Shown: piece after piece, positions 1 through 33,888 of the stretch
Numbering within the stretch: the first letter of the stretch is position 1
Layout of the letters: every line of letters starts with the position of its first letter
Source of the DNA: Byssovorax sp.
Lineage (GTDB): Bacteria > Myxococcota_A > Polyangia > Polyangiales > Polyangiaceae
Direction: 5' to 3'
NCBI GenBank assembly: GCA_025362495.1
Contig: JANYGI010000072.1
Span: forward strand, 1 to 33,888
DNA: 33,888 nucleotides
Made by a program: the position numbers and the translations under genes
The notes under the pieces: model-generated
The model's database searches: none
What the model was told of the DNA's origin: nothing
What the model saw: the letters and a program-made list of their open reading frames with translations, nothing else

Positions 1-738
1 AGGGCTGGTGCCGAGCTGCGTGGCGATGGTCTCTGTCCCGTACCAGGCGCTGTTCGTGTACCACTGGTGCCGGAGCTGGCTGAGCGAGTCGCGCCAGAAG
101 ACATCGATCCTGCCGGGACCCCAGGAGGTCGAGGCCGGATCCCCGACCGACATGCCGGCGAGGCTCGCAGGAGCGCTCCAGTTGGTCCCGTTCGTGGCGA
201 AGAGGTGCGTGAGCTGGTTGGCCGTGCTGCGCCAGAAGACGTCGAGTCGCCCAACCCCCCACGAAGACACCGAAGGGCCGCCGGCCAGGCCGCTCGCGAG
301 ATCCCCCTCCGACGACCAGGCCGAGCCATAGTCGGCGCGGGAGAGGTGCTTGAGGTGGCCGGCGCGCTGGTAGAAGACGTCGAGGCGACCGGCAAAATCC
401 CAGGACACGGCCGCAGGCGCGGAGTCGGTGACGACGCCCATGTCCGAGGCGCTGGTGCACCCGGTCTCGGCGTACTCGCAGTACTTCGTCATCAGGTGCG
501 AGTCCGACGTTCGCCGCCAGAAGAAGCGATAACGCCCGTTGCTGCCGACGATGGCGGGAGCCGCGCTCATGCTCTCGCCGAGGTCCCCCCACGGAGCCCA
601 GGTGTACGAGAGCGCGCTCGCAGCCTCCCCGAGGCGCTCGGGTGCGTCTTCGTGCGGCGGGGGCGCTTCGGGTAGCGCGCAAAAGGACGTGCCGAGCGCG
701 AGCCCGCGCGCCAGGATGGCTGCCAGATACCGGTTCAT
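1..738 (-). CDS. PLL-lectin-like beta-propeller exported protein (3' end cut by window edge)
   Basis: The frame is open from an ATG at 738 to the left edge (246 codons seen), so the C-terminus is missing. An AAGGAG ribosome site lies at 747-752, nine bases upstream, and fixes the start. The N-terminus has a signal-peptide-like stretch (MNRYLAAILARGLALGTSF) followed by Cys; the bases before that Cys are not a clean lipobox. From about residue 45, roughly 45-residue repeats carry the pattern S-W-x-x-G-R-[LI]-D-V-F-[WY], then a Q/H-L-x-H segment. This is characteristic of the PLL/DUF346 carbohydrate-binding beta-propeller family. At least three repeats are visible. Role is inferred as binding of sugars or surfaces outside the cell. 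The segment ERLGEAASAL between signal and propeller resembles a segment in two other exported proteins of the window. The gene follows the FG-GAP gene on the same strand but is separated from it by a strong hairpin. Confidence 0.8.
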   Translation of the reverse strand, partial: MNRYLAAILARGLALGTSFCALPEAPPPHEDAPERLGEAASALSYTWAPWGDLGESMSAAPAIVGSNGRYRFFWRRTSDSHLMTKYCEYAETGCTSASDMGVVTDSAPAAVSWDFAGRLDVFYQRAGHLKHLSRADYGSAWSSEGDLASGLAGGPSVSSWGVGRLDVFWRSTANQLTHLFATNGTNWSAPASLAGMSVGDPASTSWGPGRIDVFWRDSLSQLRHQWYTNSAWYGTETIATQLGTSP

Positions 739-772
739 CTCGTTCGCTCCTTGATTCAACCGTGAAGAGAGC

Positions 773-798
773 GAGGCCGCCTCCTTCGAGGCGGCCTC
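773..798 (-). terminator. strong hairpin, probable terminator of the FG-GAP gene
   Basis: Perfect 11-bp inverted repeat GAGGCCGCCTC / GAGGCGGCCTC with a CTTC tetraloop. It lies 77 bases past the stop of the minus-strand FG-GAP gene and 35 bases upstream of the PLL-like gene start. On the minus strand it is followed by a pyrimidine-rich GCTCTCTTC rather than a clean U-tract, so it is a likely but not textbook intrinsic terminator. Confidence 0.65.
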
Positions 799-874
799 GG
801 GCCACGTCATCGCCGTCGCCGGGAGCGCGGTTCGGACGGGATCGACCGAGGGCGCGCGGCGCGGTCACGGCACT

Positions 875-2536
875 TCACGGGGCGCCGTAGAAGACGTTGA
901 GCGATTCGGTCGCTGCTTCGGTGGGCATCGTGCTCGCCACCACGTCGGCCTTGCCATCCCCGTTGAAGTCGCCGGACACCAGGCCAAAGCCGAGGTAGTC
1001 CGCGTAGGTGCACTGACCCGGAATGCCCGCGGAGTCCCGATCCCAGAGCTGCCCTTGCGCCACGTACAGCGATCCCGCGCTGAGCCCGAACCTGGCGACG
1101 TTGATGGCTCCCTCGGCGAACCCGTTCGCCGTCACCACCTCACCGGGACAGCCGCTCGCGAGATCGTCCTTGCCGTCGCCGTCGAAGTCGCCCGCGGCCA
1201 GCGAGAAGCCGCACAGATCGTCCCCCTCCGCCGTTCCAGGCACGTTGGTGGTGTTCTGGTCGTAGAGCAGCGCAGCGCCGAGGACGCCGCCGGTCTGACG
1301 ATAAACGATCGCGCCGCCGGCCCGGGAGTTGCCGGCCACCGCAAGATACGGAACGCCTACTGCCAGATCGTCGTCGCCGTCGTGATCGAAGTCGCCCCGC
1401 GCCAGGGAGAATCCCATCCTCGCCGTCTGGAGCGGCAGGCCGGAGAAATCGTTCAGCTGCAGCACGTAATTACCAGCGTCGGTGATCCCGCTCGGGGACC
1501 CTTTCAGGATCTGCACGAGACCCACGCCGGTCGCGCCGACGGCCTCGTAGCCTTCGTCCGGCACGCCGATCGCCAGATCGTCGATGCCGTCGTGGTTGAA
1601 GTCGCCCGCGGCGAGCGAGGCCCCAAATTTATCGTAGGCCTCGGCGACGCCGAAAACCGAGCCGACGTTCTGATCCCAGAGCTGCGGAGCGGGCGCACCT
1701 GCGGTGTTGAGGCCGGTCGAGCGACCGTAGAGAATGGTGACGGCGCCGGCCCTGGCGGATTCGATGCTCTCGTCCGGCGTGCCGATGGCGAGGTCGTCGC
1801 ACGCGTGGCCATTCGAGCTGTCGTGGTTGAAGTTGCCGACCGCGAGCACCGCGCCGAAGTGGTCGCTGACCTCGGGGACGCCGGGAATGCCGGCGGAGCC
1901 CTGCCAGAAGAGCTGCCACTGGGTGCTCGCGAAGTTGGGCCCATAGAGGATGCTGACGCTGCCTGCCTCGGTGATGCTCTCGCCTCCCGGGAGGGGTAGG
2001 GAGGCCCGCGGCGTACCGACTGCGAGATCCGGGTGGCCATCGCAATTGAAGTCGCCGATGGCCAGCGACTCCCCGAACGAAGCGCTCGCCTGCAAGCCGA
2101 CCCCCGGCTCGTGAAGCTGCGTCACGTTGCCGGCCGACAGACCGCCGAACGACGCGCCCAGCACATTCTTCCCCCAGAAGATGTCGACCGCTCCAACGGC
2201 CGCGGGGTCACCGTCGCTGTTCTTGAGAGCACCGTAGTGCGCCATGGGGAGGCCGACCACGAGCTCCGCAGCGCCGTCGCCGTCGAGATCACCTGTCGCG
2301 GTGGCCAGGCCAAACCAGCCGAATCCGTTGCCGAAGTCCGGGGTGGTGAATCCAACCCCGAACGCCTGCGCGTGAGCCGAGCCGAGCAATGATTGCTGCG
2401 CCGTCGCGACGTTCTCGCCGGCGGCGCTCCCGATCGGGTCCCCGGCATCGGAAGGACCTCCGCTATCGAGCGCGCACCCCGTCACGCCGAGGAGCCCGAC
2501 GAGGATCATGATGGGAGAAAGAAGGTTGTTCTTCAC
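875..2536 (-). CDS. seven-repeat FG-GAP (integrin-alpha-like) beta-propeller lipoprotein
   Basis: A 553-residue protein. I take the GTG at 2536 (reads M-K-N-N-L-L) because it gives a compact lipoprotein signal ending in G-V-T-G-C (Cys21). The longer frame from a GTG at 2572 would put a poor, aromatic-rich stretch in front. Neither start has a convincing ribosome site. Seven FG-GAP units can be counted, each with F-G-x-x-L-A-x-G-D-F-[ND]-x-D-G-x-x-D-L-A-x-G-x-P. This is the number needed for a closed seven-bladed propeller. The D-x-[ND]-x-D-G loops are the usual calcium sites of this family. The third unit has an insertion ([11 protein letters not shown]). Between Cys21 and the first blade lies [12 protein letters not shown], related to a segment in the PLL-like and Gly-repeat proteins. 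Probable function is cell-surface adhesion or ligand binding; the ligand is unknown. Confidence 0.85.
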
Positions 2537-2866
2537 GAGGGTCGTATTCCAGAAGAGAGATTGAAAGCCCACGCGAACGGCGGTTCGCGCGGAAGCACAC
2601 GCCGTGTCGACGCGGTCCCGTCCACCTCACTTCGCAACGGCCATACCAGCGTCCGCACCCGGGGATCGCGCCGCGATCGAGAGGGAGGCGGCCCCTCGCG
2701 CGGCCGGCGCGCCCGCCGCGTGACAACCAGGCCTGTCAACCGCCGGTTGTCATCGGGCCGCGCGGGGGACGGGTGGCTCGGCACGATCGGTCGAAAATCC
2801 GCGGCTCCCGGGGGCCTCGGAACGTGTCCATTGACATCCGCACCGCGTGCCCGAATCCTCGGCCCA
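2537..2866. promoter_or_regulatory. divergent intergenic region with two inverted repeats
   Basis: This 330-base gap separates the minus-strand FG-GAP gene from the plus-strand FHA/sigma54 activator, so it must hold both promoters. It contains a 7-bp inverted repeat CGCGAAC/GTTCGCG with a 4-base spacer at 2572-2589. It also contains an 8-bp inverted repeat TGACAACC/GGTTGTCA at 2721-2752, whose 16-base spacer includes the palindrome CAGGCCTG and a third related octamer TGTCAACC (2734-2741). These are candidate operator sites, seen directly in the sequence; what binds them is unknown. No gene was found here. Confidence 0.45.
2831..2859 (+). promoter_or_regulatory. candidate sigma70-type promoter for a leaderless transcript
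   Basis: TTGACA at 2831-2836 (perfect -35 consensus), a 17-base spacer, then AATCCT at 2854-2859 (3 of 6 to TATAAT, keeping the A at position 2 and T at position 6). Transcription would be expected to start about 7 bases later, at 2866-2867, exactly on the A of the predicted ATG at 2867. That ATG has no Shine-Dalgarno sequence upstream, which fits leaderless initiation. The -10 is weak, so this remains a proposal. Confidence 0.4.
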
Positions 2867-4210
2867 ATGCGGAGCATGTTCGACGCCAGGGTCACCCTGA
2901 CCGACTTCCGGCCCCGCTCCGTCAAGGTGCCAGTCCTGCGGATCGTCGTCACGCTCCCCGACGGGCGCGCCGTCGAGGCGCCGCTCGGGCTCGACGCGAT
3001 CACCGTGGGGACCGGGGCCGAGTGCGATCTCGTGCTCGTCGACGATCGCGTGTCGCGGCGCCACTGCCGCCTCGCGCTCACCGAGCGCGGCGTCTTGATC
3101 GAGGATCTCGACAGCAAGAACGGCACTATCCTCGGAGTCACGCCCATCCTCCGCGCGCTCGTCCCGGCCGAGACGCCGGTGCTCGTCGGCGGATCCCGGC
3201 TCGTCGTCCACGTGTCCGGCGAGCCGGAGGTGCTCGCGCTCCACCCGGTGGCGCATTTCGGCAAGGCGCTGGGCGGCAGCCTCGCCATGCGCGCGCTCTT
3301 CGCGCGGCTCGAGCGCGCGGCCGCCAGCGCGGAGACCATTCTTCTCCTCGGCGAGTCCGGCACGGGCAAGGAGGTCCTGGCCAGCGCCGTCCACGAGGCC
3401 AGCTCGCGCAGGGACGGGCCCTTCGTGGTGTTCGACTGCGGCGCCGTCGCGCCCAACCTCGTTGAAGACGAGCTCTTCGGCCACACCAAGGGTGCCTTCA
3501 CCGGCGCCCAGACGGCCAGGGCCGGTGTCTTCGAGCAGGCCAGCGGCGGCACGCTCTTCCTCGACGAGATCGGCGAATTGCCGCTGGAGCTCCAGCCCAA
3601 GCTGCTCCGCACGCTGGAGACGCGAACGACACGGCGCCTCGGCGCGGCCGCGAAGGAGGGTATCGACCTCGATTGCCGCATCATCGCGGCCACCCACCGT
3701 GATCTGCGCGCGCGCGTCGCAGAGGGCCAGTTCCGGGCCGATCTCTACTATCGATTGCAGGTGCTGGAGATGCACGTGCCCCCGCTCCGCGAGCACAAGG
3801 AGGACATTGCCTTGCTCGTGGAGCGCTTCCTCGCTTCGTCCACGCCGCCGCGCCGCGTCCAGGATCTGCCGCCCAACTCTCTCTCGATGCTCACCGCGCA
3901 TGATTGGCCGGGCAACGTGCGCGAGCTCCGCAACGCCGTCGCGCGGCTGGTGGTCTTCGCCGACGTCGGCGATCTGAGGGCCGCGCCCAGGGCCACCGGC
4001 GCGTCGCCGGATGAGGCGAATCTCGGCGCGCTGCTCGAAATGCCGCTCCGCGACGCGCGTGGGACCGTGGTCGAGCGTTTCGAGCGCAACTACCTGCGTG
4101 CCATGCTCCGGCGCATGAGCGGTAACGTGATCCGTACGGCAGAGGCCATGGGGGTGACGCGGCAGATGGTCTACAAGCTGATGGAGCGCTACGGGCTCGA
4201 GACCGGATGA
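2867..4210 (+). CDS. FHA-domain sigma54-dependent transcriptional activator
   Basis: A 447-residue enhancer-binding protein. The N-terminal FHA domain (about residues 25-115) has the phosphothreonine-binding residues in SRRH (63-66) and the D-S-K-N-G-T loop. The AAA+ domain (about 140-380) has Walker A GESGTGKE (162-169), the sigma54-contacting GAFTGA loop (209-214), Walker B with D233-E234, and an arginine-finger-like R-A-D-L-Y-Y-R-L. The C-terminus holds a Fis-type helix-turn-helix ([16 protein letters not shown]). All parts needed for a working sigma54 activator are intact. FHA in place of a receiver domain is well known in myxobacteria and implies control by Ser/Thr phosphorylation. The frame is open far upstream, but conserved sequence begins at the ATG at 2867. 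It overlaps the kinase gene by four bases (ATGA), so the kinase is the obvious candidate partner. Confidence 0.95.
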
Positions 4211-5604
4211 GCACTCCACTCGTCCCGGGTGAGATCCTGGCCGGCAAGTACCGGATCGACCGCAAGCTCGGGGAAGGGGGCATGGGCGTGGTCTTCGCGG
4301 CGACGCACTTGGCCCTCGAAAAGCCGCGCGCCATCAAGCTGCTGCGCGCCGAGATCGCGGCCAACGCCGAGGCGCGGAGGCGGTTCTTGCGGGAGGCGCG
4401 CGCGGCGTCGGAGCTGTCGAGTCGCCACGTGGCGCGGGTGTTCGACGTCGACTGGTTGCCGAGCGGCGAGCCCTATTTCGTGATGGAGTATCTCGAGGGC
4501 GCCGATCTCGCTTCGGTGCTCGCGGCGCATGGGCCGCTCCCCGCCGCCGAGGCGGCGCTCCACGTGCGCCAGGCGTGCGACGCGCTCGCGGAGGCCCACG
4601 CGCGCGGGCTGGTGCACCGCGACGTCAAGCTCGCGAACCTGTTCCTGGCGAAGGGGGAGAGCGGGCCGCCGTTGATCAAGGTCCTCGACTTCGGCATCGT
4701 CAAGGCGCTGGAGCCGAGCCCGGGTGGGGCCACCGAGGCCGGAGCCTTCCTGGGGACGCTCCGATCGAGCGCGCCCGAGCAGATCGAGTGTTCGGCGAGC
4801 GTCGACGCGCGGGCCGACATCTGGGCGCTCGGCGTGGCGCTTTACGAGCTCGTCACCGGCGCTCCCCCGTTCGAGAGTCCGAGCCTCCTCAAGCTGGTCG
4901 CCCTGGTGACCGAGTGCGCGCCGATGCCGCCCTCGGAGCGCGTGGCGGGGCTGCCCGCCGGGTTCGATGGTGTCATTCTGAGGTGCCTCGAAAAGGACCG
5001 CGAGCGGCGCTTCGCCACCGCGGGCGAGCTCGCGGAGGCGCTGCGAGCCTTCGCGGCGGAGGGCGAGGGGCCCGGCGTCGATCGCCTGTCGATGCCAATG
5101 CTTCCACGAGCGGAGCAAGCCACGGTGACCGCGCCGCCGCTGGTCGCGCCTGCTCCGGAGTCGGCCCCGTCGCCCGTCCGGCCGGCGCGTCGATCGCGCG
5201 GGGCCGTGGGCGTCGCTGCCGTCGCGCTCGCGGCGATGGTGATCGCGGGGGTTTCCCGCGCTCCGTCGTGTACCGGAGGTCCCGTGGCAGTCGAGCGTTC
5301 GAGCAGCGCGCTCACCGTCGCGTCGCCGTCGTCCGCGCCCGAGCCACTGCCCTCCTCGCCCGCCGCGGTGTCGTCGAGCTTGCCGCCTCCGCCGTCGCCC
5401 AGCGTGGGCGCCCGCCCGTCGGCCTCACCCGCTCTCCCGCGAAGCAACCCCCGCTCCCGCGTCGCGATCACGCCTCCCCTCGAGCTTGCCGCGCCACCCG
5501 CTCTGCCGGTGGGTGTGAACGAAGGCGACGCCGCAGCGCCGTCGAGCACAGCTCGCCGCGACACCATGAAGTACGATGTCGATGGCAATCCGGTGCCCCT
5601 GTGA
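4207..5604 (+). CDS. membrane Ser/Thr protein kinase (PknB type)
   Basis: A 465-residue kinase. It has a glycine-rich loop GEGGMGVVF, the ATP-binding Lys44 in R-A-I-K-L-L, the catalytic loop [10 protein letters not shown] starting at H137, the DFG motif at 161-163, and an A-P-E-like SAPEQ activation segment end. The catalytic loop has L-A where most family members have P-E, but catalytic Asp, Lys and Asn are kept, so activity is expected. A single membrane helix lies at about 333-352, followed by a Ser/Pro/Ala-rich tail of about 110 residues that is probably periplasmic and shows no PASTA or other known sensor domain. The start overlaps the activator stop (ATGA) and the stop overlaps the next start (TGATG), indicating translational coupling. 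It likely phosphorylates a protein read by the neighbouring FHA domain; this link is inferred from context. Confidence 0.95.
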
Positions 5605-6455
5605 TGAGCTCTCCGCCACGCGGGAGCGCCGCCGTCGTCGTGGCGGCGCTGGTCGCGGCGATGGCGTTGCTCGCGGCGCCCGCCGCGGCGCAGACCGAGT
5701 CGAGCCCTGAGGCCCGCGCCGAGGCGCTCTACAATGCGGCCGGCGCGCGCATCGAGGGAGGTAATCCGGAGGAGGCGATACCGCTGCTGGAGGAGAGCGT
5801 ACGGCTCAAGCCCACGGGGCTCGGCGCGCGGTACAGCCTCGCGGACTGTTATGAGCGCACTGGCCAGCTCGAACGCGCGCGTTCGCTGTTCCAGAGCGTC
5901 GCCGAGGACGCCGCCGCCGCGGGAAAGGCCCCGCTCGAAGCCGACGCTCGGGCGCGGGTCGCCAGGCTGCCTCCCGCGATCCCCGGGCCCGCCATTCCGC
6001 CGGCGCAGCCTCGTACGCCGGCGGTCGAGCAGCCCGTCGCGCCGGCCGCTCTCGCGCCCGCCGGAGCGGCGGTCGGCGCTGCGCCGACCTGGAGCACGCA
6101 GCGAACGGTGGGGCTGGTGGTCGGCGGAGCGGGCCTCGCCGGGCTCGCGGTCGGGGCAGCGTTCGGATTCGAGACTTTCTCGACGAGCAATGAAGTGAAG
6201 CGGATGCACCTCTGCAAGGAGGGCACGCCGACGGTATGCACCTTGCAGGGTCGTATGCTGTATCAGGCGGCCAACGAAACGGCGGTGATATCCAACGTGG
6301 CGTTCTCAATCGGGAGTGCAGCCGTCATCGCCGGCGTGGTGACGTTCTTGACGGCTCGCGTCGGCAAAGGTGCCAGGCCGGCGGCCTTGCGGTTCGATGC
6401 CGCACCGACGGTGGGAGGCAGTGGAGCTGGCGTGTTGGTTCATGGAGTGTGGTGA
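5604..6455 (+). CDS. TPR-containing membrane protein of the kinase operon
   Basis: A 283-residue protein. A signal peptide (hydrophobic core about 10-27, A-A-A-Q cleavage region) is followed by about 100 residues of tetratricopeptide-like helices (A-E-A-L-Y-N-A-A-G-A-R, A-R-Y-S-L-A-D-C-Y-E-R-T-G, A-R-S-L-F-Q-S-V). Then comes a Pro/Ala-rich linker and two hydrophobic segments near the C-terminus (V-G-L-V-V-G-G-A-G-L-A-G and S-I-G-S-A-A-V-I-A-G-V-V) separated by a loop with two Cys. The arrangement of exported TPR, linker and two membrane helices is common downstream of Ser/Thr kinases in myxobacteria, but its role has not been defined to my knowledge. It may scaffold envelope partners of the kinase. 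The ATG is embedded in the kinase stop codon (TGATG), which fixes the start. Confidence 0.85.
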   Translation: MSSPPRGSAAVVVAALVAAMALLAAPAAAQTESSPEARAEALYNAAGARIEGGNPEEAIPLLEESVRLKPTGLGARYSLADCYERTGQLERARSLFQSVAEDAAAAGKAPLEADARARVARLPPAIPGPAIPPAQPRTPAVEQPVAPAALAPAGAAVGAAPTWSTQRTVGLVVGGAGLAGLAVGAAFGFETFSTSNEVKRMHLCKEGTPTVCTLQGRMLYQAANETAVISNVAFSIGSAAVIAGVVTFLTARVGKGARPAALRFDAAPTVGGSGAGVLVHGVW

Positions 6456-6456
6456 C

Positions 6457-7563
6457 ATGCGGAGCAGTCATGGACGGGTGCTCGCGGGGATCGGCGGCGC
6501 CGTGGCCCTGGTCGGGTGCCAGGTGATCGTCGGATTGCCCGTCGACATCGTGGTGGAGACCACGACGACGATGGGCACCGGAGGTCTCGGCGGAACAAGC
6601 GTGAGCGGCACCACGGGCGCGGGAGGTCTCGGCGGAGCGAGCGCGACGAGCACGACGGGCACCGGGGGCGGGTGCATGAACGGAACATGCCTGGCGACGA
6701 GTTGCCAGGAGAGCGGCCCGGGTCTATCGAATTGCGGCCCGAGCGGCACCGAGAGCTGCTGTGCGAGTCCCCTGGTCGACGGCGCCAGTTACAACCGGGC
6801 TCTCGCTGGGATCAAGTATCCTGCAACGGTGAGCGACTTTCGGCTGGACCGGTTCGAGATCACGGTGGGGCGGTTCCGGCGATTCCTGGCGGGATACCCG
6901 ATGAACCAGCCGGTGGAGGGCGCGGGCGCTCATGCGTCGACCCCGGGGAGCGGATGGGACAAATCGTTGACGAAGTACCTGCCAGCGACCCGGGAGGATC
7001 TGAAGCTGGTGGTGAAGTGCTCCAGCGAAGCGACCTGGACCGATGAGAGCGGCGCGAACGAAGAGCTCCCGATGAACTGCATGAGCTGGTACGAAGCGTT
7101 CGCGTTCTGCGCGTGGGACGGCGGTCGGCTGCCGACGGAGGCGGAGTGGAACTACGCGGCTGCGCGGGGGAGTGAGGAGCGGCAGTACCCATGGGGAAAC
7201 GGGCTCCCGGATCCGACCTACGCGGTCTACGACTGTACGGGCGACGGTTCCCCCTCGCAGCAGTGCGCTTTTGCAGACATCTTGAAGGTGGGGTCGAGGT
7301 CACCGAAGGGGGACGGGAAGTGGCTCCAAGCGGACCTGGCCGGGAGTGTCTTCGAGTGGACGCTGGACTTCTGGTCCGATACCTATCCACTGATGTGCAA
7401 CGATTGCGCTAACACCACCGCGCCCGGCGTCGATTTCGGGGTGATCCGGGGCGGGGGCTGGAGCTCGACCCCGAATGGCGATCTGCGCTCGTTCACGCGC
7501 GTCAAGGACGGCGACGATGTCCATCATCAGGCCATCGGGGCTCGGTGCGCGAGGGACCCGTGA
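6457..7563 (+). CDS. SUMF1/FGE-fold lipoprotein
   Basis: A 368-residue protein starting one base after the TPR gene stop, so it is part of the same operon. The lipoprotein signal ends A-L-V-G-C (Cys21). Residues of about 35-75 form a Gly/Thr/Ser low-complexity tether. The rest is a formylglycine-generating-enzyme (SUMF1/EgtB/PvdO) fold: the R-F-E-I-T-V-G-R-F strand, G-R-L-P-T-E-A-E-W from residue 223, D-L-A-G-S-V-F-E-W, and R-G-G-G-W-S. Many bacterial members are not sulfatase activators; they act in modification or binding, and several are C-type-lectin-like. I cannot assign a catalytic Cys pair with confidence, although the domain is Cys-rich and may be disulfide-bonded. Surface tethering next to a kinase whose sensor tail lacks a known domain suggests a ligand-sensing or target protein of the pathway (inference). 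Confidence 0.88.
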   Translation: MRSSHGRVLAGIGGAVALVGCQVIVGLPVDIVVETTTTMGTGGLGGTSVSGTTGAGGLGGASATSTTGTGGGCMNGTCLATSCQESGPGLSNCGPSGTESCCASPLVDGASYNRALAGIKYPATVSDFRLDRFEITVGRFRRFLAGYPMNQPVEGAGAHASTPGSGWDKSLTKYLPATREDLKLVVKCSSEATWTDESGANEELPMNCMSWYEAFAFCAWDGGRLPTEAEWNYAAARGSEERQYPWGNGLPDPTYAVYDCTGDGSPSQQCAFADILKVGSRSPKGDGKWLQADLAGSVFEWTLDFWSDTYPLMCNDCANTTAPGVDFGVIRGGGWSSTPNGDLRSFTRVKDGDDVHHQAIGARCARDP

Positions 7564-7783
7564 GTCCAGGAGCGGATCCAGCGGCGAGCCCGGTCGCTCT
7601 CACGAGCTTGTGTAACGGTTCCTGGCAACTGGCGTTTCCCGCCCGGTCCCGAACGAAGGGCGTGCAAGCGGACCCGCTATGCCTGCTGTCGCCCACGGCA
7701 CGCGGCTCATGAAGCAAGGAGCCGGACTCCTATGAGGTCTACACGAGACGTGGGGCGCGCCCACCGCGAAAAGGTCCATCAAC

Positions 7784-9544
7784 ATGAAGAATGCGTCTAC
7801 GCTCGCAGCGCTGGTCATCGTGTCTCTGATCGTCGGCGTGCTCGGGTGCGCAGGTCCCGCGGAGCCTGGCACGGGAGGGAGCGGCGGAGCGCCGGCCCCG
7901 TCGTCCTCGTCGTCCTCCACTTCGGCATCCGCCACGACCTCCGCTACCGGCGGGAGCGGCGGCGCGATGTGCACCCCCGTCGACGACGGGAACCCGTGCA
8001 CCGACGACGTCTGCGAAAATGAGATCCCGGCTCACCACCCGACCGCGCCTGGCACTCTATGCTCCACCGGAGGCACCCAGTGCGACGGCCAGGGCACCTG
8101 CGCCGCGTGCCTCGCGCCTGCGGACTGCCCGGGGACAGACGACGTCTGCCAGATGCGCGCCTGCACCCAGGGCAAGTGCCTCGTGGACCACGCGCCCCAG
8201 GGCACCTCGTGCGACGATGGGGACGCCTGCACCGTGGGAGACATCTGCGACGCCGGCGCCTGCACGAGCGGTGTCGTGATCACCTGCGCCGGGCTCGATC
8301 AATGCCATGCCGTCGGCACCTGCGATCCGGCCACCGGGGTCTGCTCGACCCCCTCCCAGAGCAACGGCTCTCTGTGTAGCGACGGCGACGCGTGCACCCA
8401 GACCGATACCTGCGAGGGCGGCGCCTGTGTCGGCGGGAACCCCGTTGCCTGCGCCGCGGGCTTGAGCTGCTTCGCCGGAGCGTGCGCCGCGCCCGAGTGC
8501 ACCGGATCGCTCGGGCTGCCCGGCCCGCCGTCACCGCCGGTCGGCGACGGACCGACCTCGATCGCGACCGCGGATCTGAACGGTGACGGCACGCCGGACG
8601 TCGCCGTCGCCAACCTCTACGACGGCAACGTGAGCGTGCTCCTCGGCACGGGCCAGGGCACCTTCGCCCCCGCGGTCAACTACGCCACGGGCACGGGGCC
8701 CGCCGGGATCGCGGCGGCGGATCTCAACGGTGACGGCAAGCCCGATCTGGCAGTGACCAACGACGTCAGCAACACGGTGACGGTGCTCCTCAACCAGGGC
8801 AACGGCACCTTCGTCGCCGGGGGGAGCTACGCCGCGGGCGCGGCGCCGGTCGCCGTCGCGCTCGCGGACCTCAACGGCGACGGCAAGCCCGACCTCGCCG
8901 TGGCCAACAACGGCAGCGCCAACGTGAGCGTGCTCTTCGGCAATGGCAATGGCACCTTCGCCGCCAAGGTCAATCATGCGGCAGGCTCGGGCGCGTGCTC
9001 GGTCGCGGCGGGGGACCTCGACGGGGATGGCAAGCTCGACCTCGCCGTGACCGACCAGAACACCAACATGGTGAGCGTGCTGCTCAATCAGGGCAACGGC
9101 ACCTTCGCCGCTCCGGTAAGCTACGCGACAGGCTTGATCGCCCACTCGGTCGCAATGGCGGACCTCGACGGCGACGGCAAGCTCGACCTCGCCGTCGCCA
9201 ACCAGGGCACCATGAGCGCCAGCGTGCGCGTGCTCCTCAACCAGGGCAACGGCGCCTTCGCCGCCGCCGTCAACTACAAGGCGCGCGGCAACCCCCGCAC
9301 GGTCGCGGCGGCCGATCTGAACGGCGACGGCAAGCCCGACCTCCCCGTCCCGAACCGCGCCGGCGGCAGCGTGAACGTGCTGCTCAACCAGGGCAATGGC
9401 ACCTTCGCCCCTGCGGTCAATCATGCCGCGGGCGCGACCACCACCTCGATCGCGGCGGCGGACCTGAACGGCGACGGCGGGCCCGATCTCGCCATTACCG
9501 GGAGCAACGAGGTCAACGTGCTGCTCAATGTCTGCTTCCCGTAG
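7784..9544 (+). CDS. Cys-rich and seven-repeat FG-GAP/VCBS lipoprotein
   Basis: A 586-residue protein starting at an ATG preceded by a weak AAAAGG site. The lipoprotein signal ends V-L-G-C (Cys22), followed by a Gly/Ser/Thr/Ala tether. Residues of about 64-245 are Cys-rich, with repeated D-G-D-A-C-T-x-x-D-x-C-x-x-G-A-C motifs typical of myxobacterial disulfide-rich surface modules. From about residue 255 there are seven repeats of the form A-D-L-N-G-D-G-K-P-D-L-A-V-A-N followed by V-[ST]-V-L-L-N-Q-G-N-G-T-F, giving a predicted seven-bladed calcium-binding propeller. Probably an outer-membrane-anchored adhesion or binding protein. It follows the SUMF1 gene on the same strand after a 220-base gap, so it is likely a separate transcript. 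Confidence 0.88.
   Translation: MKNASTLAALVIVSLIVGVLGCAGPAEPGTGGSGGAPAPSSSSSSTSASATTSATGGSGGAMCTPVDDGNPCTDDVCENEIPAHHPTAPGTLCSTGGTQCDGQGTCAACLAPADCPGTDDVCQMRACTQGKCLVDHAPQGTSCDDGDACTVGDICDAGACTSGVVITCAGLDQCHAVGTCDPATGVCSTPSQSNGSLCSDGDACTQTDTCEGGACVGGNPVACAAGLSCFAGACAAPECTGSLGLPGPPSPPVGDGPTSIATADLNGDGTPDVAVANLYDGNVSVLLGTGQGTFAPAVNYATGTGPAGIAAADLNGDGKPDLAVTNDVSNTVTVLLNQGNGTFVAGGSYAAGAAPVAVALADLNGDGKPDLAVANNGSANVSVLFGNGNGTFAAKVNHAAGSGACSVAAGDLDGDGKLDLAVTDQNTNMVSVLLNQGNGTFAAPVSYATGLIAHSVAMADLDGDGKLDLAVANQGTMSASVRVLLNQGNGAFAAAVNYKARGNPRTVAAADLNGDGKPDLPVPNRAGGSVNVLLNQGNGTFAPAVNHAAGATTTSIAAADLNGDGGPDLAITGSNEVNVLLNVCFP
8550..9530 (+). repeat. seven in-frame FG-GAP coding repeats
   Basis: Seven DNA repeats encoding the blades of the FG-GAP lipoprotein, each near 135-145 bases, with the best-conserved core encoding A-D-L-N-G-D-G-K-P-D-L. 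Nucleotide identity between units is high enough (for example runs of the type GACCTCAACGGCGACGGCAA) to allow recombination or slippage to change blade number. Confidence 0.75.
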
Positions 9545-9599
9545 CATCCAGGAGGCTTGCGCTCGAATCGACAACGCGTCGACGCGGGTAGCGAGGGTC

Positions 9600-9830
9600 G
9601 AACGGACATTGCGCGAAGGTGGCCGCGCGAGAAAGCCATGGCGAGCGGCCCCACAGATCGGCCTTCCCGTCGCCGTTGATGTCGGCGAACTGGATGGTGG
9701 AATAGTACTTTGCAAGGTTCCAGTTGTTGGCGTCAGTGAAGGTCGAGCTCCACAGGGTCGCAGCGCCGAAGGTCGTCCCCGTGGAGAGCGCGCAGTACAC
9801 CCCGGAGATGCCGCGACTACACGGATCACC
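9600..9830 (-). pseudogene. decayed fragment of a VCBS/FG-GAP repeat protein
   Basis: On the minus strand the text G-I-S-G-V-Y-C-A-L-S-T-G-T-T-F-G, then L-W-S-S-T-F-T-D-A-N-N-W-N and S-T-I-Q-F-A-D-I-N-G-D-G-K-A-D-L-W-G-R is readable. This is the repeating unit of myxobacterial VCBS-type secreted proteins, where the unit continues with a second C-A-x-S-T-G. Here the similarity stops after the W-G-R, and upstream of G-I-S-G it also ends without a start codon or signal peptide. Only one repeat remains, in a 406-base gap that otherwise holds no gene. It is best read as a remnant of a lost gene on the minus strand, not a functional short protein. Confidence 0.6.
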
Positions 9831-9950
9831 CTTCCGACGGTGGCGCCGAGGTCGGCGGTGAACCAGCGGAGTCCGGCGCGCGAGCGGTGATGGAGCTCGA
9901 GGACGAGAGCAAGATCGTCGAGAGATCGTCGACCGATGACGCGTGACCGT

Positions 9951-10223
9951 CTACGCCGCGCGGACGACAGCGAGCTTCGGGCGTCGCAGCGCGGGCAGCT
10001 CGACGCAGGCGAGCGAGCGCCCGAGCGCGAAGCCGGCGAGCGTCGGGCGCATCCGCAGCACGTCGACGAAGCCTTCGTGGTGAAGCGCGCTGAGGATGCC
10101 GCGAACGTCGGTCCGGCGGACCTTGAGCTCGTCGACGATCGTCTCCAGGCTCGCGGAACGTCCTTCGGAGTGGGCGCGGACGAGAGCCAGGAGGACGTGG
10201 GCGGGGAGTGCTTGGGTGTTCAT
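9951..10223 (-). CDS. small winged-helix/HTH-like protein
   Basis: A 90-residue protein. The ATG at 10223 is chosen because a GAGG ribosome site lies just upstream (GAGGACCCG before the ATG) and the conserved-looking sequence starts there. The longer open frame to 10304 lacks such support. The middle region (S-L-E-T-I-V-D-E-L-K-V-R-R-T-D-V-R-G-I-L-S-A-L-H-H-E-G-F-V-D) reads as helix-turn-helix plus wing, typical of small DNA-binding proteins. The C-terminal third is Arg/Leu-rich and ends without a further domain. No effector domain is visible. It may autoregulate through the dyad at 10286-10302 or act on the adjacent surface-protein genes. I do not recognise a named family. Confidence 0.7.
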   Translation of the reverse strand: MNTQALPAHVLLALVRAHSEGRSASLETIVDELKVRRTDVRGILSALHHEGFVDVLRMRPTLAGFALGRSLACVELPALRRPKLAVVRAA

Positions 10224-10285
10224 CGGGTCCTCGTTTGCTCGATCGGGCAGATCGGCTGAAATGGGGGGATGGATGGAGAGCCGGC

Positions 10286-10302
10286 GATTGGACCAGCCAA
10301 TC
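10286..10302. promoter_or_regulatory. 17-bp dyad upstream of the small HTH gene
   Basis: GATTGGACCAGCCAATC: perfect 6-bp arms (GATTGG/CCAATC) around a 5-base spacer, about 63 bases upstream of the HTH gene start. Size and position suit an operator for a dimeric HTH protein, possibly autoregulatory. No independent copy was found elsewhere in the window. Confidence 0.35.
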
Positions 10303-10470
10303 ACAGCCCCGGCGGAAGGCCCAAATTTCCGGCGTCGATTTTTTCAACGGGCGCGTGTTCCCCGTATTTCCCGGCCAGATCGCTCCGCGAGCCGAGGCGT
10401 CGACCGCGGCGCTGCACCGGCCGTCGCCGTTCACGCCGGTCGCGCTCCGCCGCGAACGCGGCGACCTGCG

Positions 10471-11514
10471 CTACCGGGCCATCTTCATGACGAGGCCGCT
10501 GTCCGGGTGGATCCAGTAGAGCCCCGACTCGTCGGCGGCCATGGCCGCCGCGGACGCCAGGCCGCTGGCCAGGGCGCTCGGGACGCCGCCGCCCATCGGT
10601 GCTCCGACGAGGGTGCCGAACACGCCTCCCGGGAACGTCGGCCAGGGCGCCGTGTAGATGCAATGATCATCGACGGCCATCGGGATCGTGCCATTGTCGA
10701 GCGGCGTCTGGCTCCCGCCATTCTTCGCGACGATGAGGGAGTGAACGGGGTCGTTCGCGAGGATGTAGTAGAGGTTCTGCGTGTTCTGCTGCCGCAATTC
10801 CGCGCCGACGGGCTGCGAGGTGAGGTGCGTCGGGGTCCCTCCGGCCTTCGGCAAGCTGAACGTCTCGGTGTCATCGTTCCAGTAGATGTTCTGCGCGTCC
10901 ACGAGGAGCCAGGCCAGCTTGGGCACCGCGGGAATGAGGACCGTTTGGGCTCCACCGCTCCTCGGCATCGACGAGAACGTCAGAGCGTCGGTGTCTTCGA
11001 GGTACACCGAGGAGCTGTCCACGTCGACCAGGTACTGATGCGCGGGCAGCGTGGCGATGGTGGTGATCGGGCCGCCGCCGCTCTTCGGCGTGGAGTAGAG
11101 GCTCGCGGTGACGTGGTCAGTCCCGTCGTCGCTCATCCAGTAAATGTTCTCATCCGCGACATGAATCTGCCGGAACGACACCGCCGTGGCCAGCACGACG
11201 ACGGCGCCTCCGGCCTTGGGTACGCTCTTCAGCGCCATCGGAGTATCCTGGCCGAGCCCGTTCGCCGGGGGCGCGTCGATCCAGTACACGCTCTCCTGAT
11301 CCAGAACGAACCTGGTTGGATGCTGGTTCTCGGCCAGCGTGGCGATCTGGTCGCCGAGGCACGGGTTCGAGCGCGCCGCGAGCGGGACGACTCCCCCCGA
11401 GCCGCCCGAGCCGCCAGGGTCGCCCGAACCCAGAGATACGGTGTTGATGCAGGCCGTGAGGCCGATGGACGCCGAGATCATCAGCGTCGTCGCGATCGTT
11501 CGTGCAGTCGTCAT
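10471..11514 (-). CDS. beta-propeller lipoprotein with V-Y-W repeats
   Basis: A 347-residue protein. Start at the ATG at 11514, which has GGGAG seven bases upstream; an ATG two codons earlier (11520) is possible but too close to that site. The lipoprotein signal ends G-L-T-A-C (Cys22) and is followed by a short Gly/Ser tether (GGSGGSGG). The rest consists of about six to seven units of roughly 45 residues built on [VI]-[YC]-W then L-x-S-[VMT]-P-K-[AS]-G-G, where each blade ends in an amino-acid stretch of the type G-G-x-x-x-x-L. This family of DUF5050/TolB-like propellers is abundant in myxobacterial genomes and has no assigned substrate. Residues near the end (Y-W-I-H-P-D-S-G-L-V-M-K-M) close the last blade, so the gene looks complete. 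Confidence 0.82.
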   Translation of the reverse strand: MTTARTIATTLMISASIGLTACINTVSLGSGDPGGSGGSGGVVPLAARSNPCLGDQIATLAENQHPTRFVLDQESVYWIDAPPANGLGQDTPMALKSVPKAGGAVVVLATAVSFRQIHVADENIYWMSDDGTDHVTASLYSTPKSGGGPITTIATLPAHQYLVDVDSSSVYLEDTDALTFSSMPRSGGAQTVLIPAVPKLAWLLVDAQNIYWNDDTETFSLPKAGGTPTHLTSQPVGAELRQQNTQNLYYILANDPVHSLIVAKNGGSQTPLDNGTIPMAVDDHCIYTAPWPTFPGGVFGTLVGAPMGGGVPSALASGLASAAAMAADESGLYWIHPDSGLVMKMAR

Positions 11515-12023
11515 GGTCATGCTCCCGGGATCCTCGAGCGCGTCGACGGCGAGATCGTCGCGAGCGCAGCTCTCGGACCCGTCATGCCCCCCGTCTCCGT
11601 TCGTGATCATGGAAAGTGCTGCGGCCAAGGCGTCCCGCGAAAAAAGCCGATCGAGAAGCGCGCGGCCAGCCGTAGAAACCCCGGACAGGCTCCGCGCTCG
11701 GCGGGCTCAGCGCGCCGTCCAGAGCAGGCGGGCGTGTCACGGGCGTCTGGAAATGCCGGTCGAGTCTGCCCGGTGTGGGTCCGTCAGTGACAACCAGCCC
11801 GGCGCGGCTGCGCGGCGACTCGTCGCCTGAGCCAGTGAATACTCGAGCTACAGGATCGTTTCCCCGATACCACAGCTTTGCTGTGCGGGACGTGCCGACC
11901 CACCCGCGGTATGGCCGTTGCAATCCTGATTCGCGTCCTTGGCAATCACGACAGCATCGCTTCACAGGCACTCGCTGAAGAGGCGGGGAGCTCTCGTGAT
12001 TCTTGGATACTAAAGGGGGACCA
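11515..12023. promoter_or_regulatory. divergent intergenic region, no gene found
   Basis: About 510 bases between the propeller lipoprotein (minus) and the Gly-repeat lipoprotein (plus). It should contain promoters for both. A 6-bp inverted repeat GGCGAC/GTCGCC with a 2-base spacer sits at 11814-11827. The AT-richer stretch from about 11835 to 12010 is the likeliest promoter area for the plus-strand gene, with GATACT just ahead of the ribosome site, but no convincing -35 pair was found. Confidence 0.4.
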
Positions 12024-12452
12024 ATGAAGTCGATGAACCTCATCTGTGGTATGACGATTCTTCTGGCGGCCATGGCGACTCCGCTCCTCAGCGGGTGCGC
12101 GGCCGATGTGGACTCCGAGGATGCGACGGCCGATGAAGCGGTCGCGTCGAACGACGCGACGACGGCGCCGGACGCGGAGAACATCGGGACCAAGAGCGAC
12201 GCGCTCTTCGGCGGTTACGGCTGCGGCTGTGGCTGGGGCGGGGTCGGCGCCGGCGGGTTCGGCGGGTTCGGGCTCGGCGGCTGCGGGATCGGCGGGTTCG
12301 GGCTCGGCGGCTGCGGGATCGGCGGGTTCGGCCTCGGTGGCTGCGGGCTCGGCGGCTTCGGCCTCGGTGGCTGCGGGATCGGCGGGTTCGGACTCGGCGG
12401 CTGCGGGATCGGCGGGTTCGGCCTCGGTGGCTTCGGCTACGGCGGTTGCTGA
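12024..12452 (+). CDS. Gly/Phe/Cys decapeptide-repeat lipoprotein
   Basis: A 142-residue protein with a strong GGGGGA ribosome site at 12015-12020. The lipoprotein signal ends L-L-S-G-C (Cys25). Next comes an acidic, Ala/Asp/Thr-rich segment of about 35 residues ending in ENIGTKSDALFGG, then a Gly/Cys/Trp patch (Y-G-C-G-C-G-W-G-G). Residues 80-139 are six tandem ten-residue units with consensus GGFGLGGCGI; the last unit is GGFGLGGFGY, and the protein ends G-G-C. There is no charged residue in the repeat domain. The composition recalls FG-repeat, silk-like or glycine-rich antifreeze and matrix proteins, all of which are only analogies. Regular Cys spacing every ten residues could allow intermolecular disulfides or metal binding. 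I do not recognise a family. A hairpin follows the stop. Confidence 0.85.
   Translation: MKSMNLICGMTILLAAMATPLLSGCAADVDSEDATADEAVASNDATTAPDAENIGTKSDALFGGYGCGCGWGGVGAGGFGGFGLGGCGIGGFGLGGCGIGGFGLGGCGLGGFGLGGCGIGGFGLGGCGIGGFGLGGFGYGGC
12261..12440 (+). repeat. six 30-bp in-frame tandem repeats
   Basis: Six contiguous 30-base units start at 12261, 12291, 12321, 12351, 12381 and 12411. Units 1 and 2 are identical. The others differ mostly at third codon positions (GGG/GGC/GGA for Gly, GGC/GGT), with only one Ile/Leu change before the diverged last unit. This pattern suggests the protein sequence, not the DNA, is being kept constant. Confidence 0.95.
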
Positions 12453-12484
12453 ACCTCGAACAGGATATCTGAAGGGCGAGCCGG

Positions 12485-12511
12485 GGTGCGCGGACGGGAA
12501 TTCCGCGCACC
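12485..12511. terminator. bidirectional terminator-like hairpin between convergent genes
   Basis: GGTGCGCGG (12485-12493) pairs with CCGCGCACC (12503-12511) across a 9-base loop, in which an extra A-T pair can form. It lies between the convergent ends of the Gly-repeat gene and phaZ. There is no U-tract on either side. Confidence 0.55.
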
Positions 12512-12554
12512 GGCCGCCGGGCGACGCAAAGGGCGGGCTCGCGGGCCTCCCGCG

Positions 12555-13832
12555 CTACGCGAGCAGCTCTGCCGGAGCGCCCTTCTGCTCGTTCTCCCGG
12601 ATGAAATCCCGCACCTGCGGATAGACGCTCTCGCGCCAGCGGCGCCCGGAGAAGATGCCGTAATGCCCCGCGCCGGCCGCGACGAGGCGCTTCCGCTTCT
12701 CGTCCGGTACGCTGGAGCAGAGATCGTGGGCCGCCTCGGTCTGGCCGAGTCCGGAGATATCGTCTCTCTCTCCCTCGACCGTGAAGATCGCCGTCTCGGT
12801 TATCGCCGACGGTCGTACCCGCACGCCGCGCACATCCCACGTGCCGGCGGCGAGCGCGAACTCCTGGAACACCACGCGGACGGTGTCGAGGTAATAGGCC
12901 GCGTCCATGTCGAGCACGGCGTTGTACTCGTCGTAGAAGCGCTCGTGCGTCTTCCGCGCCTCGGCGGCCGACTCGCCCTTGATCGAGTCGACCCAGTAAT
13001 TCATGTACGCCTTGAAATGGCTCTTCGGGTTCATCATCACGAAGGCCGTGAGCTGGAGATACCCGGGATAGACCTTCCGACCCTTGCCCGCGTAGGGGCC
13101 AGGGACAGCGTGGATCATGTGCTTCTCGAGCCAGTCGTGCGGGTGATCGGCCGCGAAGGCGTTGACCTCGGTCGGGCTCTTGCGGGCGTCGATCGGGCCG
13201 CCCATCAGCGTGAGCGAGCGCGGCGTCGCCTCGCCGGCCTGCGCGAGCAGCGCGACCGCGCCGAGGACAGGCACCGTCGGTTGACAGACGGAGACGATGT
13301 GCAGCGACCGCGCGCCGAGGTGGCGAATCAGGCGCATGATCGTGTGCACGTAGTCATCGAGGCGGAACACACCTTCGGCGACCGGCACGTCGCGCGCGTC
13401 GACCCAGTCGGTCACGTAGACGTCGTGGTCCTGAAGGAGCGTCTGGATCGTGTCGCGGAGGAGAGTCGAATGGTGACCGGAGAGCGGCGCGCAGACGAAC
13501 ACCCGCGGATCCTGCTCCAGCCGGTGCGCGATCGCGGCGTCGTCGGTGCGGCGCGTGAAGCGGATCAGACGACAGAACGGCTCGTCGACCAGCACCTCTT
13601 CGGCGACCGAGACCGTCGCGCCGTGCGCCGTCGTCGTGTCGATGCGCCAGGGCTGCTTGGTGTAGCGCTTCGCCAGCCGGTGGAAGAGCGCCTGGCTGGC
13701 GCCGAGGGCCCGCACCTGCGGCAGGCGGGAGAGCGGATTGAGCGGGTGCAGCAGCGCCCGCGACGACACCTTCGCGCCCGCGGCGAGCGGCGCGAGGAGC
13801 CGCCGCTGGAGCTCGTGGAGGTGATACGGCAT
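12555..13832 (-). CDS. phaZ: intracellular poly(3-hydroxybutyrate) depolymerase
   Basis: A 425-residue protein of the PhaZ intracellular depolymerase family (alpha/beta hydrolase), which degrades amorphous PHB granules in the cytoplasm. The N-terminus M-P-Y-H-L-H-E-L-Q-R matches the usual family start, so I place it at 13832 even though the frame stays open far upstream and no ribosome site is clear. The nucleophile is Cys183 in V-C-Q-P, at the same number as Cys183 of the Ralstonia eutropha enzyme. Asp357 (E-R-D-D) and His390 (G-A-G-H-Y-G) fit the Asp355/His388 positions of that enzyme. G-H-H-S-T-L-L-R and the C-terminal P-Q-V-R-D-F-I are also family features. There is no signal peptide, as expected. 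No PHB synthase or phasin lies nearby. Divergent from vgrG, with which it has no obvious functional link. Confidence 0.93.
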   Translation of the reverse strand: MPYHLHELQRRLLAPLAAGAKVSSRALLHPLNPLSRLPQVRALGASQALFHRLAKRYTKQPWRIDTTTAHGATVSVAEEVLVDEPFCRLIRFTRRTDDAAIAHRLEQDPRVFVCAPLSGHHSTLLRDTIQTLLQDHDVYVTDWVDARDVPVAEGVFRLDDYVHTIMRLIRHLGARSLHIVSVCQPTVPVLGAVALLAQAGEATPRSLTLMGGPIDARKSPTEVNAFAADHPHDWLEKHMIHAVPGPYAGKGRKVYPGYLQLTAFVMMNPKSHFKAYMNYWVDSIKGESAAEARKTHERFYDEYNAVLDMDAAYYLDTVRVVFQEFALAAGTWDVRGVRVRPSAITETAIFTVEGERDDISGLGQTEAAHDLCSSVPDEKRKRLVAAGAGHYGIFSGRRWRESVYPQVRDFIRENEQKGAPAELLA

Positions 13833-14153
13833 CGGCGGGCTGAGGAGCTGGGCGGCGGTGGAGAGGATCGGAGGGCGCACGGTATTGTGCAGTGCAATAT
13901 AACAAATCTGTCCAATGAGCAAGGCCATCGGTGAAGATCGCGGGACGCGGGTGTTGCATCGCAACATCGAACCGGCTCCGGCGGGGCGAGGGCGCGACGC
14001 GGGCAGGGTCGTCGTTCGAGGCCGAGTAACAAAGGATCCGCATGGATCAGGGATGCCCCGGATACCTGTGCGAACGAACGCTCGTGCTCGCATCGACGGG
14101 CCGCAAATCGCTGCGCTCTGGAGCTGGCACGGCGCCTGCTGTAGGCTGCCGTC
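13833..14153. promoter_or_regulatory. phaZ/vgrG divergent intergenic region with a TGCA-containing dyad
   Basis: This 321-base gap holds the promoters of phaZ (minus) and vgrG (plus). At 13883-13899 there is TATTGTGCAGTGCAATA: outer arms TATTG/CAATA around a 7-base core containing TGCAGTG. It lies in an AT-rich patch about 50-70 bases upstream of the phaZ start, and TATATT on the minus strand at 13897-13902 could be a -10. TGC-rich sites are bound by PhaR-type PHB regulators in other proteobacteria, so this is a candidate site for a PHB-responsive repressor (inference). No gene was found. Confidence 0.4.
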
Positions 14154-16625
14154 ATGCTCAGCTTGTGGTTCGCGAGCGGGGAAGACTCCCTGTCTGTCCG
14201 GCAGTTCACGGTGCACGAGGGCGTGTCGTCGCTCTTCCAGGTCGACGTCGTGGCGCGGTCGCCGAGCGACGATGTCGATCTCGAGGCTCTCCTGGGGCGC
14301 CCGGCGAGCTTTCGCGTCCAGCGCGCGCTCGGCGAGGGAGCCGGCGCGCCGCGCACCTTCAACGGCATCTGCAGCGCCGCCCGGCAAACGCGGGTCGAGC
14401 GGAGCGGCCTCTCCACGTACGAGCTCCGCCTCGTGCCGCCGCTGTGGCTGCTGACGGAGCGACGGAATCACCGCGTCTTCCAGCACGCTTCGGTCCCCGA
14501 CATCGTCACGAAGCTCCTCGGCGAGTGGGGGATCGAGGCCGATTGGCACATCGACAAGGAGGCGTATCCCCGGCTCGACTACCGCGTTCAGCACGGCGAG
14601 AGCGACTTCGCGTTCCTGAGCCGCCTCCTCGAAGAGGCCGGCATCGCCTACACGCTCGACGCGGGGACGGCGCGCGAAGACGGCGGCTCGAAGGTGGCGC
14701 TCTTCGATCACCTCGCCTCGACGCCGCCGCGCGCGGGCGGGGCGATCCCTTACCAGGACAGCCCCAGCGCCGCTTCGGCGCGCGAGTACGTGACCGGCGT
14801 CCAGATCGCGCACCAGCTCCGGCCGGGCAAGCTCACGCTCCGAGGCTTCGATTTCCGGCGCAAGCTCGACGCTCCTCTCGTCGCGGTGGCCACGGCTCGG
14901 GCCGCGCGCGGGCCGACCGACGTCGAAGCGCGGCTCGAGCAGAGTGTCTATTCGCCCGGCGCGTTCTTCGCGGAGAAGCCCCCTCTGGAAGGCCCGCGGC
15001 GCGGTGAGAGCCCCGCGGCCGACGATCAGGGCATCTCCCGCGCCGACGAGAAGATCGGAAAGCAGCAGGCGGATCGCAGCCTCGCCGCCGCGCGGGCGGG
15101 GCGGCGTGGGGTCGAGTTCGCGACCAACTTGGTGGATCTCGCGCCGGGGACGGTGTTCTCGATCGGTGGACACACCCACGGCGCCCTCGCGTCGCATCAC
15201 GAGCTGCTGGTGACTCGACTCGAGATGTCCGGCGCTCACGACGGCGAGTGGACCATCGCCGGGAGCGCCGTCTTCACCGACGTGGCCTATCGGCCGCCGC
15301 GCACGACGCCGAAGCCGGTGGTACAAGGGGTGGAGAGCGCGGTCGTCGTCGGGCCGGCCGACGAGGAGATCCACACCGACGAGCTCGGCCGGGTGCGGGT
15401 GCAGTTTCCCTGGGATCACGAGGGCGATTTCGACGAGCACAGCTCGTGCTGGATCCGGGTGAGCCAGGGCTGGGCCGGCGCCGGCTATGGCATGCTCGCC
15501 CTGCCGCGCGTGGGCCAAGAGGTGGTGGTGGGCTTCTTCGGCGGCGATCCCGATCACCCGGTTATCGTCGGGCGGCTCTTCAATACCACCTCTCCGATCC
15601 CCAGCAAGCTGCCCGAGGAGAAGACGGCGACGACCTGGCGGAGCTCGAGCTCGCCGGGCGGTGAGGGCTGGAACGAGATCACCTTCGAGGACGCGCGGGG
15701 CCAGGAGCGGGTGTACATGCAGGCCGAGCGCGACCTGGAGAAGCTCGTCAAGGCCAACGAGTCCGCGAGCGTGGGTGGCAATCGCAGCCGGCAGGTCGCG
15801 GCGACCGAGACTGTCACCATCGGGCTCGCGCAGACGATCGCCGTCGGCGGCGGGCGTTCGGTGAGCGTCGGCGTCGACGACGAGACCACCGTCGGTCAGC
15901 GGTACGCGGTGAGCGTCGCCCCGGCGGCCGCGGAGGGCGGGAAACAGCTCCTTCCGACCGGCTTCGAGATGGTCAATCGCAAGATCACGCTCACCACGGG
16001 TGAGGCGACGATAACGCTGGAAGGGCCGAACATCACGCTCGACGCGGCCGCGAGCATCCTGCTCAACGCGGCGGCGAACATCACCATCAACGGGCGTGCG
16101 GACATCCACCTCGGCGGCGGGGCGAACGTGGTGATCAGGGCCCGCAACGGCGATCTCGTGGTGCAGGGCGGACCCAACGTGCTCATCAATCCGAGCGTGG
16201 CCGCCGAGCAGGATCCCTCGGTGATCCCGGTCGACCAGCCGCCCGGCGTCGAGATGGACGAGGACGTGATCGAGGCCGAGGACAGCGCGAGCTTCCAGCC
16301 CGACGAGCCCGAGTGGCTGAAGAGCCAGGTCGCGCCCGGAGGCAAGCTCGATCCGCTGCGCTGGGGCCCTGATCACGAGGACTTTGGTTACTTCCACCTC
16401 GGCGTGATCGCGGCTGCGGCGCGCATCCCGCTCGGCGTGATGATGCGGCAGCTCGGCAAGCAGCGCGTCGCGAGCCACGGCGCCAGCGTCGATCGGGGCG
16501 ATCCCGGCAATGGCCTCTTCGGCGGGAAGGCCCCGTATGGCAACGAGCCGCACCATCACGCGTTGATGGCCCGCGGTGTCCGCTACCACGCGAGCTACTA
16601 CACCTGGGGTGACCATGACGCGTGA
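14154..16625 (+). CDS. vgrG: VgrG spike with C-terminal toxin-44-like domain
   Basis: An 823-residue type VI secretion tip protein. Residues of about 1-640 form the VgrG/gp27-gp5 body: F-Q-V-D-V-V-A, the Y-E-L-R-L-V-P-P-L-W-L-L-T-E-R-R-N-H-R-V-F-Q motif, R-V-Q-H-G-E-S-D-F-A-F-L-S-R-L-L-E-E-A-G, and the OB-fold V-R-V-Q-F-P-W-D plus W-I-R-V-S-Q-G-W-A-G. A beta-helix follows (T-I-T-L-E-G-P-N-I-T-L-D-A-A-A). After an acidic linker, residues 720-823 form an extra domain with G-P-D-H-E-D-F-G-Y-F-H-L-G, I-P-L-G-V-M-M-R-Q-L-G and A-P-Y-G-N-E-P then G-V-R-Y-H. These features match the polymorphic toxin type 44 family. It is thus an evolved VgrG carrying its own effector. No other T6SS genes lie in the window. 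The downstream gene overlaps by 11 bases. Confidence 0.93.
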   Translation: MLSLWFASGEDSLSVRQFTVHEGVSSLFQVDVVARSPSDDVDLEALLGRPASFRVQRALGEGAGAPRTFNGICSAARQTRVERSGLSTYELRLVPPLWLLTERRNHRVFQHASVPDIVTKLLGEWGIEADWHIDKEAYPRLDYRVQHGESDFAFLSRLLEEAGIAYTLDAGTAREDGGSKVALFDHLASTPPRAGGAIPYQDSPSAASAREYVTGVQIAHQLRPGKLTLRGFDFRRKLDAPLVAVATARAARGPTDVEARLEQSVYSPGAFFAEKPPLEGPRRGESPAADDQGISRADEKIGKQQADRSLAAARAGRRGVEFATNLVDLAPGTVFSIGGHTHGALASHHELLVTRLEMSGAHDGEWTIAGSAVFTDVAYRPPRTTPKPVVQGVESAVVVGPADEEIHTDELGRVRVQFPWDHEGDFDEHSSCWIRVSQGWAGAGYGMLALPRVGQEVVVGFFGGDPDHPVIVGRLFNTTSPIPSKLPEEKTATTWRSSSSPGGEGWNEITFEDARGQERVYMQAERDLEKLVKANESASVGGNRSRQVAATETVTIGLAQTIAVGGGRSVSVGVDDETTVGQRYAVSVAPAAAEGGKQLLPTGFEMVNRKITLTTGEATITLEGPNITLDAAASILLNAAANITINGRADIHLGGGANVVIRARNGDLVVQGGPNVLINPSVAAEQDPSVIPVDQPPGVEMDEDVIEAEDSASFQPDEPEWLKSQVAPGGKLDPLRWGPDHEDFGYFHLGVIAAAARIPLGVMMRQLGKQRVASHGASVDRGDPGNGLFGGKAPYGNEPHHHALMARGVRYHASYYTWGDHDA

Positions 16626-17103
16626 CGAGACGCCGGATGACGACGCGGAAGAAGCCGACGATCTCGATGATCTCGACGACTCCGGCGAGGCCGAGGAGGA
16701 CGACGGCGAGCCGGAGGAGAAGACCGAGATCGTCGGTGTCCGCCGCCTCTCTTCGGTCGACTCGTGGGAGATGTACGCCGTCCGCGACGAGGACACGGGC
16801 GAGCCGATCGCGTCAGTCGCCATCAGCTCGCCGAGGAACGGAGCGCGCGCCGTCGACTACGCGGTATGGCGCACCCGAGGCGCCGAGGAGCCGAGCTCCA
16901 CGGGCTCTCTCCACCGCAAGGGCGACTCCGCCGTACCGGCGACCGCGTGGGACGATGCCGCGCGCGAAGAGGTGCTCCGGCAGGTGTTCCACCATCACGA
17001 GGCCGACCTCGGCGTGAAGCAAGACAAGGTCGATTTCCGGCTCGCGCCGCGCGCGGCGAGCGATGACGATGAGCCGGACGACGAGCCCGGCGACGAGAGC
17101 TGA
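16615..17103 (+). CDS. acidic protein overlapping vgrG, candidate immunity protein
   Basis: A 162-residue protein. The ATG at 16615 is inside the vgrG 3' end (11-base overlap in another frame) with GGGGT just upstream, indicating coupled translation. Both ends are extremely acidic (residues 3-40 and the last 20 are rich in Asp and Glu). The middle (about 42-140) looks like a folded alpha/beta domain, R-R-L-S-S-V-D-S-W-E-M-Y-A-V-R-D, then A-S-V-A-I-S-S-P-R-N-G-A-R-A-V-D-Y-A-V-W. There is no signal peptide or membrane segment, which fits a cytoplasmic partner. Position directly after a toxin-bearing VgrG and the strong negative charge are what is usually seen for immunity proteins against nucleases. 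An adaptor/chaperone role is the main alternative. No known immunity family was recognised. Confidence 0.75.
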   Translation: MTRDETPDDDAEEADDLDDLDDSGEAEEDDGEPEEKTEIVGVRRLSSVDSWEMYAVRDEDTGEPIASVAISSPRNGARAVDYAVWRTRGAEEPSSTGSLHRKGDSAVPATAWDDAAREEVLRQVFHHHEADLGVKQDKVDFRLAPRAASDDDEPDDEPGDES

Positions 17104-17124
17104 AGGGACGCGAAGAGGACAGCC

Positions 17125-17880
17125 ATGGATAATCATCCCAATGTGTTCTTCGGCGGCCACGCCGTCGAGATCGCGCCGCCTCTGGGCGGTAAATCCCACG
17201 TCATGGCTCACGCCGCGTCGGCGGGGGCCAGGGGCGGCTCCTCGGGGGGAGTGCCGTGCCTCTACACGCTGAAGGTCAAGCGTGGGAGCGCCAATGCCCA
17301 CCTGAAGACCAAGGCCCACTGGGTCCTCGGCGGGATACCCCAGCCGGCGGACAGCGAGCCGGAGCACACCTTCTACGTGGGGAGGAAATGGACGGTCAAC
17401 CACTTCGACCGCTACTGGGGGTTCGTGATCTTCGGCGGGAAGAGGTACTACGGCTGGATCGATGGGAGCAACGTCCACGGCAAGAAGGGCAAGTCGGTCC
17501 GCCGGCTGAAGACGTACGCGGCCTACGTGGCCTCGGTCCGCGGCGTGATGCTCCACGCTTGGCGGTACCTCGACAAGAAGCATCACGCGATACCCGTGCA
17601 GGCGAAGTTCAAGTCCAGCGAGAAAAAGCTCACCCTCTACCGGAACCGGGACTCGAGCGAGGCGAGCACGAACTTCATCCACAAACCGGCGAAGGGGGGG
17701 TATCGCTTGTACGTTCGGTGGGCCTCCAACAGCTGGATCCTGGTGGGGCACGACGGGTGGTATTTCATCAAGGGGTCGTACAAGGACCTGAAATTCAAGG
17801 GCAAGGGCCTCGAGAAGACGGACAAGCGCCCGATGGAGTCGATGTCGCTGAGCTCCATCGCCAGTCACGCCATCCCCTGA
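17125..17880 (+). CDS. basic SH3-like protein of the vgrG island, function unknown
   Basis: A 251-residue protein with an AGGA ribosome site six bases before the ATG and 21 bases after the acidic gene, so likely the same transcript. It is very Lys/Arg/Trp/Tyr-rich. Two segments look like bacterial SH3-like strands: W-T-V-N-H-F-D-R-Y-W-G-F then Y-Y-G-W-I-D-G-S-N-V (about 90-118), and Y-R-L-Y-V-R-W-A-S then V-G-H-D-G-W-Y-F-I-K-G (about 193-218). There is no signal peptide. The N-terminal 45 residues are Gly/Ala/Ser-rich. Codon choice (AAG, GGG, TAC, more AT) differs from the vgrG gene, suggesting separate ancestry. It could be a second cargo effector aimed at cell walls, a loading factor, or an extra protective protein. 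Hairpins follow the stop. Confidence 0.75.
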   Translation: MDNHPNVFFGGHAVEIAPPLGGKSHVMAHAASAGARGGSSGGVPCLYTLKVKRGSANAHLKTKAHWVLGGIPQPADSEPEHTFYVGRKWTVNHFDRYWGFVIFGGKRYYGWIDGSNVHGKKGKSVRRLKTYAAYVASVRGVMLHAWRYLDKKHHAIPVQAKFKSSEKKLTLYRNRDSSEASTNFIHKPAKGGYRLYVRWASNSWILVGHDGWYFIKGSYKDLKFKGKGLEKTDKRPMESMSLSSIASHAIP

Positions 17881-17892
17881 AGCCGCGCGGCG

Positions 17893-17940
17893 CCTCGCCT
17901 GGAGCGAGGGCCGCGCGCGAGCATTGACGCTCTCGCGCGG
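17893..17940 (+). terminator. two tandem hairpins ending the vgrG island
   Basis: First hairpin CCTCGC (17893-17898) / GCGAGG (17904-17909) with loop CTGGA. The second has 11-base arms at 17911-17921 and 17930-17940 (CCGCGCGCGAG / CTCTCGCGCGG, one mismatch) with an 8-base loop. They begin 13 bases after the stop of the SH3-like gene. No U-tract follows. Confidence 0.55.
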
Positions 17941-18136
17941 CGAGGTCCACGAAAGCGCTTCTGCGGATCCCACGTGCCCTTCTTCACCAGCTGCGGTAGC
18001 CCGTGTGGCGCGATCGCCTTCCGGTCGATTGCCAATCCGGGACCACGGCTCGCCCCGGCCGGCGCTCGACGTTGGCCGCCTCGCCGGCGCGGTCCGCGTG
18101 GCTTGACACGCCCCCCGGCAATCGGTCTGATGCTCC

Positions 18137-19651
18137 ATGCTGTCTGTTCTGGGTTCGCTTCGCGCGCGGCGTCGCCGGGAGCGCGTGATGGGCGCTGCCG
18201 TCCTCGGCGCCACGCTCTTTCTCGCGCCGGCTGCGGCGCGCGCGACGCCCACGACTGACGGCTGTCAGGAGGGCTCGTTCGCCCTGCAACAGGCCCTCTG
18301 GCACGCCGAGCAGGCCCTTCAGGCCGGCGAGGAGCAGAGCGTGCGCGACGACGTGGCCCACGTGGTGCGCGACGGCGCGGCGGAGCCTTATTTCCTGCTG
18401 CGCTCCGGCGGTCTCCTCGAAGGGTTGAAGGACAGCGCCGGCGCCGACGCGATCTACATGAAGGCGCTCGAGGCCGTGAAAGGAGGCGATCCGAACATGG
18501 GGCACCTCTACCAGGCAGCGGCTCTCTTCCACCTTCACCGCGCCTCCGAGGCCGCCCCGCTGCTCGCGGCGGTCCGCGCCAGGAAGGACGCGCTCCAGAT
18601 CTACACGTGTCGTTTCATCCCGGTCGCGCTGGCGATGGCCGACACCGGCGACCAGAGCGGGGCAATCGAGCTGCTCACCGCCGCGCGCGACAGAGCGCCG
18701 GAGAAGCGCTCGATCCACGACGCGCTCGTGGGGCTAGCGTTTCGCAGCAACGATCCGGCGCGCATCGACGCCGCCCTCGACGCGGCGCTCTTGCGATTCC
18801 CGACCGACGTGGCGTTCACCGTGCGGCGCGCCAACCTGATCAAGGTCCGTGGTCGCGCCGACGAGGCGCGCGCGATGCTCGAGAAGCTCATCCTCGCTGG
18901 CGAGGAAGATCCCAACCTCCTCGGCGAGTACCTCGGCCTCGTGAGCGGCGAGGACAAGGCGCGCAAATCCCTCGATCAGACGCTGAAGCTCGCGGAGGCG
19001 CACCCCGAGCTGCACGCGCTAGCGATGCTCGTCGGCGTCGAGTATCATTATCTCGGCGAGTACGAGAAATCGACCCTCTGGCTCTCGAAGACTGGCAATC
19101 TCATCGATCGCGAGCCGCGGATTCCCATGTACCTGGCGATGAACCAGTTTCGCCTCCGCCACCAGAAGGAGGCGGAGGACTTGATCGAGAGGGCGGCGCG
19201 CGCCGGGCGCCCGGATCCGGACATTTACTACTGCCGGGCGATCATCGCCGTTCGCAAGGATCCGGCGGCCTCGGTGCGCGATCTCGAGCATTACATGCGG
19301 CTCACGAGCGGTCGCCCGGACGCGAACCCCGGCAAGCAAGAGCGGGTGCAGCAGACTCTGGATCTGGTCCGGCGCTGCACCGAGGGGCCGGATCCGCTCG
19401 GCTGCGTCCAGCGCGACGTGGTCGACAAGGCGATGGCGCTGGCGTTCAACGAGCACCTCGTGGCGCTGCGGCCCGAGGGCGCGCCGGACGTGAGGCCTTT
19501 GCAGCCGGGGGCCACCGCGCCGCCGGACGCCACCCTGGCGGCGCGCGCGGAGCACGCCTCGCGGGCCGCGCTGTACTCCGCTGCTGTCGCGGCGGCGCTC
19601 CTCGCGCTCGCCGGCGCCGCCGCGGCGTGGCGCGCCAAACGGCGTTCGTGA
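18137..19651 (+). CDS. TPR-repeat protein with signal peptide and C-terminal membrane anchor
   Basis: A 504-residue protein. The start at 18137 gives an Arg-rich n-region (R-A-R-R-R-R-E-R) before the hydrophobic core and an A-R-A cleavage region; an internal ATG at 18188 has a better GGGAG site but would leave an uncharged signal. Most of the mature protein is helical TPR/Sel1-like repeats (A-D-A-I-Y-M-K-A-L-E-A, A-R-A-M-L-E-K-L-I-L-A-G-E-E-D-P-N, G-E-Y-E-K-S-T-L-W-L-S). The last 30 residues are a single membrane helix followed by R-A-K-R-R-S. It would expose a TPR scaffold outside the cytoplasmic membrane, anchored at the C-terminus. The stop overlaps the next gene as GTGA, so the two products likely work together. 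Confidence 0.85.
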   Translation: MLSVLGSLRARRRRERVMGAAVLGATLFLAPAAARATPTTDGCQEGSFALQQALWHAEQALQAGEEQSVRDDVAHVVRDGAAEPYFLLRSGGLLEGLKDSAGADAIYMKALEAVKGGDPNMGHLYQAAALFHLHRASEAAPLLAAVRARKDALQIYTCRFIPVALAMADTGDQSGAIELLTAARDRAPEKRSIHDALVGLAFRSNDPARIDAALDAALLRFPTDVAFTVRRANLIKVRGRADEARAMLEKLILAGEEDPNLLGEYLGLVSGEDKARKSLDQTLKLAEAHPELHALAMLVGVEYHYLGEYEKSTLWLSKTGNLIDREPRIPMYLAMNQFRLRHQKEAEDLIERAARAGRPDPDIYYCRAIIAVRKDPAASVRDLEHYMRLTSGRPDANPGKQERVQQTLDLVRRCTEGPDPLGCVQRDVVDKAMALAFNEHLVALRPEGAPDVRPLQPGATAPPDATLAARAEHASRAALYSAAVAAALLALAGAAAAWRAKRRS

Positions 19652-21717
19652 AGCCGCCCGGGACCGGCCTCTCGTGGCTCGGGTCATGGCTCGTGCTGGC
19701 GCTGGTGATCTTCGGCGGCGTCACCGCGTACCTGTGGAGGCCCCCGCCGCCGCGCTCCGATGATGAGTTCCTGATCGAGCCCCGCCAGGGAGAGCAGCTC
19801 GGCGCGTGGATGAACCCGTCCGGCGCCGCGGGAGCATGGGTGCTGGAGGGCGGCAACATCCTCCAGAATCACGCGGTCTTTCGCTACGTCGAGCCGTCGA
19901 CGGGGGCGCGCGCGACGATCGAGCTCCACCATCGCGACGCGGTGCCCACGCCAGCGCTCTCCACGGATACCTTTGCTCTCCGCGCCGAAGGGGGCGTGGC
20001 GCCGGCAGAGCTGCTCGCCGCGCTCGGAGCCCGCCTTCGCGCCGGGGAGGGGAGCTATCGCTGGATCGAGCCCGCCGAGCACCCCACGCCGATGTGGCTG
20101 CGCCGCCTCCGGCAACTGCAGCTCCCGGTGGCGTGGTTCCTCGTCGCGCAATCCCCGCTCTGGTTGATCCTCGCCTATCGTCGCGCCCTCGCGCAGCTCG
20201 CCAGGCTCCCTCGACGCGCGCGCCTCGGCGTCTTCGCGGCGGTGGTGGTCGCGGTCGTGGTGCGCTGGGTCGTCGCGCCGCTCCGGCTCGTCGTCCTCTA
20301 CATTGGCTATCAGCTCACGGCGCAGGAGCTCACTCTCCAGCCTTTGCCGCGCTACGGGGCGGCCGTCGCGGTGTTTCACCACGCGCTCCTCCGCGCCTTC
20401 GCCCCGGATCACCTCACCACCCTCTGGGCCCACGCCATCCTCGGCGTGCTCCTGGTGCCCCTCGTGGCGGCGCTCGTGCATTCCTGTGCTCGACGCCCCG
20501 TCGCCGCCGTCGCGGCCGCGTTCCTCTGGGCGCTGGTGCCGGCCTTCATCGCCCACGACAACTCCGAGGCCAACACCGTACCTCTCCTGTTCTGGATGGT
20601 CTCGGGGCTCGTGCTCTGGCTCGACGCGCGCGACCGCGGTGGGTGGCTCTCGCTCGGGGGGAGCGCCGCGCTGCTGGCCCTCGCCGTCGTCGGAAGGCCA
20701 GAGTTTCCGCTGCTCGTCCCGGCCGCCGTCGTCGCGCTCGCGCTCGGCTCCGGGCGCCGCTCGCGGCTCCCGATCGGCGCGATTTTACCGCTCGTCGTGG
20801 CCACCGCGCTCCTGGCGATTCCGCACGTCGTTCACGTCGGCGAGAGCGCGGCTCTCCTCGCGGCGCGCGACAGCCTGCCCATGGGTCATTCCCTGCTCGG
20901 GACGAACCGCGCCGGCGTCCTCGATGCGTCGCTCTACCCGTTCGCTCTCGTGCCCTTCGCGCTCGCGGCGGTCGTGTTGCCAGGCTCGCGCCGCGCCGCC
21001 GCCCTCCTGCTGCTCGTGGCGACTCTGGGCCTGGTCCTCACCTGGGTCGACCTCGATCCGGCCAATATCCTCCGCGTCCAGGTGCCGGGCGCGCTGTTCT
21101 ACGCGCTCGCCGTCGCGATCGGCATGGCCAGCGCCGCCGAGATCGCGCGACGCCGCCTCGCGCGCCCCCGCGCTCGCGGCCTCGTCGCCGCGGGGACAGG
21201 CCTGCTCCTGGCGCTCAGCGTGATACCGTGTCTGCCAACAGCCTTTGGCCGCACCAATGAAGACGAGGAAGAGGCGTTCCTGCGCGAGGCCACGCGCTCC
21301 CTGCCGGCGGGCGATCTCCAGCTTGTGCGGCTCGGCTACGGCGATGTGCGAGGCAGCCTGAGCGGCTCGCCCGTGCACCTTTATTTCCCGGACTATCTCT
21401 TCGCGCCGCCCGGGAGCGGCCGCACCGTGCGCGACATCGCCGACTGGCTGCGCGACCAATCACATCCCGCGGCGTATCTCGTCGTCGGCACGCGGTGTTA
21501 CACGCCGGAGCGCCCCTATTCCCCGAACACGGCTCCGGAGGTCGTCCCGCTGCGCGACGCCTGCAAAGAGGCCCTCGGCCACACCACCGATGTGGTGCTC
21601 GAGCGCGTCGTCCCGAGCCACGGTGATCCGGTCCGCACCGGGTTTTACGGCACCGCGAAGGGGCGCCCGATGCGGCTCGGGCTCTACCGCTTGCGGCCCG
21701 AGCCCGCGGCGCCGTGA
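19648..21717 (+). CDS. polytopic membrane protein, probable GT-C-type glycosyltransferase
   Basis: A 689-residue protein starting at a GTG that overlaps the TPR gene stop (GTGA). TM1 is at about 10-28 (W-L-V-L-A-L-V-I-F-G-G-V), followed by a roughly 110-residue soluble loop holding D-D-E-F-L-I-E, then about ten more hydrophobic segments up to about residue 540, and a C-terminal soluble domain of about 150 residues. The middle segments (L-P-R-Y-G-A-A-V-A-V-F-H-H-A-L, I-A-H-D-N-S-E-A-N-T) resemble PMT/ArnT-like GT-C glycosyltransferases that use polyprenyl-linked sugars, but the key acidic pair of the first loop is not clearly identifiable here. The call is therefore moderate. The long ORF upstream of 19648 in this frame is a shadow of the TPR gene. 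Convergent with the rhomboid gene after 21 bases. Confidence 0.72.
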   Translation: MKPPGTGLSWLGSWLVLALVIFGGVTAYLWRPPPPRSDDEFLIEPRQGEQLGAWMNPSGAAGAWVLEGGNILQNHAVFRYVEPSTGARATIELHHRDAVPTPALSTDTFALRAEGGVAPAELLAALGARLRAGEGSYRWIEPAEHPTPMWLRRLRQLQLPVAWFLVAQSPLWLILAYRRALAQLARLPRRARLGVFAAVVVAVVVRWVVAPLRLVVLYIGYQLTAQELTLQPLPRYGAAVAVFHHALLRAFAPDHLTTLWAHAILGVLLVPLVAALVHSCARRPVAAVAAAFLWALVPAFIAHDNSEANTVPLLFWMVSGLVLWLDARDRGGWLSLGGSAALLALAVVGRPEFPLLVPAAVVALALGSGRRSRLPIGAILPLVVATALLAIPHVVHVGESAALLAARDSLPMGHSLLGTNRAGVLDASLYPFALVPFALAAVVLPGSRRAAALLLLVATLGLVLTWVDLDPANILRVQVPGALFYALAVAIGMASAAEIARRRLARPRARGLVAAGTGLLLALSVIPCLPTAFGRTNEDEEEAFLREATRSLPAGDLQLVRLGYGDVRGSLSGSPVHLYFPDYLFAPPGSGRTVRDIADWLRDQSHPAAYLVVGTRCYTPERPYSPNTAPEVVPLRDACKEALGHTTDVVLERVVPSHGDPVRTGFYGTAKGRPMRLGLYRLRPEPAAP

Positions 21718-21738
21718 GGGCTCACCCGGGGTGGCGCC

Positions 21739-22356
21739 TCAAAACATGGTCTTCAAGGTTCGCTCGACGAGCGTCGGCTCGAACACATAGGTGAACAGAG
21801 CACCGTAGAACGCCCCGCCGAGGTGCGCGTCGTGGTCGATGCCGTCGCCGGCGCTGTACGAATGCCAGACGCTGTAGGCCAGGTAGCCGAGGGCGAACAC
21901 CAGGCCGGGTATCGGCATCGGGAGGAACATCACCTGGAGCTCGAGCTTCGGATTGAGGAGGATCGCGCTGAACATCACGGCCGCGACGGCGCCGGACGCG
22001 CCGAGCGAAGCGTACTTCGGCGATCGCATGAAGCGCAGCGTCGTCGGCACGAACGCGACGACGACGGCGCTGATGTAGAGGGCGAGGAACTCCGTCACGC
22101 CCAGCACCTTTATCGCCGGCTCGGCGAAGAACCAGAGCGCGATCATGTTGAAGGCGAGGTGAGTGACGTCGTTGTGCACCCACCCGGCCGTGAGCAGGCG
22201 GTGGACTTGCCAGCTCTCGCGCACCTGATAGGGGATCAAGATCAGCGCGCGCTGCAGGGGCTTGATCAGCCAGCCCAGCAGCGTCACCCCCACCACCGAC
22301 GCGATCAGCAGCACGGGGACCGACAAGGGGACATCGAGCGCGTGGCCACGGGACAT
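21739..22356 (-). CDS. rhomboid-family intramembrane serine protease
   Basis: A 205-residue membrane protein with about six hydrophobic segments. The rhomboid signature is present: H-R-L-L-T-A-G-W-V-H in the first loop, H-L-A-F-N-M in TM2 (the oxyanion-side His/Asn pair), the nucleophile Ser121 in G-A-S-G, and the catalytic His178 in D-A-H-L-G-G. Length is typical for minimal bacterial rhomboids. It would cleave membrane-embedded helices of other proteins. No clear ribosome site precedes the ATG at 22356. The upstream gene on the same strand ends 70 bases away, so co-transcription is possible. Substrate unknown. Confidence 0.9.
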   Translation of the reverse strand: MSRGHALDVPLSVPVLLIASVVGVTLLGWLIKPLQRALILIPYQVRESWQVHRLLTAGWVHNDVTHLAFNMIALWFFAEPAIKVLGVTEFLALYISAVVVAFVPTTLRFMRSPKYASLGASGAVAAVMFSAILLNPKLELQVMFLPMPIPGLVFALGYLAYSVWHSYSAGDGIDHDAHLGGAFYGALFTYVFEPTLVERTLKTMF

Positions 22357-22426
22357 GGCGCGCAGGCTACCACGTCGCGCCGCGAGCGCGGTTCGTCACT
22401 CGATGCGACGAAACGCCGTTGGGCTC

Positions 22427-23017
22427 TCAATCGTCGTCAGGCGACTCCGGGAGCGAGTCGACGAAGGGCGCCCCGGCCTTGATCCACACCAGCGTATCGC
22501 TGACCTTCGACGCCGAGGCCACGCGCGTCATCCTCCCGCCCACGATGGCGAAGACTCCCAGGCTGACGACGGCCAGGGCCGCGACGCCCCGCGCTTCGGC
22601 CCACATGCTCATGATCATCACGAGCGCGCTCACGCCGACTCCGGCCCAGAGCACCGTCAGTCCCTTCGTTCGCCGCGCCCGGTGCTCCTTGCAGAGACCG
22701 AGGCTGACGACGGCAGTCTTGCGCACCATGGCGGCGACGATGAAATAAACGATCCACCCGGCGAGCATGAGAAAATACACGCTCGGGTTGTGCCAGGTGA
22801 ACGTCCGCTGGAGCCTGAAGCGCGTCTTGCGGTTGCAGATCACGCAACGGTCCGGGAGCTGGCCGCTGTGCTTCTCGAGCACCGCGAGCCCGTCCTGCTG
22901 CCAGCAGCCCGAGCCGTCGGAGTCGTCCTTCTTCTTCTTGCCCTTCTTGCGACGCGGTCGCGCGTCGGGCTCCTCGGTGCCGGCCGCGGGAGGCGCGTAC
23001 GGATTGAACTCGTCCAT
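22427..23017 (-). CDS. small zinc-ribbon membrane protein (N-P-Y-A-P-P type), function unknown
   Basis: A 196-residue protein. The N-terminus F-N-P-Y-A-P-P is a recurrent start among bacterial membrane proteins of unknown role. It is followed by a highly basic stretch (R-R-K-K-G-K-K-K-K). A putative zinc ribbon is formed by C-V-I-C (about 58-61) and a later C-K-E-H. Three hydrophobic segments follow: one near Y-F-L-M-L-A-G-W-I-V-Y-F, and two after L-T-V-L-W-A-G. The C-terminal tail is acidic. A purine-rich GAGAGA precedes the ATG. Placed just upstream of the rhomboid gene, possibly in one transcript; a functional link is not shown. Confidence 0.78.
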   Translation of the reverse strand: MDEFNPYAPPAAGTEEPDARPRRKKGKKKKDDSDGSGCWQQDGLAVLEKHSGQLPDRCVICNRKTRFRLQRTFTWHNPSVYFLMLAGWIVYFIVAAMVRKTAVVSLGLCKEHRARRTKGLTVLWAGVGVSALVMIMSMWAEARGVAALAVVSLGVFAIVGGRMTRVASASKVSDTLVWIKAGAPFVDSLPESPDDD

Positions 23018-23316
23018 GAAGTGGTCTCTCTCGGGGCGGCGGCGCGGTGGCGATCGCCGTGGCGAGCCTAGTTGAAAGCGACGCGCGCGGACAGCGACGA
23101 GATGCCCGGGGCGCGGGGTGGATCTGCGGAAGCCCTGCGATCCCGGCGATCACGTGCGATCCAGGCGTGCGCACCACGAGGCTCGTGTCCGGCGCGTGCG
23201 ACTGCATCTCTCCGCCGACGCGAGACGATCCGGCAGGTTCGGCGGCGCTCGCAGGACCGACGCGGGCTCGCGCGGGCGGGGATGGACGCGGCACCCCGGT
23301 TGCAATGGGCTCACTC
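23018..23316. promoter_or_regulatory. divergent intergenic region, no gene found
   Basis: About 300 bases between the zinc-ribbon membrane gene and the metalloprotease gene. Open frames here lack ribosome sites and look like compositional shadows. Promoters for both genes must lie here, but I could not pick a convincing one. Confidence 0.4.
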
Positions 23317-24924
23317 ATGCCCACCCGATCATCGCGCCTGCTCTCGGCCCCCGCCGTCGTGGCGCTCCTGGCTCTGTCGGCGTGCAACGCGCTCACGGGC
23401 GTCGACGATCTCGTGGTGCGCGACGGGGTGCCGCCGGCGTCGACCGGCAGCACCGGCGGGGCGGGCGGCTCCAGCCTCGCGGGCGCAGGCGGCGCCGGAG
23501 GATCCCTCGGTGTCGGTGGTGGACCGATCGCCGGAACGGGCGGAGGCGCCTCGACCTCGACTGGCATCGTCGTACCGCCGGATCCCCTCGTCGGCGCGCA
23601 GGGCGTGACGATCGGCGACATCGCCGTGTACCAGGGCGTCAAGCGTCCTCTGGTGACGAACGGCGGACTCGCCACCTCCGACATTCCGGTCGTCGCCGGC
23701 CGCGACGCGCTGATCCGCGTCTTTGCGCACACCGATGGTTCCTACGACGGACAACCGGTCAAGGCCCGCCTCCACCTCGGAAACAACGCCCCGATCGAGA
23801 TCGAGCAGCCGGTCGGTAACGGGCCCAGCGACGACGCGCTCGGCAGCACGCTCAACTTCCACGTCCCGGGCTCCGCGATGGTGGCCGGCGAGGATTTCAG
23901 CGTCGAGCTGCTCCAGCTCGACAAGGGCGCCGGCGACAGCGCCGCGGCGCGATTCCCCGCCTCCGGGACTGCCCCGCTGGGCGTCAAGTCGAGCGGCGCC
24001 AAGCTCTCGATCGTGCTCGTCCCCATCGCCTATGGCGCCGATGGCTCGGGGCGCGTCCCCGACACGTCGGCCGCGCAGATCCAGGCCTACAAGGACATGA
24101 TGTACGCGATCTATCCGACGCCGATGATCGAGATCACCGTGCGTGCTCCCTTCGCGACCTCGATCGGCATCGGCGCCGACGGCACCGGCTGGGGCGATCT
24201 GCTCAACGCCGTCGCCGGGCTGCGGCAGCAGGACGCGCCCGCCAGCGATGCCTATTATTACGGCATCTTCAACCCTGCAGGCTCGGTCTTCGACTTTTGC
24301 GGCGGCGGCTGCACGGCGGGCCTCGGGTTCGTCGCCGGCGCGGGCGACGCCTCGTTCCGCGCCGCGATCGGCCTCGGCTGGCCCGAGGTGAGCGAAGGGA
24401 CGATGGCCCACGAGGTCGGCCACAACCACGGTCGCAACCACGCTCCCTGCGGCACCAGCGGCGATCCCGACTACCCGTACCCGGGCGCGGTGATCGGCGA
24501 CTGGGGTTACGATCTCGTGAAAGGCACGCTGTTCGATCCGGACGCGACCAAGGATCTGATGAGCTACTGCGGGCCCTCGTGGGTCTCGGACTACACCTAC
24601 AAAGCCTTGTTTCAGCGCCTCGCCGAGGTCAACGGCGCGAACATCATCCATCCGCCGGAGACGATCGATCGCTCCTACGAGCGCGCCAGCGTCGGCGCCG
24701 ACGGCAAGCTCTCGTGGCTCCCGCCGGCGACGCTGCACACGCCTCCTCTGTCCAGTCCGACGTCGGTGACCCTGACCTCGGCCAGCGGCACCTCGACGAC
24801 GATCGCGCACTTCATCGGCTACGATCACCTGCCCGGCGGTGTCCTCGTGTGGCCCGCGCCCGCGCAGGCCACGAAGAGCCTCTCGACGACCCTCGACGGG
24901 AAGGCCATCAGCTTGAGCCATTGA
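23317..24924 (+). CDS. metzincin-type zinc metalloprotease lipoprotein
   Basis: A 535-residue protein. The ATG at 23317 gives a normal lipoprotein signal ending A-L-S-A-C (Cys23); an ATG four codons earlier (23305) is equally possible since neither has a good ribosome site. A Gly/Ser/Thr/Ala tether spans about 35-85. A beta-rich domain (about 95-240) precedes the catalytic domain. The zinc motif is HEVGHNHGRNH with H365, E366, H369 and H375, i.e. the HExxHxxGxxH of metzincins. The D-L-M-S-Y-C further on is a good Met-turn. The layout recalls M66/StcE-like secreted proteases that cut glycoproteins, but family membership needs a profile search. Probably outer-membrane-anchored and acting on prey or matrix proteins. 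Confidence 0.85.
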   Translation: MPTRSSRLLSAPAVVALLALSACNALTGVDDLVVRDGVPPASTGSTGGAGGSSLAGAGGAGGSLGVGGGPIAGTGGGASTSTGIVVPPDPLVGAQGVTIGDIAVYQGVKRPLVTNGGLATSDIPVVAGRDALIRVFAHTDGSYDGQPVKARLHLGNNAPIEIEQPVGNGPSDDALGSTLNFHVPGSAMVAGEDFSVELLQLDKGAGDSAAARFPASGTAPLGVKSSGAKLSIVLVPIAYGADGSGRVPDTSAAQIQAYKDMMYAIYPTPMIEITVRAPFATSIGIGADGTGWGDLLNAVAGLRQQDAPASDAYYYGIFNPAGSVFDFCGGGCTAGLGFVAGAGDASFRAAIGLGWPEVSEGTMAHEVGHNHGRNHAPCGTSGDPDYPYPGAVIGDWGYDLVKGTLFDPDATKDLMSYCGPSWVSDYTYKALFQRLAEVNGANIIHPPETIDRSYERASVGADGKLSWLPPATLHTPPLSSPTSVTLTSASGTSTTIAHFIGYDHLPGGVLVWPAPAQATKSLSTTLDGKAISLSH

Positions 24925-24948
24925 CCGGCAAAGCGATCTCGCCATCGC

Positions 24949-26718
24949 TCACGGAGCCGATTCGTAGGCTCCGATGTCGACAGGGCCCGTGACGGCGCGG
25001 GCGCGATACCACGGATCCTCGATCGTCCCCGAGGGCTCGTAGAGCGCGAAATCCATCACCGTGCTCGCGCCGCTCTCGGCGGGGAGCGACGCGAACGCGA
25101 CGCCGGCGTCGATGAGCGGAGAGCCCTTGATCGGACGGGGCTCCGCGGCGCCCGCGGGGATCCCCGGGGAGGACCCGGGAGGGGACGCCACGAAGCCAGT
25201 GAGCGTCCCGTGCAAACGGTCGTACTGGTCGTACGGTGTCACCGCCGGATCGACGAACGAATGATCGACGACGACGCGCCCGCCGCCGGTCGCGAGCGCG
25301 AGCCGTAGCGGGTTTCCCGTCTCCCCGTCGCCCGCGTTGTCGATGAGGTTGGTCGACATCCACGCGGTGATGGCCGGCGCCTCTCTCGTCAGGTGGCCAG
25401 TGCCGATCACCGGGATACGCATGCCGCCGTGGGTGCGCCCGAGCACGGTGTTGGCGTAGAAGATCAGCTTCTGTCGGTAGTGATCAGCGTCGGTGTACGA
25501 GTCGCCCCCGAAGGCGATGAGCGGGCTCCCGACCGCGCCGTTCGGCCCGTTCACGAGCAGGTTCCCCGCGACGACCGTGGGCTCGTAGTCGGCGGCCGTA
25601 CCGATGCCGCTCCAGCCGCTCTGCGGATCGATGAGCATCAGGAAGCTCTGCGCGCCGCCGTCGATCCGGTTTCCGTAGATGCGCTCGTGGCCACATCGAC
25701 TCTTGTAGTTGCTGCCCACGTTACCGGCCTTGTGGATCATCACGTTGCCGATCACGTTGCAGCCGCGCCCCTCGACGTAGACGTTGTGGATCCCCAGCAT
25801 CTTCGGATCGCCGTTGTCATGGATGTAGTTGCCACGCAGGGTGAGCCGCTCGGTCGTCCGATCGATGTGCCCCTTGATCCGCTCGGAGCTCTTGGCGAAG
25901 ATCCCGACCTGCGAGTCGGCGATCTCGCAGTCCTCGATCACCAGATCGTCACCGGGGTTGATGTAGATACCCGCGGTGAACGCCGCGTAGCTGCGCGATT
26001 TGCCCGTCCCGTCGACGAACTTCGAGCCCGGGCGCGCGTGCTGGATCTTGAGCCCACTGACGGTGATCCACCCCGGGTGCCAGCCCCACGGGCTCCCCCG
26101 CGGCGCGATGAAGTGGGCGAGGAACGAGATCACGCCGAACTCCTCCAGCATCCGATCGTTGGCCTCCGGGATGATCAGGTGGCTGGTCGTGGCGCCGTCA
26201 CCGTCGATGATCGGCCGCTCGCCGTGGGGCCCTCGCAGGCCCACGAGGCGGATCGGCGCGCCAGCCGCGCCCCGCGTGACGAAGTAGATCTTCGCGCGGT
26301 ACGGCTGGGGTCGATACGGCACACAGACCACGTCGCCCGGCGCGAGCGAGGTCCACGGCACGTCGTCGAGCGAGGGAGTCCGCGCCGAGCCGATGTCGTA
26401 GCGCACGCCCTTGCCGATCGGCGCGCAGCTCGGCGCCGGCTTCTTCCCCGCGAGCGCGGCGTTCATCGCCGAGAAATCGATGGGCGATCCCGGCGCGCGC
26501 GGCGGAGCGGTCACCTCAGTTGACGATGATGACGATGGTGACGACGTGGTCACCGTCGGCGCGCTGGCCGTGGCGGCCGCGCTCGCCGCCGACGAAGGCA
26601 GCGCGGGCGTCGCGCTGCCGCTCCCGGGATCGAGGGGTGTCGCGCTCGAGTGGCAGGCCGAGACGAGGACGGCCGCGGCGAGCGCCGCCGCGCGGGCGGG
26701 AGGAGAGAGGACGTTCAC
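24949..26718 (-). CDS. right-handed parallel beta-helix lipoprotein
   Basis: A 589-residue protein starting at a GTG at 26718. The signal ends V-L-V-S-A-C (Cys22), followed by a Ser/Ala/Thr/Pro tether of about 50 residues. The body has PbH1-type repeats: G-L-K-I-Q-H, L-V-I-E-D-C-E-I-A-D-S-Q-V-G-I-F, L-T-L-R-G-N-Y-I-H-D-N-G, V-I-G-N-V-M-I-H. This fold is shared by polysaccharide lyases, epimerases and phage-tail hydrolases; no catalytic set could be assigned. It ends D-I-G-A-Y-E-S-A-P, the usual C-terminal closure of this group, matching the D-I-G-A-Y-E in the second beta-helix gene at 29.5-31 kb. It lies 11 bases after the biotin carboxylase gene, so it is probably read from the same transcript, though the functions look unrelated. 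Confidence 0.85.
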   Translation of the reverse strand: MNVLSPPARAAALAAAVLVSACHSSATPLDPGSGSATPALPSSAASAAATASAPTVTTSSPSSSSSTEVTAPPRAPGSPIDFSAMNAALAGKKPAPSCAPIGKGVRYDIGSARTPSLDDVPWTSLAPGDVVCVPYRPQPYRAKIYFVTRGAAGAPIRLVGLRGPHGERPIIDGDGATTSHLIIPEANDRMLEEFGVISFLAHFIAPRGSPWGWHPGWITVSGLKIQHARPGSKFVDGTGKSRSYAAFTAGIYINPGDDLVIEDCEIADSQVGIFAKSSERIKGHIDRTTERLTLRGNYIHDNGDPKMLGIHNVYVEGRGCNVIGNVMIHKAGNVGSNYKSRCGHERIYGNRIDGGAQSFLMLIDPQSGWSGIGTAADYEPTVVAGNLLVNGPNGAVGSPLIAFGGDSYTDADHYRQKLIFYANTVLGRTHGGMRIPVIGTGHLTREAPAITAWMSTNLIDNAGDGETGNPLRLALATGGGRVVVDHSFVDPAVTPYDQYDRLHGTLTGFVASPPGSSPGIPAGAAEPRPIKGSPLIDAGVAFASLPAESGASTVMDFALYEPSGTIEDPWYRARAVTGPVDIGAYESAP

Positions 26719-26729
26719 CCGATCAGGAG

Positions 26730-28130
26730 CTACCCTTTCGCCGACTCCCTGGCCAGAGCCTCGGCAAAGGTCGTGTCGTAGACCGCGGACACGAACGGCG
26801 CCGCGACCAGCACCTTGCGCAGGAACGCGAGGTTGGTCGCCGCGGGCCCGTTCGCGCCGACGAGATCGATCGTCGTCGCCGAGAGCGCCGCGAGGAGCCT
26901 CGCTGTCGCAGCCTCGCGCGTCGCGCCCCAGGCCACGATCTTCGCGAGCAGAGGATCGTAGTACGGGGTCACGTCGAGCCCTTCACTCACGCCGGTCTCC
27001 ACGCGGAGATCGTCGCCGGCCGCGGGCCAGACGATCTTCGCGAGGTGGCCCGGCTGGGGCATGAACTTCTTCGCCGGATCCTCCGCGTAGACGCGGGCCT
27101 CGATCGCGTGACCGCGCCGCTCCGGAGCGAGGATCCCGGGCGCGAGCTTCTCGCCCGACGCGACGCGGATCTGCTGCTCGACGAGATCGATCCCGGTGCA
27201 CATCTCCGTCACGCAGTGCTCGACCTGGAGGCGCGCGTTGACCTCCAGAAAGAAGAGCTCGCCCTCGGGGCTGGCGACGAACTCCACCGTGCCGGCGCCG
27301 ACGTAACCGATGCTCGTGACCACGCGGAGCGCGTCGGCGAGCAGCGCGCTCCGTCGCGCCTCGCCGGCCTCGCCCGCGAAGAACGGCGCGGCCGAAGGCG
27401 ACTCTTCCACGATCTTCTGGTGCCGCCGCTGCACGCTGCACTCGCGCTCGCCGAGCGCCACGGCCGAGCCCTGCCCGTCGCAGAGCACCTGCACCTCGAT
27501 GTGCCGCGGCGCGCGCACGTAGCGCTCGAGGTACACGCGCGCGTCGGCGAAGGCGCTCTTGCCGCGGTCGGAGCAGGCCTGTACGGCGCGCGCGAGCTTC
27601 GCCGGATCCTCGACGATCTGCATCCCGATCCCGCCGCCGCCGCCCGCGGCCTTCACGAGCAGTGGATACCCGATCCGCTCGGCTTCGCGGGCGATCGCCT
27701 CGACGTCGCCCGCGTCGATCGGCCCGTCGGTTCCCGGCGGCGGGGAGACGCCCGCCGCGCGCGCGACGTTACGCGCCTTGATCTTGTCGCCGAAGGCGTC
27801 GAGCACCGCGGGCGGAGGACCGATGAACGTGAGCCCCGCAGCGGCCGCCGCCGCGGCAAATGAAGCCTTTTCGCTGAGCAGGCCATACCCCGGGTGGATG
27901 GCGTCGGCCCCCGTCTGCTTCGCGGCAGCCAGCACTGCCGCCATGTCGAGGTAGCTGTCCTTGACCGGCGGAGGCCCGATCCGCACCGCCTCGTCGGCGA
28001 GCACCACGTGCGGCGCCCCGGCGTCGGCGTCCGAGTACACGGCGACCGACGCGATCCCCAGGCGCTTCAGCGTGCGAAGGATGCGGCAGGCGATCTCGCC
28101 GCGGTTGGCGATCAGGATTTTGTTTAGCAC
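26730..28130 (-). CDS. accC: biotin carboxylase (AccC-type) subunit
   Basis: A 466-residue ATP-grasp enzyme that carboxylates biotin on a carrier protein, as in acetyl-, propionyl- or related acyl-CoA carboxylases. Features in order: K-I-L-I-A-N-R-G-E-I-A at the N-terminus, A-I-H-P-G-Y-G-L-L-S-E, the glycine-rich G-G-G-G-G-I-G-M ATP loop, the V-Q-R-R-H-Q-K motif, and E-V-N-A-R-L-Q-V-E-H-C-V-T-E of the active site. Length matches stand-alone biotin carboxylases (about 450). The start is a GTG at 28130, with no clear ribosome site. No biotin carrier or carboxyltransferase gene lies in the window, so the parent complex cannot be named; the symbol is by family only. Confidence 0.92.
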   Translation of the reverse strand: MLNKILIANRGEIACRILRTLKRLGIASVAVYSDADAGAPHVVLADEAVRIGPPPVKDSYLDMAAVLAAAKQTGADAIHPGYGLLSEKASFAAAAAAAGLTFIGPPPAVLDAFGDKIKARNVARAAGVSPPPGTDGPIDAGDVEAIAREAERIGYPLLVKAAGGGGGIGMQIVEDPAKLARAVQACSDRGKSAFADARVYLERYVRAPRHIEVQVLCDGQGSAVALGERECSVQRRHQKIVEESPSAAPFFAGEAGEARRSALLADALRVVTSIGYVGAGTVEFVASPEGELFFLEVNARLQVEHCVTEMCTGIDLVEQQIRVASGEKLAPGILAPERRGHAIEARVYAEDPAKKFMPQPGHLAKIVWPAAGDDLRVETGVSEGLDVTPYYDPLLAKIVAWGATREAATARLLAALSATTIDLVGANGPAATNLAFLRKVLVAAPFVSAVYDTTFAEALARESAKG

Positions 28131-28206
28131 ACGAAGGAATTAGGAGGCGCCGACGCTGTCGTCAAGCAGATCTCGCGGCGGCGGACGCGACGGTGGCGCG
28201 GCGCGC

Positions 28207-29448
28207 TCACGAGCGGTCCACGGCGAGCACGTCGAGGATTGGATCGCGCCGGCCGTCGAGCAGGCCGGCGATCAGCTCGGCGGCCATGGCGCTGAAGGTG
28301 ATGCCGTTGCCGCCGTAGCCGAAGGCTGCATAGCAGCGGGGGTGGCCGGGCACCGGGCCGATGAGGGGCAACCCGTCCTCGGTCTCGCCGAAGAAGCCGG
28401 TCCAGGCGGTCTCCACGTCGAGTCGCGCGGCGGGGAGGAGCTTTTGCAGCTTGGCGAGGAGCACCGGTATCTTGGCGGGCAAGAGCGCGTCTCGGGCGGC
28501 GGCGTCGGTGATCTCCTCGTCCTCGCCGCCGAGGATGATCCGGTCTTCCAGGGTAGTTCGCAGGTAAAAATAAGGGGTCGAGGCCTCCCAGGCCAGCGCC
28601 CGGCCAGGCCAGATCACGCCGGGGGGCTGGGGCTTCGTGGCCAGCGCCCAGGTCGAGGCGATGGTGTGGATCGTGGCCGGCACGAACGCGGGCATCTCGT
28701 AGCCATTGGCCAGGATCAAGGCCTTGCCGTGGATCTCGACACCGTGGCTCGTCCGCACCGAGATGGATGACGGAGAGGTGGAGTAGGCCTCGACGAGGAT
28801 GGGAGAGACGACGCGGGCGCCCCGGCTCCGCGCGGCGTCGAGGAGGACGCGAGCGAGCTTGATCGGATCGACCTCGGCGGCGCCCGTCGAGAGCAGCGCC
28901 GCGCGGCGATCGAAGCCGAAGCGCGACAGCAGCCCGTCGCGGTCGAGCAGCTCGCCCGGCAGCTCGGCGCGCCGGCGCAGCGCGAGCTCTTCGCGCAGAT
29001 CGGTGGGATCGAGATCGGTGCCCGCGAAATAGAGCGTCTCGCGCGGCGCGAAATCCGGCGCGAGGCCGAGTCGATCGAGCAGAGCGCCAATCCCGCGCAC
29101 GCTCTCCCAGCTCCGCCGGTACACCGCCGCGGCCTTTCCGAAGCCGATCCGCTGCTCCAGCTCCAGCATCGGCGCGTCGAGCTCCCACTGCAGGAGCGCC
29201 GTGCTCGCGGCGGTGCTGGCGGTCTCCGGCGCGTGGCGATCGAGCACCATCACGGCTCGTCCAGCGCGGGTGAGCCGCTCGGCGAGGAACGCCCCGGTGA
29301 TGCCGGCGCCGACGATGACGACGTCGGTCTCGACGTCGCGATCGAGCCGGATCCTCGGCGCTTCGGGGGCGGAGTCGATCTCCCATACCGAATGACCTGA
29401 TCGGAGATCGAGCTGCACCGGCGCTTCGTCGCCGTCCGCCTCTGCCAA
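28207..29448 (-). CDS. FAD-dependent oxidoreductase (DAO family)
   Basis: A 413-residue protein with the FAD-binding V-V-I-V-G-A-G-I-T-G-A-F near residues 43-54, the E-linked ribose region L-D-R-H, and the C-terminal family motif G-F-F-G-E-T-E-D-G-L-P-L-I-G plus G-Y-G-G-N-G-I-T. It groups with glycine/D-amino-acid oxidases and gamma-glutamylputrescine oxidase-like enzymes, which oxidise amines with FAD; the substrate is not predictable from sequence. The only in-frame start near the front is a TTG at 29448, preceded by GAAGG nine bases upstream; the next candidate is a GTG at 29418. The TTG directly abuts a long hairpin (29449-29494) that contains the ribosome site. A 76-base gap separates it from the biotin carboxylase gene downstream. 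Confidence 0.88.
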   Translation of the reverse strand: MAEADGDEAPVQLDLRSGHSVWEIDSAPEAPRIRLDRDVETDVVIVGAGITGAFLAERLTRAGRAVMVLDRHAPETASTAASTALLQWELDAPMLELEQRIGFGKAAAVYRRSWESVRGIGALLDRLGLAPDFAPRETLYFAGTDLDPTDLREELALRRRAELPGELLDRDGLLSRFGFDRRAALLSTGAAEVDPIKLARVLLDAARSRGARVVSPILVEAYSTSPSSISVRTSHGVEIHGKALILANGYEMPAFVPATIHTIASTWALATKPQPPGVIWPGRALAWEASTPYFYLRTTLEDRIILGGEDEEITDAAARDALLPAKIPVLLAKLQKLLPAARLDVETAWTGFFGETEDGLPLIGPVPGHPRCYAAFGYGGNGITFSAMAAELIAGLLDGRRDPILDVLAVDRS

Positions 29449-29494
29449 GTGCCATCACCTTCCCGCGCGACGAGGCGCGGCGAGGTGATGGCAC
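29449..29494 (-). promoter_or_regulatory. 46-base two-part hairpin covering the ribosome site of the FAD oxidoreductase
   Basis: Perfect 12-bp arms GTGCCATCACCT (29449-29460) and AGGTGATGGCAC (29483-29494), a short internal loop, then a second 6-bp stem CCGCGC/GCGCGG (29463-29468, 29475-29480) around a 6-base loop. On the minus strand it starts 44 bases after the beta-helix stop and its last base touches the TTG start of the oxidoreductase. The AAGG ribosome site is inside the 3' arm. It may act as terminator for the upstream gene, as a switch limiting translation of the downstream gene, or as a protein-binding palindrome. Confidence 0.6.
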
Positions 29495-29538
29495 GAGGCC
29501 TCTTGTGTGGCCAGCGCGTCGGGCGCGCGGGCAAGATT

Positions 29539-31007
29539 TCAACTCGCGCGACGGCGCCTCGATACGAGCGCTGCCGCGAGCACGAGCAGCGCCGCCGCGC
29601 CGCGCCGCGCGCCGTCGTCGCCGATCACGCTGCAACCACAGCCGCTGTCCGCGCCCGGCGTCCCGGCGCCGCTCCCGCCGCTCCCGCCGCTGCCGCTGGT
29701 GGCGCCGCTGCCCGTTGTCGCGCCGGCGCTAGCGCCACCGCCGCTCCCGGTGGCGGCGCTGGTGCTGCCGCTGACGACCGGGCCGCCGCCGGCGCCCGTG
29801 CCGCTGCTCGTGCTGCCGCCGCCGAGCTCGTAGGCGCCGATGTCGATCGTCCCCACGTTGGTGCGCTTTTCGGACGACGTGGGGTGCACGTACTGGAACG
29901 TGGGAGTCAGCGCCTGGGCGTCACCCATATGCCCGGATCCGCGCCCATGTCGGCGCAGGGCGAGCCCGCGAGCAGGTGATAATCGTGGTTCGCCGCGTCC
30001 GCGAGCTTCGGGTCGCCGGTGGTGAAGTTGTGATCGAGCACCGCGGAGCCCTGGCTGCAGACGGTGCCATTGCCGCTCAAGATGTTGTTGCGGAGCACCG
30101 CCGGCGTCGTCACGGTGTCCTTGATCTGCACGAACGTGCCGCCCTTGGTCCGGTTGTTGACGATGGTGTTGTTGACGACGAACAGATCGCTGTTCGGCTG
30201 GGCCGACTCCGACGCAAAGTCGATGATCGCGCCGTTCTGCTCGCCGTTCGGATCGCTGGCCTGCTCGATGAGATTGCCAATCACGTAGGCGCGCCCGCCA
30301 TCGGGCAGGTTGATCTCGTAGCTGACGTTGGTCGACTCGTCGTCGCTTATCCGGTTGTAGAGGATGTGCGACTCGAGGGCGCGCGATTTGACCAGGTGGC
30401 CGACGTTGGAGCTGTGCGTGTACGAGTACTGGAGCGTGAACTTGGCGTAGTGGTTGAGGTACATGTTGTGCGACTGGCCGTCGCCGGCGCCGTTCTTCGC
30501 GAACTCGCAGCGCTCGATCAGCACCTCGCCCTGGCCGTCCGCCGCCTGACCACCCTTGAGCGGGCCGCCGAGGATGCCGTCCTGGTTGTCGTGAAAGTAG
30601 CAGTCACGCACGGTCAGGTTCAGCCCCTGATGGCGGATCCCTGCGCCGTTAGCGCTATCGACGGCCGCCCCGGAGAACTCGATGTTCTCGACCGTCGTGG
30701 TGGCCCCGTAGAGGACCCAGATGCCTTTGCCGTTGGAGATCGTCATCCCGGTGGCGTCGATCTTGGGGCGCCCGTTCACCCCCTTCAGCGTGAGATTGTC
30801 CTGGCTCCACTGGCAGAAATCCCCGGCGTAGCTCCCCGAGGCGTCGATCTCGACGGTGTCGCCGTCCTTGGCGTCCTTGCTGGCGTCACAGGGCTTGGCG
30901 TACGTCTTCCCCGGGCCGACGGTGAGCGTCGCCGCGAGCGCCGAGGAGGCGCCGAGTGAGAGGGCCAGAGTGAGGGCGAAGGTGAAGGGATGAGCTTTGC
31001 GGATCAT
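29539..31007 (-). pseudogene. parallel beta-helix protein with MYXO-CTERM tail, interrupted by a frameshift
   Basis: The first frame (31007 to 29907, 366 residues) has a Sec signal peptide (M-I-R-K-A-H-P ... A-L-A) and PbH1 repeats (L-T-V-R-D-C-Y-F-H-D-N-Q-D-G-I-L, V-L-I-E-R-C-E-F, V-V-N-N-T-I-V-N-N) up to H-L-L-A-G-S-P-C-A-D-M-G-A-D-P-G, then runs into a stop. The second frame (from about 29928) continues exactly where the fold should: Q-A-L-T-P-T-F-Q-Y, then T-I-D-I-G-A-Y-E-L. It then has a Gly/Ser/Thr linker and ends with G-C-G-C-S, a hydrophobic helix and R-R-R-R, the MYXO-CTERM surface-sorting signal of myxobacteria. The two parts need one extra base near 29930 to be joined. It is either a recent mutation, phase variation or a sequencing error. 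The stop is followed by the hairpin at 29449-29494. Confidence 0.8.
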
Positions 31008-31083
31008 CCCGGCACGATAGACGGCCCGGGGACTTCACCGCCATTGCTTTGAATATGCTGTATTTCCCCGGTGCACTTTCCGG

Positions 31084-31224
31084 TGTGGGGCGGGCCTCCG
31101 TGCCCGCCACATGGTCTATCTCGAGCCACATCTACGGTCTGAAATAGGCTGTGCTGGAGCGGATCCGGATCCGGATGGGTTGCTGTTGAGACCCCATGCG
31201 GCGGGCACGGAGGCCCGCCCCACA
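31084..31224. repeat. inverted pair of REP-like palindromes (BIME-like element)
   Basis: Two 25-base perfect inverted repeats at 31084-31108 and 31200-31224; with one mismatch the arms extend to 31 bases (31084-31114, 31194-31224). Each arm is itself a hairpin, GGCGGGC and GCCCGCC around CTCCGT or its complement. The 85-91-base middle contains an AT-richer stretch and a GGATCC-GGATCC tandem near 31161-31173. It sits between the starts/ends of the minus-strand beta-helix gene and rlmN and holds no transposase gene. The structure matches paired REP/BIME elements or a MITE that is mobilised in trans; each explanation is inference. Confidence 0.75.
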
Positions 31225-31258
31225 TCGGAGGGGGTCGGAGTGAGATCTGGAGTTGGGA

Positions 31259-32422
31259 TCAGGACTCTTGCGCGGGCCGGAAGCCCTTCACCTTGGGCTT
31301 GGCGCCGATGAGCACGAGCTGTCCGCACGCGGCGGAGACGTCGTCGCCGCGCTGCTTGCGCACGAAGCACGAGTAGCCCGCGTCGATCAGCACCTGCTGG
31401 AAGGCGCCGACGCGGCCGAAGCTCGGCGGGCCGAGGGTCGAGGCGTCGATGGGGTTCATCGGGATGAGGTTGATCTTCACGGGCAAGCCGCGGAGCAGCC
31501 GCGCGACCTTCTTGGCCTCGGCGACGTCGTCGTTCTTCCCGGCGACGAGGGTGTACTCGATGGTGATCCGGCGGCGCTTCGGCAGCGGGTAGGCGTGCAG
31601 AGCCTTCATCAGCTCGGCCAGCGGGTAGCGGCGGTTGATCGGCATCAGCGCCGATCGGGTGGTGTCGTCGGCGGCGTGGAGCGAGATCGCCAGCGCGACC
31701 TGGCCCTTGAACTCCTCGCCGAGGCGGTTGATCTCGGGGACGAGGCCCGAGGTGGAGATCGTCACGCGGCGCGTGGAGAGGCCGATGCCGTCGGGGTGCG
31801 TGAGCAGGCGAATCGAGCGCGCGGTGGCCTCGTAGTTGTGGAGCGGCTCGCCCATGCCCATGTAGACGACGTTGCGGAGCGCCTCGCCCTCGTCGAGGAG
31901 CGAGCGGCCGAGCAGCACCTGCGCGGTGATCTCCTCGGCGCCGAGCTGACGCTTGAGGCCGGCGACGCCGCTCGCGCAGAAGATGCAACCCATCGCGCAG
32001 CCGACCTGCGTCGAGATGCACTGGGTCACGCGCGTGTGGGGCGAGCTCCCGTGCTGCTCGGCGTCGTCGTCGTCGTCGTCGGCCTCCTGGTTCGCGGGGG
32101 CTCCGGGGGCCGTGAGCGAGGGCAAGAGCACCGTCTCGATCAGGGCGCCGTCGCGCAGACGGACCGCGATTTTACGGGTGCCGTCGCTCGAACGATGGAC
32201 CTGCTCGGGCACGCAGAGGCCGGGCGAGAGGCCCTCTTCGGCGAGCGCGGCGCGGAGCTTCGGCGAGAGGTTGCTCATCGCCGCGGCGTCGACCACGCCT
32301 CGCTTCTGGATCCAGTCGAAGACCTGCTTCGCGGCGAAGGCGCGCTCTCCGCGGGCGGCGAGGGAGGTGCGCCATTCTTCGGGCAGTCGGGCGATCGGAT
32401 GCGTGGGGGCGGCGGGATTCAC
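31259..32422 (-). CDS. rlmN: dual-specificity 23S rRNA A2503 / tRNA A37 methyltransferase
   Basis: A 387-residue radical-SAM enzyme that makes 2-methyladenosine at A2503 of 23S rRNA and A37 of some tRNAs. The cluster motif is C142-A-M-G-C146-I-F-C149. Other RlmN marks include the N-terminal A-A-K-Q-V-F-D-W-I, T-Q-V-G-C, Y-M-G-M-G-E-P-L-H-N, T-I-S-T-S-G, and the methyl-carrying Cys near the C-terminus in V-S-A-A-C-G-Q-L. Start is a GTG at 32422 with GAGGAG about 12 bases upstream. It carries an extra acidic insertion with six Asp in a row (GTC repeat on the plus strand at 32063-32080) between the N-terminal and SAM domains. Divergent from bcp. Confidence 0.95.
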   Translation of the reverse strand: MNPAAPTHPIARLPEEWRTSLAARGERAFAAKQVFDWIQKRGVVDAAAMSNLSPKLRAALAEEGLSPGLCVPEQVHRSSDGTRKIAVRLRDGALIETVLLPSLTAPGAPANQEADDDDDDAEQHGSSPHTRVTQCISTQVGCAMGCIFCASGVAGLKRQLGAEEITAQVLLGRSLLDEGEALRNVVYMGMGEPLHNYEATARSIRLLTHPDGIGLSTRRVTISTSGLVPEINRLGEEFKGQVALAISLHAADDTTRSALMPINRRYPLAELMKALHAYPLPKRRRITIEYTLVAGKNDDVAEAKKVARLLRGLPVKINLIPMNPIDASTLGPPSFGRVGAFQQVLIDAGYSCFVRKQRGDDVSAACGQLVLIGAKPKVKGFRPAQES

Positions 32423-32533
32423 CGCGTGCAGGTACTCCTCGCGCCTCGTTGCCGCAAGGATCCCCGCGGGCCGAGGCTTTCACGCGGACCCGGCGCGGCG
32501 TATCTTCGCGCGTCACCACGGAGGAAATCAGCG

Positions 32534-33019
32534 ATGACGGAGCCGCACGCGGAGATCGAGATCGGCAAGAAAGCGCCGGTGTTTTCCCTCAAAAATCAGA
32601 CGGGCGCGACGGTGAAGCTCGCCGATCTGAAGGGGCGCTGGGTCGTCCTGTATTTTTACCCGCGGGACGACACCCCCGGATGCACCACCGAGGCGTGCGA
32701 CTTCACGGCTGGCCTCGCGGCGTTCGAGGGGCTCGAGGCCACGGTGCTCGGGTGCAGCCCGGACTCGGTGGAGAGCCACGCGAAGTTCATCAAGAAGCGC
32801 GCGCTCACCATCGGGCTGCTCTCGGATCCCGAGCACACGACGCTCGAGAAGTACGGCGCGTGGGGCGAGAAGAACCTCTACGGAAAGAAGAGCATGGGCG
32901 TGCTCCGCTCCACGGTGCTGATCGATCCCACAGGGAAAATCGCCTTCCACTGGGCCAAGGTCAAGGCCGCCGGGCACGCCGACGCCGTGCGCGAAAAGCT
33001 CGCCGAGCTCCGCAAGTAG
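32534..33019 (+). CDS. bcp: thiol peroxidase of the Bcp/PrxQ family
   Basis: A 161-residue peroxiredoxin that reduces hydrogen peroxide and organic peroxides in the cytoplasm with thioredoxin as donor. The peroxidatic Cys50 is in P-G-C-T-T-E-A-C, and Cys55 five residues later is the resolving Cys of the common PrxQ type. F-Y-P-R-D-D-T and the K-K-S-M-G-V-L-R-S-T-V-L-I-D motif are family features. A very good GGAGGA ribosome site lies at 32519-32524, nine bases before the ATG, so high expression is likely. mazG follows after 27 bases in the same direction and probably shares the transcript. Confidence 0.96.
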   Translation: MTEPHAEIEIGKKAPVFSLKNQTGATVKLADLKGRWVVLYFYPRDDTPGCTTEACDFTAGLAAFEGLEATVLGCSPDSVESHAKFIKKRALTIGLLSDPEHTTLEKYGAWGEKNLYGKKSMGVLRSTVLIDPTGKIAFHWAKVKAAGHADAVREKLAELRK

Positions 33020-33046
33020 CGGGGCGCTCGTGCTAATGAGCGCTCG

Positions 33047-33888
33047 ATGAGCCGCCCGTTCGAAGCCGTCGTCGCTCCCCCGCTCGCCGATCAGATCGGG
33101 GCCACGTTTCCCCGCCTCGTCGAGCTGATGCAGCGCCTCCTCGCGCCCGACGGATGCCCCTGGGATCGCGAGCAGACGTTCGCCTCGCTCCGCCGCTACA
33201 CCATCGAAGAAGCGTGCGAGGTCGTCGACGCGATCGACAGCGGCGACCGCGGCGAGATGCGCGCCGAGCTCGGCGATCTGCTGCTCCAGATCGTCTTCCA
33301 GGCCGAGCTCGGGCGCCGCGAAGGCAGCTTCGGTCCCGACGACGTGGTCGCGGCGATCTGCGACAAGCTGGTGCGTCGGCACCCGCACGTGTTCGCCGAC
33401 GGGACGGCCGGCGACGCGAAGGAAGTGCTGCAAAACTGGGAGCGGATCAAGGCCACCGAGCGCGCCGGCAAGCCCGAGAAGAACCGCGGCGTCCTCGGCG
33501 GCGTGCCGCGCAGCTTGCCCGCGCTGACGCGGGCGCAGCGCGTCGGCGAGAAGGTCGCGCGCGTGGGCTTCGACTGGCCCGACGCGCGCGGCTCGCGCAC
33601 CAAGGTGGCCGAGGAGCTGGGCGAGCTCGACGCGGCGATCGCCTCCGGCGACAAGGATCAAATCGAGGCAGAGCTGGGTGACACCATCTTCGCGCTGGTG
33701 AACCTCGCGCGGCACGTCGACGTCGACGCCGAGGGCGCGCTCCGCCGCACGATCGACAGGTTCACGAAGCGCTTCGATCATGTCGAGTCGCGCGTGACGG
33801 AGACGCATGGTGGCTGGCCGGCGTCGGCCGTCGACGACAAGCTCACGCTCGAAGAGCTCGACGGCTACTGGGACGAAGCCAAGCGCGC
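33047..33888 (+). CDS. mazG: nucleoside triphosphate pyrophosphohydrolase MazG (3' end beyond window)
   Basis: 280 codons are open to the right edge; only the last few residues can be missing, since E. coli MazG is 263 residues. It hydrolyses NTPs and dNTPs to monophosphate and pyrophosphate, clearing damaged or excess nucleotides. Two MazG domains are visible: P-W-D-R-E-Q-T-F-A-S-L with E-E-A-C-E and E-L-G-D-L-L-L-Q, then V-A-E-E-L-G-E-L-D and E-L-G-D-T-I-F-A. These EExxE and ExxD sets bind magnesium. The ATG at 33047 is the first usable one; an ATG at 33036 meets a stop after four codons. No strong ribosome site is seen, suggesting coupling to bcp. Confidence 0.93.
   Translation, partial: MSRPFEAVVAPPLADQIGATFPRLVELMQRLLAPDGCPWDREQTFASLRRYTIEEACEVVDAIDSGDRGEMRAELGDLLLQIVFQAELGRREGSFGPDDVVAAICDKLVRRHPHVFADGTAGDAKEVLQNWERIKATERAGKPEKNRGVLGGVPRSLPALTRAQRVGEKVARVGFDWPDARGSRTKVAEELGELDAAIASGDKDQIEAELGDTIFALVNLARHVDVDAEGALRRTIDRFTKRFDHVESRVTETHGGWPASAVDDKLTLEELDGYWDEAKR

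Follow-up and report, generated by a model that had tools for sequence, protein, structure and literature searches.

A lipoprotein-type precursor with a glycine- and cysteine-rich repeat tail in Byssovorax sp., a candidate extracellular structural protein

The nearest described counterparts of the protein reported here are elastin-type polypeptides, which likewise consist of tandem XGGZG pentads (a hydrophobic residue, GG, a second hydrophobic residue and G) in uncharged, low-complexity chains and which form amyloid-like fibrils when the guest residues are Val or Leu (PMC5814424, PMC6915571). Among myxobacteria, matrix lipoproteins of Myxococcus xanthus such as FibA invite comparison by description, being likewise exported lipoproteins and found in the matrix, and a published study reports that Ala at +7 is conserved in these proteins and that 8 of the 12 inner-membrane lipoproteins of that species carry Lys at +2 (PMC3222651). 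The window that we analysed, a 33,888-nucleotide contig (C54) from the genome of the soil bacterium Byssovorax sp. (10.84 Mb in 240 contigs), encodes a protein whose tail carries Phe, Cys, Leu and Ile as guests, whereas the published fibrils have Val or Leu and not Phe or Cys. Unlike the elastin-type polypeptides, it is a bacterial exported precursor, and its assembly is putative. Elastin-type cross-linking uses Lys, and the window tail has Cys and no Lys, so we regard the protein as an apparent low-complexity secreted structural protein that works like elastin-type repeats rather than as a member of that family. DUF4266 (PF14086) is found in small lipoproteins of this order that also have a Gly-rich end with Cys (L079 and, by reading, L086, L089, L121 and L125), but in these a domain of 50 positions is conserved and the end is GGGGGCGCN, whereas the window protein has no Pfam match. 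It is likewise Gly-rich, not Pro-rich, and has no match to Extensin_1 of the extensin-like plant proteins (PF02095), to which two leader relatives on contig C28 of the same genome score weakly (E = 1.4e-4 and 1.7e-5), well short of the cut-off and likely through composition.

The reading frame at 12024..12452 (+ strand) is present and open and is a real gene, encoding a repeat lipoprotein precursor of 142 residues; a Shine-Dalgarno-like AAAGGGGGACC lies just 5' of it (12012..12022, +) and is identical at a paralog on contig C77 of the same genome. Residues 1-24 (12024..12095, +) form a hydrophobic signal peptide that ends in L-S-G before Cys25, completing an LLSGC lipobox whose Gly24 and Cys25 are invariant in 11 of 11 aligned leaders (alignment A1), and Cys25 is predicted to be lipidated. 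From this Cys the protein reads CAADVDS, with Ser at +7 where the matrix rule of M. xanthus has Ala; M. xanthus belongs to another family than Byssovorax sp. The linker or prosegment, residues 25-60 (12096..12203, +), contains 10 acidic residues and one basic residue, and from Leu61 onwards (12204..12449, +) runs a charge-free tail of 82 residues comprising 48 Gly, 9 Phe, 8 Leu, 8 Cys, 4 Ile, 2 Tyr and one each of Trp, Val and Ala, with CGCG close to its start, a C-terminal Gly-Gly-Cys (12441..12449, +) and no His, acidic residue or Lys. The LSGC lipobox, the linker and the tail bear out the lipoprotein-type precursor, acidic linker and neutral low-complexity Gly/Phe/Leu/Cys tail put forward in the preliminary description, and its statement that the protein resembles no family holds for Pfam, where 0 families matched at E<=1, DUF4266 included. 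NCBIfam gave sub-threshold matches only, PADLOC none at E<=0.1 and a plasmid collection none at 1e-5, and the best match among PDB sequences (E = 0.19) was taken as chance. An AlphaFold model of the protein has no fold (pLDDT 45.6, pTM 0.22) and is uninformative about self-assembly, which it neither supports nor excludes.

In the register of the preliminary description the tail contains six 30-base units (12261..12440, +). At 12244-12436 Tandem Repeats Finder returned 6.4 copies of period 30, with 91% matches, and below this period one of 15 bases, with 74% matches. The units had been described as exact GGFGLGGCGI repeats almost free of amino-acid change; exactness is correct for units 1, 2, 4 and 5 but not for unit 3, which has one replacement (Ile to Leu), or unit 6, which has two (Cys to Phe and Ile to Tyr). 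The ten-residue unit itself stands and can be refined, each decamer being two pentads of XGGZG pattern, GGFGL and GGCGI, with alternating guests. Using a script-cut tail of 90 residues that includes a few linker residues, we counted 15 XGGZG pentads, a number that none of 500 shuffles reached (mean 2.25), and 16 non-Gly identities at lag 10 against 2.1 (0 of 500); at lag 5 there were 3 against 2.2 (197 of 500), no excess, because the guest residues alternate between pentads. The proposed surplus of silent over replacement changes is seen in units 1-5, which differ from the consensus by four silent changes and one replacement, silent changes making up 25 of the 90 single changes possible (P = 0.023), but becomes unclear over all six units, with five silent changes and four replacements (P = 0.07), so that the pattern is weakly non-random and the silent excess only suggestive.

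Homologs of the protein exist both in its own genome and as leader relatives in the order. The C77 paralog has the residue of the window protein at 43 of the 60 leader positions aligned, and its tail, 103 residues long, has a rearranged GGFGLGGGCGG pattern, one Ser and no charge. Upstream of the two genes about 280 bases are similar (11745..12023, +, the low edge being approximate), with exact blocks in common and 77% identity in both of the final 150-column stretches of the alignment; when the two paralogs were compared with the other 18 upstream regions, only 11-base matches were common. An inverted repeat, CACAGC-TTT-GCTGTG (11871..11885), lies some 140 bases before the start codon, is exact in the window and has one mismatch before the C77 paralog, and is possibly a regulator site or a hairpin. 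As the mark of a regulon it was rejected: the genome has 8 sites with up to two mismatches against 5 for a reversed-pattern control, and sites that are exact or have one mismatch occur only before the two paralogs, the six others having two mismatches. Further lipoproteins with Gly-rich tails are encoded on contigs C81 and C12 of this genome. Two other kinds of tail were observed in it on leader-type lipoproteins: just downstream of the Gly-rich paralog (L037:7321-7857, on C77) a Pro/Val tail with VPVPVP runs that ends in GLYGFGC, with no Pfam match at 0.01, and on C28 (L117:804-1322 and L117:1706-2260) a tandem pair with PxY-rich tails and upstream blocks common to both.

A search of the family with the full-length protein gave matches at E<=0.1 in 74 of 108 genomes, many of the listed matches being low-complexity; 29 new loci from it were read, six were kept as a leader with a Gly-rich tail, and the remainder look like low-complexity or wrong-frame matches. 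With the leader profile (A1), 88 of the 183 genomes of the order match at E<=0.01; a cut-off of E<=1e-5 leaves 16, which all belong to one family, and these counts are lower bounds (at most 31 candidates scored per genome). One of the 16 (G048) was set aside because its match is a DUF4266 protein, and by reading the other 15 genomes of the 183, our own included and all in one family, hold leader relatives with Gly-rich tails. The genera concerned include Polyangium, to which four members of genus group g43 belong, along with a genome that we take to be Minicystis rosea (G066) and one in g47 that is presumably a Sorangium. Leader relatives carry differing Gly/aromatic/Cys tails; in G066 alone there are seven, whose tails span GGFGW pentads at one extreme and Gly/Tyr and Cys-rich types at the other. 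Leader agreement among five relatives in g43 covers 50-61 of about 61 positions, their tails have 71 to 99 residues, and thus the leader is stable while the tail turns over. Two of these five are flanked alike, by an acyltransferase gene on the upstream side and a DUF2169 gene on the downstream side, and a methionyl-tRNA synthetase gene lies farther upstream (neighbours identified by Pfam, the synthetase scanned at one of the two loci). A g43 genome (G089) also encodes a leader protein with the motif EALGVAEQEF, no Pfam match and a Pro/Val-rich tail (L104:1369-1857, -) resembling that of the C77 protein; tails of the Pro/Val type may therefore also be common to more than one genus.

Across the 24 Gly-rich tails tested, 14 have an XGGZG count that no more than 1 of 500 shuffles reached, while 10 failed at that level, and the number of Cys varied from 0 to 11. 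A Cys lies within the last four residues of 17 of 25 related proteins, the window protein among them, against a shuffled mean of 4.8 (maximum 11 in 2000 shuffles); here L069, cut by its contig end, was dropped, and L018 and L080 were added by hand for this count only. DUF4266-type proteins were left out of the pentad and Cys-number counts, the terminal-Cys count and the motif counts given below. At the level of the phylum, 9 of 377 genomes match at 1e-5, and the matches in the three that lie outside the order are lipoproteins with an acidic linker but no Gly tail. Scanning a collection of genome contigs with the window protein alone returned 312 stretches, none of them a relative, and a second scan with a Polyangium relative as query returned four loci. 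Literature searches on myxobacterial glycine-rich lipoproteins and propeptides, Sorangium glycine-rich repeats, the Polyangiaceae matrix and elastin-like bacterial lipoproteins gave nothing on the group among the matches listed. The window protein appears to be one of an undescribed group of proteins that have an export leader in common and low-complexity sequences that change fast.

The linkers of these leaders end near the pattern E-x-[VTIL]-G-x-x-x-[QDE]-[AG]-[LFI] (the regular expression actually used was somewhat wider), represented in the window protein by ENIGTKSDA/L at residues 52-61 (12177..12206, +), directly ahead of the tail, where the slash marks a putative cleavage before Leu61. 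The motif precedes differing parts, namely a Peptidase_M23 domain in L083 and, by reading, Gly-, Pro/Val- and Pro/Tyr-rich tails; the leader proteins L093, L110 and L118 have no Pfam match. Among leader proteins outside the training rows (L127, in which no lipobox Cys was found, is not counted) 15 of 44 have the motif, where 500 shuffles gave 0.8 on average and 5 at most, and 29 lack it; these counts are not independent because the search profile contains motif columns and several of the proteins are near relatives. As a general feature of lipoproteins it was ruled out: of 74 lipobox ORFs in a sample of 784,022 bases of the own genome, 3 have the motif and one of these is plausible, shuffling giving 0.9 on average and 4 at most, so that it marks a subset at most. 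The known Gly-rich member on C81 was sampled yet is not among these three, and the lipobox-ORF scan therefore misses members.

In active S1A proteases the mature chain starts at Ile16. We collected trypsin-type proteases with PF00089 and examined 50 loci (L135-L184), at which 11 S1A junctions were readable by eye. Two of the 11 fit the motif, both in trypsins of the own genome with TAGHC and GDSGGP (L166 and L167; Pfam trypsin E = 1.1e-17 and 2.7e-19), whose junctions EPERIGDDSQT/IKGG and DPEALGNGAQE/IKGG place Ile16 at motif position 10, where the window protein has Leu61. A third, in the order, is close (EVGSTSAA/IVGG), and the other eight do not fit. Taking this register as an independent hint, we infer cleavage before Leu61 that would free the tail, which favours a preproprotein with release. 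The lipid-anchored acidic stalk of the preliminary description accordingly keeps its acidic linker, but the permanence of the stalk is doubtful, the register with trypsin Ile16 suggesting a removable prosegment.

The window protein probably helps build material outside the cell. More specifically, and with confidence somewhat short of even, we propose that it is a preproprotein for extracellular material whose tail is released and assembles outside; processing, assembly and cross-linking of the tail are each predicted here. The signal peptide would export the precursor, Cys25 would be lipidated, and the acidic prosegment would tether the precursor to the membrane while keeping its neutral, aggregation-prone tail soluble. 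A protease would then cut ENIGTKSDA/L and set free the 82-residue uncharged tail, whose XGGZG pentads may self-associate into a beta-rich or coacervate-like material, fibril formation by XGGZG peptides with Val and Leu guests making self-association the natural guess. Since a five-residue repeat alternates faces, the exchange of Phe for Cys in alternate pentads would put the two on opposite faces of an extended strand with a ten-residue period, Phe and Leu on one face and Cys and Ile on the other, and the rows of Cys on one face could form intermolecular disulfides. The variation from 0 to 11 Cys among tails and the frequent terminal Cys fit such intermolecular cross-links better than a fixed fold or metal site. 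With composition rather than fold under selection, the sequence of the unit would be free to drift while the leader is retained. Analogies with matrix-type proteins had been drawn before and are supported by our results.

The proposed release competes with a possible though doubtful alternative, a permanent lipid-anchored surface brush in which the acidic linker is a stalk that displays the Gly/Cys tail on the outer membrane. The invariant Gly-Cys of the lipobox in 11 rows and the strongly acidic linker suit such a brush, as do the eight of 11 trypsin junctions without the motif and the Ala at +2 of the window protein in place of Lys, the residue found at that position in most M. xanthus inner-membrane lipoproteins (PMC3222651). 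The brush is harder to reconcile with the register between the linker-end motif and Ile16 of two own-genome trypsins, and with L083, in which the motif also stands ahead of a peptidase domain. A metal-binding or redox lipoprotein, the former raised in the preliminary description, would draw on regularly spaced Cys (8 in 82 residues, with CGCG near the tail start); the spread in Cys number among 24 related tails and the lack of His and acidic residues in the window tail argue against it, metal binding finds no specific support, and this is the reading to which we give least credence.

The FGE-sulfatase domain class is known to modify Cys, and a protein of this type is encoded 4.5 kb upstream of the gene; together with a Cys-rich tail that varies behind a retained leader, in several copies per genome, it would suit a small secreted effector, a predation or bacteriocin-like peptide made up of a leader and a core that varies. 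We hold this to be highly improbable, the tail being uncharged, PADLOC giving no match and NCBIfam only sub-threshold ones, and the eight window proteins scanned including, besides the FGE-sulfatase type, no known peptide-modification or immunity family. That Pfam scan identified a kinase, the FGE-sulfatase type, a TrmB-like protein (below cut-off), a PHB depolymerase and VgrG, with three proteins lacking a match. Little weighs for a short-lived slippage product or a decaying functionless gene, a highly improbable origin to which the identity of units 1 and 2, the weak silent excess and the representation of the genus by one genome would lend themselves. The preliminary description had tied that origin to a lack of homologs and random changes among units; homologs exist, the reading frame is kept in the paralog and relatives, the leader and upstream region are conserved, and five Polyangium-group relatives agree closely in the leader, two with the same neighbours. 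A paralog with a common leader and upstream DNA, and leader relatives in 15 of 183 genomes, thus indicate that the gene is not an isolated slippage product.

Several other genes of the window were noted in passing. The VgrG-type T6SS spike gene (14154-16625) lies near the repeat lipoprotein gene and two g43 relatives have a DUF2169 gene next to them, perhaps a coincidence. A gene at 875-2572 (-) has an 11-residue leader motif and FG-GAP repeats, another at 1-810 (-) has the leader motif PERLGEAASAL and no Pfam match, and a third (7784-9544) contains 147-base tandem repeats at 8557-9493 that are FG-GAP-type by eye.

A broader reading of the release model, which we offer as a speculation with the odds well against it, is that one lipid-anchored acidic prosegment, cut at ExVGxxSQA/L, delivers a kit of low-complexity tails in the Polyangiaceae (XGGZG/Cys, VPVP Pro/Val and PxY extensin-like, many ending in or near Cys), and that disulfides would cross-link the released tails into a composite wall or slime, the equivalent in bacteria of the cuticle or elastic fibre of animals. 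If our reading of the protein is right, bacteria would offer a natural source of repeat polymers that are elastin-like and can be cross-linked through Cys, and the processing motif would re-annotate a subset of Polyangiaceae secreted proteins. It would also provide a set of genes, open to testing, behind the protein component of the extracellular material of the Polyangiaceae.
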